Shown here: piece by piece, positions 1 through 64,000 of the stretch | Layout: each line of letters opens with the position of its first letter | Position numbering within the stretch: position 1 is the first letter of the stretch | Assembly (NCBI GenBank): GCA_000442015.1 | Contig: KE561047.1 | Location: forward strand, 240,063 to 304,062 | Source of the DNA: Rozella allomycis CSF55 | Taxonomy: Eukaryota; Rozellomycota | DNA length: 64,000 nucleotides | Direction of reading: 5' to 3' | Program-made: the position numbers and the translations under genes | The notes under the pieces: generated by a model | Seen by the model: only the letters and a program-made list of their open reading frames with translations | What the model was told of the DNA's origin: nothing | Database searches by the model: none

Positions 1-198
1 ACAATCTGGAGACCGAATGTGTGCCATCGTTGCTTCCGATATTGTATCTTTCAACAGGTTCGTAGCGTTGTCAACATATCTTTCTACACTTTGCAAAAAG
101 CTATTTAGTGTTTTGGTTTTAATTACTCTGGTTCTCCATTTGGGTGGATGGTGTTTCCGTTGGTAGAGTATAGTTTGCTGAAAAACGTATTGACTTGT
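1..198 (-). CDS. Partial exon of an unidentified gene, running off the left edge
   Basis: An open frame of about 66 codons runs leftwards from 198 with no stop before the window edge. It starts just after a TTTTAG sequence that would serve as a splice acceptor at 199-200. The predicted peptide is basic near its start (RKHHPPKWRTRVIKTK) and then amphipathic (NSFLQSVERYVDNATNLL). I do not recognise a family. The stretch 199-347 between it and TRM10 holds no further coding signal that I can see. The sequence to the left would be needed to identify it. Confidence 0.35.
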
Positions 199-347
199 CT
201 AAAATTATATCGATGACGACTTTAATAATGAAGAATGATAACAATTTACATAGAATTCAGCATTTCTAGGTAATTGGTATACACACAAAGAGTTGTCAAG
301 GGAACAGTAATTGAATGTCATATATCTAAGGTGCAAATTTATTGATG

Positions 348-1262
348 TCATGATACAGGCGTTTCTTCATTATTTTCTACTTTTCGTTTTGGAATGACTT
401 TTTCGAACGCTTTCCCCCAATCGCCGTCACAATCGATAACTTGTAACAATATCTCGAAAACTATACTTAATGGCTTAAAGTTTTACCTTGGTGTACGGTT
501 AAAACTTTACTACCAGAAAGTTTTAAATATTCTCCAATTGGAAGTCTTGCAGTTGAAATGCCTTCTTTATTTGCTTTGTCAAAACATAATGATTTATGAC
601 GATTTCTATCAACGATACCCCCAATGATGTAAACAGCGTCTTCATTCAATTTATCAATAGTGTTTTCAGAATCTGCAGTTAAATAAACTATTTTATCCTT
701 TGGGAATAGAGATGTGTATGATTCGCTCGAAAAAGACATGGTCTTACTTGAAAAAGAACTTATGTATTACTGTCCATTTGTCATGCGTGGGATAAGACTT
801 CAATAGAGACTCTTTTGAACCACCGTTTAATGAGCATACGTGCAAATTGACCGGCTGCAAGATTTTGCGGTTTGCAGAATAGCATCTTGAAATCTGGGAA
901 GACAAACTTTTTATTTCCTTTCAAATCTCTTTTATGAACATACTTGTGGGAGCATGAGGTCATCAAAAGACATATCGATGGCTATGTTAAACTTTGGCAG
1001 CTTTTGTTCTATCTTCGCCGGTTTTGGCGGTCTTTCCTCTGGATGATTTTTATAATACTCTTGTTTTTCTTTTCTACTTTATAGCATTAAGAATACCTTT
1101 TTTCTTTTCTTTTTCCTTGAGTCTCTTTTTTTCACGCCATTCCTTTTTAGTTTCCTCAAATCGTTCACGTTTCTTTTGTTTCTTCAATTGGTTTTTCGAT
1201 AGTTCTTTTTCTTCTACTTTTTCTACTTTCTCTTTTTCATGCGATTTCACATCCGTAGACAT
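348..1262 (-). CDS. TRM10: tRNA (guanine-9-N1)-methyltransferase TRM10
   Basis: TRM10 methylates N1 of the purine at position 9 of tRNAs using S-adenosylmethionine, through a SPOUT fold. The N-terminus is a highly charged helix ([17 protein letters not shown]) as in the family. It is followed by [36 protein letters not shown] and the closing [12 protein letters not shown], all family hallmarks in the right order. Joining the exons needs four introns of 26-28 nt. I chose the ATG at 1262. The start of NAA38 lies only 17 bp away on the other strand, so the two genes share a minimal promoter region. Confidence 0.9.
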
Positions 1263-1279
1263 TATGCACAACCCCTGCT

Positions 1280-1511
1280 ATGAGTGAGTTTCTTAACCAA
1301 GAATGTAGAATCACAGTCAGAGACCAAAGGACTTTTGTTGGAAGATTAATCGCGCTAGATTATCAGAAGAATGTTATTTTAGAAAATACTCAAGAATTTA
1401 ATCCAGGTAAAGAAAAATTAAAATATTCTCAAAGAGCTAAATGAAGAGCGCGAGTGTGGATGCATTATGATTAATGGTTATGATATTGTCAAATTTGAGT
1501 GTCGTGAATAA
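1280..1511 (+). CDS. NAA38: N-terminal acetyltransferase C auxiliary subunit NAA38 (LSM-domain protein)
   Basis: A small LSM-fold protein of about 67 residues in two exons, with a 28-nt intron at 1407-1434. The first exon carries an Sm1-like segment (RITVRDQRTFVGRLIALD, then NVILENTQEF). The second ends with GYDIVKFECRE, which fits the Sm2 strand of NAA38/LSMD1-type proteins. NAA38 is an accessory subunit of NatC, which acetylates the N-termini of nascent proteins. LSM8 is the main alternative, but the short length and the tail fit NAA38 better. The gene diverges from TRM10, and the dynein fragment follows directly on the same strand. Confidence 0.7.
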
Positions 1512-1587
1512 CATGTATGTAAATAGAATAATAAAGAGGGATGAGTTTAGTGTTCTGAGTTATCGGCTACAGTATTTATTGGTTTCT

Positions 1588-4500
1588 ATGGCTACACACA
1601 CTGCTTTCAGCGACAAAATGGAACAAAATTTTAACGACGTCAAGAAGTCGTTAAATAAGTTGAATGCTTTCAAGACATTACCGAAATTGGATTCTACTAT
1701 ATCTTCCGTCTTCATAGATGAGGAAGATCCAACTACGGTATTCGATCAAATAGTACTACTATCCATCAGCATTAATAAAAAGGATTCTTCCATATTTCCA
1801 CCAATACTCAAAAGACAGAGTTGGACGTTACTGTCTCCATACAAAGAGGAAAGGCACCATAGGGCCGTCAGTGATTCAATAGCAAACAATTACAGTCCCC
1901 GGGCCATGTTTCTAAACACTAGATCTTTACCAAAAAGTAGAGTTAAAAAAAGTAACGTAGAAATATAAGAATGATAGCTAATTTTATAACGAAAAGAACA
2001 AGTTTGTCAGCAGGAAAAATTACATTGTTACCTTTATCACCCAGTAGACCAATGTCTCCATGTGAAAGATTGAAACTTCATTCCTCTCAGTTTGATTTCA
2101 CCACAGTATTTACAGAGGATTACAATGGCAAAGAAAACAATTCTCATAAAAGATATTGGCATTACATTGAGCAAGGTGTTCCTGACAGTTTACTTCCTGC
2201 ATTTGAATCCCATGGATTCGATTTTTCCAAAAGAATGCCAAAAGAAATCAAAAACAGAGAGGAACTAGGCTTGCTAATGGAAGAGATTAAGAAAGATTAT
2301 GTACTTTCAATTAAAAGGTCAATTGTTGATTACGTATTACTTGATGCGACCGAAAGAAAAAGGCTTGATATATCTTCAGTACCCAGGATGTTTAAAGACT
2401 TTATACCAATTAGAGCACCTGTTCCTTGGAGTGAAACTATTCAGACGGCAAAGGCTTTTCTTGAATGTAACTTGTTTGTGACCAACCCGGTGATGACAAA
2501 GTTGTTGGAAATATTTGATGCCTACTAGAATATAAGAATAATTGATATGAGTGTATTTCAATCGGAGAGCGATTTTAAAATTCAAGTGGGCAAGAACGAA
2601 TTGACACAAAACTATTCAAATGCCCCAACAATCACAGTGGATTCGATGATAGAAAACTCATTTTCAAGTCAAAAAATTAAGCGAATTCCTCTTACAACTG
2701 GAGAATTTCAGTCTATTATTCGTGAGCAATGTAAAGAATTTCGACAAGTGATATTGACAAAGTAATACAACAATGTTATTAATATCGTTAGATGGTTGCC
2801 AGAAATTATTCAAGTGTTCATTGAAATGAAATCCACGTGGTATTCAATAGTGACAAGTAGAAATGGTTCTGATGAGTCATATGATCTTCTTGACTCCTTT
2901 TTCCGTTCCGTTGCAACTTTAATGTCGAATCAATTGTGGGAAACGTTAAATAATTCAATCGATGATTTTGAAAAGTTTATTTTTACTTTTGAGCAAAATG
3001 AGAATCAGAATGGACTCTTTAAGATTAATCTAACATTGTCTGGGTCGTCTGTGAGATTTGAACCAGCGCTAAACGAGGTTGAAAATGTTTTAATTCAAAC
3101 GATGGAGGAAATTTCAAAAGCGGTTATCGAAATACCTAGAGTTGAAACAAAGTTGTTTACGAGTCTTCAAAATGAGAATATTTTTCTCTCTACCATTTCT
3201 TTAGATGATCCCAGAATAGTGGAGTGCACTGAATTGCGTAATACGTTTGCCAGAAATTATGTTGAGCCACAAAGATACATATTGCAATATGAAAAATTTA
3301 AAGCATTGATGACTCAAAAAGCAGATCGGAAAATAGAAGATTTCATAAAAGAGAGGCATGATTTGGATGAATATGAAACGGAAATAAATAAGTTAATGAA
3401 AACTAGAATTGAAATCAATTCTTTGCCTTTGTCTATTTCATTCAGTATGATCAATTTAGATTGCAATGCTTTGGCAGAGGATTTATTGAATAGAACAAGA
3501 GCATTAATTGACAAATTAGTTGAGCAAATTTTATCGAAAGCGAGAGAAGACAATTCTCAGTAAAGTTAATTTCATTTAATTGATAGGATTTGTGAAAAAT
3601 TTGAACAAATTTCTGCAAAAGTTATGAAAGTGCCTTCAACTACTGAAGAACTTTGTGAATTAATAAACTATTTAGACAAAAATTCAGCCGATGAAACGAC
3701 TGGATTGAAAGAAGAAATTTATAGAGGAATTAAAAGGATTAACTTTTTGCTTAATTATGCGCAGTTAACAGAAGAGGATATAAAGTTGAATAGCGTTACG
3801 ATGACATGGCCAGAGAGAATAGGTCCAATATTTGATCTTAGCAAAAAGCGTCTTGTTCAAAAGAAAACCAAGGCGCAAGAAGAAGTGAAAATTAAGTCTC
3901 AAAATTTGGAGGCGGAAGTAGAAAGTTTACTTGACATTGTTTACAAATTTCAAGATTGTGGGATTTTATCGGAAACAAATGAATATGTAAAGAAACTCAG
4001 ATCAATTGAAATCAAAATTGATGAACTTTCATTTAAAATCAAGGAAATTAATAAAGAAGAAGAATTGCTGGAATTTGATCTAAGCCCCTTTGGAAAATTT
4101 GAGGAAGCAAAAGAAGCATTGGGGCCATTTAAGCTTTTATGGGATTCAGTTTCAACATTTCAAAATGAGTACAATAGATGGATGACAAGTGCTTTCATTG
4201 AATTAGATGCCCACCAAATTGATGAACAAGTAGGGAACTTGTACAAATCAATACTAAAATTAACAAAAACATTTAAAGATTTAGCAGTTCCAAGGAAGGT
4301 CTCTGAACAAATTAAAAACAAAATTGAAAAATTCAAAGCGTATATTCCCTTGATCACAATTCTAAGATCGCCAGGGTTGAAGAATAGACATTGGAAAGAA
4401 ATGAGTGATGTTGCTGGAGTTGATATGACACCTGATGAAGAAACAACTTTATCAACATACCTTGAGATGGATTTAAGCGCACATATTCCAAAATTTGAAG

Positions 4501-5033
4501 AAATATCTGAGGTTGCAATGAAAGAATTCAACTTTGAAAAGACATTGGCTAATATGATGGAAGAATGGAAAAATATGACTTTTAATCACATGCCTTATAG
4601 AGATTCAGGAACTTTTACTTTAACTGCACAAGAAGATCTTCAGGCTTTAATGAACGATCAAATCATCAAAATACAAACGTTGAAGAATTCTCCACTAGCT
4701 AGAAACCTAGAAGATTTAATTGCAGAAAGTGAACAAACGTTGATGAATATTAAAGAAACTTGGAACGAATGGCTCAAAGTTCAGTCTGGTTGGTTACGTT
4801 TAGAACCGATTTTCAGTTCTGAAGAAACGTCGCAACAAATGCCCCTAGAGAGTCGTAATTTTAAACAAGTTGATAAAATATGGAGAGAAATTATGACTCA
4901 ATGCTTGGAAACACCCGAAATACTGATTATGATAAAGACGCCAAATCTATTGGAGAAATTAAAGGAATGCAACTCTTTGATCGAAGAAATTCAAAAAGTA
5001 CGCAACGAGCAGAATCATGAAACTCCTCAATAA
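1588..5033 (+). CDS. Headless axonemal inner-arm dynein heavy chain (DNAH3/7/12-like tail only; broken or pseudogene)
   Basis: Several exons encode only the tail and early linker of a single-headed inner-arm dynein heavy chain. Recognisable blocks are KKDYVLSIKRSIVDYVLLD, FFRSVATLMSNQL, IPRVETKLFTS and SPGLKNRHWKEM. The frame ends at 5031-5033 just after a segment (LLEKLKECNSLIEEIQK) that in full-length dyneins leads into the rest of the linker and the six AAA modules. Here the SPPL2 gene begins 10 bp later on the other strand, and no motor follows. An in-frame TAG at 2526-2528 also interrupts a conserved stretch. Introns near 1950, 2765 and 3560 otherwise join cleanly. The start could instead be the ATG at 1513. 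The motor in the other dynein gene of this window belongs to a different subtype. Confidence 0.75.
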
Positions 5034-5043
5034 AGTTAGATTT

Positions 5044-6454
5044 CTATTCCTTCATTTTATTTGTTAATGTTAATGTCTCATCTAAATCCATTTTAACATA
5101 TAGATCGTCTGAATCCCACATATTCTTTAATTCTCCAATATAAAAGGCGCGAATAATCACCGCAATAAGCATACAAGGTACTAAATATAACAATGCGGGT
5201 TGTCCAGTTTCAAATAGTAACAGTGCCAGAATTGTCATTAGCATTCCGACTACATAGCCCATCATACCAGAAAGAAATAATCTTCCTTTACCATCCAATT
5301 TTAAATATTCATAAACTTTTAAATATATCAAAAATAATCCTGGCAATGCAATGTCTCCAAATCCCAAGAACGAAAATGAAGGGATTTCATTAAACAAAGA
5401 TGGAAAGACCAACAAGGCAGGCATTGATTCTCCACTTGAAGACTTGGACGCAACCTTTTCCATCACACTCACACCATCTGATGTGAATGATTTGGACCCA
5501 AACACCCAGAACACATCATAGAGAAATAGGCCCATTAGCAAGAAAAAAGATATCTTCATTACAAATATTCATTGAATTTACTTTGATGTTTGGTAATTTA
5601 ACAATTTTTAAAATAAACATTATAACAGAGCTGCCTAGAATATCAAACAACCACCAATATTCCCTAAATCGACATAATTGAGTTCATACTCTACTTCTTT
5701 CCGTTTAATCAACCATAGAATACATAATGGCAAACTAATTATGAAGCAAAACGGTCCGGGTAATCTATTTTTTGAAAAATACTGCAGAACATGATATAGC
5801 GATACTAGCGACTGTAAGGTAAATAAAACGATTATCAAATAGACTAATTTATACACACTTAATTCATTTACTCAGATAATCCTTGACAAAATATAGCAAT
5901 AAGAGCATCGAGGAAGCCGCAAACACAAAAAACGCAGCTAATTGTGGAGTGAAAACAAATTTGTTATCATCTTCATTATTAAGCTGCAAGTCATGTATAG
6001 CCCACTTTGACGACACGAAAATAATCCCCGTGGACAATAAAATCATTAGAACAAAGTTCATTGGGATAGGGAACGTTTTTAAAGGACGAATAATTACACT
6101 TTTTCCATTTTTGAATGAATAATTCGGACTGCACCATATGGATTTTTCATCTGATTTCAAGATGTCTGTCAAGTTTTCCTTTGATGTTACTTTAAATGAC
6201 AAAATTATTGGGTAGTAGTCTTTTCTGCATTTAATTGAGTTTGAGACATATACATTGTCGTTCTTTTCATTGTTAAAAGTGGGTTCACATGTATCGTTAT
6301 GAAGATTTACAATAGTCCCCGTAATCTTCTCAGGAAATGAATTAAAAGACCAACAATAATAAGTAACATCTTCGCTGTTCTCAATTGCTATTTGCTTAAG
6401 CGCAAACAAGTTTGGGATTGTGAAAAAAAGAAGAGTTAGTGGATGCAAATTCAT
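5044..6454 (-). CDS. Signal peptide peptidase-like intramembrane aspartyl protease (SPPL2 type)
   Basis: A multi-pass protease that cleaves type II membrane helices within the bilayer. The start has a signal peptide (MNLHPLTLLFFTIPNLFALK) followed by a lumenal ectodomain of roughly 120 residues, which favours the SPPL2 branch over ER-type SPP. After several membrane helices come the catalytic motifs in order: LFLYDVFWVF (YD), FLGFGDIALPG (GFGD) and GQPALLYLVP (PAL). Introns of 28, 26 and 28 nt join the exons, and the middle junction restores WWLFDILGSSVIMF ahead of the YD helix. All catalytic residues are present. The gene converges with the broken dynein. Confidence 0.88.
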
Positions 6455-6840
6455 TTCGAATTTTTCGGCATCTTGACCCTTAAAGCGAAGACGGGGAAAA
6501 CTGAATTAGTGATTTGAAACGGTTACAGAATTGAGGAGAGTAGACTCTTGGTTGCACGGATCGAATTACTGGGAATTCGAGGACGCCCCCTCTATTTTTA
6601 CCCCTCCACAATCTCTGTCACAAAAAATAAGGAATCGTTTAGAGGCCCAATTTACTTAAATAAAAGTGTTTTTTGGGTTCTACTGTACAACTTGTTACCA
6701 TTGAATTAATGAGTACTTCTTTCTTTAGTCTCTCTCCAAAATCTGTTAAAACTTGAAGGCAAATGAGAAGAACTATTAAAATGGTTGACCAGCAAAAGTT
6801 TTTAAAAAGTAGATAAATTATTAGAAACCAATTTATTCAA
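6455..6840. other. Intergenic region with no gene recognised
   Basis: This 386-nt stretch lies between the start of the SPPL2-type protease and the 3' end of the alcohol dehydrogenase. It should hold the promoter of the first and the 3' untranslated region of the second. I see no convincing ORF, tRNA or repeat in it. Confidence 0.5.
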
Positions 6841-8024
6841 TTAATTTTGAAGTACTATTCTGTAACGAACATCGTTTTTGCGGACTCTTGCAATTCCTTC
6901 ATTTACTTTCTCCATTGGTAGCACATCAATCATTGGGCGAATATTCTTTTCGTCACACAGCTTTAGCATCTCACGAATATCGTTGCGTGAGCCAATTAGA
7001 CTTCCAATTATGGATAGATTTTTCATCACCAACACCCCAGGAACAAATGATATCTTGTATTCAGGTAATCCTACTAATAAAAGTTTCCCATTAGTCTTCA
7101 AAAAGCTCAAATATAAATCCCATGGTGCTTGTGGCGCACATGTTGAGACCAGTAGCAAATCGATCTAACCTTTTGCATTACATAATTAAATACCGATTTC
7201 ATCACTGAAGACAGCTGCGAGACAGGTTGATTCAAATTGACAAAGTCAGTTGCACCAAGCGTCTTAGCTTCCTTTTCTTTATTCGGAGAAGTTGAAAAGG
7301 CGTACACTCTATCGGCACCCATCGCTTTCGCAAACTGCAAACCCAAGTGACCAAGGCCACCGATTCCAATAACACCTACCGTCTTTCCCGGTCCACACCC
7401 ATATCTTCTCAGTGGCGTGTAAGTTGTTACACCAGCACACAACAGTGGAGCCGCATATTCGGAAGGAATATTTTCAGGTATTTTAAATGCACAATTTGAA
7501 TCTACCCTAGTTTTTCTATCAAGCTAATTTGAAAATATATACTTTGCGTATCCGCCATATGCAATGTGACCATCTGGATACTTGGAATTATACGTAAAAA
7601 CGCAACCAGAACAGCAAGGATCGTTGTTGTTAGTGCAATCAGGGCAATTGCTTTTTAAGCAAGATGAAACCATAGCCCCCACACCTACCCTATCGCCAAC
7701 ATTCAAATGAGACACTTCAGGCCCTTTCGCCGTTATTTTACCAATTATTTCATGACCGACAACGACAGGGTACATTGTTGGCCCCCATCCGCTATCCAGA
7801 GTATGGATATCTAATATAAGTTAAAAGCAAGCCTTACCAGAATGACATATTCCACAATGAGATATTTCAATTTCAATATCATGAGGTCCGAGTGGATGAG
7901 CCTTGTAGGTCCATTTTTGAATTGGTGAACCTTTACTATGACATGCATAGGCTTCGATTTCTGCTTGCGTCATACTTGCCTGCGCCACAGAGATCGCTAT
8001 GATGATATTATAGGGTGATGACAT
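6841..8024 (-). CDS. Zinc-dependent, NADP(H)-type alcohol dehydrogenase (cinnamyl-alcohol dehydrogenase family)
   Basis: A medium-chain dehydrogenase/reductase in four exons. Catalytic-zinc residues appear in HCGICHS and VVGHEIIG. A structural-zinc loop follows (CPDC, then CCSGC). The Rossmann motif is GVIGIGGLGHLGLQFAKAMG, and the C-terminal half ends with RVRKNDVRYRIVLQN. The family reduces aldehydes to alcohols with NADPH, as yeast Adh6/Adh7 do. Introns are about 27, 36 and 29 nt, and removing the last one restores VMKSIDLLLVSTCAPQAPW. The annotated ATG gives a mildly hydrophobic lead, so the methionine before TQAEIEAYA could be the true start. It diverges from the small secreted protein across a palindrome-bearing promoter region. 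Confidence 0.87.
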
Positions 8025-8397
8025 GCTTGAGAATTTCTATGGTTTGAATTAAAAACGATCTTGAAAAAGATAGGAAAGATATATACTGACTTGACTTGAG
8101 TCACCCTGGAATTAGAATTTACGTTTCTTCAAATTAATACTTTTGACGGTCGAAGTTCGACTGTCAAAAGTTAATGTTTTTTCTTTGGAAATGGGAGTCG
8201 AGGTTTTAAGTTTTCAACAAGGACGTTAAGACGTATGTGTTAATTTTAGCAAGGTAAGTTTGGAGTAAGACTTGAGTTTTAGAGGGAAAATATATGGTCG
8301 CGGGAAAATCAAAATTTTAGTCAATTCAATAGTGTATAATCTATTTAATAGATATTTAATTTGTTCATTCGAAATAGTTTTAGGAAATTTCGCTTCA
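8025..8397. promoter_or_regulatory. Divergent promoter region with a 33-nt near-perfect palindrome and an AP-1-like site
   Basis: This 373-nt spacer separates the starts of the alcohol dehydrogenase (leftwards) and the secreted protein (rightwards). At 8139-8171 there are 9-nt arms (ACTTTTGAC and GTCAAAAGT), one mismatched pair, then 6-nt arms (GTCGAA and TTCGAC) around a single central base. A TGAGTCA heptamer at 8097-8103 matches the AP-1/Gcn4 core. Regulatory use is inferred from position and symmetry only. Confidence 0.4.
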
Positions 8398-8955
8398 ATG
8401 TCACGTTTTTCATTCAACGTACTCGTTTTTTTATTTTTGTATAACGTAACCCTTACACACCAAACTCACTTGATAAGTCCAAAATTATCTAAGTCTGATG
8501 AATTTTCTCAAGAAATTGATGTTGAAAACGGAAATTATCAACTGGAAGACTTACTTGAAGATCTACATGGATCGAAAGATTCCGCTTCTGCTGAATACAA
8601 AACTTGGAAACATTCACCCCTTCTTTCTCCTGTTTCCACTGACTCTTTTATAAGTTGTTCCAGTGATAACAGCATTGAAGAAGAGGCCAGTATTGTACGC
8701 AATGCTGTAAATGAAGATTCTGATGATGAAACGATTATTGTGGATATTGAAGATTCAAACGGACTAGAAGATATTTATAAAAATTTAAGGAGAAAACCAG
8801 AACCTAATCAACTTTCAATTCCTAAAATCATAAATAGGCCGATTCAAAAGAAGAACTCAAACAAATATTTTCTGAGGGAAAGAAAAAGAAAAGAGTCCAA
8901 GAAGATCGTCAAGCCCCGAATGGGTATTTTCAGCAGGAGCTCAAATGAGATATAA
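8398..8955 (+). CDS. Small secreted acidic protein with a basic tail, unknown function
   Basis: An intronless gene of about 185 codons. I chose the ATG at 8398 because it opens with a clear signal-peptide pattern (MSRFSFNVLVFLFLYNVTL) ending near THQT. The mature part is rich in Asp, Glu and Ser (SCSSDNSIEEEAS, NEDSDDETIIVDIED). It ends in a strongly basic stretch (YFLRERKRKESKKIVK) that resembles a nuclear localisation signal. I recognise no domain. A secreted acidic protein with a nuclear-type signal would suit an effector exported into a host cell, but nothing in the sequence proves export. Upstream in-frame codons back to 8272 lack a better start. Confidence 0.6.
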   Translation: MSRFSFNVLVFLFLYNVTLTHQTHLISPKLSKSDEFSQEIDVENGNYQLEDLLEDLHGSKDSASAEYKTWKHSPLLSPVSTDSFISCSSDNSIEEEASIVRNAVNEDSDDETIIVDIEDSNGLEDIYKNLRRKPEPNQLSIPKIINRPIQKKNSNKYFLRERKRKESKKIVKPRMGIFSRSSNEI

Positions 8956-9066
8956 GAAATCATTTTTTATTTGAAATAAAAATCGTGTTTTTAGGGTAAT
9001 TGGTAATTTTTTTGTGCAAACAATGAAATTTACAAAACATTTCTCTTCAACATGCGCCACTAAAAC

Positions 9067-9651
9067 ATGGAACACAGAAAAAGTGAAAGAGATCGCTCCA
9101 AAAGTATCTGGGTTGGAAATCTTTCATTTACAACAACCAGGGACGCCTTGGAAAAGCACTTTTCGGTGGCAGGTGAAATTACGGACGTCTTTTTTCCACG
9201 AAATGGATACCGCAACAAGGGCTTTGCTTTCATCGATTTTGTTGATGTTGAGTCCAGGAATAAGGCTATCGAAATGCTTAATGATTCCCAACTGGATTTT
9301 CGCCAATTGTTTGTCAAGGCTGGAGACGATTTCTCAAGAGAAGAAACTCCTCGAGTAAAGCGGGAAGAGAAACACTATAATGATGAGTGTACTATTTTTG
9401 TAGGAAATCTATCGTACAGAGCTCGCGAGGATCAGATTCGCGATGCGTTTGAGCATTGCGGCAAGGTAGTAGGTGTCCGCATTCCAATAATTCCTGGTAC
9501 AACTAAAAGAAAAGGGTAATAAATATACGAATCCAGAAACCGTAGATTTTGCTATGTCGAATTTGCTGAAAAATCCTCGGTTAAGGAAGCGGTTAACATG
9601 GGTGAAATCGAAATTGATGGGCGTCTTTCTTTTATTGAATCCTCTAAATAA
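9067..9651 (+). CDS. RNA-binding protein with two RRM domains
   Basis: Two RNA recognition motifs fill the protein. RRM1 has RNP2 SIWVGNLSF and RNP1 KGFAFIDF. RRM2 has RNP2 TIFVGNLSY and RNP1 KGFCYVEF. A 30-nt intron splits RRM2 inside RNP1, and splicing restores the glycine codon. The protein ends soon after RRM2 (GRLSFIESSK) with no RGG or RS tail. Similar two-RRM layouts occur in nucleolin-like and translation-associated proteins, so I give no gene symbol. The reading frame and start at MEHRKSERD are secure. Confidence 0.85.
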
Positions 9652-9699
9652 ATTAAGAAGTAATTTCATATCAAATTATCAATATTTCTACAGCACTAT

Positions 9700-9984
9700 T
9701 TATAATGATCTAGAATTCGCCCTTTTAATCATTGTAATCTGCCAAATCATTATTAAACCAGTTATCCCCCAGCATATTGCTGCCCCGTATGCAGAATCAC
9801 TTGCCTTCAGCTGCCCTTGCTTATCTAACTTTCCCACAAACTGCTCGACGCCGTTTTTATAGAACACACTCAAACCAGACTATATCAATGGCAGATAAAC
9901 TGATACCAGAATTATTACACCGAACACTGATGTGATCAAACAAAAATATGCCGTCAAAGGACTGACGAAAACAAGACTGGGCAT
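9700..9984 (-). CDS. V-type ATPase subunit f / RNASEK-like two-helix membrane protein
   Basis: A protein of about 85 residues in two exons joined by a 27-nt intron. The first hydrophobic helix (LTAYFCLITSVFGVIIL) is followed by a polar loop containing VEQFVGKLD. A second helix follows (AAICWGITGLIMIWQIT), then a basic tail. The layout and the GVIIL...FVG pattern resemble yeast subunit f (YPR170W-B), which sits in the membrane Vo sector of the proton pump and is related to animal RNASEK. That identification comes from memory of the family and needs a profile search. The gene is too short to stand out by ORF length alone. Confidence 0.5.
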
Positions 9985-10123
9985 TCTGAAAATTTGGCAA
10001 ATTCTAAGTCAATCAAACACATCATACCATTTATTAACGTAAATAACTACACATTTTTTTCTAGTTTCTTAAATTGAGAATGAGAGTCACAAGATCCCAT
10101 CACAAACTAACCAGGGTTTCGAA

Positions 10124-11470
10124 ATGTTCTACCTTCCTCTTCTATTATTGATTCTAAGTAACGCTGTCAGGGCAAAAACCATCATCGTCAGCGACGATTC
10201 CACCTCGCTGAAAACATTTATCGCTCTTTTTTCGGAAGGTAAATTTGAAAGAAGTGTTATTCTTAGTACAATTGGCTTCTAGCAGAACGAAAATTCAGTT
10301 ATTTGAAAACGATGAATTATTGTTTGAAAACTTAGTCATCGTCTCACCTTCAGTAGATAGTAAAAGTTGTAGTTATTAATTCCTTAGAGCCAAAGAATCA
10401 TTTAAGCTCTCCCCGGCTTATTGAATACATGAAAAAAGGAGGAAACATATTACTAGCCATTGATGAAAAAGCTTCGGATCATTGGAGAGAATTCATAGAC
10501 GAGTTCGGGATTGTTATGGATGACAGGGTCTTAGACTCTAGCAGAGCATTCCAAAATGACTCGAGCCGTATTATTTTGGATAATTCTCAAATTTCAGTCG
10601 AATTCGGCTACAAAAAAGTGAATGAACAATATCTTTATAGTGGAATTGGGTTTGAAATTAAGAAGGCGAAACCGTTGGTAAATCCCATCGTATATTTACC
10701 GGAAACAACCTATACCGGCGCGTTTAATAAGTTATCAAAATTCAATGTCGGAATTAAAGGGAGAGATGGTTCTTTGATAGTCAGTTCACAATCAAGAAAT
10801 AATGCACGTTTAACAGTTTTAGGGTCAACGGAGTTCATTTCTGATAATTATTTAAATTTAAAAGGGTGAACTTTTATTTCGTTATTTACTTAGATTTTCA
10901 AACCTTGAATTAGTTAAAGATATTGTTTTATGGACATTTTTAAAGCGTGGTGCTTTGAGAATCGAGAAAGTATTTCACCATAAAGTCGGAGAAAATGAAC
11001 AGCTTCAAAAGTACAGAATTAAAGATGACATTGTAAACATGTTTGCAATAACAAATAGATATTCAATCTGACAATATCTGAATATAACGGACGAGAATGG
11101 GGTAAACATAGGTTTTATATTTCATTAGTACCTTTCACGGCCAATGATTTACAGCTTGAAATTGCTATGCTAGATCCCTATTACAGATTAAATCTTCAAA
11201 GGGTAGGTCCAGGTGAATTTTCATCTGGAATTTTTAAACTACCTGACACTTACGGTGTTTTTACTTTCCGCTTAATTTACCAGAGGCCTTTTTTGTCTTA
11301 TTTAAAGTACGAGAACCAGGTTGTATTACGTCCTTATGCATTGAATGAATATGAGCGATTTATTATATCAGCTTTTCCATATTTTTTCCAATTTATTTGG
11401 CTTCACGCTTCTTCTACTTACACTGATGTACTCTGCGAAACAAATTAGCAAGGAGAAGAAGAAACAATAA
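10124..11470 (+). CDS. WBP1: Oligosaccharyltransferase 48-kDa subunit WBP1 (DDOST/OST48)
   Basis: WBP1/OST48 is a subunit of the ER complex that transfers the lipid-linked glycan to Asn residues of nascent proteins. The start carries a signal peptide (MFYLPLLLLILSNAVRAK) followed by TIIVSDDSTSLKTF. Further family blocks are LVIVSPSV, KKGGNILLAID, KLPDTYGVFTFRL and NEYERFI. One transmembrane helix and a tail ending KKKQ follow, which fits a KKxx ER-retrieval signal. Introns of 22-28 nt join the exons, including the pair around IFNLTISEYNGREWVPF. The helix and tail lie in a frame shifted by one base at a T6 run (11382-11387), most likely a sequence error. Confidence 0.87.
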
Positions 11471-11577
11471 AAGAAGATATTAATTATTACATTATAAATT
11501 AACAAACCATATTCTTTTTCAACATCTAGTATTTAATTTACTACACAAAAGGGCGACTTGGTTACCAAAAGGTTACA

Positions 11578-13620
11578 ATGCCCGAAACAAAAGAAATTCC
11601 ATTTTTGCCCGGATTCACGCAAAAAAACATATCTGTACATTTCAAATGATTATTAAAAATAGAAAACAGATTTCCGTAAAGGTCACACTCTTGGTTACAA
11701 AAACGGATACGCGGTTACGACAAAACCCACTTTTGGTATAGGCGGAGATGAACTAATACATAATGGGATGGAAGAAGATCAATTTAGAAGGCTCATCGAG
11801 AAACCGATTGATGAAACATTACTTAACTACAAGCCTGAACCATTTTTCCGAGCAGAGGCAACAAAGCCATTTATACCAGCACATGTAGCTTATGACAAAC
11901 TAGTATACGCATCTAAATATATGATAAATAGGTTCTCTCATTTAAAGCATACTTTAAACAAACCGTGCATGATTCAATGGAACAATATATACTTCGCCGT
12001 GTCAAAATTCATGTTTACCTAGAAGATGATTCTGTCGAAGTCATTGAGACGCCTCAAGAAAATAGTGGCATACCCCAAGGAGTACTTATTAAAAGACAGA
12101 GACTCCCAAAATCAGAGATTGACTATGTGCGCCCAACTGACTTTAATGTTGGTATGAATATAACAATCTATGGGAAGACAATTAGAATCATCGATTGTGA
12201 TAGCTTCACGAAAGTAATATATTTTTTTGCAGAAAACAGAAATACTTGACGGACACATTAGGAATTAAACTTAACCCACCAGAAGAAATGCCTATTGATA
12301 TCTATTTAGAAAATAGAAATAAGAAGGTTAAAAATGTGTCGAGAATTGAGCATAATGACAAACTGCGGCAGTTTCTAGAAAATGATCGAAAGGTGCTGCG
12401 GTTTTATGCTTTATGGGATGACCGTGAAAACATGTTTGGAGAGATTCGAGAATTTGTAAGCAAAAATATTTTTTTGTTATCTAGATAGTCCATTATTTTC
12501 TGGTGGATGACTGTATTGAAGTGACTGAAGTCAGGAAACCCAATCAAGGAAGAGTTTCATTCCCTGTACTTTTAAGAAGACAGCAATTGCCAAAAAGATA
12601 CGAAGGAGTTGGTAATTTATGTATGTTTTCTGTTGATATAGATACCACCTTAAGTGAAAAATACACTTGGAGGGATCTTAAAATTGGGACGCTCCTTAAT
12701 GTGCTAGGGCGTCAAATGCTACTTTATAAATGTGATGATTATACTCGGGAATACTACATTCAGAATCTTGGATACAAAGATATTGAAATGAAGGAAATAA
12801 AATTCAATGACGGAAATGTAGTGAAGGAATATGAAAGGGTAAATATGTAAATGAAATTAGAAACAAGGAAATACCCCCTTATAATGGTTTTGGAACTCTC
12901 GAAGATTCTTTGGGTTCTGTAAAGCATTTGGTCTTAAAGCCGCCCAAAAAGGATTTTGTCAAAATGCTTGAAAATGAACATAAAGTGCTTAGATTTGTAG
13001 CTTTGATGGTAATTAAACTTTTAAAACATTGACAGGAATCCACCCACAAAGAAGATTACAATAGAAAGTTTATCATCGCATACCGACTTTCAGACGATAT
13101 GTTGACCATTTATGAACCTCCGCAAAGGTAAGACTTCATGTAGTTTATAACATAGGAATGCCGGCTTCATTGGCGGAAAATTTCTTGAAAGAACAAGGGT
13201 TCTGAAACCGGGTCACACTCTACAAAACTCCGAATATTACAATGCTGTAGATTTAAACATCGGAGCAACAGTCGAAATCAATCATTATAAGTTTAAAATT
13301 ATCGACGCTGATGAATATGTATACAATTATATGGAATCCAACTCGCATGCATTTCCAATGTCAGATATTCGCCAAGTTTTAAAAAAGGGGAGAATTCATG
13401 TTGATAAAATTAAAGCATTATTAAAAGATCATATTGAACACGCTGTCTCCCGTCAACAATTTCTTACCAGTTTCAGAGACACTCACTACTTAACGCTGCA
13501 TGTAAACAATCTAAATGTTCTGATAAATAGGAACTTATAACCATTGTTCGATTTTATGACTCAAATAAAAATAATCAGATCGATGTTAAGAAGTTCATCA
13601 CAGACCTTGAACAGCAATAA
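11578..13620 (+). CDS. EFHC1: Ciliary EF-hand/DM10 protein, EFHC1 (Rib72) type
   Basis: Rib72/EFHC1 proteins lie inside doublet microtubules of the axoneme. Three DM10 domains can be traced: one around [16 protein letters not shown], one around [15 protein letters not shown], and one around [18 protein letters not shown]. The C-terminus has an EF-hand-like loop ([15 protein letters not shown]). The first exon ([13 protein letters not shown]) joins through a 28-nt intron to [13 protein letters not shown], a typical family start. Eight further introns of roughly 26-30 nt split the gene. Its last 46 nt overlap the 3' end of the SDR gene on the other strand. It supports a flagellate organism together with the dyneins. 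Confidence 0.9.
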
Positions 13621-14422
13621 AAGTACTTTCTAAAATCTCCTTTATTTCCATCTACTATCAAATTTGATCCATTTATTAGTTTATTATTCATCAGAAATAC
13701 TACCGCATCTGAAATATCCTTGGCGTCACCCTTAGGCTCTTCAACCTTCCTCGACATTTCAGTGCCAATTAATCCCGGGAGAATGGTGTTAACTCTCACG
13801 TTAATTTTGTTAAGCTCTTGAGATAGGCAATTTGTCATACCAATAATTTATATTCATAATGTCATACCACATATTCCTGCTTTTGATGCACCATAGCAAA
13901 CTTGTCCTATATTTCCAATATCTGTCCCAACAATGCTTGAAATATTGATTATAGACTCTTATTTTTAAAGGAAAATAGGTCTACTATTTCTCTGGCCGGA
14001 TAGATAGAATGACTTTAATATCAATTTTGTAAAATAGATCGGACCTATTAAATTCGTATGCAGCGTATTCACGATAGAGTCATAACTATTCAATATTAAC
14101 ATTATAATTTACTCTTCTTTTATCAAGAGTCTATCCCTTGCCACGCCCGCGTTATTGATCAATGCGCACAATTCCTTCTTTTGAATAAAAAAATCATTTA
14201 ATTTCTATTAATATAATAAATTATCAAACATACCTTTGAAGTTCGTTCGATAGAGATTTTATCACTCAAATTTAGATGATACCACCGTAACCTCTCATGT
14301 TCACCCCAAGGCTCAGAACTGTTGTAAGTACCATGAACAAAGATGTCGTTTTCAGTTAAAAACGTTTCTGTGATTGCCCTTCCAATTCCTTTAGAGGCAC
14401 CAGTTACTATAATGTGGCGCAT
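13575..14422 (-). CDS. Short-chain dehydrogenase/reductase (FabG-like)
   Basis: The NAD(P)-binding motif (IIVTGASKGIGRA) opens the protein. LINNAG, the catalytic serine region NISSIVG and the YGASKAG active-site motif follow. The closing part (NVRVNTILPGLIGTEM, then GSNLIVDG) is typical of 3-oxoacyl-ACP reductase-like SDRs. The substrate cannot be told from sequence. Introns are 29, 27, 27 and 27 nt. The last (13841-13867) must be removed because it holds in-frame stops, yet it ends in TG rather than AG and is flanked by a 9-nt direct repeat. The gene runs into the 3' end of EFHC1. Confidence 0.82.
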
Positions 14423-14561
14423 TTAAACTTAAGTTATTTCCTGGGGCTGCTATTATGCGTCATCCAAGTAAATTTCAAAATTGCCCTCATTTCTCACCTT
14501 TCTCTGCAATTACCTGTTCATTTTTCATCATAGAATTTTATTGTTACATAAACAAGCCACA

Positions 14562-14921
14562 ATGGAAAATGATGACGATATGCGACCAATACAAAAAGAT
14601 CAAGAGAGCTTAAAATTTAAAATGTTTAACGTATATTAGTTTTTATGGTAGTTCTAGGTTGGTTATCGAGAAGGAAAATCCGTGTTTACTGAAAAGGTTT
14701 TACAAGAGAATTTCAATAGAAGGTACAGTGAAGGGTTTGTCGTAGGAACCCAATTTGGGGAGTCTGTGGCACATATTTTGCTAGCAGGGCATGAAGAAAA
14801 AGTCAAAACATTGCTTTCATGGTATCAGAAGAATTTGGATAGACAAGATTTCAAAAATATAATCGAAGGATTTACCAATAGTAATGATGTGAAAGAATTT
14901 ATTGAAAACAACTGCAATTAA
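14562..14921 (+). CDS. YAE1: YAE1-domain protein (Fe-S cluster adaptor for ABCE1/Rli1 type)
   Basis: Two exons joined by a 27-nt intron give about 110 residues. The N-terminal part is acidic (MENDDDMRPIQKDQE). After the junction comes VGYREGKSVF followed by FNRRYSEGFVVGTQFGESV, the spaced-glycine repeat that defines the Yae1/Lto1 domain. In yeast the Yae1-Lto1 complex recruits the cytosolic Fe-S assembly machinery to the ribosome-recycling ATPase Rli1. Lto1 shares the repeat, so the choice between the two is not certain, although the VGYREG start favours Yae1. It lies between the divergent SDR gene and a convergent MFS carrier. Confidence 0.7.
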
Positions 14922-14976
14922 AAACAGCATTAAAATTTAAATAGAAATGCTTAAAGAAACGCAATGGAAATAAATG

Positions 14977-16266
14977 CTATCTTTTCTTATTTTCAATATT
15001 TAAAATAATACTCAACAACAAAGCCAGAGAAGACATTGTAAAAGCAACCCTAAAGCAACCTAAATATCCACGAAAAATGAATTCATATTGATCATAACTT
15101 AAAATAAAAGTGCCGACTAGCCCACCAAGGCATTGCGACATTCCACTAAAAACAGCCAAAAAAAGACCTTGAGCCAAAGTTTTGTTACTAGCACTAGATT
15201 CATGAGAAGATACAATAACCCCAATAGCGGTCATTAAGCCAAAGCTAATGCCTTTGAAACTTTCGGCGCCTAATGAAATAAGTTTGGGAGCAAGAGAATC
15301 GCTACCGATAACATTAAAGGCGTGTATACCAGTCCTAATAGAAGAACAAAGTTGTGCAAATATTGTCATTTTTTTCACGCCTACAAGAGCGATAAGTTTG
15401 CTTGAGAATAACAAAAGAAGAATTTCAAATATGCAGCTGATCCAATGAGCAAATGATATCCATATTTTTTCCGCGCCAAGTCCCAAATCTTTATCTTCCA
15501 TAAATCCACCGAAAAAATGCATTCCTATTGCGTGAGATATCCCGTTGAAAAGTGATATGACAAGAAAATTGGAATATCGTCTATTCAATAACAATTTCAT
15601 AAAGTTGTTCTCTGTCTTCAAATCAGATTTATCAATGCTTATTTCAGATATGCCCTTCTTTTCTTTAAAATCACTAGGAACATAAATTAATATAGAAATT
15701 AATGCCAGAGTTGTGGTGATTGGGACGAAATATGCCAGAAATTTGTAATTAGAATTTCCAATCACTATTGCCATTAGAAAAATTGTCAATACATCTCCTA
15801 TCGTTCCAAACAGTCTTTGCTTTCCATACATGTTATCACTGTTGGCTTTTGAAAATTGCCTCATAACAATCCGATTCGCTATAGGATACAAAGCGCTACT
15901 AAAGCAACTTATCAGAATACAAACACCTAATATTGCAGCTTCTTTCAGAACTTCGTCAACTTCACTCGGTATTGCAAAGAATAACATGAACGACATTCCC
16001 TGACAAAATGTCGCCAAAATGAGGACTATCTTTGTTTGTTGAAGTTTGTCACACAAAAAAGTCCATAGTGGCGCACATACAAAGGTTGTTAAAGAGAATA
16101 TCGTCGCCATCAAAGCATAATGTGAACTGGGTAAGCCAAAGTAGGATTCAAAAAATTTAAGCCTAAAGGAGAAGCAAGAACTGACAAAGGAACAAAGGAA
16201 AAAGTAAAAAAGCTTTGGCTTTAGCTCAAGCCGTTGAATGAACATAAAATTTCTGCTTAGCCACAT
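14977..16266 (-). CDS. Major facilitator superfamily transporter (MFSD6/LacY-like), copy 1
   Basis: An intronless membrane protein of about 430 residues with roughly 12 hydrophobic helices. Near the start is FYFFLCSFVSSCFSFRLKFF. It is followed by LTTFVCAPLWTFLCDKLQ, which occupies the place of the conserved MFS loop between helices 2 and 3. A block GKQRLFGTIGDVLTIFLMAI precedes helix 5. The same blocks occur in the neighbouring gene, so the two are tandem duplicates. The general type is the MFS_1-like group that includes MFSD6 and sugar or nucleoside symporters; the substrate cannot be predicted. I use the ATG at 16266, since the codon before it is GTG. Confidence 0.8.
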   Translation of the reverse strand: MWLSRNFMFIQRLELKPKLFYFFLCSFVSSCFSFRLKFFESYFGLPSSHYALMATIFSLTTFVCAPLWTFLCDKLQQTKIVLILATFCQGMSFMLFFAIPSEVDEVLKEAAILGVCILISCFSSALYPIANRIVMRQFSKANSDNMYGKQRLFGTIGDVLTIFLMAIVIGNSNYKFLAYFVPITTTLALISILIYVPSDFKEKKGISEISIDKSDLKTENNFMKLLLNRRYSNFLVISLFNGISHAIGMHFFGGFMEDKDLGLGAEKIWISFAHWISCIFEILLLLFSSKLIALVGVKKMTIFAQLCSSIRTGIHAFNVIGSDSLAPKLISLGAESFKGISFGLMTAIGVIVSSHESSASNKTLAQGLFLAVFSGMSQCLGGLVGTFILSYDQYEFIFRGYLGCFRVAFTMSSLALLLSIILNIENKKR

Positions 16267-16303
16267 CACACAACTGTACCTAAATTTACAATTTATTCAT
16301 CTA

Positions 16304-17734
16304 TTAGGTTGTTTTAGCTGAAGCACATTCATGCTTTGTTATTTTCTTGTCTAAAACAAATGCCATGATAACCGAGATAATTGACAAAAGCATAGCAATT
16401 TTGAAGCACCCAGTATATCCATACAAAAAGGATCCTTCTGAATTTTTAAGCAAAATCCAGCCGATTACGCCTGCGACGGCTGGTGATAGACCATTGTATA
16501 TTCCTGAGAATAAACCTTGGGCTGTGGTCTGTAATTCCTTAGGAGCTTCTTTGGATGCAACCAACACACCTCCTGCCATCATACACCCAAAACTTATCCC
16601 TTTAAACAATTCTCCAAAGCAAGCCAAAACAAGGTTTACAGTGTTACCTGTACCAATTATATTTAGAGAATGTGTAGTCATTCGCATCAGCATCGAGATT
16701 TGCGCAAATAATAATAGCCTGCTTATACCGAACTTCTCAGCTATATTTCTCGATATTAAAAAGAAAAATACTTCACAAACACAACTGGACCAACCTGCTA
16801 TTGAAACCCACAATTTTGATCCATTTAAACCCTTAATTGGATCTTCAACATAAGCATCAAAATAATGTGAGCCTATTGACCTTGAAATACCATTAGCGAT
16901 AGATATGATCATAAACATTTGCAAGTTTTTGTTGCATAGAAGTGTCTTAAAAGCCTCAAAAGTATCCAGTTCTCGGCCCAACTTCTTGTTATTTGCTTCA
17001 GGATCGGTCTTTTCCTTCTCGCTATTTTGATTATTTGGAAACCCAAGTAATATGAAAGATATAAAGATTGTCATTGTGATTCCTACTCCTACGAATAGTC
17101 TCTCATAAAAGAATCCTTGGATCAAAATCGCCATTAGAGTTTTTGTGCTTGCATCCCCAAAAGTTCCAAAAAGTCTCTGCCTTCCATATAATTTCTTGCC
17201 ATCATGCTTATTATTACTTTCAGTTTGAGAATCACAAAGTTCAGAAAGTACTAGCTTGTCTGTTACAGGGTAGAGCGCCGCGTTAAAACAGTTAATTAAG
17301 AAAGCAACGAGCAAAACAAAATAAAAGGTATAATCACCGAGATATCTTGGTATAAGCAAAAATGAAAAAAAGGACATTCCTTGGAGAACAGTAGCAAAAG
17401 ATAAAAGTAATCTTGGCGATCTTAACTTATCATTGATGAATGCCCAAAATGGCGAGAATACAAAGGTGGTTGTTGCTAAAAATGCCATAATTAAACCATA
17501 TTTTGCAGGCTCGATTCCAAAATATTGCTCGAAGAACTTTAGTCTGAAAGAATAGCACGTGTGAACAAAAGAACAAAGCAAAAAATAAATGATCTTTGGA
17601 CGTATTAAATATTTGCTGTTAAGCTTTGCCAGGAAGGTTCTGAGCGACAAAGACATGTGTTTGACTGAAATTAGCGCACCAGCCACATAACGACACCCAC
17701 AATGATTATAATAAACAATTTTCCTTCTTCGCAT
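16304..17734 (-). CDS. Major facilitator superfamily transporter (MFSD6/LacY-like), copy 2
   Basis: An intronless paralogue of the downstream carrier, on the same strand and 37 bp away. Shared blocks are IYFLLCSFVHTCYSFRLKFF, TTTFVFSPFWAFINDKLR and GRQRLFGTFGDASTKTLMAI. The central cytoplasmic loop is longer and charged (NNQNSEKEKTDPEANNKK). The ATG at 17734 adds 26 residues before MSLSLRTFLAKL; that internal methionine at 17656 matches copy 1 better and may be the true start. In parasites such expanded carriers often import host metabolites, but this role is inferred only from the likely lifestyle. Confidence 0.8.
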   Translation of the reverse strand: MRRRKIVYYNHCGCRYVAGALISVKHMSLSLRTFLAKLNSKYLIRPKIIYFLLCSFVHTCYSFRLKFFEQYFGIEPAKYGLIMAFLATTTFVFSPFWAFINDKLRSPRLLLSFATVLQGMSFFSFLLIPRYLGDYTFYFVLLVAFLINCFNAALYPVTDKLVLSELCDSQTESNNKHDGKKLYGRQRLFGTFGDASTKTLMAILIQGFFYERLFVGVGITMTIFISFILLGFPNNQNSEKEKTDPEANNKKLGRELDTFEAFKTLLCNKNLQMFMIISIANGISRSIGSHYFDAYVEDPIKGLNGSKLWVSIAGWSSCVCEVFFFLISRNIAEKFGISRLLLFAQISMLMRMTTHSLNIIGTGNTVNLVLACFGELFKGISFGCMMAGGVLVASKEAPKELQTTAQGLFSGIYNGLSPAVAGVIGWILLKNSEGSFLYGYTGCFKIAMLLSIISVIMAFVLDKKITKHECASAKTT

Positions 17735-17836
17735 TTATTATTTATATTTGATATTCGAATTACTAAACTTGTATTTTAAAAGGCTGCATTATGCGTTTGT
17801 AATTAGTGGCGGGGCAACGGTATTACGGAATAAACA

Positions 17837-20658
<2,822 letters not shown>

Positions 20659-20710
20659 AAAATTAATAAATAGAATATTAAATATCAAACTAAATTTATT
20701 TAGAACTAAA

Positions 20711-21916
20711 TCAAACTAGTTGTTTTACTTGGTTTAAAATTTCAGTTGATGATGGGTGAACATGCAAAAAAGAAGCTACAAACTTTACCGAACAGCTTAG
20801 CAAGATAAAATAATGCTCCTCGGTTATCAAATCTTCAAGTTCTTTAAAAATAAGTGCCACATCAAAAGGCCTTTCATTTTGACATAAGTGGATGATCATT
20901 TCATTTAAGTTTTTGGGGAAATATTTCAAAAGAATGATACCCGATTGCTTTCGATTATAAAAACAGTTCAATATTTCAGGGAACGACATATCAAATTGAT
21001 GATAGAGATCCAAAGCTGTACTTAAATATTCTGGTTTAGACCTTATTGGAGATAAAACAATCTTTTTAAAGAAATGGTCTAATCGCGATTTAAATCCATT
21101 TTCAAGTAGAACTTTTACGAGCAGTTTAGCAGTTTTGTAAGAACCCCTTGCTAGACAAATATCCAATGGATAGATTCCAGGAATCAATACAAATTGCTTT
21201 ACACCAAAGTGTTTAATGAAAGTATTTAGAACGTTTACTGAATCATATTTGAACATTTTATCAATGAATGGACTAGGCACCCATGGGCCAAAAATCAACT
21301 TTCTATATTCTTCCATTTTAAATATATGATTTGATATATTAGCTAGATCGTTTTTAGCAATTATTTCAAGAAATGACTCAGAGGGCATGTTTTTGTGATG
21401 TTTAAATAGACCCATACCGATACTTTGTGCAGATAAGGATTTAACCGCCATTATTCCATCAACAAAAATCCAAAATTTTTCACTTGAAGGCTCATAGTAA
21501 GGTAAAATATTATCCAATCCAACCAAACCTTCGAGTTTTAAACTATGAGCACATAACATACCAATTAATTTCGGATCACCCTTTTCTACAATACGATTAC
21601 GCGCCTTTTTTGAAAATATTATCTCGTCTATGTATTCTTGCCTATCTTCAATTGTAGCCTTTTCAAGAATTTTGTCGACAATATTCTTATTTAGAATATC
21701 AAATGATATATTCGATGCTCTACATGTTGCCTTGAATTTTAATGAATCTGAAGTATTCAAGTGACTGTGAACCATCCCGAGGATCTCTGCAGGCATAGAC
21801 TGAACTTGAAGTATTTTCTTTTTAACAGTATCTTCTCTATTTATTGTCGCACTACTTTGAATAAAGTTTAAAAATATCAGAGATATTAATATTCTTAAAC
21901 TGGCCAGCACCGTCAT
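20711..21916 (-). CDS. Secreted F-box-like protein with ankyrin-like C-terminal region, candidate effector
   Basis: An intronless gene of 401 codons. It opens with a hydrophobic signal peptide (MTVLASLRILISLIFLNFIQ) ending near SSA. An F-box-like segment follows (MPAEILGMVHSHLNTSDSL, then KFKATCRAS) at about residues 40-75. The rest is helical. A stretch near residues 250-275 (YPLDICLARGSYKTAKLLVK) resembles one ankyrin-type helix pair. F-box proteins recruit substrates to SCF ubiquitin ligases in the cytosol or nucleus, so a signal peptide on one is unexpected unless it works in another cell. The F-box call rests on my reading and is moderate. A CACGTG hexamer sits at 21925-21930, just upstream. 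Confidence 0.6.
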   Translation of the reverse strand: MTVLASLRILISLIFLNFIQSSATINREDTVKKKILQVQSMPAEILGMVHSHLNTSDSLKFKATCRASNISFDILNKNIVDKILEKATIEDRQEYIDEIIFSKKARNRIVEKGDPKLIGMLCAHSLKLEGLVGLDNILPYYEPSSEKFWIFVDGIMAVKSLSAQSIGMGLFKHHKNMPSESFLEIIAKNDLANISNHIFKMEEYRKLIFGPWVPSPFIDKMFKYDSVNVLNTFIKHFGVKQFVLIPGIYPLDICLARGSYKTAKLLVKVLLENGFKSRLDHFFKKIVLSPIRSKPEYLSTALDLYHQFDMSFPEILNCFYNRKQSGIILLKYFPKNLNEMIIHLCQNERPFDVALIFKELEDLITEEHYFILLSCSVKFVASFLHVHPSSTEILNQVKQLV

Positions 21917-22368
21917 TCAGTGTTCACGTGTTTGGGCTACCAGGGCTAGACTCCTTCTATTTCGGTTTTTCAGATCTATAGAATTCTGAGACTTAGATCT
22001 ATTCACAATAATTGTTTTCTACAACTGTGAAATTCACCTATAGTGTACAATTTTGGGCTAAAGACTTAAAACTACCATGGCACTCGTGACTCCACTTTAA
22101 CTGGACCTTCTGCTATATAGTTGGTCTCTGGAGCATATATGGTATAACATATCTTTAGTTTTTTACTAATCAAACGCGAGTTAATTGTTAATATAATTCT
22201 CTCCTATTAAATCATCACGCAATCAGGGTGAACTTGTTCCCTTTTGTAGGGGAGACTAGAAGGAAACATTCAGGTTTCTAATAAGCAGAAAAGTAATTTC
22301 ATTCCCCAAAATCATTCCGCTTTCGCTTTTCAATTCATCTTTTTGTGATTGTCCATTTTTGGCAACCC
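21917..22368. other. Divergent intergenic region with no gene recognised
   Basis: This 452-nt stretch lies between the starts of the secreted F-box-like gene and GatA, so it should hold both promoters. It contains one palindromic CACGTG at 21925-21930. A short leftward ORF (22256-22441) overlaps the GatA start, but I could not tie it to a family. Confidence 0.5.
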
Positions 22369-23966
22369 ATGCCGAATTTCTCAAAAGTAGACATATTTGT
22401 TGAACCTCATGAATAGTATGCTTTATCAGATCGATATGCAAATTGTTTGTCTAAAATTTCAAAATATAAAAACGTGAATGCCTTCATTACCGTATTTGAT
22501 AATGCAGAGAATTTGGATTCAGCATCAAGTGATGGGAAAATAATAGCTGTCAAAGACAACTTGTGTGTCAAGAATTCATATACTACATGTGCATCTAAGA
22601 TCTTAAGCAGTAATTTCTTTTGTAAATGTTTCTCAGATTACAAAAGTCCTAATAATGCCACAGTCGTTGAAAAACTTTTGACCCAAGGAAATTTGATTAT
22701 AGGAAAAACAAATATGGATGAATTCGGAATGGGATCTGGTAATGTGTATTCAAATTACAAGCCTACGTTGCATCCAATCCATGCTGAAGATAGCGTACCA
22801 TGCTCAGACCCTTATGTTCCTGGTGGTAGTTCGGGTGGTTCGGCAGTTGCAGTTGCAATGAATTTATGTGATGTTGCTTTGGGTTCTGATACCGGAGGAT
22901 CTGTTAGGATGCCTGCAGCGTACTGTGGAATAACCGGTTTCAAGCCTTCATTCGGTAGGGTATCCAGGTTCGGTCTTATTGAATATGCTGAATCTCTTGA
23001 TTGCGTTGGTTGGCTAACGAAGAATGTAAATTCTTGTATAGATTTGTATAGAAATCTACAAGGACCAGACCAGAAAGATCCAACTACTTTAAATATGATT
23101 AATTACGATGATTACACAATTCTACAGAAAATTAGAAATATTAAGGATGGCGGAAAAAGAAATACGATTTCCTTGGGGTACATTTCTGATGAATCCTTTT
23201 TTGTGGGAATGAACCCTGAATTTCGTGAAGCTTATTTTAAAGTCATTGATCAATTAAGGGATGAAGGATTTAATTTAGTGGAAATCCGGAAAGATTTTGT
23301 GGAAGACTCTTTGGCATGTTATTATACTCTTGCGACGTCAGAAGCAAGCAAGAGTCTATCAAAATATGATGGCTCGCATGGTAACATAAATGACACCATA
23401 AGAGAACAAGGGTTCGGTTTTGAAGTCAAAAGAAGGCTAAAAATCGGGTCCATTCTCTCTTCCTCTAGGTAATAAATATATTAAGCTGTAATAGACTTTT
23501 AACAGAATATTATCAGAGATCTCACCAAATAAGACATCGTATTAGACAAGATTTCAACAATATATTTACAAAATGTGATTTTCTGTTTATTCCAACTGTT
23601 GGAGATTTCCCTCCTAGGCAAAGCAAATTCATTTATGACCATGAAAATATAGAAGAAGAGGAATTAGAAGAGATTGTTCATTCATGGTGGGCATTAAAAG
23701 AATCTAGCAATGATCATAGCTTTATGAAAGCTTGGCTAAATGATACATTTACTATTCCACCTTCACTAGCAGGTAAATTGATTATCTTGGTTTTATCAGG
23801 CTTGCCAGTATTAGCCATGCCATTACTACATATAAAACATCCGGAGCTCGCTAATCATTCTTTCTCAGGCCAAATAATCGGTGCTATTGGAAATGATAAA
23901 GGGGTTTTAGAAATGGGAAGCATAATGGAAGGGTTATTTAGTATATTAGAAAATCAAAGACAATAA
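22369..23966 (+). CDS. HER2: Mitochondrial glutamyl-tRNA(Gln) amidotransferase subunit A (GatA)
   Basis: The amidase subunit of the GatCAB/GatFAB complex, which converts Glu-tRNA(Gln) to Gln-tRNA(Gln) in mitochondria. The catalytic Lys lies in AVKDNLC. The amidase signature follows (VPGGSSGGSAVAVA), then the nucleophile region LGSDTGGSVRMPAA and GFKPSFGRVSRFG. A short first exon (MPNFSK) starting at 22369 joins over a 30-nt intron to YALSDRYANCLSK, which supplies an ATG that the main frame lacks. Two more introns, 26 nt near 23470 and about 27 nt near 23775, restore LLTEYYQRSHQIRHR and GLPVLAMPL. The last 29 nt overlap a gene on the other strand. Confidence 0.9.
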
Positions 23967-24757
23967 AATGGAGAAGATATTTCCTAAACTTTTTTAGTTT
24001 AATTCTATCTTTAAGAGGTGGCAATAATTTAGAATTCATTTGCTTTTCATATTCCTGCTTTCTTACTTCATTCTCAAGTTGTTGAGAATAATCTTTTAAT
24101 TGGTTAAACGTCGGCTCTGTATATTCACTGCACGTCTCAATTTCATTCCTCATACTCTCTACTAGCTCTTTAAGGTACAATGATTCCTGTACTAACGCTT
24201 CTTTCCACTGCATTAACAATAACAAATTTTCATTACCTGTAATAATTTTTGCTCTTCGTTTAAAAAATTCAAACAAAATCCACTATCTTTTGATTTATCT
24301 CATGTTAATTTGTACATGACTTCTTACTGCTCGCTGAAGTAGATGGTCTTGAATGACTTTTGTCTGAAGTAGCATATTTAGCTATTAAATGTATCGAATT
24401 ATAATACCATATGGATGCTTTTTAAGAATACTTTTATCGCCTAATGATTCAAGCAGAATCCTTATTTTGCTAATTATCAATTGCCGGGCTCTTGATGATT
24501 CTAAATTCAATATATTCGTATTCTCTATAAACAAATGATTCCATTTACCCTCTTTTCCGTCTGCATTTCGTTGTATATTAGTAGCAGACTGTCGTATTCT
24601 GCGTATAAATCCTTTCTACCTTTATTTAAGCAGTTACTTCTATGAAATTAATCAAAACGTTGCCGAAAATTTGAACACAATGTTCATATGCGCTTGAATC
24701 TATTTGTTCGTTTATTGACTTCCAAATGAATGGACAATCGTCGGAATCGTCTAGCAT
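23938..24757 (-). CDS. Unidentified helical/coiled-coil protein in several exons
   Basis: Joining exons across introns of about 22-29 nt gives a continuous protein from MLDDSDDCPFIWKSINEQ. It passes through KGFIRRIRQSATNIQ, SKIRILLESLGDKSIL and a Ser-rich linker (RPSTSASSKKS). It ends in a long charged coiled coil (ALVQESLYLKELVESMRNEI, EVRKQEYEKQM). Each junction keeps frame and has GT-AG ends, so I consider the gene real. I do not recognise the family. The 3' end overlaps the last 29 nt of GatA. The region 24758-25022 between its start and UPF1 is a short divergent promoter. Confidence 0.55.
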
Positions 24758-25022
24758 TGAAATTTCGGATATTGAAGTACGACAATTCTGATGAATTCAA
24801 TAATTGATTAAGAAAATATTAAATAAATGCTGATATTTAGCAAATTAAAACTGTAATGAATTTGTCATTTACTGCATGAATATTTCCAGATTTAACAATG
24901 GTCAACAATTACAATAGTTGCATAAAAATTTATTATCAAACATAAAAATTGTCATCATTAATGTCATAGATTTGAGTGGTAACACAGCTGTGAACCATTA
25001 AAGGAAATTTCTGAAACTCAAG

Positions 25023-28000
25023 ATGAGTGATTTTTCGTTTCTTGATTTTGCTGCGAATACACAAGCGTCTCAATACGGATATCCTGCTCTGACACAAGAG
25101 CCTGGTGTTTCTGATGATTTGACGCTTGCTTCACTCACACTGAACGACTCTCTGACGCAGCCTACTGGCGCCTCCTTTTTCAAAAGTTTGGATGATGAAG
25201 AGGAAGTGGAAGAAGAGGGCTTTGATTTTTCTGATCTACCAGCCCATTGCTGCAAGTACTATTTAAGATTCAAAACAATGTAGGTATTGTGGAATACATA
25301 ATCCAAAGTCGGTATTGAAATGTTTGACATGCCAGAAATGGTTTTGTAACTGTTCAGGAAATTCAAAGGGAACGCATATAGTGCAGCATCTAGTGAGAGC
25401 GAAGCACAAGGATGTTTGTTTGCATGCGGATTCCCTTTTGGGAGATACTGTGCTTGAGTGTTATAATTGTGGATGTAGGAATGTGTTTCTGCTTGGGTTT
25501 ATACCAGCTAAGAGTGATATGGTGGTAGTTATTTTGTGTAGACAGCCATGTGCGAGTGGATCGTCAAAGGATATGAATTGGGATCTGTCACAGTGGCAGC
25601 CTATTATTGAGAATAGAGCGTTTTTGGACTGGATTGTGATACCCCCGACGAAAGAGGAGATTGCTAGATCAAGAAAGATTACACCTGGAAAGATTGCTAA
25701 ACTTGAAGAGTTGTGGCAAACGAAGCCTGAAGCTGAATTGGAGGACTTGGAAAAGCCTGGCATTGATGAAGAGCCTAATCCAGTGCAATTAAAGTAATTT
25801 AAGAATGTGAAATATTATAGATATGATGATGCATTTCAGTATCAAGAAATATTTGCACCGTTGGTTAAATTAGAAGCTGAATATGATAAGAAAGTGAAAG
25901 AATCGCAAACACAAGATGATATTGTGATTAGATGGGATACGACAACTAGTTCAAAGACATCGATAGCGTGGTTTGTGTTTTCAAAGTTGGATAATGATAT
26001 AAGATTAGCTACGGGCGATGAATTAAGAATAAAATATAAAGGAGAATTGGCTAAAGGATGGGAGAGTGTTGGATTGGTTGTTAAAGTTCCAAATAATCAA
26101 AGCGAAGAGATTGGAGTTGAATTGAAGAGATCAAATAACACTCCAACTTATTTAACACATGGATTCTCTGTAGAATTTGTATGGAAAAGTACTCCCTTTG
26201 ACAGGTAAATCAGTAGTAGTTTGATTATAGGATGTTGAAGGCTTTGAAAACATTTTCTTTGGATGATAATTCAGTTTCTAATTACATTTATCATTTAGTG
26301 TTGGGACATGAAGTTCCAGTTCAAGTTTTAAAGGCAAATTTACCAAAACGATTTTCAGCGCCAAATCTACCAGAACTGAATCATTCGCAAGTGTATGCAG
26401 TGAAAACTGTTTTACAAAGACCATTTAATCTTATTCAAGGCCCACCAGGTAATTTAATGAATAAAAGTTGAATAAAGGAACTGGAAAGACTGTTGTGTCA
26501 GCTTCTATTGTTTATCATTTGGCAAAGTCAGGTGGTGGTCAAGTGTTGGTGTGTGCTCCTTCCAATGTTGCTGTTGATCAACTTTCAGAAAAGATTCATT
26601 CCACAGGATTGAAGGTTGTTAGAATCACAGCCAGAAGTAGAGAAGCTCTAGATTCACCAGTTTTGTTTCTTTCTCTTCATGAACAAGTTAGAAACTACAA
26701 GGGTAATCCAGAAGCAACAAAGTATTTCACACTTAAAGAAGAACAAGGCCATTTAAATGCTGCAGATGAAAAGAAATTTAGACAAGCGAAAAGTGCATCT
26801 GAAATGGATATTCTTAGAAATGCTGATGTTATTTGTTGTACTTGTGTTGGAGCTGGTGACCCTAGATTAAGAAAATTTAGATTCAAAGCTGTTTTGATTG
26901 ATGAAGTCACTCAAGCTGCTGAACCAGAATGTTTGATTCCTTTAGTTTCTGGTGCTAGACAAGTTATTCTTGTTGGTGATCATCAACAATTGGGTCCAGT
27001 GATTATGAGTAAAAAAGCATCAAATGCTGGTTTAAATCAATCTTTATTTGAAAGACTTGTTTTGTTAGGAATCAAACCAATTAGATTACAAGTTCAATAT
27101 CGATCTCACCCCTGTCTTTCTGAATTCCCTTCAAATATGTTCTATGAAGGTTCTTTACAAAATGGTGTTACTTCAAATGAAAGATTAAGAAAAAATGTAG
27201 ATTTCCCTTGGCCTGTGCCTGAAAATCCAATGTTCTTTTATTTGACTTTGGGTCAAGAAGAAATTTCACCTTCTGGAACTTCATACTTGAATAGAACTGA
27301 AGCTGTTAATTGTGAAAAGGTTGTCACAAGATTCTTAAAGGCTGGAATATCTCCATTGCAAATTGGTATCATCACTCCTTACGAAGGTCAAAGAGCTTAC
27401 TTGGTTAATTACATGCAATATTCTGGAACAATGCGAAAAGATTTATACAAAGATATTGAAGTAGCCAGTGTTGATGGCTTTCAAGGCAGAGAAAAAGATT
27501 ACATTATCCTCTCCTGTGTTCGTTCAAATGAAAAATCTGGAATTGGATTTCTTTCAGATCCAAGAAGATTAAATGTGGCTTTGACACGTGCTAAATATGG
27601 TCTTGTCATTGTTGGCAATCCAAGAGTTTTATCAAAACATGCGTTATGGCATCATTTATTAGTTCACTTTAAAGAAAAGAATTGTCTAGTTGAAGGTCCT
27701 TTATTCCATCTACGACAAAGCATGATCCGTTTCAGTCAACCAAAGAAATTGAACAATGATCGTTTCCACAGGTTCAATGACCCAACATCTGAAAACATTC
27801 AACCTACCCTTGGCAAAATATCCAAGGAAACTCTCAGTCAAGCAACAATGTTTATGCCATTTCTTTCTCAAGATTTATCAATGCTTTCGCAAACGTCAAT
27901 TTTAGGTTCTCTGCCAATCACTCAGTCAATTTCTCAAGCTGATAGAATCCAAGTACATTTTATTTAATTTAATCATTATAGGAATCTAAAGACGAAGATT

Positions 28001-28074
28001 CTTACAAGCTCGACATTGATAATGATTTCTTTGCTCAAGCTTTTGGCGATGCTTCAAACTTTACCCAGTTTTAA
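25023..28074 (+). CDS. UPF1: Nonsense-mediated decay RNA helicase UPF1
   Basis: UPF1 is the ATP-dependent 5'-3' helicase at the centre of nonsense-mediated mRNA decay. The N-terminal Cys/His domain ([33 protein letters not shown]) binds UPF2 in the family. The helicase core has Walker A GPPGTGKT (split by a 29-nt intron), [35 protein letters not shown] and NVALTRAK. Five introns of roughly 26-29 nt join cleanly. The tail after the helicase holds several SQ pairs (LSQAT, LSQDL, LSQTS, ISQAD), which resembles the SMG1-phosphorylated SQ tail of animals and plants. It is complete. Confidence 0.95.
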
Positions 28075-28595
28075 TATCCTTGCTGATATCCATCTTCTAG
28101 TTGGATTAACCAATCGTTGTCTCGTTTAAAGATGGATTATTTAACACTGGAATAAAGCTGACTTTCTCTTACTAAATATATTTTTTTTCGTAAATTGAAT
28201 ACACCTGAATCATCTGGAATATAAATCTAGAGAATAAAAATAACCAAATCTTTATCTTTATTTTCATAATCATGATCATTCCTCGCTACTTATATTTAGT
28301 AGCATCGATGGAAACTTTTATGGCTATGATCGATATTGAAGTGAATTTCTAAATCCTTAGAACACAGATATATATGAACTTATTTAAATTGAAATTTGAA
28401 GAGACTACGAATAAATCAATTAAGTGATGCATCTAGAATAAGCTGTCCGTTTATTTGGACTTTTTAGAAATGTAATTCAATTGTGTTTCAAAGAGTAAGC
28501 ACTAGTATTCAACACTTAATGCATGTGATTTATTTAAGTTTTCATCTTTGCCATAATGTTATTAAAACCAATTTTGGTCATGTGGCTAGGCCGAA
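28075..28595. other. Intergenic region with no gene recognised
   Basis: About 520 nt between the UPF1 stop and the ClpB start, both on the + strand. It is strongly AT-rich. I see no ORF with family resemblance, no tRNA-like A/B box pair and no repeat. It probably holds the UPF1 3' end and the ClpB promoter. Confidence 0.5.
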
Positions 28596-30989
28596 ATGTT
28601 TCGATCAATTTTCAAAGTAATACCAACAAGACCACGTCATTCATTACCATTTCTTAAATTTTATTCCATTGGTGGTAAGATAAATATATTTTAATTGAAA
28701 GGATTTAAACTTCCTGGACAAGACCCATTTCCACCTGGCGAGGCACTAAAAAAGTTTGGAATTGACTTGACTGACTTGGCTAATAAAGGGAAACTGGACC
28801 CCGTCATTGGAAGAGAGGAAGAAATAAGAAGAACAATTCAAGTGTAATTACTTTCGCTCATTGGTAGAAATAGACTTTCTAGAAGGCAAAAGAACAATCC
28901 AGTTCTTATTGGTTATTGGAGTAGGAAAGACGGCTATTGCAGAAGTAAAAATAGTTTCAATTTAAAAAAGGGATTAGCAACACGTATAATTAATGGAGAG
29001 GTTCCTGATTCTATAAAGGGCAAGAAGGTTATAAGTTTGGATTTGGGAAGTTTGGTAGCTGGTGCAAAGTTTAGGGGTGATTTTGAAGATAGACTGAAAG
29101 CTCTTTTAAAAGATGTTCAATCAGAGAAGAATGTGATATTGTTTATTGACGAGATTCATATGCTTCTAGGTCTAGGTAAAGCTGAAGGTTCAATGGACGC
29201 ATCTAATATGTTGAAGCCTCAACTAGCAAGAGGAGAGTTAAGATGTTGTGGGGCCACAACTTTAAATGAGTGGAAGCAGATTGAAAAAGATGCTGCCTTG
29301 GCCAGAAGATTTCAACCAATTTTGATCCAACCACCAACGGTCGAAGATACTGTTTCAATATTGAGAGGATTGAAAGAAAGATATGAAAATTTTCATGGGG
29401 TTAGAATCTCAGATGCAGCTTTAGTTTCTGCTGCCATAAATTCACAAAGGTATATTTCAGACAGATTTCTGCCTGATAAAGCAATTGATTTAATTGATGA
29501 AGCTGCTTCAAGATTAAGACTTCAACAAGAATCGAAACCAGAAGTATTGCAAGATTTGGATAATTCAATTTTAACGATTCAGATTGAATTGGAATCTTTG
29601 AGAAAAGAAACTAATAAAGCTTCATTGGAAAGAAGAGAGAAATTAGAAAAGGATTTGGAACTAAAGAAGAAGGAATCTGAGAAATTGACATTATTATGGT
29701 TGGAAGAGAAACAAAAATTGGAAGAAATTAAATCATTGAAGGCTCAATTAGAAGTTGCTAGGAAAGAACTTGAAAATGCTCAAAGGTCTGGAAATTTAAT
29801 GAGAGCTGGAGAACTTCGCTACAGTGTCATTCCAGAAATTGAAAAGAAACTTCCAAAAGAAAGGTAGATGAATTGAATTGTATTTAATGTAGTGAAGACG
29901 AAGTTGAAGATGTTCATCTAGTGAGACAATACGTTACTAGCAATGACATAGCAGCTGTTATATCAAAAGCAACTGGGATTCCAATCGCTTCAATGATGAA
30001 AGGGGAAAGAGAAAAACTTCTTGAATTGGAAAAGAGGCTTGAGACCAGGGTTGTTGGACAAGATGAAGCCATCAAAGCTGTTGCTGATGCTGTTAGACTT
30101 GGAAGAACTGGCTTTCATAATCCAAAGAGACCAATAGCTTCATTTTTGTTTTTGGGTCCAACTGGTGTTGGCAAGACTGAATTATGCAAAGCGCTGGCTC
30201 AATTCATGTTTGATTCTGAAAATGCAGTTACAAGAATTGATATGAGTGAATACATGGAGAAGTTTTCTTTTAGTAGATTAATTGGTGCACCCCCTGGCTA
30301 CGTTGGCTTTGAGGAGGGCGGTGAATTAACAAACGCTGTTAGAAGAAAGCCTTATTCGATTGTCCTTTTAGATGAATTTGAAAAGGCACATAGAGAAGTC
30401 GCCAATCTTTTGCTTCAGGTTCTTGATGATGGCCACTTGACTGATTCGCAAGGTCGCAAAGTTGATTTCAAAAATACAATAATTATTATGACGTCAAACA
30501 TTGGAGCTGATTTACTTGCTAATGAAGATGAAGGAATCAATTCGGAAACAAGAAAAGAAATCACACTCATGCTGCGTCATCAATTTTCACCTGAATTTGT
30601 CAACAGAATCGATGAAGTGGTAATGTTTAATAAATTGTCAAAGCAAAACTTGCGTTCAATCGTTGATATCCGCTTAAAAGAAATGGAACACCTTTTATCA
30701 AGTCATCAATTGAAGATTAACGTTTCAGATGAAGCAAAAGCTTATCTAGCAGAAAAGGGTTACGATCCAGTTTTTGGAGCTCGTCCACTACAGAGAGTTT
30801 TACAAAGAGAAGTCATGTCTCCAGTAAGTTAATTCATATTCTTAAACAAAGCTCTCAAAAATGATGATTGATGGATCAATTTCTGACAATGAAAGTGTAA
30901 ACATTAACGTCCAAGAAAGCGAAAATAATCAAAAACATCTTCTAATTGAAAAAATTCCTAAACCTACTCAAATGGTTGAAAAGTCTTAA
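28596..30989 (+). CDS. HSP78: Mitochondrial ClpB/Hsp78 disaggregase (frameshift in first Walker A motif)
   Basis: An AAA+ disaggregase that works with mitochondrial Hsp70. A basic targeting peptide ([20 protein letters not shown]) leads straight into the first ATPase domain, so the Clp N-domain is absent, as in yeast Hsp78. NBD1 shows [27 protein letters not shown] and [13 protein letters not shown]. The coiled-coil middle domain follows. NBD2 has [20 protein letters not shown] and the sensor region [10 protein letters not shown]-like [10 protein letters not shown]. At 28911-28930 the first Walker A reads NNPVLIG, then shifts frame before GVGKTAIAE. Two missing bases would repair it. Introns are about 26-30 nt, and the last exon begins [11 protein letters not shown]. 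Confidence 0.88.
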
Positions 30990-31036
30990 ATAAAAATATG
31001 TTCCATCAACAAATGGATTTTTCGTAAATATTTTTG

Positions 31037-32057
31037 ATGCTTTCTCCTCCCAATTCTCGCCATTTATCCGATATTGTAAAAAGAGCCATTTTCAACAAGG
31101 AATTGGCAGAGTCCCTGACGTTTCATCTCGAAGTATAACAACAACTTTCTAATTAATCTAGAATGCTTCAAAAGAAGCTATCAACAAAATGGTTGAACAC
31201 TTAATTTCAAGTTTATCTTTTCAAGAAGATCTTGTCAAAGCAACAGCATCTAAAACGGATCGTCTAGTGACTCTGCAAGTTTTATACGAGCTTTGTCAAC
31301 TTAATTCGCCTTCAATCCTTGATATTTTACTGATTCCAGTCCCTATTTTAATCTGGATTTACCTAACATCTGAAGGAGAAAACGAACAAGCCGAATTGGA
31401 AACCACTATTCTCCAAATATTCAAAGCAATTCAAGAGTTCCCAACAGTATCTAAAGATTCCACAAAAATTCCTTTATTATATCTACCAAACATATACAGT
31501 CAAGTAATTTTAAATTTCTCGAATGAAAGGGAATATACCCGGTCCAGAAATCAAACTATTTCATGGTTTACGATGAAGAGATTATTACCTACAATGCACA
31601 AGGAATACCTAACGATAATATAAACGACAGAAATTTGGGATTGATCTTGCATGTATTTATCAAGGAAATCGGCGATAGGATATCTCTTTACGCGCCAATA
31701 GTTCAACTTTGCACAACATACTTGATGTTCAAGTAAATTATAAATCAAATTTTGTCCAGAATTTTGGGAACCAGTATCAGAAATGTTCAAGAGCCTACTA
31801 TACATTGCGATAATGAACTGCACAGCAGTATTATAAAGGAATTTGCAATCAGAAACGTCAATAACAAGAGATTTAGACTGCATGCAAACCTCTTATTAGA
31901 AATGATCTCCCTAGTGGTTTATCTAAAACACAGGGAAGATGAAAATATCTCGTCTTTAGCATCGAAATGCTTCTCGTTAATTCATAGAAGGGCCAAATTA
32001 GATCTTATTCCTGAAGTGATGACCGCTGTAGAATCATACATTGCTAAGGAATTGTAA
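31037..32057 (+). CDS. Hyccin/FAM126-like protein (PI4-kinase IIIalpha complex), tentative
   Basis: Three introns (27-29 nt) join exons into one helical protein of about 310 residues. Blocks include LVTLQVLYELCQLNSPSI, IPVPILIWIYLTSEG, FIKEIGDRISLYAPIVQLC and LHANLLLEMISLVVYLK, ending in AKLDLIPEVMTAVESYI. The IPxPILIWIYL segment followed later by LLLEM and a C-terminal LxLIPEV resembles hyccin, the subunit that with TTC7 and EFR3 holds PI4KIIIalpha at the plasma membrane. The match is from memory and needs a profile search. No motif indicates enzyme activity. It ends 11 bp before the convergent next gene. Confidence 0.5.
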
Positions 32058-32068
32058 TAAAGTTTTAT

Positions 32069-32721
32069 TTATATATCATCAAATCCAGCTAGTACGTCAC
32101 CATCATACTCTTCAGTTGTTTGATTTAGCGGATCAGTAATGGGTTCTTCGTCGATCCCCAGGCTTAAGTCGCCTATATTAAGAACAATTATCAAGTACCA
32201 TACGAGTCTCCCAGATCAAAGTCATTGGGAGATAATTGAACACCACATTCTTTTAAAATATTTACAGCCTCCTTTATTCTGTCGTGTAAAAAATGGGTGA
32301 ACTTAACTAGATGTCTCAAGTTATCGACCGCCTTCTTTTCAGAGCTATGGTGAGCCCCATCAAAGCCATAGGCCTCCTTCAGCATTTCAAAAGCCTGTTT
32401 TTGAACCATCGGGTCAACTTTGTCCTCATCTTCATGTAAAATCACTACCGCCTTCAAAGTCTCAACAAGCCCTGTCGCTTTCTTATTATCCATGCATTTG
32501 GAGGACGTTTCTAATTCTACCATAATTCTTTTCATTATTTTCATTGCATTTTCATGACGCCTCATAATTAGCGCCTGCTTTTCCAATTTGCTACTTCTCT
32601 TTTGAAGATTCTTGGTCATCGCCTCGAAATTAGTAAATGATTCATCAGTGTGGTCAATATCATCCGTTAACATTGCGTGGCTGGGGGTATTCATAATATC
32701 TTCCATGGCTTGCCCAAGCAT
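32069..32721 (-). CDS. Unidentified helical protein with acidic C-terminus
   Basis: Two exons joined by a 26-nt intron give about 205 residues. The first half is coiled-coil-like (FEAMTKNLQKRSSKLEKQAL, then NAMKIMKRIMVELE). A conserved-looking helical part follows (VDNLRHLVKFTHFLHDRIK). The tail is acidic and ends EEYDGDVLAGFDDI. I do not recognise the family. The ATG at 32721 is in frame, but an upstream exon (MSNIDKKFIR at about 32785) could precede it if a non-canonical GC donor is used, so the start is uncertain. It diverges from DJ-1. Confidence 0.5.
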
Positions 32722-32858
32722 TCGGAGCCTATTTCTGAAATTTAATGTTAATTAGCGAATAAATTTTTTGTCAATATTAGACATTAACCGCAATACTAAT
32801 GTCAAGTTTAAAAACATAAAGGTTGATTGTTTTGCTTTCGAAGATTTTCATCAATCAG

Positions 32859-33511
32859 ATGATCTTGGTTTTAGTCGCTAACGGTAATCCGAAACAATGT
32901 CATTCTATCAGGAAGCGAAGAAATTGAAACAGTAACGATTGTAGATGTACTGCGAAGAGCGAAATTGGAAGTAGTACTAGCTTCTGTGTCTAGCCACTTG
33001 GAGGTTAAGTGTTCAAGAGGAGTTGTCCTAAAAGCGGATATTCTAATAGATGAAGTGGTCGATACCGTAAATTTGATCTAAAGTTTTGAAAGAATGACTT
33101 TGTGGCGATAGTGCTTCCCGGAGGGTTACAAGGCGCCAAGGCATTTTCAACTTCGTCAAAAGTTCTGGATCTCTTGAAGAAATTTGACTTTGAAAACAAA
33201 ATTGTAGCAGCTATATGCGCCGGTAAATATTTGGTTATTTTTCTTATAGGACCTATAGCGTTAGCAAAAGCAGGAATTGGAAGGGGGAAGAAGGTAACGT
33301 CTCATCCTGTAGCGCAAAATGAAATGAAAGGTAAGTTACCGTATTTATCTCAAAAGATTTTCAATTCTCACCTGATGATGTTGTAGTTGATGATCATATT
33401 GTGACAAGTCGCTGTCCCGGGACAGCAATTACATTTAGTTTGGCATTGGTGGAATTATTAGCAGGAAAGCATGTCAGTGAGACCCTCGAAAAAGAAATAT
33501 ATTTGAAATAA
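32859..33511 (+). CDS. DJ-1/PARK7-family protein
   Basis: A DJ-1/PfpI-superfamily protein of about 180 residues in five exons. It starts MILVLVAN, then GSEEIETVTIVDVLRRA. It carries the nucleophile elbow VAAICAGPIALAKAGI with the redox-active cysteine, and ends DDHIVTSRCPGTAITF. DJ-1 proteins act in oxidative-stress response and glyoxal detoxification. The catalytic cysteine and the upstream glutamate (GSEEIE) are both present. Introns are 26-28 nt, and the one at the elbow splits AG|P as GT-AG. Distinguishing DJ-1 proper from other family members would need a tree. Confidence 0.88.
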
Positions 33512-33528
33512 CATGTCTATTATTAAAT

Positions 33529-34431
33529 TTATTTCTTCGCACCGGACATAGTTTTCTTCAATTTTTGTACTTCTTTCGCCAAAAATTTAACTTTTTGATA
33601 TTTATTAGGTAACTTGTCTAAACTTCGGGTTCTACTTATCGCAAGTTCGTGTCTTAGACGACCTAAAACATCTTCTTTCTTTTCATTTGTTAAACTTTCG
33701 TATAATTTGATTGATATATTGGCGGCTTCATATTTCAAAATATGAGCGTATATTCTCTCCATTAAAAAATCGTCTAAGATCTTTTTAGAAAGCATTTCAT
33801 TAAAATACAACGAAAATTTTTCGTATTTTCTATTGTGAAGCAATGATGTGATGAGAAGTGTGTAATGCCTAACGTCTAATTTGTGTCCTAATTACACATT
33901 CGTTTGCTATTTACCTTCACTCTGAACATCAAAGAAGAACTTTTCCAGTAAATCAGGGTCCCTGGAGAATAATTGCATCATCTGCAAAATTATATTTTCG
34001 TCTATAGGAAACTTCATTTCTCTATATTTATCAATGAATGGTCTGATATCAATTTTTTCCTTTTGAGATATCTTTAATAGTGAGTCTAAGATTTCCTTAT
34101 TACATAACTTGTTATTTGACAATACGATGTCTTTAATGTCTGCAATCAAACTCTTTTCATTTTTATGACTGTTAATGAACGTGAATATTAGTTCATTGTT
34201 AATGCAAGAGTAGTTTTTTATGATTTCCAAAGACGTGCTATAAGAAAAGTCAGTTTTGTTTCTTATTAATTCTTTTAATTCGTCTTGTTTAATCGAATTA
34301 GCTAGCTTATACAATTCGTGAACTTCACCCTTTTTCTTCAAAGCATTCAAACTGTGAGTGATTTTATGTGACTCTATTGAAAAAAACCTTTTTAGACGAC
34401 ACGTAGCGTTGAAAATATTGTAACAATGCAT
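33529..34431 (-). CDS. Probable mitochondrial PPR-like helical-repeat protein
   Basis: Two exons with a 27-nt intron near 33890 encode about 290 residues. The start ([18 protein letters not shown]) is basic and fits a mitochondrial targeting peptide. The body is a series of helix pairs; the part around [21 protein letters not shown], then [11 protein letters not shown] resembles a pentatricopeptide repeat. The C-terminus is Lys-rich ([13 protein letters not shown]). PPR proteins usually bind organellar RNA or mitoribosomes. The repeat assignment is moderate. The start lies 38 bp from that of LSM3 on the other strand. Confidence 0.5.
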
Positions 34432-34469
34432 TGAGCAAATTTCCACTTTTAGGAAGGAAATTTTCTGAA

Positions 34470-34751
34470 ATGGAAAAGACGGAAGCCATTTCGGAACCGT
34501 TGGATTTAATAAAACTTTGTCTGGACGAGAGAGTGTATGTGAAATTGCGTGGCGATAGAGAACTCTTTGGTAGATTACATGCTTATGATCAACATTTAAA
34601 TCTGGTGCTGGGCGAAGTTCAAGAAATAGTCACAGTTGTTGAAATAGAAAATTCACTGAAAAAAGAAAGTGTCAGAACGCATGAAAGAGTATTTCCAATG
34701 TTGTACGTACGAGGAGACTCTGTAATACTAATTTCTCCTCCCGTCAAATAA
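34470..34751 (+). CDS. LSM3: U6 snRNA-associated Sm-like protein LSM3
   Basis: A single-exon protein of 93 residues with the LSM fold. The Sm1 motif reads [20 protein letters not shown], then [18 protein letters not shown]. The Sm2 motif reads [18 protein letters not shown]. The LHAYDQHLN signature and the short acidic lead ([10 protein letters not shown]) are typical of LSM3, part of the Lsm2-8 ring that protects U6 snRNA and of the Lsm1-7 ring for mRNA decay. The in-frame extension upstream of the ATG begins with a non-ATG codon, so I start at 34470. Confidence 0.93.
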
Positions 34752-34815
34752 AGTGACCTGCTAGTTTTAATATTTGAAATGAAAAATATAATATGTGCTT
34801 AATAAATTTATTATT

Positions 34816-36211
34816 CTATAGTGCAGTTAATTTTTCGTCATGTATTTCCAGTGAATCGATGTTGTTAACCAATTCGTCAACACTAACTACTTCACTTTTA
34901 TCCACTTTGGCAACTTCTGATAAATCTTTCTCGTAATCTTGAAGAAGAAGCTCCTCGAATTCCTTTTCTATATCATCATCATTAATCGTTGGCAGAGATT
35001 CGATTTGACGATGAATCGCTTGATCAATATCGTTTGCTTCTTCTAAAATATCTTCAAGCGCATCCATTGTCTCTTCTACGTTTTCTATGCTCAATCTATT
35101 CGTTTTAAGAATAGATTTGAGGGAGTTAGTACCAGCCTTATAGGCATTAAGGACCTCTAATCATCTATTTAAACAATTACCTCTGCTTCAGAATTGGATT
35201 TATTTATGTTGTTTAGTATCATTTCGAGATTAAGAAAGCAGTCTGTTTGCTTTGCTTGCGTTTGTAGAACTAAATTCTTATGTTTCAAGGTCATCTTTGC
35301 CATATTCTTGTCTCCACTTTTGACGTACTTTTTGGCAGTTTCTGTAAGGCTGAGAACTTTTTTGGATAATTCTTCTAATTGGATTTTTAAAACCTGCTGA
35401 GCTCTCTTAACTTGATAAATGCCATTAATTGTCTCCGTCTCCGAGACAGGAATTTTAATACCATTACAAATACGAATAATCTATAAAGTTTGAATCCCTA
35501 AACTTACAAGATTGTTCAATGATCTAGGAAGGTTGGGATTGGTTAATGAAATTTGAACATTTTTGCAACGATTCAAAGCGTGAAGTAATATTTCAGCATC
35601 TAATTCCGATATTTTATCAATTTCAAGTACGTTTTCCAGCAACTTGAGAAAATCAGGCCAATTCATTATACTATCTGTAAAATCAACAGGTGCGTTATAT
35701 TTGCTATCAAACTTGCTTAACAGGCCCTAAGAAATCGGAGAAAATTATCATAATTACATTCACAGATTCAATTGAAACATATTCAGTACAATTGGATTTT
35801 AGGAAACGAGATAACGGTGTGAACCCCAGTAAACTTTTAACTGACCATAGAAGCCAACTTTCTGAAGAAAGATAATCATCTTTTAAAACTATTAAACCTC
35901 GTTTCTTCCATTCTTCCTTTTTTCAAAACTTGAACAATCCTTACAAATACTGCATCGAAACCTAAAGGAGAAGCTTGATCGTGCTTTATAGTTTTTTCCA
36001 ATTCTTTTCTGTCGATAACACATCTATGTTCACTCAATAGACCCATTTGAGTCATATCGGTTAAGGCCTTAATCCAAAAGTCAACTTTGGCTTTATAACC
36101 AGTTGGATTAACATCTTTAAGAATGTCTAATGGTCCGAATAGGGATATGATAGTATCTTTGTCTTTCCACTCGTTTAAAGAGGAGAGAAAAGAGCTGATT
36201 TTATCTGACAT
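34816..36211 (-). CDS. CHMP7: CHMP7-like ESCRT-III protein
   Basis: CHMP7 recruits ESCRT-III to the nuclear envelope and endosomes. The N-terminal half is a winged-helix-like region (SLNEWKDKDTIISLFGPL, MTQMGLLSEHRC, ESWLLWSVKSLLGF-like KSWLLWSVKSLLGF). The C-terminal half is a Snf7 domain (VQVLKIQLEELSKK-like helix, then TAKKYVKSGDKNMAKMTLKH, and NVEETMDALEDILEEA). The acidic C-terminal tail follows. Introns are 28, 31, 27 and 26 nt. An apparent frame break near 35,890 disappears when the 28-nt intron starting GTTTTAAAAG is removed. I start at MSDKISSF. Confidence 0.82.
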
Positions 36212-36256
36212 TATAGAAATTTCAAAAACTGCAGTGGAATTATTAAGCAGCAAAAT

Positions 36257-37303
36257 TTATTGGATAGATGCACTTATAACAAGTTTTCTCATCTGATCTA
36301 AGAGAAATTCATCTGGAATAATCGGAGTAATCTGCTGAATTGTAGCTTCTGGCGTCAATTGTCGCGTGTTAAACCTTGAAATTATCCCAGCAAATTTTTC
36401 AAATTGCTCTGTCGTGACTATTTTCTTGATTTTTTTGTACAAGGTAGGGGCATCGATAGAAACAGTATCATGATAAAATGTTTTTGAATCACCAAATTTA
36501 TGTTTGTTCGTTGTGTTATTTAAATCGGATTCGAAATTGTTAACATTTTCAAGACTTGCGGATTTAGATAACTTGTTTTAATTTAAAATTATATTATTAC
36601 AGAGTCTTGAATTCTGGAATGAAGCTGTTCCATGTCCAATGGCTTGTCATTGTTACTCATCTGGCTTTCCTTAAAATAGCTTTGGGTAATCTTTTCTTAA
36701 TTACTTTTACTCATTACCTGAAAAGAATGATCATCTTCGTGGATCGCTGGTTTTTGTTCATCTTGAAGTATACTGGCATCCAAAACGTATGACATTTTTC
36801 TTCCGGGACGATTATTGCCGTTCAAAGCATCAATATCTTCCTTGCTACTTTTCCTTGAATTCGTATGGCTATCTCGAAACTGCAACCTTGTTTGCTCTTG
36901 AACAGGTGAATCCAATCCCGTTCCGAATTCAACTACACTGAGTATTGATTTTCTAAAATTTTCTAATTGCGCAGCAGATCTTTTCACATTTGAGTATTTT
37001 TCTTTCCATTCCTGCACACCAAATAACAAATCCCGCTTTTCACTCTGAAGGGCTTTAATTTGCGCTTCAAATTCATTATTTTTAATTTTGAGAGATGAAT
37101 TTTCATGTTCTAATTGTGAAATCGATATTATTAGGCTATAAACTTTACTCGATCTCGTAGTTGTGAAAACTGGGACTTGAACTCTTGTATTGCCGTTTGC
37201 GTATCTAGCTGCTTTTTCTCGTAAAATTCTCGCAATGCCGTCAATAAATTATTGAATTCCTTTGCTGTGAAAATATCGCTATTACTTTGTTTTCAAAATC
37301 CAT
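36257..37303 (-). CDS. Coiled-coil protein resembling the plant At4g15545-type family
   Basis: It begins MDFENK at 37303 and joins over a 26-nt intron to EFNNLLTALREFYEKKQ. The middle is coiled coil (SSLKIKNNEFEAQIKALQ, SAAQLENFRKSIL) followed by a Ser/Asp-rich linker. The C-terminal block LYKKIKKIVTTEQFEKFAGI, then NTRQLTPEA resembles the SYEQFxxFL...T.E module that ends At4g15545-type proteins. That comparison is from memory. The molecular role is not known to me. Introns of 27 and 29 nt near 36,700 and 36,600 are clean. Near 37,115-37,145 the frame changes by one base with no obvious splice solution. Confidence 0.5.
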
Positions 37304-37334
37304 TGAGAAAATTCGCACATTTTGGAACAATAGT

Positions 37335-37974
37335 TTATTTATTCAAACGTAACATACTTTTCTGTCTCTCATGCATAATAATAAATTCTTCCATAGATCT
37401 CTTATCTAGCGTTCGCTCTCCAGAGGAAATACGTTTCACTAGTGAAAGATATTTTTGAATTTCTTCAGATTCATTAATATTGTGATTGATATGAGATTTT
37501 ATCTCTAAATATTTACTCACTACTTTTAAGACACACTACTATATACGCGCAATCTTTTTGTAACTTTGTCCCATTTCATTGTACCCAGATGGGTAATCTA
37601 AAGGCTGGTATGAAGAACATTTCTGAAACCCGCTACTTATTATGAAAGCTGCATCCTTTAAAAAGGAATATATGAAATGTTACTTTGGGAAGGTCCCCAT
37701 TGTTTATCGGCATGAAGGGCTTTGGAATGGACCTAATGTTCCTTGATAGTGTTATGTATCTGTTAATGGACAAGATTATTAAAATAAAAATCTATCAGGT
37801 AATGCATAATAGAACATCATTTACGAGTAAAATATATCCACCTCCTAAAACGAAAATAACACTAAAAGAATTTGTTGCCGTTAATAAAGAAATGGCTGTT
37901 ATCAATGTGCAAACTACAGCAGATATCGCTAATGTGGTAAGGGCAAGCCGATACGCGGTTAATTTTATGGCCAT
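37335..37974 (-). CDS. DLT1: DLT1-like (defect at low temperature) two-helix membrane protein
   Basis: Exons joined over introns of 33, 28 and 27 nt give a protein with two N-terminal membrane helices (ALTTLAISAVVCTLITAISL, then SVIFVLGGGYILLIFILIIL). A basic segment with SIPKPFMPINNGDLPK follows, and a cytoplasmic C-terminus ending in SMEEFIIMHERQKS. The GGxY...IPKPxxPI..G pattern and the closing E-E-F motif match my memory of fungal Dlt1 proteins, which are fungus-specific and of unclear biochemical role. The start is the ATG before AIKLTAYRL. Three antisense ORFs in this stretch are shadows. Confidence 0.65.
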
Positions 37975-38082
37975 TATTCCAAAAAATGGAATATTGACTA
38001 TTTGAGTAACAAGGTTGAAATTTAATGTGAAGTTCAATTGAAAGATATTTTGATGTAATAAGTGTTTTTATTGATGACCTAA

Positions 38083-39222
38083 TTAGATGCCTTCTTCCTT
38101 ACAAAGAGAAGGACCTGCTCCACATTTCGCATGAATTATTTCCACCGGAATATTTGTTTTTGGAATATTTTCACCCAATTCATTAACAATTGTAACACAT
38201 TCATTAAAATCTCGAATGGACTTGAACTTTGTGACATCGACCAATTGTTTGAGTAACCGCACAACATCTCCTGTGTACTTTGATCGCATGTATAATACAG
38301 GATTTGGTCCCGCATCGAAAGTGTAAGCAACTGCTGTTTCTCCTGCCATTCTATTGTACTCGTGCACAAACTCGATAAACCATCTTGAATCTTCATTTAA
38401 ATATATGATCGGAGGAAATGTATCCAAACAGACAGCATGAAACTGATTCGAATCTGCCATTGTTAAATTTGCAAATGTTTCGAAATCCTTGGCAATGATA
38501 GCTCTTTTCATCGTTTCCAGTTTCGCAGGCATACCCTCAACGCGATGTTTGAACAATGCTGAAGACTTTACGGTTTGTTGCATTCCTACTGTAGATCCAA
38601 CCTTCTTCTTTTCAGATTTTACAATGCATACGAGAATATCAAGGTCTTCCCAACTGTCGCAAATACTATCCGCAACCGATGTAGAGGAACTGTCACCTAA
38701 ATGCCACTCAACAAGACCAGGAAAAAGAGAGCGACATGAAGATCCTGATCCAAGTCTTGCAAATTCTGACAATTCAGTTCTAGTCAGATATGCATCCAGG
38801 TGATACAACAATGATAAACAATACACAAGGCAAGAATACCCGCTGGCAGAAGAAGCGAGCCCAGCAGCTGTCGGAAAAGTGTTTCTTGATTTGATAGTAA
38901 TAAAATGCCTGGGATCTGCAGGTGATTCTAGGGGACTTTCAGATTTGTATTTTATTTGCCTGTTGCCGCATCGTATGGCAATGTTTCGCATTTTATCAAT
39001 GACTAGTTTCATGCGACCAGGGATTTCAACTAGTTCACCGTTTAGAACAAGAGAATCTTGCTTGATTTGTTCATTAGACTCTACACAAGTGATAGTCTTG
39101 ATGTGTTCCATAGAGAGAGTGACAGAAATAGAGCCGTTAGTTGGTAAATTTAGTTCAACATTTTCTTTTCCCCAATACTTTATGACGGCGATGTTTACTG
39201 GAGACTGGCAAGTGATTTTCAT
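38083..39222 (-). CDS. ERG19: Mevalonate diphosphate decarboxylase (MVD1/ERG19)
   Basis: A GHMP-superfamily enzyme that makes isopentenyl diphosphate from mevalonate 5-diphosphate, the last step of the mevalonate pathway for sterols and isoprenoids. Typical blocks are SPVNIAVIKYWGK, LPTNGSISVTLS, FPTAAGLASSASGYSCLVYC (phosphate-binding loop), ARLGSGSSCRS and the catalytic aspartate in AYTFDAGPNPVLY. It is full length at about 380 residues and intronless, unlike most neighbours. The ATG at 39222 is preferred; six further in-frame codons lead back to a non-ATG codon. All active-site residues that I can name are present. Confidence 0.95.
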   Translation of the reverse strand: MKITCQSPVNIAVIKYWGKENVELNLPTNGSISVTLSMEHIKTITCVESNEQIKQDSLVLNGELVEIPGRMKLVIDKMRNIAIRCGNRQIKYKSESPLESPADPRHFITIKSRNTFPTAAGLASSASGYSCLVYCLSLLYHLDAYLTRTELSEFARLGSGSSCRSLFPGLVEWHLGDSSSTSVADSICDSWEDLDILVCIVKSEKKKVGSTVGMQQTVKSSALFKHRVEGMPAKLETMKRAIIAKDFETFANLTMADSNQFHAVCLDTFPPIIYLNEDSRWFIEFVHEYNRMAGETAVAYTFDAGPNPVLYMRSKYTGDVVRLLKQLVDVTKFKSIRDFNECVTIVNELGENIPKTNIPVEIIHAKCGAGPSLCKEEGI

Positions 39223-39314
39223 CAATCTTGATTGCACCAAGAAAATTCCATTTTAGATCAAAATAAAATGACAAAATAATCATTTGAAAAATATTAACAT
39301 TTTTGAATTGATAT

Positions 39315-42300
39315 TTATTCAGTTTGATTTAGGACCAAACAAACACCTTGCAAAACCCAATGACTGGAATGTTCAGAGGTAGCGATATCAGCTTCAAAAA
39401 CGAGTCCGACGCCCATAGCATTTCTTCTCTGCGAGGTAGTATAAACGGGTGTTTTCAAAGTGTTCATGAGTTTCAGCTTGTGCGACTCGATAGGAATAAT
39501 TCTCAGAATAGGCAGTTCACAGCTCATCGGGCCACCGGGAACCATTTTAGCCAGACAATTCTTTTCAGCATCCCAGGTAGCACCTTCCAGAAACAATCCA
39601 CGGGCGTAGCATCCAAAATTGGGGCGTTCGGGAACCTGGTCAATGTCCTTGTACGTTGTGACCTGAGTGTACAGAGTAGAGCGGTCCAGTGGCCAACCGT
39701 TTTTGCGACATGTAGTTTGAACGAGAGCAGTTAGATAAGCCTCGGGGATGTGTAAGCCTGACAGCCACATGACCATTGGTTCACCTGATTTAGCCCAGGA
39801 GTTGTACTGCTGGTATCGTTTTTCAAAATGGACCATCCAATCGCCTAAATTTTTCAGAGTTTCTGGAGCCAGCTGTCTCCACATGAAGGGAAGTTGACCA
39901 TTGTAGAGAGAATTTGCAAGATCGTCGAGAGATTGGGACATTCCGATTTCACCTTTGAGAGCTCTAGCCAATTCCTTTAAACTTGATTGCATGGTGTCTA
40001 CAAGAGTGTTGAATCTTTCCAATTCTTGCAGGAGAACAATTTGTGTTGGCGAAGGAGTGCCAAATGTTTTGTATAGTCTAGCGATATCAAAGAGAGGAGG
40101 CAAGCGTGATTGAATATCCAAAGCGATAGAGTTTATGTAGTCTTCTCGGCTTGTTCCCAGAGCGGAAGAGTTTGTTCTTGGCTGTAGACTGATCAAGAAT
40201 TGCCACATTTCTTTAACAGAGTTGGACAAGTACCCAATTTCAGCATTGGAGTGAAGACCGAATACTTCAGGTGAGTTGTTTAAAGGAAGAGATTCAATGT
40301 ATTCAAGAAATGCATCCCTGGAGGTTGCTTTAGGAATTGAATAGTCGACCAAAGAATTTGAATAGAAATGAAAAGGTTGAAAAGAATCGAACAGAAAGTC
40401 ACCCAAGTATTCGCCAAGATAAGTCATCAAAACTCTTCTATCGTAATCATCAGTGACTCTTCCACCATAAATAGTTTCGCCGATTAAATACTTGATGCTT
40501 TCCCATGGCACTTTAGATTCATTGTTTGTAATCATTTGATTTAGATAAGTTTTGAGAATATTTAAAGAGACTCTGAAATCAGATTCATTGAAATCGTATT
40601 TAACATTCCAGCCAATTTTGCCATACTTGCTTCTCTCTTGAACAACAGCGTGAAAGAATGCTACAACAAAGACTAACGGTCTATAATAAGAATGTGCAGA
40701 TTCAGAGAGCATATCATTTGTTAATCTATAATAATTAGATCTTAAATTCAATTTGAGACCATTTGGCGGTTCAGTGACAACTTTGAGCGATCTTTGTAGG
40801 ATGCCAATAGGAAAACTAGAAATAGGTTCAGTTGTAAGCCACAATCTAAAATCTTTGTGAGGCTTATCAATCTTATCTAAATATTTTTCCAAAGATTTCA
40901 ACCAATTCAACAAGAGATGGCAATTCTGAAGCATAATCCATTGGCCTCTAAGAATAGCGGTTTCTAACAATTGCATAGCTACTGGCGCTTGGCCCTGACC
41001 AAGAGAAACAAATTTCAATCTGTTTCCAGCGAATCCTACAGCTTCAGCTAGTTTAGTCAAGTCAGCAGCTGGATCAGCACCAGGACTCAGAATAAAAACA
41101 ACAGGAATAAATGGCGTTGTTTGGTCCCAAATATTTTGATAGTTTATTACTGGCGGTGTGACATACTTTTCACCAAGCGTATTAATAACAAATCTTGTCA
41201 TTGCGTTGAATACTCTATCTACTCTGAAACATCTCAATAAACACAATTTCTGAAATTCCGTTAATTCTTTATCAAATGGAATTTGTTCAACTTCAGTTAA
41301 TTCAGATTCAGCCCATTGCTTCCATTTAGCTTCATTGTTGGAAATTGAATCAATAATAAACTTGAAAGTGTCATTCAAAGAAGAAAGTCTATTCAAATCT
41401 TTCCATCCTTGCGCTGTAATCCAATTAAATGGTTTATCTTTGGGATTCTCAATTGAAACATTTCCTATCAATTACCCAAATCTATTTTAAATACCCTTGT
41501 AGAAAAAGTCTAGTTCATTTGAATCAATTAAACCATCGCCATCCAGCAACTTTACAGTCATTTGAAACGAAAACATTAATTTATGCTTCTCAAACAATCC
41601 AGTGCACACATAATTATAAACATTAATCTTCAACGTTTCGATTATTTTATTCAATCGCTTAGCTAGAACAGGATCAGGTCTACTTTTAGCCAGCGACATG
41701 TGGAACACTTCAAGAAACGCATTTAGTGAATATTCATACATTGGATTAATCGCTGGCAGTTCACTCAAAACAAAAAACAAAATAGCTCCACCTAAACTAA
41801 AATTTAATACATTTGATTACATTTAGCAACTGGTCTATATGCATCACGAGAAGCTTCAACTTCCAACGACGTCTGATTCGCCAATATCAACTTTTGTGCA
41901 ATTTCATTAGCTTTTGATTTAGTTTCTTCCAACGTTTTAATCAATTCAATGTTATCCAACATCAATCCAGTTGAAGACGCCAATTCCCTCAACAATGTAT
42001 TTTCCAATTCCTCCAACAATGATTTATTCTTGCTCATTTCCAACACTAATTTCTCTCGCTGCTCCTCCAACTCTTTTCTTTCATGGCCAACAACAACATT
42101 CAGCAATTGATCCTGCAACCCTTTCAAAGTCACACTGTAATTAATAATCATCGCAGAACCAAACAGTTTAGGCGAGAATGATGGATTAGATAGCTTTGTC
42201 GTCAAGTACAATCTAAAATTCGGATCATAGTCTACTTCCTTGTCACCCAACACTATAAACTTTCTTGACCCCTGAACTTTGATATTCTTTTCCAAAACAT

Positions 42301-45300
42301 TATCAATTACAGGGTCAATGTACTCATCAACATCTTCAAACAGAAACGGCAACCCATAAGTGATCGCCAACTCTAATTGTTTAAGAAAATCATGATCATT
42401 AAATGAAGACACTTTTAAATTGTTGTTCATTTCTCTCTTTTTAATCCAATGCAACGCCTGCTGCTGTGGATCAATACAAATTGGAAATCTAGATGCTTTG
42501 GTTGTCAATATCCCATTCTGAATAGACAATTCATCCTGTGGCAATGACTCTGATGCCCATCTACTAATCTCAACATCTGTAGTCTGAAATTTCTCAATTT
42601 TAAAATCATTTGACAGGGGTATATTTCTATTCTTTAAATCATTAAACCATTTGTTATAAACCAACTCAGTCCTAAATTCCCAATTAAATGCACCAGTGTA
42701 GCTCATAAACGCAGCGAGTAACAAACAATTCCCAACCAGCTCAATTTTCTGTGATTTCAAATAATCCAAATCTTTTGACCATCTAATCCTCTCAGATTCC
42801 AGTCCAGAGATCAACTTATCAGCCGCAGCCAATCTTCTCTCCATTAACGCAGCCATTTCCTTCAATTCAACTTGCTCAGATTTAGCTTTTTGGAACTGAT
42901 CTTGCAACTGTTTCAATTCATTATTAAGCTTTTGCAACTCTCTAGTAATATCATTATATTCTTGCAAACTTTCAGCCAAATTCTTTTCCAACGTAGCTAC
43001 AGCTTGTCTTTTAGGTGCAATCAACTTTGCCACATTGCAATAGCCAACCACTGCTAGAACAAATTTCAATAATCCTGCCCCAGCAACTGATATTTCCTTC
43101 ATTCTTTCCAGCGTTATTTCTGTTTCTCTTAGAACATTTTTAACATTCTTTATTTGCTCAGTGGAAATGGAATCAACATCCATCGTCATCAAACTAGTCT
43201 TAAAATCACCTATTGTAAAAGATTAACATTGAATACCAGCAGCCATCATTCCTTTGGCACTCTTCCACGATACATCCTTTATATTCTTCAAAATACAAAT
43301 ACATTCACAAACCTTTTCACAATTAAATAAATTTTATACTTTTTGAACTTCTTTTGGTGGTTTAGCAAACGATCTAATTTCTGTAATTTCAGAACTACTT
43401 AGATTTTGTAGAGCCAATTTAGCTTCTTCTAGAGCAGGCAATGCTTCAGCTAGAGCAACTTCAGCTTCTTCTTTATCTTTAGCTATTTGTAAATTTTGTG
43501 CATTCAATTCTCCCTCTTTTCTTGTAGCCAATTCTTTCTTTTCTTCAGCTACTGCTGTATTTGTTGTAATAATTTCCAATAGTTTGTTACAAGCTTCAGT
43601 TTTGTTCCTTACAGCGATATTCTGTTCAGCCAATTTTTCATTCAAATCATCCAACTGCCTGCTACTCTCTTCCAACTTGTCTAGACCAGATTCTAATCTT
43701 GTACACAACTGCAAATTTTCTTGTCTTTTTTCTTTTAATAGTTTAAAGAAATTGTTAATGTAATCTAGATAATTCTTTGGTGTCATGAAACAAGATCGTT
43801 TGTATTTAATGTAGAAATCTTGTCCTGCTGTGCCTGCTGATTGATGAACAAATACCATGTGGCCAACTATTTCCTTTTTGTATTCTTTTGGTATCATTTC
43901 ATCTGTCAACACTGACAAGAATGCTTCTGCTACTGAAAACAGAGCTTGCTGGGGCCACGGTGGAAACCAATTAATAACAGTATTATTAACCAAACCTTTT
44001 ATTAAATAAAACAATTAATTTACCTAGATTAATTAAAGTCTTTAATCTTTACCTGGAAAGTTTCTACATCGAGTTCTTAATAAATCACCATTAGGCGACA
44101 TACACAACACAATATGCAGATTCTCGGCACATTTATTAATAAAATAATTCCAAATTTTCTCTTTTGATTGAATATTAAATTTAGCAGCTTCATCTCTAAT
44201 CCCCGAAATAATCCCATCCTTTTCATCATCAGCAAACAATGCTGGAACATACCCACTAGTTAGAATATTATTAATAGACTCTAAAAACCCTTCCTGAATA
44301 ATCTGCGCATCAGTCAGCATGAAGACCAACTTTTTGTTATCCAGTCCAATCATCTTATAAACTTCTTTTAAATTCTCTTTGAATTCTACTTCACCATAAC
44401 CTCTGCTCAGTGTTATTTCATAGATTGAATAGCCAGCTGTAAATGAAGCCAATTTTGTTAATGACTGTTTACCACTTCCAGCTACACCAACCAACAATCC
44501 ATGACCCCTGTTCATTCTAATGATTCTATGGATTCGTATTAAATGTTCCAATGCATCATCAAACAAGACTAAATTCATTGGTTTATTCTTTATATTGTAT
44601 TCTTCTATTATTTCCTGTATAATAAACTTGACAGCAGTGAAATCCAGTAAATCTTCATACAACCTTGCATTCTCTTCCTGAATCGCATGTCTGAAATCTC
44701 CAAATAAGATTGGATCTTTTGTGGCATAATCAAATTCACTTTCAAATAATTCTAAAATGATTTTATTGATTTGATCAGAAACTAATTTCTTATCTTGATC
44801 TGATATCAACCTATCATGAAATATCCTCAATGATTCATTCCTCCACAATCTAATTATTCTCTCATTTGAATCAAAATGATCAGGCGTTGAATTACACAAC
44901 CCTTGAAACACTCTTGAAATATCTCTCATATTAAACAAATAATGAAATTTGCTGGGCGTTGGTGGCAATTTATTCTGTACAATTGAATAAAGCTTTAATG
45001 TTGCTGAAACGAGATTATTCACATTGCTAAATATTTCTTGCTTGAATACTCCAAAGTGACCATTCAAAATTGATGTGAATATTTTCTGTAATGATAAATC
45101 TTTTGGAAATGAAATGTTAAAGATATTAAATAAACTCATAAATCTTGAATCTACTTGTGATCTACCCCCTCCAGGTGGTCCCATCGCTGCTAGGAATTGA
45201 ACATCCTTTAAATATTTCCAATTCAATTCTTTTCCTCTATCATACAATCCTCCCTTTTCTATCAATAACTTTAACAATGCAATTGGTTGTTGAGTTCCAT

Positions 45301-48300
45301 AAATATCTTTCTGTGGCATATTCAAATCATCCACAAACACTATCAATCTTTTACCTGGATTATAAGTGTAAATCATTTATACCTAATATTAAATTAATGA
45401 ATCTTTCGTACCTGCTGTTGGGCCATAAGTATCCTTTGTTCTCTTTTCAACATTAGCTTCCAAATTCACTTGAACATCCATCGAACTAGTTCTACTGCTA
45501 AAATTCATATTCAACAAAATATTCTTTTCATCAGACAAATTTCTCAAATAATGCTGCACAGTAACAGTTTTGCAACATCCAACACCCCCAATAAACAATG
45601 CCGGCTTTTTATTAGAAACTGTCTTTTCTAACAACCAACAATGTCTCATAACATCCATCGTGGGCACTAGTATCTCATGCCACTTTAGACTCCTGTCATG
45701 CTTGTATTCTGGTACATAGGTATTCCAACTCTGCCATTTACATTCATTCACATCAAAATGGTAATCATAAATAGTTCTATCACCACCTGGTAACTCACCA
45801 ACTGTTATTGGTTGCGCCAATGTAGTAATTAGAGTCATTTCAGACAGTTTCTTTATAACATTATCAAATCTCTCCCTATCTTGTTCAATCAACACTCCAC
45901 CAATAGACCACACAATACACTCTATGAATACAGCTTCAATCATTTCTGGTGTGAAATTAACATTCACATTCAGAACACTCTCCAATAAATTACACAGTTG
46001 GAATATGTAGTTGCATGTTGATACATTCACTATTGTTTTAGGTGGTTTGCCTACAAACCCTTCAAACACTCCCTCTGTTATAAATTCAATAGCCATTGGA
46101 ACATATTTAACAAAATATTTAGATAATATTTCTCCTTCTGTTTTGTTTCCCCTTTGATTAATCCATTTCTGAAAGTATGGTTTATAGCCTAAATTCTTTG
46201 GATCCATATAAACCTTTTTGAGAAGTAAGATAAACAATTACCTATGTTAACATTTCAATCATTTCATTACCTATGTTAACACTTCAATCATTTCATTACC
46301 ATTCCACATCTACTAATCGTTGCAGGCGAGGCATACTGCAAATCACCAACCTCAAACAACAACGAAACATGCTTCTGCAATCTAATTCTCTCTCCATTTG
46401 GCAACGTCAATATCTTATTATCATCCATCACTGAATTCATATTCTCCACCCAAACAGCATCAACATCCCCATCAAACAAGATATACTTTCTTTCCTGTAT
46501 CGAATATTTAAATAATGATTACCTTTTTATCTGTTGGCTTGTTGCATTCTCTAAATATATTCGACAACAATCCATCAGTCCAGTCACGCGTATTTGGATC
46601 CAGTATGCCATACAATTCATGCACTGACACAGCCTTGGCATTCAATGTATACAACTTTGTTGCTAGCCCTAGTTTCGATTGTGCTTTGGCCAACGTCTCA
46701 ATCACTACACTCTTACCACCCTGTGTTGGCCCAACAACCTCATTATAACACACAAACATTCATACCATTGTTGTATGTCTAGTCATCATTGTCTCATACA
46801 ATTGAATAACCTTGTCAACCTGCTCTGGCACAATTATATAGTCTCCCTCTCTCAAACACTCTTCAACCGCATCATTAAAACTGGGATACCGGACTCTTGG
46901 ACAATCTAACCCTGGAAACAGATCAGAGATCAATCCAAGAAACAATGGAACATCGTCAAATATAAATTTAGGCAGATTCATATCTCTTAACGCTCTCATT
47001 AAAACAACATCTTCGTTTAAATCAGGTGAAGATCTTTTCAACTGGCCAGCCATCACAAGAACACTCTTCAAAGCTCTTAAACCGAAATCGTAGTGATGTT
47101 GTCGTGATAATTGTCCTTTTGCTAGTTTGTACAATACAACCATCTTTTTCGCTAGTAATTTGGCCATTGTAAAACCTTCAGAAAATAACATTATTTCACA
47201 AATCAATTCCAAGTCAGGCACAACCATAACAACAGGTCTGAACAAGGCTTTCAAATTATCTGGCAATTCAGTTCTCCCAGCATACCCAGGATTCTATTAA
47301 AGTTTCAAACCTCTATTTACCATTGTAATGTGAAGAGTAACTTTCTTATCAAGAGCAATTTCATTCCCTTCAAACTGAAACCTCTTCAATCCAAGAGACA
47401 GAGCATTTTGAATAGTTTTAACCTGCGCTTGAATAACAGACAAGACAGCCAATTCAATTCTATTAAATTCATCAAAACAACCCCAAGCACCCGTTTGACA
47501 AAGACCAGAAAATATTTTTCCCATTGCTTTAAAGTCTAATCCTTCACCACAGTTAGTAACAATACACAAACAGCCCATCGCTTTGGCTAAATCTTTAACA
47601 GTCTCTGTCTTTCCTGTTCCAGCAGGACCTAAAGTTTAGATTTAAAATGTGAATTACCAGCAGGAGAACCACCAAGTTTTAGAGAGATTGCCAGAGTTAA
47701 AGTCAAGTAGCATCTATCGGTTAAAGGAGTGATGACTAGTCTTCCATTTAAACCCATGTACTCATGACCATAATCAAATACTCCATTGCATTGCTTAACA
47801 AGGATATCATCAATATTTTTATCCCAATAGAATCTCAGTTGACTTGACCATTGAAAGTCTTGTGAATCAATAACACTGTCTCTAACAAATTTGTCAATAA
47901 TGTCTCTAGCATGAACATCAACAATAATCTGCGTATTAATTTTCCTTCTATCATTTGAATTCAAATCTGATCGCACTTGCACGACTAGGTCTTCCAATTG
48001 AGATTGTAACAATTTGCTGTATTTCTTCATTGCCAATTTATCGCCACTTTTTATTTTATCAAATGAATCTTCAACACCAAACGTCCACCACACTTGAGAC
48101 CCAGCTAAGCCAACCATTCCTTGGTATTTGTACAACCAATCTTTTCTATCCATTGTGACATAATAATAAATAGCTTCTTTATGAATTAATCTATTCGTTC
48201 TTTTCATTTCATTTTGAACGCTTGTCATCCATTCTTCAACTCTACCAACAGCTGGCACTGGCTGCACAAACTCTAACACTTCGCCTTCAGTTGATTGCAT

Positions 48301-51300
48301 TCCAACAACATTCTTTTCATTCCTACCAGTTCCAAACTGCAACTTTAAAACATTATCAAACATCTTTATTATATGTTCTTGAATACTTTTTGGATCATGA
48401 CTACCAAGAATACTCAACAATTCATCATCACTAATGAAAAAGAATCTTGGGAATGCATTTCTCTTGGATTCTAAATAATCACTTAAACTCTTTTGACAAC
48501 TTTCTAATTGTTCTGATAACTCTTGCAACACTTGCAGTCTATTATCTGAATTACATGCATCCAACACATTGTTATTCTTTGCAGTGTCACTCATTATCTT
48601 TTTAAATGATTTATCAATCTTGTCAAACTTTAATGCTTCTTCAGGTAATCTATTTAATACAAAATAACATTGTTACTGTTGTCTGATGTCTCCACTTCCA
48701 ATGAAAATACTTTCCAAGTACATCCACTTTCTTTGCACAACCATCCAAACATCTGTAACTTCTCCAATATGTGACAAAATCTTTTCCCATTTCTGAACAA
48801 TTGGCAAAAATGGAATCGCAAACTTTGATGCACTCATACTCTGCAAATTCATCGCATTATCATCCAACAGTGTTATAATCTCATCTATTGCCCCCAGAAT
48901 AAACCCTCTATCATCATTCCCTTTAATAACATTCAATTAACACTCTTACCTTTGGTATATTTAACAAGTGTAAATTTAATATTCTTCCAAGTAACTTCAA
49001 CTTCCTTTAGTCCATTCTCAATACTCAACTCTTTATTAGCAGCACCCACAATCTCTCCAATACTCTCTGAATGTTCATGCAAATTCATACTAAACAATTT
49101 CTCAAGCGTAAATGTTTCAGGATTCATATCAAACTGTTTACCTCTTCAACAAAAACAATTCAAATTACCTGTAATCTCCATCAACTTTTTCCAATGTCTT
49201 TCTCTCAATGCTTCATTCTTCAAATCAGAGTACAATGGAATAGAATCCTTAAAAGAATTAATGTTCGCTGCAACAATATTAAATGGTCCCATTTGTTTAA
49301 TCTCTTTTGGCAACTTTTTCAATCTCAACACAAATGTTTCAATCGTTTTATTCATTGATGAAATATCAATCAACGACCACAAAGACTTGCTCCATCCCAT
49401 AACAGCCTTTTTCACATCATTATAAAGCTCATAAATGCCACTCAACAAAATCATCTCATTTTCCAAATCATACAAATCAGAAAACGTTGAAACATCCAAA
49501 TTAAACAACTTTTCGGCTGAAACTAGATTCTCCCTTCTTTGTTGAAACTTTACAATCATTTCTTTCGCTGTACTCAACTGCGTAGTTCCCAAATCTAAAT
49601 CCTTGTCTTGCATCCTCGGCCCATGCTTTATAAAATCATCCAAAAATGTTTTAATCTCCATTTTCAATTCATTCACTTGTCTTATCGTCGCTTCAGTAAA
49701 CTTTTTCTTAATTGGTATCAACGATCGATCCAGCCCCTTGGCTTTCTCTGTCACTTCATTCCATCCCTCAACCAGTCCATTAGCTCTTTCCACTTGATCT
49801 TCTTCAACTTTGATATCATAGATAATCAACGTTCTATAACTCTCAATAATGTCTCTATATTTAATCTCCATTTCTTCTCCAATCTCCCTCACTTGGCTAA
49901 TCACACTCAATATAAACGTCAGCTGCTCCAACGTCTCTGGAGTCTTTGACAACTCTTCATGAAACTTTGCATACTTATCCTCCATGGCATTCAAATCTTG
50001 CAACACTGAATCGTTCAACAATTTCCCTATAGATGCGATCCACGATTGCGCCTCATTATATATTGCTGATTGCAAGGGTGAACTAATCACTTTGATAAAA
50101 TCAATCTTTTTAAATGTTATCTGCGTTTCAACATCCTTTGCCAACTTGAAATAAAACACCAACTTTTCATCATAAGAAATAAACGACGGCTTCTTTTGAG
50201 CAAACTTTTCCAAAGTGATTGTCTTGTCCACTTTCCACAATGGCCGGTATCTCCTCCATGAATCCAAATACTTTACAAGCCCATTAAACGTTCTAGTCAG
50301 CGCCTGATTAATCTGAACCATTATTGCAACTATATTAGCATTGGCCACAACATCCGAATAATAACTAAAAATAAATGGCTCCTCTTCATCAACTATCTTT
50401 TGTGGTGGTGTCAAGATACAAGTGCCATTCTGCCATCTAACAAACTTTTTCGTAGCTTCAACAACTGATCTAACAAATTTTATAGTCATCTTTTGAATAT
50501 CAATCATATTAGGCGACAAAACAATCTCTGGGGCACTTAAACTGGCACTCACTTTAAACAAGGGTTCATGTCTCATCTTCAACTTCTTCTTCACAACAAC
50601 ACTCCCTGCCTTTTTCATCAACGTTAAACTAAACATTGACGCCAATTGATACAAACTTGTTATCACCATTTGATTCAACGCTACAAATATCTTCTTCTCC
50701 CAATGTGCATAATAATTTCTCAGCTGCGGTGATCTCCCCGTATTAGTGTTCGCTACCATGCTCTCCATTTTAATCATCAACGGGGTTATACTCGTATACT
50801 TTTGCACCAACCCATCAACAATCACATTCTTACTCTTATTCATACTCTCAAAAAATTCCTATTCATCAAACATCAAATATCTTACTTGCGCATCCATTAA
50901 TTCTTCATCTTTCAATGATGGCTCCTTCAATAATGTAGCCTTGGCTATTGAATCAACGGCATGCGCTATATTCGTAGCATTCTTATGCACTTGGTTAACC
51001 AACGCAGCAAACTTGCTGATTTCTTGATTTGCCCGCTGCAAAAAGTCTGTAATGCCAAGTGAATTCCAATTTAATCTAGTCAACCCTGGCTTTAACACTC
51101 TTTTCAACCCCTGGATCTGTTCAACAAGCAGCTTCTTTTCTGCCGAATCCAACATGTTCAATTGCTCATTATAACTTTTCAACATCATAGAAAGTTGCTC
51201 AACATACGAATGATACTTTTCTTCTTGCAGTGCTATATTCAAAGCTGACGATGGAATAGTGAAGTTCATTCTATCTAAATACTTTGCTTCTCTCACAATA

Positions 51301-53627
51301 TCCTTCAATTCCGGTTTATAATTCACAACAAATATTTCTTCTTTGCTTCCATCAACTGCCTCTTTGGCTAATATAAACGCCTTCAAATATCCCAGCGAAT
51401 TGCTCTCCACGTGATCACACCACTGTCTATAAAGTTGATCTTCATATTCCTTCATAGATTTAGCCACAGTCAAATACTTAGCAGTCACTTGCTTTCCCAT
51501 ATCAGAATCCAACATTTCTATCTAATTCAAATCATTAAAAAATACCTTTCATAGATTGGAATCGCAATATAGTCTTTTTGATCCTCTGAAACAATGATCT
51601 TGACCATGATATACTTCCAGCAATCTTGGGCTCATTCTTGTTCACTGGTGGATCATCCCTGCGTGATTATGAAAATTCATAAATTACTTTGACTTTACAA
51701 ATATTTCATTAATTATATCAATCTCTTTGCTATACTGCTCCAAAATATCATTAAACTTTTGCAACAGTTGCTTGTTGATTGATTCGCGTGATTTAATATT
51801 TTTAATGTTCAATAACAAATCAAAGGCACCTTCAGCCGAACGAAGCTTTTTAAATGATGCATCAATAAATTGTTTAGCCATGTCTTCAATCTGCAAAATT
51901 TGTTCTCTAAACTTTGTCATCACAATATCCCATTGCGGTTGATGCTTTTTGTTAAACAAATCAAATGTTATTGATTCAATTGGTATTATCAATCCTTCAA
52001 TTCTCTTAATCACTTCATCAATCTGCTGTGGGTCACCTGTAACCGCCTTCAACTCTGGTCCAAATATACTATAAAATTGTTCCATAACTTCCACAACCTC
52101 AAACAAATCAGCACATCTTTGGGTCATATAATTGGTTTGCTCAAACAACTTTCTTCTATCAAATTCCCATCTTTGATCTCTTCCAGATTGCTCAATTTTA
52201 TCTCTAACTTCAAAATACGTTCTACTCCATGCTTCCAATAAATTCTTTGCATCACTTATTGTTTTCTTGGCCTTTTTGGTTGGCTCCCTTAAAATTTCAC
52301 GAACATTCACTATCCCCATAACTTTATTGGATATTTCCCACGCAATTCTCACCATCAATGGGACCATCCTTTCATCTCGGTTGTAATGACGTGACAAAAT
52401 CCAAACCATCTTGATTGCATTCATAAGAGATGGCAAGGAATCCTTTCTTTAATTTTGGATGTTTAAATTACCTGCACTCCCTGCAATGAACCTGTAATAA
52501 TAGATTTAAAATGTCTCTCCAAAGTACCCAAGAATTTTGTATTATCTCGTGCTTCAGTATACAACTTTTGTAATTCAGCAAGCTGTGTAGTCAAAGGACC
52601 GTGATGGACTGTCTCTGCTTGTTGCACAATATGAATAATAGACTTTGCAACAGGCAAGCTTAATTGCTCATATAACGTCGATAAGTTGCCATTTCTTTCC
52701 CTCCAGTAGTCAATTTCTGCTATTGGACCCTATTTATTATTAAAAAATCTTTTACATGTCCCTGTGGAACCTTCTTTGTTTCCTTGTCCAGAATACTGGC
52801 AATGATCTTAACCCATTCGTCTGCAACTTTATCCAACTCTTCCAATTTAGCGTTATCTTTTAATATAGCATCCTGATGACTAATATCAATGTTTGGTATT
52901 CTTATTCGAACATCTCCAGCTACTTGCTGCACAGTATGCCCGATTTGAGTTGCAAACTTATTCAAAGCTTTAGTCAATAAAAAATTTAATAATTACTAAG
53001 GCGAACTTCGTTTCGAAAATTATCATGTTCCCCGGTTCCAATATTGTTCAACATGGGCAAATACACTTCATTGATCATTTGTTCCAAGGTCACAAGTAAC
53101 TGTCCGTTCATAGAACCAATGTCAAATTCTCCAGGTAAAATATTGTTGGCATCTATTGAAAACACGGTGACATTTGTTACCTTCCATGTTGGCAGGGACA
53201 GGTATAGGCACACCGTCTCTTGCAATACGAACAAAATACATTGACAAACACTCAGAAATGATCTTTGGAAACTTTTTAGCACATACACGCAATTTCTATA
53301 TTTAACACCCATGCTATTTACTCCAGAATCAATGTAGAACAAAACAGCATTTACATTATTGCGTCCCTCTAAAAAGTCATACAGAAGCCATGAACTTTCA
53401 AAGTTTTTTTCTTTAAGCATCTCATCAAATAAAGCAAAACATTTTTCTTTATCTTCAGCATAAAATAATGGTGAAACTCGCAATTTTTCTTTTATCCAAT
53501 GATGCCTCATGTCGGCGCTAGGTGGCACTCCAGAAAGTGCTTCATTAGCATTTCCAGGAGTTTCATGTTTTAAAATTCCAGCGTCTGGCGGAGGCTCAGT
53601 GGTAATTGGGCGTTCAATATCAGCCAT
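39315..53627 (-). CDS. DNAH10: Axonemal inner-arm dynein heavy chain, DNAH10 (I1 beta) type, apparently complete
   Basis: About 4,500 codons in roughly twenty exons. The tail starts [14 protein letters not shown] and includes the segment ending at 48673 that reads [14 protein letters not shown], then SGDIRQQLPEE, which favours DNAH10 over other types. The linker ([19 protein letters not shown]) precedes the AAA ring. P-loops are [19 protein letters not shown] (AAA1, near 47,600), GPTQGGKS (AAA2, near 46,720), GGVGCCKT (AAA3, near 45,580) and GVAGSGKQ (AAA4, near 44,480). The stalk coiled coil lies at about 42,800-43,800, and the C-terminus ends [12 protein letters not shown]. It forms the two-headed I1/f dynein that regulates flagellar bending. 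Single introns are 27-30 nt; three composite introns are 57, 57 and 86 nt. Confidence 0.93.
43996..44052 (-). other. Composite intron made of two back-to-back GT-AG units (29 + 28 nt)
   Basis: Removing all 57 nt restores [16 protein letters not shown] in the DNAH10 frame. Read on the minus strand, the intron splits at an internal AG|GT into 44052-44024 (29 nt, starts GTAAAGATTA, ends TTAATCTAG) and 44023-43996 (28 nt, starts GTAAATTAAT, ends AATAAAAG). Each unit alone has the size and ends of a normal intron here. Confidence 0.75.
45355..45411 (-). other. Composite intron made of two back-to-back GT-AG units (29 + 28 nt)
   Basis: Removing 57 nt restores [21 protein letters not shown]. On the minus strand the internal AG|GT gives 45411-45383 (29 nt, starts GTACGAAAGA, ends AATATTAG) and 45382-45355 (28 nt, starts GTATAAATGA, ends ATAATCCAG). 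The two units do not resemble each other in sequence, so they are not a recent duplication. Confidence 0.75.
46214..46299 (-). other. Composite intron made of three back-to-back GT-AG units (29 + 29 + 28 nt), two of them duplicates
   Basis: Removing 86 nt restores [20 protein letters not shown]. On the minus strand the units are 46299-46271 (29 nt), 46270-46242 (29 nt) and 46241-46214 (28 nt). The first two are identical except for one base and both run from GTAATGAAAT to TTAACATAG. The third starts GTAATTGTTT and ends TCAAAAAG. Confidence 0.78.
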
Positions 53628-53737
53628 TACTTTGTTTTGACAAGGGTCTCATCTTAATTAAACACCAAATAATTTATCGATACAATGTTTTATTAACTTT
53701 ATTATCAATTATATTGCTTTCAAAGACAATTGAACGT

Positions 53738-54936
53738 TTAGCACCCAGGACACACATGAAGGACATCATGGATGTAAACGTCACAATCCATGCAAAATGT
53801 TTTAAGACATTTAGGACATTTTAACATAGAATTTAGAGGTAATTCGCTGTCACAAGATGTGCAGCAATATATTTCGGAAGCACTTTCACTCGTGATTGTT
53901 TCAAACTGTGGGATCGGAAACAAATGGTGATTTGATCGTGCTAAATGAGGAGCGGATATTAAAGTCAGACCACAAACGGGACATTCCATCGGTAACATAC
54001 AAACTTTTGAGCTACAAGTGGGACATATGAATCCTCCGGAATAAATCGTGGAATGGCTTTATGTTGTATAGTTTAAGATTTTACCATGAACATAAAGAGT
54101 GATCCTGGCTAGATAGCTGCAAAGGAAATCCCATTTGTAGTAGAGATGCCTTTTTAACAACAGTTGTTGGAGGTGGAATAATCATTGACATGAATATATC
54201 TTTAAGGTGATGCTCATCTACACATACATGAAATTCACCTTTGAAAAACATATATAATCAATACCATTAGTTTCTTTAGCTAAAGTCTTGCATATTTTGA
54301 GTTCAGCGGACATGCTGATATATGAGGATCTAATCTGACTTGATTTCATAAGTGGCAAAATATCAAAAATATCAGAGGGATCGGTTGAAGTCAAAGAACT
54401 GTAAACAAGGACTATTTCTTTTGAACCTTGACTTCCAATAATACTATCAACATTTAGTATATCGGTTACTTAAGTGACTTGGTGGCAAGATCTAATGCAT
54501 TGAAAATAGACATCTCGCCAAAAGGTTCTGGAAAGTCAGATATTTCTTTCATTAACTTTTCTGGTGTTCCGGTCATTTCCACTATTTTTTTAGCGACGCC
54601 ATCTCTCATAATAATTATACCTAATTGACTAATTGGATTTTGATCAAAAAATTCGGTAACGAAATTCTGTAGCGCAGATTTTAGACAAGAAAATCTGGAT
54701 GGAATAAAATCCTTTTCCATCAGGGAGTATGACAAATCAACACATATATACAAAAACCTAATCAATCCTCTTTGAATACTTTGAGTCTGTCTTTTTTTCA
54801 GCCGTAAATGTCTTTGAAGTTCTAAATTCGCAATGGCGCTTTTCAAGCTGCCCTTTTCATCTTCTTTTAAGGCGTCCCAGGATCTCTTGTAACTTTCTTC
54901 CCATGAGTAATTTGTGCTGTCCTCATTTGTTAACAT
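53738..54936 (-). CDS. SSL1: TFIIH core subunit SSL1/p44 (GTF2H2)
   Basis: SSL1/p44 is the VWA-domain subunit of TFIIH that stimulates the XPD helicase in transcription and nucleotide excision repair. The N-terminus has YSWEESYKRSWDALKEDEKG, then the VWA block IRFLYICVDLSYSLMEKDF and PISQLGIIIMRDGVAKKI. The C-terminus has the zinc regions: CSCHSTIYSGGFICPTC, LPMECPVCGLTLISAPHLAR, and a C4-type domain (CCTSC, CPKCLKTFCMDCDVYIHD) ending HVCPGC. Introns of 26-28 nt near 54,465, 54,250 and 54,075 join in frame; the last completes the cysteine codon of CSCHS. The protein is complete. Confidence 0.93.
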
Positions 54937-54962
54937 GAAAAATTCGAAAATAGAATTTGAAT

Positions 54963-55181
54963 TTATTGTAAGCCCTTGATGGCATCATTTTGTGTTTTTG
55001 GTTCACAATCTAATTCAGGAATATAAGTTTTATTACATATGGCTGCTAGAACTGAATATTGATAAATGAACCCTAATAGAAATCCTGAAGTGCCGGATAC
55101 AAGCCAATCAAATAATCTTGGGTTTCTATATTGCCACGCTACAAACGAAGGAAGCTTAAAGGGTGAAGTGATTTTTATCAT
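54963..55181 (-). CDS. Small single-helix membrane protein, unknown
   Basis: From the ATG at 55181 the frame gives 72 residues (MIKITSPFKLPSFVAWQYRN) with one hydrophobic helix (WLVSGTSGFLLGFIYQYSVL). A polar tail with PELDCEPKTQ follows. Size and basic N-terminus would suit a mitochondrial inner-membrane subunit or assembly factor, but I recognise no family. The frame also stays open upstream to 55262 through a (GAAAT)4 microsatellite (55205-55224), which is more likely 5' untranslated sequence. A G7 run lies at 55244-55250. Confidence 0.45.
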   Translation of the reverse strand: MIKITSPFKLPSFVAWQYRNPRLFDWLVSGTSGFLLGFIYQYSVLAAICNKTYIPELDCEPKTQNDAIKGLQ

Positions 55182-55370
55182 ATCCTCAATCCTGTGGCTT
55201 TGATGAAATGAAATGAAATGAAATTTATTTAACGAGGTTACGAGGGGGGGTACCGATAACATCGATTTTGAAGCCTAACAATTGATTAAATTCGAATTTG
55301 ACGACATTCAAATGCACTAAATAACTATTATCTATACTAAATAATGAATAATGAAAATTATATGAGCCAT

Positions 55371-57964
55371 TTATTGCCAAAGTTGTTTGACCCATTGAAT
55401 GCCTTCATCTGCCTTCACGGAAACAGCATTTATTTCGGTTTGTGTTCTTTTGGAACGCCAAAGATGATTCCATAGACTAAGCCAATTGCATAGCTGTGTC
55501 GACGTGGTAAATTCTTCTTGTAGAAAACCACCTACATTGGAATTCATTATCTTATTATAGAACGCTTTATCTTGAAGAAGTTTAAATAGCAAATTTGCGA
55601 CGATTCCAGGACTATTAGGAGGTACCAAGAATCCATTCTTTTGGTCGACAACTTGCCAAGGGATGCCTCCAATTTTAGTAGTTATCTAATTGAATTTTGT
55701 AATAAATTCTACTATAGGAATTTTTTTCATTATGGCTTCCGAAACCTTTATTTCAAAACCCTCGCGAATTGATAATTGAAGAGCAGCAAAAGCACCTCGT
55801 AATATAGTGTTTAAAAGCTGGTCCGATGGAGGTAATCTCGCTATAATTATATCGTGTCTGTATTTAAATAAAGTCGTATCATTTTGAATCATGTTAAGGG
55901 CTTGCTCATAAACCAAAGATCCATCTTTTAGGGCGAACTAGAATCTTTACCTGGATCGTCAATTGATCCATGACCACATACCACCAATTGAGGTTCATGA
56001 CCGTTTTTGGCGTCAATGTGGTCGCTATCCAACATGCTCCTTAATATTTTGTATGAATTAATAACATCAGGAATTCCTAAGAAACTGAATAACATAAAGG
56101 AACTATACCTTTGGAAGGGTCGAATCGACTTATTTGGACTATGTNCTTAATATTTTGTATGCATTAATAACATCAGGAATTCCTAAGAAACTGAATAACT
56201 TAAAGGAACTATACCTTTGGAAGGGTCGAATCGACTTATTTGGACTATGTATGGTCTTGAAATGTCCAACTTCGGCATATTCTGCTCACCGCAAATTCTC
56301 CTAAACATGTGAAGATAGTACTCAATGTCCCTATTTGATAGAGTCTTATTTAATCCATCCAAAGGATCAGTTCTACGCACCATAAATTAAGAATTTACGT
56401 TGCAGGCATAAAATATACCTTAGATTTGTCAATTTCAGATGGCACAAATGAATTGACGGGGTGACTAATAAAAGCGTCACATTTCTCGATCTTGCCTTTG
56501 AACAAATAATCCCAGACATCTTTTTGTGATGAATTTAACGATAACAAGTCTGTTCGAATCTCAATGTGCGAACGATAAATCAAAACGCATTCCGAGTTAA
56601 CTTCCTTTATAAAAGGAATTAGTCCCACGACTTTACAGATCGAAGAACATTCTTACCTTGTGGATCGTCAAGAACTATTATGTCTGCAAGTTTGAAAACA
56701 CTTGACTGCCAATACCTTTCAGCGTTAAATCTAGACCATTTCTCATACAGATCTTTTTCATCAATTGTCAAACGTTCAGTGCTAACACCTGTAGTTGACA
56801 ACATAAATTTAGTCCTTACCCTGTAACACATTATGTATTTTTCTTTTTGTGACCTGAAAAACAGCAGGATTAGGTCTAACGACGTACCATTGAATATTCA
56901 ATTGGAACAATTTGCTTAGCCGAATTAAGGCGTGTCGCATCAATGCGACACCACCTCCTTGAGGGGTGGAGCTAATGAACGATACATATATATTTGGTTT
57001 TAGATTTGAAAAAATAGATACTTGTTTTAGCAAATTCTTCCATAAATACTCTGAACAAATTTTCTCATAATCATGTAGGTTAACTAAGCGAATGGCATTA
57101 CAATCTACTTCAACTCTGTTTTTAAATCCGATAGAAAGTCTTGGAATGGAGACGTTAGGTCCGAAGAGTCCAATAGCTTTGCGAACAGCCGAATCTGCTC
57201 GTTCATCCGTTGTAACACCTACATTTATAATAATATAAATTTAAATACCAGATGTATCAAATTCACATGGAAGTATGTCTAGTTCTAGCCACAGCCTAGA
57301 CATGAATGATTGCAAGACGTCTATTTTAATTTTGGCGCCAGACGGTGTTGAAATTGTCGTTGTAAAACAGTTTTTACATACACTCACTGCAATAATCTTA
57401 TTTTTCTTTTCTTTCTGATATTTAATCAACCAGTTAAGTAAGTAATTTTCTAATTGAAAACCTAGATTAGACATTATTCCTTTACGTTACTGATTTTATC
57501 TAACGTTTTTCTTACAATTGAGTCATCATTAGCCAAAAATGCGTGAGAATGATGTAAAGTGTCATTCCACGATATTTGGTATTCAGGTTCCCACGAAACA
57601 CCTCTGATCATTGGACTGCTTGAGCCTGAAAGAGAACAACTGTCTCCGCACTTTATTTTTCTCATATCATCTGTTTCCATATTGAAATATATTTTTTCGC
57701 AAAGTGTTTCCAAAATGTAACTCCCATCGTGTATTGCAACACAAAAACGACCAATCCAATGATTCTGACATAGTTCATAACCGGATTTCTCGTAAGAATC
57801 ATTGCATGAGATGTCTTGGTTTCCGTGATTTGTAAATAAATTATTTTTTGAACATCTATTTCCACATGAACAAAACGCTACTTATCTGGCTCGATTTCCA
57901 CCTCAATGCCTACAAATACTGACGGGAAAAGGCATGGTGCTTCAAATTGCTTCGTTTTTGACAT
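55371..57964 (-). CDS. Fungal trehalose phosphorylase (GT4 family, clock-controlled gene 9 type)
   Basis: A retaining GT4 enzyme that reversibly phosphorolyses trehalose; such proteins are also called trehalose synthase or CCG-9 in fungi. The N-terminal domain includes NHWIGRFCVAIHDGSYILE. The core shows FISSTPQGGGVALMRHALIR, then AFISHPVNSFVPSE, the sugar-nucleotide-type region YIVQISRFDPSKG, and the GT-B block FAALQLSIREGFEIKVSEA followed by PIITTKIGGIPWQV. Introns are 26-32 nt. The exon carrying PDVINAYKILRSML is interrupted by one N (56145) flanked by duplicate 105-nt copies; collapsing them gives an intact frame. I start at MSKTKQFEAPC. Confidence 0.85.
56040..56250. repeat. False tandem duplication around an unresolved base (assembly join)
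   Basis: Bases 56040-56144 and 56146-56250 are the same 105-nt sequence with two differences (tatgaatt/tatgcatt and aacataa/aacttaa), and the single N at 56145 separates them. The unit starts in an exon of the trehalose phosphorylase and ends in the next one. Keeping both copies destroys the gene; keeping one restores it. Confidence 0.85.
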
Positions 57965-58322
57965 GACTAGGCTTAAATGTTAAAATTTGATCTGATTAAA
58001 TATTCTTCAGCTTTCCTTTTCATTGTTTCCAAATTTTGATGAATAAATAATCGAATCTATTTAGCTTTTACAATTATACACTATTATAAACAATTATATG
58101 TTAATAATTTTTTAATTCATAAGGTCTTCGAACGTTATGATTCATGATGTTAGATATAGGGTGGAATCCAATCATATAAATTCTACATACATATGTCTTG
58201 CTGAGCTCTTTACCAAGCAAGTTGGAATCAAAGAAAAATATTTATTATCACCAATTTAATATATCCATTTCGATGAACATAGACTTATTTTTTTTTTTTT
58301 TTTTTTTAATAAGTTAAAGAAT
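57965..58322. other. Intergenic region with a T20 tract and one small ORF
   Basis: About 358 nt upstream of the trehalose phosphorylase. A 40-codon ORF on the + strand (58137-58259) starts MIHDVRYRVESNHINST and is unassigned. A pure T run of 20 bases at 58288-58307 is bracketed by CTTA/TAAG-like ends and lies about 15 nt beyond the stop of the leftward ORF that ends at 58323. On that strand it is an A20 tract. Confidence 0.5.
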
Positions 58323-58562
58323 TTATTTATAATAATCTTTTAAATCAGCCAACGCGAAGGAATAAGCCTTGAGAATCTCTATTTCTTCCCTACTAGGTTT
58401 CCTAAGGTTTAAACTGTCATAAAACATTAAATATACTGATAGACTATTTTCTGTTAAATGAATATTATAAATATCTTTTATATTCTTTATGAAATCAGTC
58501 CAAAAGGGTATACTAACTCCTGGACATTCAAAAAACTTATTTAAAAAAAAGAAATTAATCAA
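58323..58562 (-). CDS. Short unidentified ORF, possibly the last exon of a gene or a fragment
   Basis: An open frame of about 79 codons ends at 58323. It has no ATG near its start. The most protein-like part is CPGVSIPFWTDFIKNIKDIY, then LRKPSREEIEILKAYSFALA. A CCAG at about 58,525 could be a splice acceptor. I recognise no family. It begins only 43 nt from the end of SNAPC3 on the same strand, which leaves little room for upstream exons, so it may be a gene fragment. Confidence 0.3.
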   Translation of the reverse strand: MINFFFLNKFFECPGVSIPFWTDFIKNIKDIYNIHLTENSLSVYLMFYDSLNLRKPSREEIEILKAYSFALADLKDYYK

Positions 58563-58604
58563 TAAAAAAGTTGATATATTTAAAAAAAATTTAAACGAAT
58601 GTAT

Positions 58605-59923
58605 TTATTCGTGAAGATAAGGAACAGCAACGAGTTCTGGATTAAGACAATTTCTGTTTTCGTCGAACTGAAAGAGATCAAAGCATTCTTCACAGTAAAG
58701 GCAAGGAGTTTCTGGGGCGTTAGGATCGTTTAAGCACCCAACAGCAGCAGAGTACACATCGCACATTCTGCACTTTTTTCTTTTCAATTTGCTCAATAGC
58801 GTTCTGATAGGATACAAACTTCTTTCCTGACAATCTTGTGACGTAATATTTCTGACATCTTTGATGATCAATGCATGCTGGCAATCACCGGCATGCATAT
58901 AAACATATTCATTATTGACTCGTAGGCATAAATCTGAAAAAGTAACTTTATCCATTTCCGATGTTGAAAGAACACCTCCGTAAGGCTGTTTATCACGGGG
59001 CATTTGATTTATAAAATTAATAATATTTCTAGGTGTATAAATTTTTAAAATAATACTTGCTATAATCAATTGCGTTATGTTCTCTGAAATCATTGTAAAA
59101 AACACCTTCAATAAAGAAAAAACCAGAACCTGATCCTTTGGCAGATTTGATTGGTCTTTCAAGTAATGGATAAAATGGATTTTCAGGTCTTTCTTTTTGA
59201 AAATAATAGTTATTCGCGCAATATATTAAGTCCCGAAGTTCAGATAACTTTTGTGACCCCAAGACCAAAAATTCTTGTATTCTGGCATGAAAACTTCCTT
59301 GTGAAAAATAATTAATGACTTGAATCTGAATAATTATCTCACTTCCCGATATCGGATCTTGAACAGGCGTGTTTCTTATCTTCTCCATCTCTTAATTGTA
59401 CGAAATTAATCTTACCATAGATTCGTTCATAAAATTATTGGGAGTGAGTGGGTACTTGCTCATTTGTTTCGTTTGTTTTTCAATGCGGAAGTCTGCAGAA
59501 AACATTGTTAAATTGCTTTCTTTTATCCTTTTTTTATATTCTAGATACTTTAATTTCAAACTTATCTCTTGGGGAGGAATATTTAGCTTGTCAACATATC
59601 TTCTCGATTTCGCTTTGTTATCAATCGGCTGTTCAACGCGTTCGTCAATTTCATCTTCTTTTACTAAATCTATAAAATACAATAAACCACACCATACCTT
59701 TGGGGATGTAGTCTGTTAGAAGATTAAAATATCTTGGATCATTGATTATTTGATTCACAAATTTAGTGTTTTCGTCGTTAATTTCGTAGTACTCTTCCTC
59801 TTTGTCAGGTAGTGTTGGCATGGATTTAATTGAGTTTTGAATTTCTCGGACTTGGTTTTTAAATTCTCTGATGCTATCGTAGGTTCCCGCGGGTTGTGCG
59901 AATATAGAGAAATTTTTGGACAT
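58605..59923 (-). CDS. SNAPC3: snRNA-activating protein complex subunit 3 (SNAPC3/SNAP50)
   Basis: SNAPC3 is the subunit of the complex that binds the proximal sequence element of snRNA genes. The C-terminal signature is clear: YVYMHAGDCQHALIIKDVRN, RSLYPIRTLLSKLKRKKCRM, CDVYSAAVGCLNDPNAPETP and CLYCEECFDLF, an unusual Cys/His zinc domain special to this family. The N-terminal half includes SRRYVDKLNIPPQEISLKLK. Introns of 27-28 nt near 59,690, 59,390 and 59,030 join in frame. The start is the ATG before SKNFSIFAQPAG; the codons upstream are led by TTG. The protein is complete. Confidence 0.87.
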
Positions 59924-60073
59924 GTGTGGCTTGGTTTTGAACAACGACTTTCAATCTTTAAATGAATAACAAAAACATCAATTTAAAAAAATTCCAAATG
60001 ATATTGTGACTTCGATTCCAAATCTTCAATTAATCCTTAAAATATATTTTGTGTGGCTAAACACAGCAAGGGT

Positions 60074-61440
60074 ATGTCTGAAGAAACTCCAAGCGTTACT
60101 TTTAAATCTCTTGGTTTAGCGGACGTGTTGTGTGAAACATGCGAAAAATTAAATTTTAAAGCACCAACTAGAATTCAGCAGGAAGCTATTCCTTGGGCTT
60201 TACAAAATAGAGACATTATAGGCCTTTCGGCGACAGGATCTGGAAAAACTGCTAGTTTTGCTCTTCCAATTCTGCATTCACTACTGGAAAATCCTCAACC
60301 ATTTTTCGCTTGCATTATGGCCCCGACAAGAGAATTGGCGGTTCAAATTTCGGAACAGTTTTCTGCACTCGGCTCAGACATGGCTGTTAGATCTGTTGTT
60401 CTTGTTGGGGGTATCGATATGGTCGATCAACAAAGAATGCTTGCGAAAAATCCTCACATTATTGTAGCGACACCAGGACGACTTCTAGATCATTTAGAGA
60501 ATACTAAAGGATTTTCCATGAAGAAGCTTAAGTACCTTGTCCTTGATGAGGCTGACAGATTGCTTTCTATGGATTTTGGCGAGGAAATTGATAAAATTTT
60601 AAAGTGTATTCCGAAAGAAAGACGTACATTTTTGTTTTCAGCCACGATGACAAAGAAGGTTGAAAAGCTCCAAAGAGCATCCCTGACAAATCCTGTGAAA
60701 GTTGAAATTAATACAAAGTATTCGACGGTAGATACTCTTTTGCAATATTACATGTTCATACCAGCTAAACGCAAGGATTGCAATCTGGTTTATTTGCTAA
60801 ATGAAATGGCCGGTAATTCGGTAATAGTATTTACTGCTACTTGCGTCAATGCTCAAAAAGTGGCACTTTTATTACGAAACCTCGGATTTGAAGCTATCCC
60901 GCTTCATGGAAAACTCTCTCAAGCAAAGAGATTAGGATCCTTGACAAAATTTAAGTCTGGAAATAGAAATATATTGATTGCGACAGATGTTGCCAGCAGG
61001 TAAGATGATTGTGGTATGTTGAAATATAGAGGATTAGATATTCCTCAAGTCGATGTGGTCATTAATTATGATATACCACAACACTCAAAAGATTATATTC
61101 ATAGAGTCGGTAGAACTGCACGTGCCGGAAGAGCTGGGAAGTCTATTAATCTTGTTACGCAATATGATGTTGAATTATATCAAAGAATAGAGGTTCTTCT
61201 CGGGAAAAAATTGGATGAATTTCCTCACGATAAAGAAGCGGTTCTAATTCTTCAAGAAAGAGTTGCAGAAGCTCAAAGAATGGCTATACTTGTAAAAATA
61301 TTCATGCTTCTTAAACATAGCAATTAAGAGACCAAGAAGACAATAAGGGCCCAAGAAGAAAGAGAAGTAGAACTATTTCAACGTATGAAGAGCAAGAAGC
61401 AGAAAAAGAGTTAGGATTAGATGTATTAAAGAGAAAATAA
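60074..61440 (+). CDS. RRP3: DEAD-box RNA helicase RRP3/DDX47
   Basis: A nucleolar DEAD-box helicase needed for pre-18S rRNA processing. All motifs are visible: the Q motif ([15 protein letters not shown]), Walker [52 protein letters not shown] in [34 protein letters not shown] and [11 protein letters not shown]. Introns are 30 nt at the GLDIP junction and 29 nt before the C-terminus. Removing the second gives [18 protein letters not shown] and a Lys/Arg-rich tail ending VLKRK. I start at [10 protein letters not shown], since codons before it are led by GTG. The LLSMDF block and overall length favour DDX47 over related helicases. Confidence 0.93.
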
Positions 61441-61443
61441 AGT

Positions 61444-61855
61444 TTAATTTGCATTAGAAACCATTCTGACATTTTCTTTCGCTATATCTTCAAACAAGGC
61501 CTGATTATCTCTATCAGGAACTTCAATATTGTAATATTTCCTAGCCTTATTAATATATAACAAATAACTAACCATCGACTCAAAATCACCCAAGTTTCCT
61601 ATGTAAAGTCCTTCTCTCCTATAAATTAGGACATCTTCCAATGCAATTTTATTCCATTTGTTTCTGGAAGTGATTTCATTCACTTTTTCCTCAAACATAT
61701 TGTCATTGTTCTCAGCGATAATTTCAATTCGAACGCAGGGCAAATTCCTATTTAGAAAATACGCTAAAGCCTCTGCCTTAAATATAGAAGTTATATAATA
61801 GTACTTTCGCAAATTGTACAGACCCAATTTTCCCCATAATTACGATGTCAGCCAT
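61444..61855 (-). CDS. Stand-alone MDH1B-type N-terminal domain protein
   Basis: Two exons joined by a 28-nt intron give about 127 residues. MADIVIMGKIGSVQFAKAEA leads into LAYFLNRNLPCVRIEIIAEN, then SRNKWNKIALEDVLIYRREG, LYIGNLGDFESM. The pattern of an opening strand, AKAEx..YLxxNLP, KNKW and GLYIGN..DF matches the N-terminal domain of MDH1B, a malate-dehydrogenase-related protein of cilia. Here it stands alone: no dehydrogenase domain follows before the stop at 61444. The match is from memory and needs a profile search. It converges with RRP3, four bases apart. Confidence 0.62.
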
Positions 61856-61966
61856 GCCGATCCTATTCTCCGTCGTCCAATTTTTCTAATGATAGATAAA
61901 TTATTTAATTAGACACACATAGCAATCATCTTCAAATTTCACACTTATACTACCTAGTTCTCAATC

Positions 61967-62365
61967 ATGGACAATAACACATCTGAATTACATCTAAACA
62001 AAGAGGACGAAGTCTATTTATGGGGCTCAACGACCACACTTACAATGGAACGGAATCATTTGTTCACTAATTATATAGCTCATCAGCCTAGTAATAATAG
62101 CGTTGTGACTAATACTACCGTTCCTTTTGATAACTCAAAAAATAGAATGAATACTTATAGTTGCTTCCCTGAGGCAGAAATCTTGAATCATGAATTATCT
62201 AAAGACATTGCTTCATTAGGATTTTTATTGTCGGCAGTACTTTCCATTGTGATATGCTCCATTCTGATATTTTCAACGCATTCCTTTTTACCGAAATGGC
62301 ACCACATGGCAAGAAACGGAAAAATTGTCAGAATAGATGATTTTAATAAAATATTTGGAGTATGA
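61967..62365 (+). CDS. Single-pass membrane protein of unknown function
   Basis: An intronless frame of 132 residues. The N-terminal part of about 80 residues is polar and rich in Asn, with several N-x-S/T sites (NNTS, NNSV, TNTTV). One hydrophobic helix follows (ASLGFLLSAVLSIVICSILI) and then a basic tail (KWHHMARNGKIVRIDD). There is no signal peptide. I recognise no family. CSTF1 starts 30 bp downstream on the same strand. Confidence 0.5.
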   Translation: MDNNTSELHLNKEDEVYLWGSTTTLTMERNHLFTNYIAHQPSNNSVVTNTTVPFDNSKNRMNTYSCFPEAEILNHELSKDIASLGFLLSAVLSIVICSILIFSTHSFLPKWHHMARNGKIVRIDDFNKIFGV

Positions 62366-62395
62366 ATGTTTTCAAACATTACTGTGGCGAAGTTG

Positions 62396-63870
62396 ATGAG
62401 CATAACCAAACTAAAGAGAGAAGAAATTTTTGAACTAATTATAAGGTATTTATTTGAAGTAGACAACAAAGTCAAATTCAATATTTTGGTATGAATGCAC
62501 TGGCTGCTTCAGTGGCCTCTGCCTGCCAGATTCCATTGAGCACAGTGGAAACATCAAATAAGCTACATGACTATATTTTATTGGGAATGAGATCTGAGGC
62601 TTCTGGCGGTAATAAGATTTGGCTATGTGAAATTAGCGACCGATAATAATACTACTGTCGTCGTGGAATCGAAAAATGATGATTCACAAAGTGACGCAGA
62701 TGAAGAAGACTTAATTCCGGGTTATAAAATGCGCCTAGAATTTCAAAATGATGTGAAGTATGAAACAAAACATGCACCAAATTACAATACTTGGTATATC
62801 ACTACGCATAAAGAAGCAGCTCGATGTGCTGCATTTAGTCCTGATGGTATTAGGCATTCATTATTACTTATCAAAGGCCGATTTATCGCTACTGGGTCCG
62901 AAGATACCTCATTGAAGATTTTGGACGTCACTAAAATGAATTTGAGAAGTGACGCTGAAGATAAACCAGTTATTAGGACCCTTTACGATCACCTTCAAGT
63001 AATGTTTTTACAACTTTGATATAGCCCGTTACCGAAGTAGCATTTCATCCTAACAATTTGATGCTCGCATCCTGCGCATTGGACAACAATATAAAGCTGT
63101 ACGACTTAACTAAAGTGGGTGTTAAAAAAGCTTTCAGATACCTATTGGATTCTCATCCATTTCGTTCTATTTCCTTTCATCCATCCGGTGACTTTCTTTT
63201 GGCGGGGACAGAGGACGATAGAGTGAGAATGTATGATATTAAAACTATTACTTCATTTGTTCCATTGGATTCCTCTAGAAACCATAAAGGACCCATTACT
63301 TCAGTAAACATTGATTTGAATGAATATAAAGGTTAGGTTTGGGCCAAATGGTCGACTCTTTGTTACCTCAGGAGAAGATGGCTCCATTAGAATTTGGGAT
63401 GGCGTCAACATGAGATGTGAAAGAGTTATCGAGGGTGCTCATAATGGACACGAAGTAAATTTATTTTTTTTCCGGTTTTCAAAGGTTTGTTCCGTGAGAA
63501 TTTCAAAGAATGGAAAGTATTTGCTTTCTAGTGGAAAAGACTCTGAGCCCAAGCTTTGGGATTTGGGGTCCGGAAAAGTTATTCAAAAATATATCGGAGC
63601 AACTCAAAATGTAACATTTTTCAATATCTTTTAAAGAATTTCCCTATTCAAGTGGCGTTTGACTATGCGGAGGATTTTGTTCTAGGAGGAGATGAACCCT
63701 CCAGCTCAATTTTCGTTTGGGATACCAAAACTGGGGAAGTTGTAAAAAAGCTATCAGGGCACAATAGCGTCGCATCGTATATTGCTTCTTCCCCGGTTGA
63801 GGGTTGCTTTATCTCATGCAGTGAAGATCATCGTGCAAGATATTGGAAAATTGGTGATCTTGAAGCGTAG
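62396..63870 (+). CDS. CSTF1: Cleavage stimulation factor subunit 1 (CSTF1/CstF50)
   Basis: CSTF1 is the WD40 subunit of the CstF complex for mRNA 3'-end cleavage. The N-terminal dimerisation helix (SITKLKREEIFELIIR) is present. WD40 repeats follow: WYITTHKEAARCAAFSPDG, FIATGSEDTSLKILD, PVIRTLYDHLQ, SISFHPSGDFLLAGTEDD, TSGEDGSIRIWDGV, YLLSSGKDSEPKLWDL and FISCSEDHRARYWKI. The VIRTLYDH and FRSISFHPSGDFLL segments are strongly diagnostic. Seven introns of about 26-30 nt were resolved, all GT-AG. The start is the ATG at 62396. Animal-type CSTF1 is missing from budding yeast, so its presence agrees with an early-diverging fungus. The protein is complete. Confidence 0.92.
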
Positions 63871-64000
63871 TAATAACAATAAAATATTTCTATTTATCTT
63901 TATTAAACTGCATAATAGGTATTGTGTCTTTGATGCTTGGAATCTATATCCTGCGCCGTTATGATGCTGCTTCAAAGTCATGGTATAAGTTGTTACAACC
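63871..64000. other. Right edge: possible 3' end of a leftward gene
   Basis: After the CSTF1 stop the sequence holds AT-rich 3' signals (AATAAAATATT). On the minus strand a short frame (AQDIDSKHQRHNTYYAV) ends near 63,905 and could be the end of a gene lying beyond the window. It is too short to judge. Confidence 0.25.

Follow-up and report, generated by a model that had tools for sequence, protein, structure and literature searches.

The 86 nt that interrupt a DNAH10-like axonemal dynein heavy chain gene in Rozella allomycis are probably several minimal but complete spliceosomal introns in tandem, which seem to have been generated by duplication of whole introns and would be spliced unit by unit within a size range of about 26–31 nt. 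Such an array sits at one exon–exon junction, where units of 27–31 nt, all bounded by a GTA donor and an AG acceptor, directly abut. The window analysed here is a stretch of 64,000 nucleotides at the end of contig C132, and positions given without a contig refer to it. The reverse complement of positions 46214–46299 consists of GTAATGAAATGATTGAAGTGTTAACATAG, GTAATGAAATGATTGAAATGTTAACATAG and GTAATTGTTTATCTTACTTCTCAAAAAG in direct succession (29, 29 and 28 nt; minus strand, units 1 to 3 at 46271–46299, 46242–46270 and 46214–46241), so that the division without remainder reported in the initial annotation is exact. The sequence also bears out its description of the units: every unit starts with GTAAT and ends with AG, the joints are AG|GT with zero exon bases between them, and units 1 and 2 differ at a single base. 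Unit 3 shows no similarity to either. There is exactly one partition of the 86 nt into GT...AG units of 25–32 nt, and shuffling the interior by dinucleotides gave no such partition in 4000 trials. The 86-mer occurs once in the genome. Its excision creates the junction SRCGM^VYMDP, and because the alignment with the DNAH10 chain (PDB) is gapless over this junction, none of the 86 nt is represented in the protein.

The host gene lies on the minus strand at 39315–53627, with a predicted start codon and a TAA stop at 39315–39317, and a slice of 793 amino acids of its spliced product has DNAH10 chains as best PDB match. The gene model contains 20 intron sites, namely 17 single introns of 26–30 nt and three stacks (29+29+28, 29+28 and 29+28). 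The single introns at 46495–46522 (28 nt, a reference for unit size) and 46739–46765 (27 nt), both on the minus strand, are ordinary examples. Stack 2 (minus strand, units of 29 and 28 nt at 45383–45411 and 45355–45382) and stack 3 (minus strand, 29 and 28 nt at 44024–44052 and 43996–44023) interrupt the junctions GPTA^ and NFP^GLVNN, respectively, both of which are gapless against the DNAH10 chain. These two stacks came from the gene model and not from the stack pattern, and are the only ones without pattern-selection bias. Two candidate introns were dropped. The first gene model had a 72-nt intron at 45340–45411, whose final 15 nt belong to the exon by homology (GKRLI), leaving a true length of 57 nt; a 182-nt intron at 39165–39346 reaches from the end of the dynein gene into the first part of a diphosphomevalonate decarboxylase gene. 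The likely start of the latter (39222, same strand) is separated from the dynein stop by 92 nt, and the gene finder had fused both genes (39222–39317). A DDX47 gene (435 amino acids) is a further neighbour of the DNAH10 gene.

Introns were called with a custom spliced-gene finder, applied to the window and to additional parts of the genome. The lengths of the 147 single introns used below are no evidence for a size limit, since the model from which they came favoured 25–32 nt, and a model without length preference was therefore also run. In gene models with a score of at least 40, with the two stack-chosen loci excluded, it called 174 intron sites, 127 of which are 26–31 nt long (125 free of N), so that the 26–33 nt originally quoted for ordinary introns is about right. 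The other sites measure 18–25 nt (2), 32 nt (1), 33–107 nt (15, of which 11 free of N) and 108–400 nt (29, of which 22 free of N). The 11 N-free calls of 33–107 nt comprise the three DNAH10 stacks, a doubtful 28+27 site and seven undivided calls of 46, 49, 59, 69, 74, 84 and 98 nt. Some longer undivided introns may exist beside the stacks, contrary to the early suggestion that longer introns survive only as stacks. The calls at C132:11318–11376 (59 nt), C132:143977–144022 (46 nt) and C1:9924–9972 (49 nt) are either longer introns or gene-model errors. With a setting that made introns cheaper, 148 of 224 undivided calls fell at 26–31 nt, and long calls were more numerous.

The final model, which favours 25–32 nt, gave 175 sites: 149 single introns of 26–32 nt, four stacked sites and 22 undivided calls above 32 nt. 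Stacked sites are hence rare in unselected sequence (4/175), being the three in DNAH10 and the doubtful 28+27 site at C132:127451–127505. Among the 22 undivided calls, ten have N inside or adjoining, one spans the end of DNAH10 and the start of the mevalonate decarboxylase gene, one resembles Snf2-type coding sequence by eye, and ten of 134–307 nt were left undecided by a coding scan. This model left no N-free call of 33–107 nt, but it penalised those lengths. The longer undivided calls of the model without length preference slightly lower our confidence in the reading as stacks. A survey of fungal introns gives a density of 2.5 introns per kb for Rozella (PMC8476143).

The spacing of AG|GT was followed across the genome (9.97 Mb in 213 contigs). 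Two successive AGGTAA words lie 26–31 nt apart in 246 cases, against 8 at a period of 20–25 nt and 13 at 32–37 nt, whereas a reversed-pattern control is flat over the same three periods (64, 66 and 68). AG|GT at a spacing of 26–31 nt is thus about 20–30 times commoner than at neighbouring spacings; the initial annotation had staked its reading on an excess of internal AG|GT at 27–30 nt, and the outcome speaks strongly for it. Chains of two full units followed by the start of a third number 157 genome-wide, compared with 23 for the reversed pattern. The first 100 of these 157 matches hold at least 59 chains in at least 28 clusters; the richest of these clusters has at least seven chains, and the longest chain extends over at least six units. 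A looser genome-wide pattern was no commoner than its reversed control (261 against 251), presumably because a single junction with free ends is common by chance; stricter patterns were therefore used. Five AGGTAA words at C31:4471–4602 (minus strand) occur at intervals of 24, 33, 33 and 36 nt, multiples of three, and may therefore be a coding repeat.

Larger stacks are found in two further genes, whose loci were selected for their pattern hits. A glycogen debranching enzyme gene (AGL, contig C65) contains stacks of 29+30+27+27, 31+31+28+31+28+31 and 29+29+29+27 nt, and a gene for a Sec7-type ARF-GEF (SEC7, contig C87) contains stacks of 30+29+30+29+28 and 30+29+30+29 nt, followed by two of 29+29+29+30+30+29 and 30+29+31+31+27 nt. 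These stacks have four to six units each and reach 180 nt. Once its four stacks and six single introns are removed, the Sec7 stretch reads open for 822 codons in a single frame, until an N is reached. Alignment with homologues runs without gaps across the first and third AGL junctions and the second and third Sec7 junctions; a one-residue gap adjoins AGL junction 2, and Sec7 junction 1 falls within a variable stretch (the aligned slice covered Sec7 junctions 1–3). The three genes together provide ten stacks with 41 units of 27–31 nt, and each stack has only one partition into units of 25–32 nt. Shuffling yielded no partition in 4000 trials for seven of the stacks, one in 4000 for AGL stack 3, and 82 and 238 in 4000 for DNAH10 stacks 2 and 3.

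Other observations at these loci may be added. The exon that follows SEC7 stack 1 (L028, near position 488) shares its first 13 nt with the last unit of the stack, and may be a unit that lost its AG and turned coding. The debranching enzyme (L027, reverse strand, near GGTAATTCATTTTCTTTATTGAG) has an in-frame insertion of about nine residues relative to a PDB chain, which reads like an intron without its former acceptor. Matches to the dynein motor (PF12774) occur on C27, C29, C30, C39, C82, C97, C132 (two loci), C140, C175 and C212, those on C82, C30 and C212 being short or partial. Among the matches listed, same-strand AGGTAA chains lie within about 10 kb at four of eight dynein loci (C27, C39, C82 and the window gene). 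The dynein heavy chain loci seemingly with stacks, besides the window gene, are C27:3149–9689, C39:6034–8823 and C82:52982–56777 (minus strand), and that on C27 has at least six chains in 6.5 kb among the matches listed.

By their splice signals, the units of a stack resemble single introns. With a model built from the 147 single introns (taken at 26–32 nt), the donors of first, internal and last units scored 1.8, 2.3 and 1.4 bits on average, compared with 2.1 for single introns and −4.4 for exonic decoys (n = 2045, 26–32 nt); mean acceptor scores were 0.5, 0.9 and 0.4, compared with 0.9 and −1.3, respectively. Stack units thus share the splice-signal statistics of single introns. Of the 152 partly spliced products of the eight stacks whose flanks are clean, 149 contain a stop codon in the stretch tested; the three that stay open all derive from Sec7 stack 1. 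AGL stack 2 and SEC7 stack 4 were left out of this count because their cut flanks, with an intron or N within, are not open even when fully spliced.

Similarity between units was judged against the 99% point of random pairs of single introns. This mark is exceeded by 15 of 31 adjacent pairs, by 5 of 42 non-adjacent pairs from the same stack and by 21 of 747 pairs from different stacks, which indicates that copying is mainly local. The same figures bear on the proposal that the units are introner-like mobile introns inserting beside existing ones. The units are numerous and spread over many genes, and the between-stack count is slightly above the 1% expected; similarity is nevertheless local, and comparison across the ten stacks revealed no clear dispersed family, which makes such an origin very improbable.

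A more serious alternative, although still an unlikely one, is that the stacks are minisatellites within ordinary longer introns, with the first GT and the last AG used in a single splicing step and the internal AG|GT being nothing but a word of the repeat. Very similar neighbouring units do occur, the first donor with the last acceptor would give an identical mRNA, and a few longer undivided intron calls remain. However, 16 of the 31 adjacent pairs do not exceed the 99% mark, several of them as dissimilar as unrelated introns, and AG|GT is kept regardless, a retention that in the dissimilar AGL and SEC7 units is partly due to the choice of loci. Spacings just outside 26–31 nt are also rare genome-wide, a rarity that an unconstrained repeat would not give. 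One-step splicing is disfavoured because it leaves the AG|GT of dissimilar units at 26–31 nt unexplained. Arrays of complete introns, the preferred reading, have no coding cause for this narrow spacing, because they are spliced out; most simply, it would arise because each unit must fit the spliceosome.

The number of units in an array may vary between alleles. Across a single N, exon copies that are 197/198 identical in AGL and 44/44 identical in SEC7 are accompanied by arrays that differ, and in both genes the last unit differs beside identical exon. These copies are apparently two allele pairs joined at a single N, and this comparison of copy number consists of two exon-identical pairs with unlike arrays, each beside an assembly joint. 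In the window at 56040–56250, two near-identical copies of 106 nt (98% match) lie on either side of a single N, and probably represent overlapping contig ends left unmerged, a joint of the same type as in AGL and SEC7. All three joints show that the assembly has duplicated ends across single Ns, as would suit the suspicion that extra units are artefacts of collapsed or expanded short-read repeats. This is extremely unlikely as an explanation of the stacks, since most units differ and duplicated reads cannot yield dissimilar units, the DNAH10 stacks are free of N, and the periodicity is genome-wide; the number of near-identical single copies could still be wrong.

The flanks of the arrays offer a hint of how they began. 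An exonic AG before the intron or GT after it accompanies 9 of 10 stacks but 56 of 147 single introns (p = 0.0017, in a post hoc test on ten stacks in three genes), an excess that fits duplication through slippage or unequal exchange between intron ends. The exon starts that follow stacks are more similar to the stacks than those that follow single introns, with a score of 81 against a mean of 64.2 (p = 0.001), as might be expected if the units stemmed from duplicated AGGT-containing coding sequence (the Rogers model) and not from a resident intron, and the 13 nt common to SEC7 stack 1 and its following exon point the same way. That stack alone, however, contributes 17 points to the score of 81, no such excess is seen for upstream exons (64 against 65.3), and the units bear the signals of introns, not of exons; a coding origin thus seems improbable.

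For duplication of a resident intron, the following course can be proposed. Unequal exchange or slippage between the short repeats that flank an intron, an exonic AG before it and a GT after it, would produce an exact copy of the intron, and once two units are present, slippage by 29 nt in any register would preserve whole units. If the spliceosome accepts about 26–31 nt from donor to acceptor, each unit would be recognised by intron definition and removed singly. Any order of removal would be possible, since a normal donor–acceptor pair is restored at the joint whenever a unit is lost. Duplication would be tolerated because every copy is a complete intron of accepted size, and given the size window introns could grow only in whole units, in a quantised manner. 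We infer the size limit and unit-wise recognition from lengths and spacing, and removal unit by unit would follow the same logic. An upper size limit of the spliceosome had been suggested at the outset, as one of two ideas, and the excess of 26–31-nt spacing lends it support; the other, that duplication is tolerated because each copy can be spliced, is likewise favoured by the sequence, and the two appear compatible and to belong together.

On balance, we lean towards a wider reading of the Rozella arrays as intron satellites gated by the spliceosome, that is, polymorphic minisatellites within conserved genes (several flagellar dyneins, a Sec7 ARF-GEF and the glycogen debranching enzyme) that grow by whole units only, so that the number of splicing reactions would vary by allele for the same protein. 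If units are removed singly, the arrays constitute a natural test of intron definition, with respect to size limits, order and the number of splicing events per junction. One genome displays whole-intron duplication, a rarely seen step of intron gain, at many stages, and a maximum intron size is suggested as the physical cause of quantised intron growth. As a warning for annotation, stacks may break gene models.

Several known systems invite comparison. Zero-length exons, or ratchet points, are AG|GT sites that act as acceptor and then as donor in long animal introns (PMC8605326). The Rozella stacks are alike in their AG|GT joints, of which there are 31 internal ones in the ten stacks (AG|GT follows from how the partition is defined), and in that no exon base remains; they are unlike in their location, which is not in long introns, with steps of about 29 nt in whole arrays of 57–180 nt. 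In the tandem repeats of human UBC and VCX3A, a border AGGT acts as both donor and acceptor, and splicing softens repeat expansion (PMC10809524). Every Rozella junction would fit such a dual-specific site, but the repeat unit of UBC is coding and variably spliced, whereas in Rozella an entire non-coding intron forms the unit, and homology shows the array to be wholly absent from the product. Stwintrons of ascomycetes are described as two U2-type introns at one site that are removed consecutively (PMC8469720). They are nested, the inner intron usually splitting a signal of the outer one, whereas the units in Rozella are whole and the arrays exceed two; when abutting parses were enumerated, each stack had one partition into complete abutting GT...AG units.

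Introner elements produce intron copies in bursts, in fungi as well as in protists (PMC9860276); of two papers on Micromonas and Amoebophrya (PMC3879977, PMC7789003), the first mentions nested or merged introners. Introners disperse to new sites, whereas the Rozella copies stay side by side: similar introns at many loci are not what the ten stacks contain (21/747 between-stack against 15/31 adjacent pairs). A search for the terms Rozella and tandem found neither in the searchable text of PMC9860276, and no report of stacked introns in Rozella was found among the literature matches listed, subscription papers being outside the scope. Closest in origin are introns gained by local tandem duplication or repeat expansion in Cryptococcus (CNN00420), potato and fission yeasts, bounded by AG|GT or AGGC (PMC2395259, PMC4974935, PMC3629103), those of Cryptococcus being polymorphic between strains (PMC2395259). 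As described there, the gained introns lie within larger coding repeats or one intron spans the repeats, whereas Rozella has abutting introns, up to at least six; AG|GT-bounded tandem copies are present here too, with 15 of 31 adjacent pairs similar, but the copied segment is an intron and not an exon. Judged from their sequences, the Rozella arrays would therefore function like chained zero-length exons and have an origin like that of introns gained by tandem duplication, while belonging fully, as arrays of whole minimal introns, to none of the kinds compared here.
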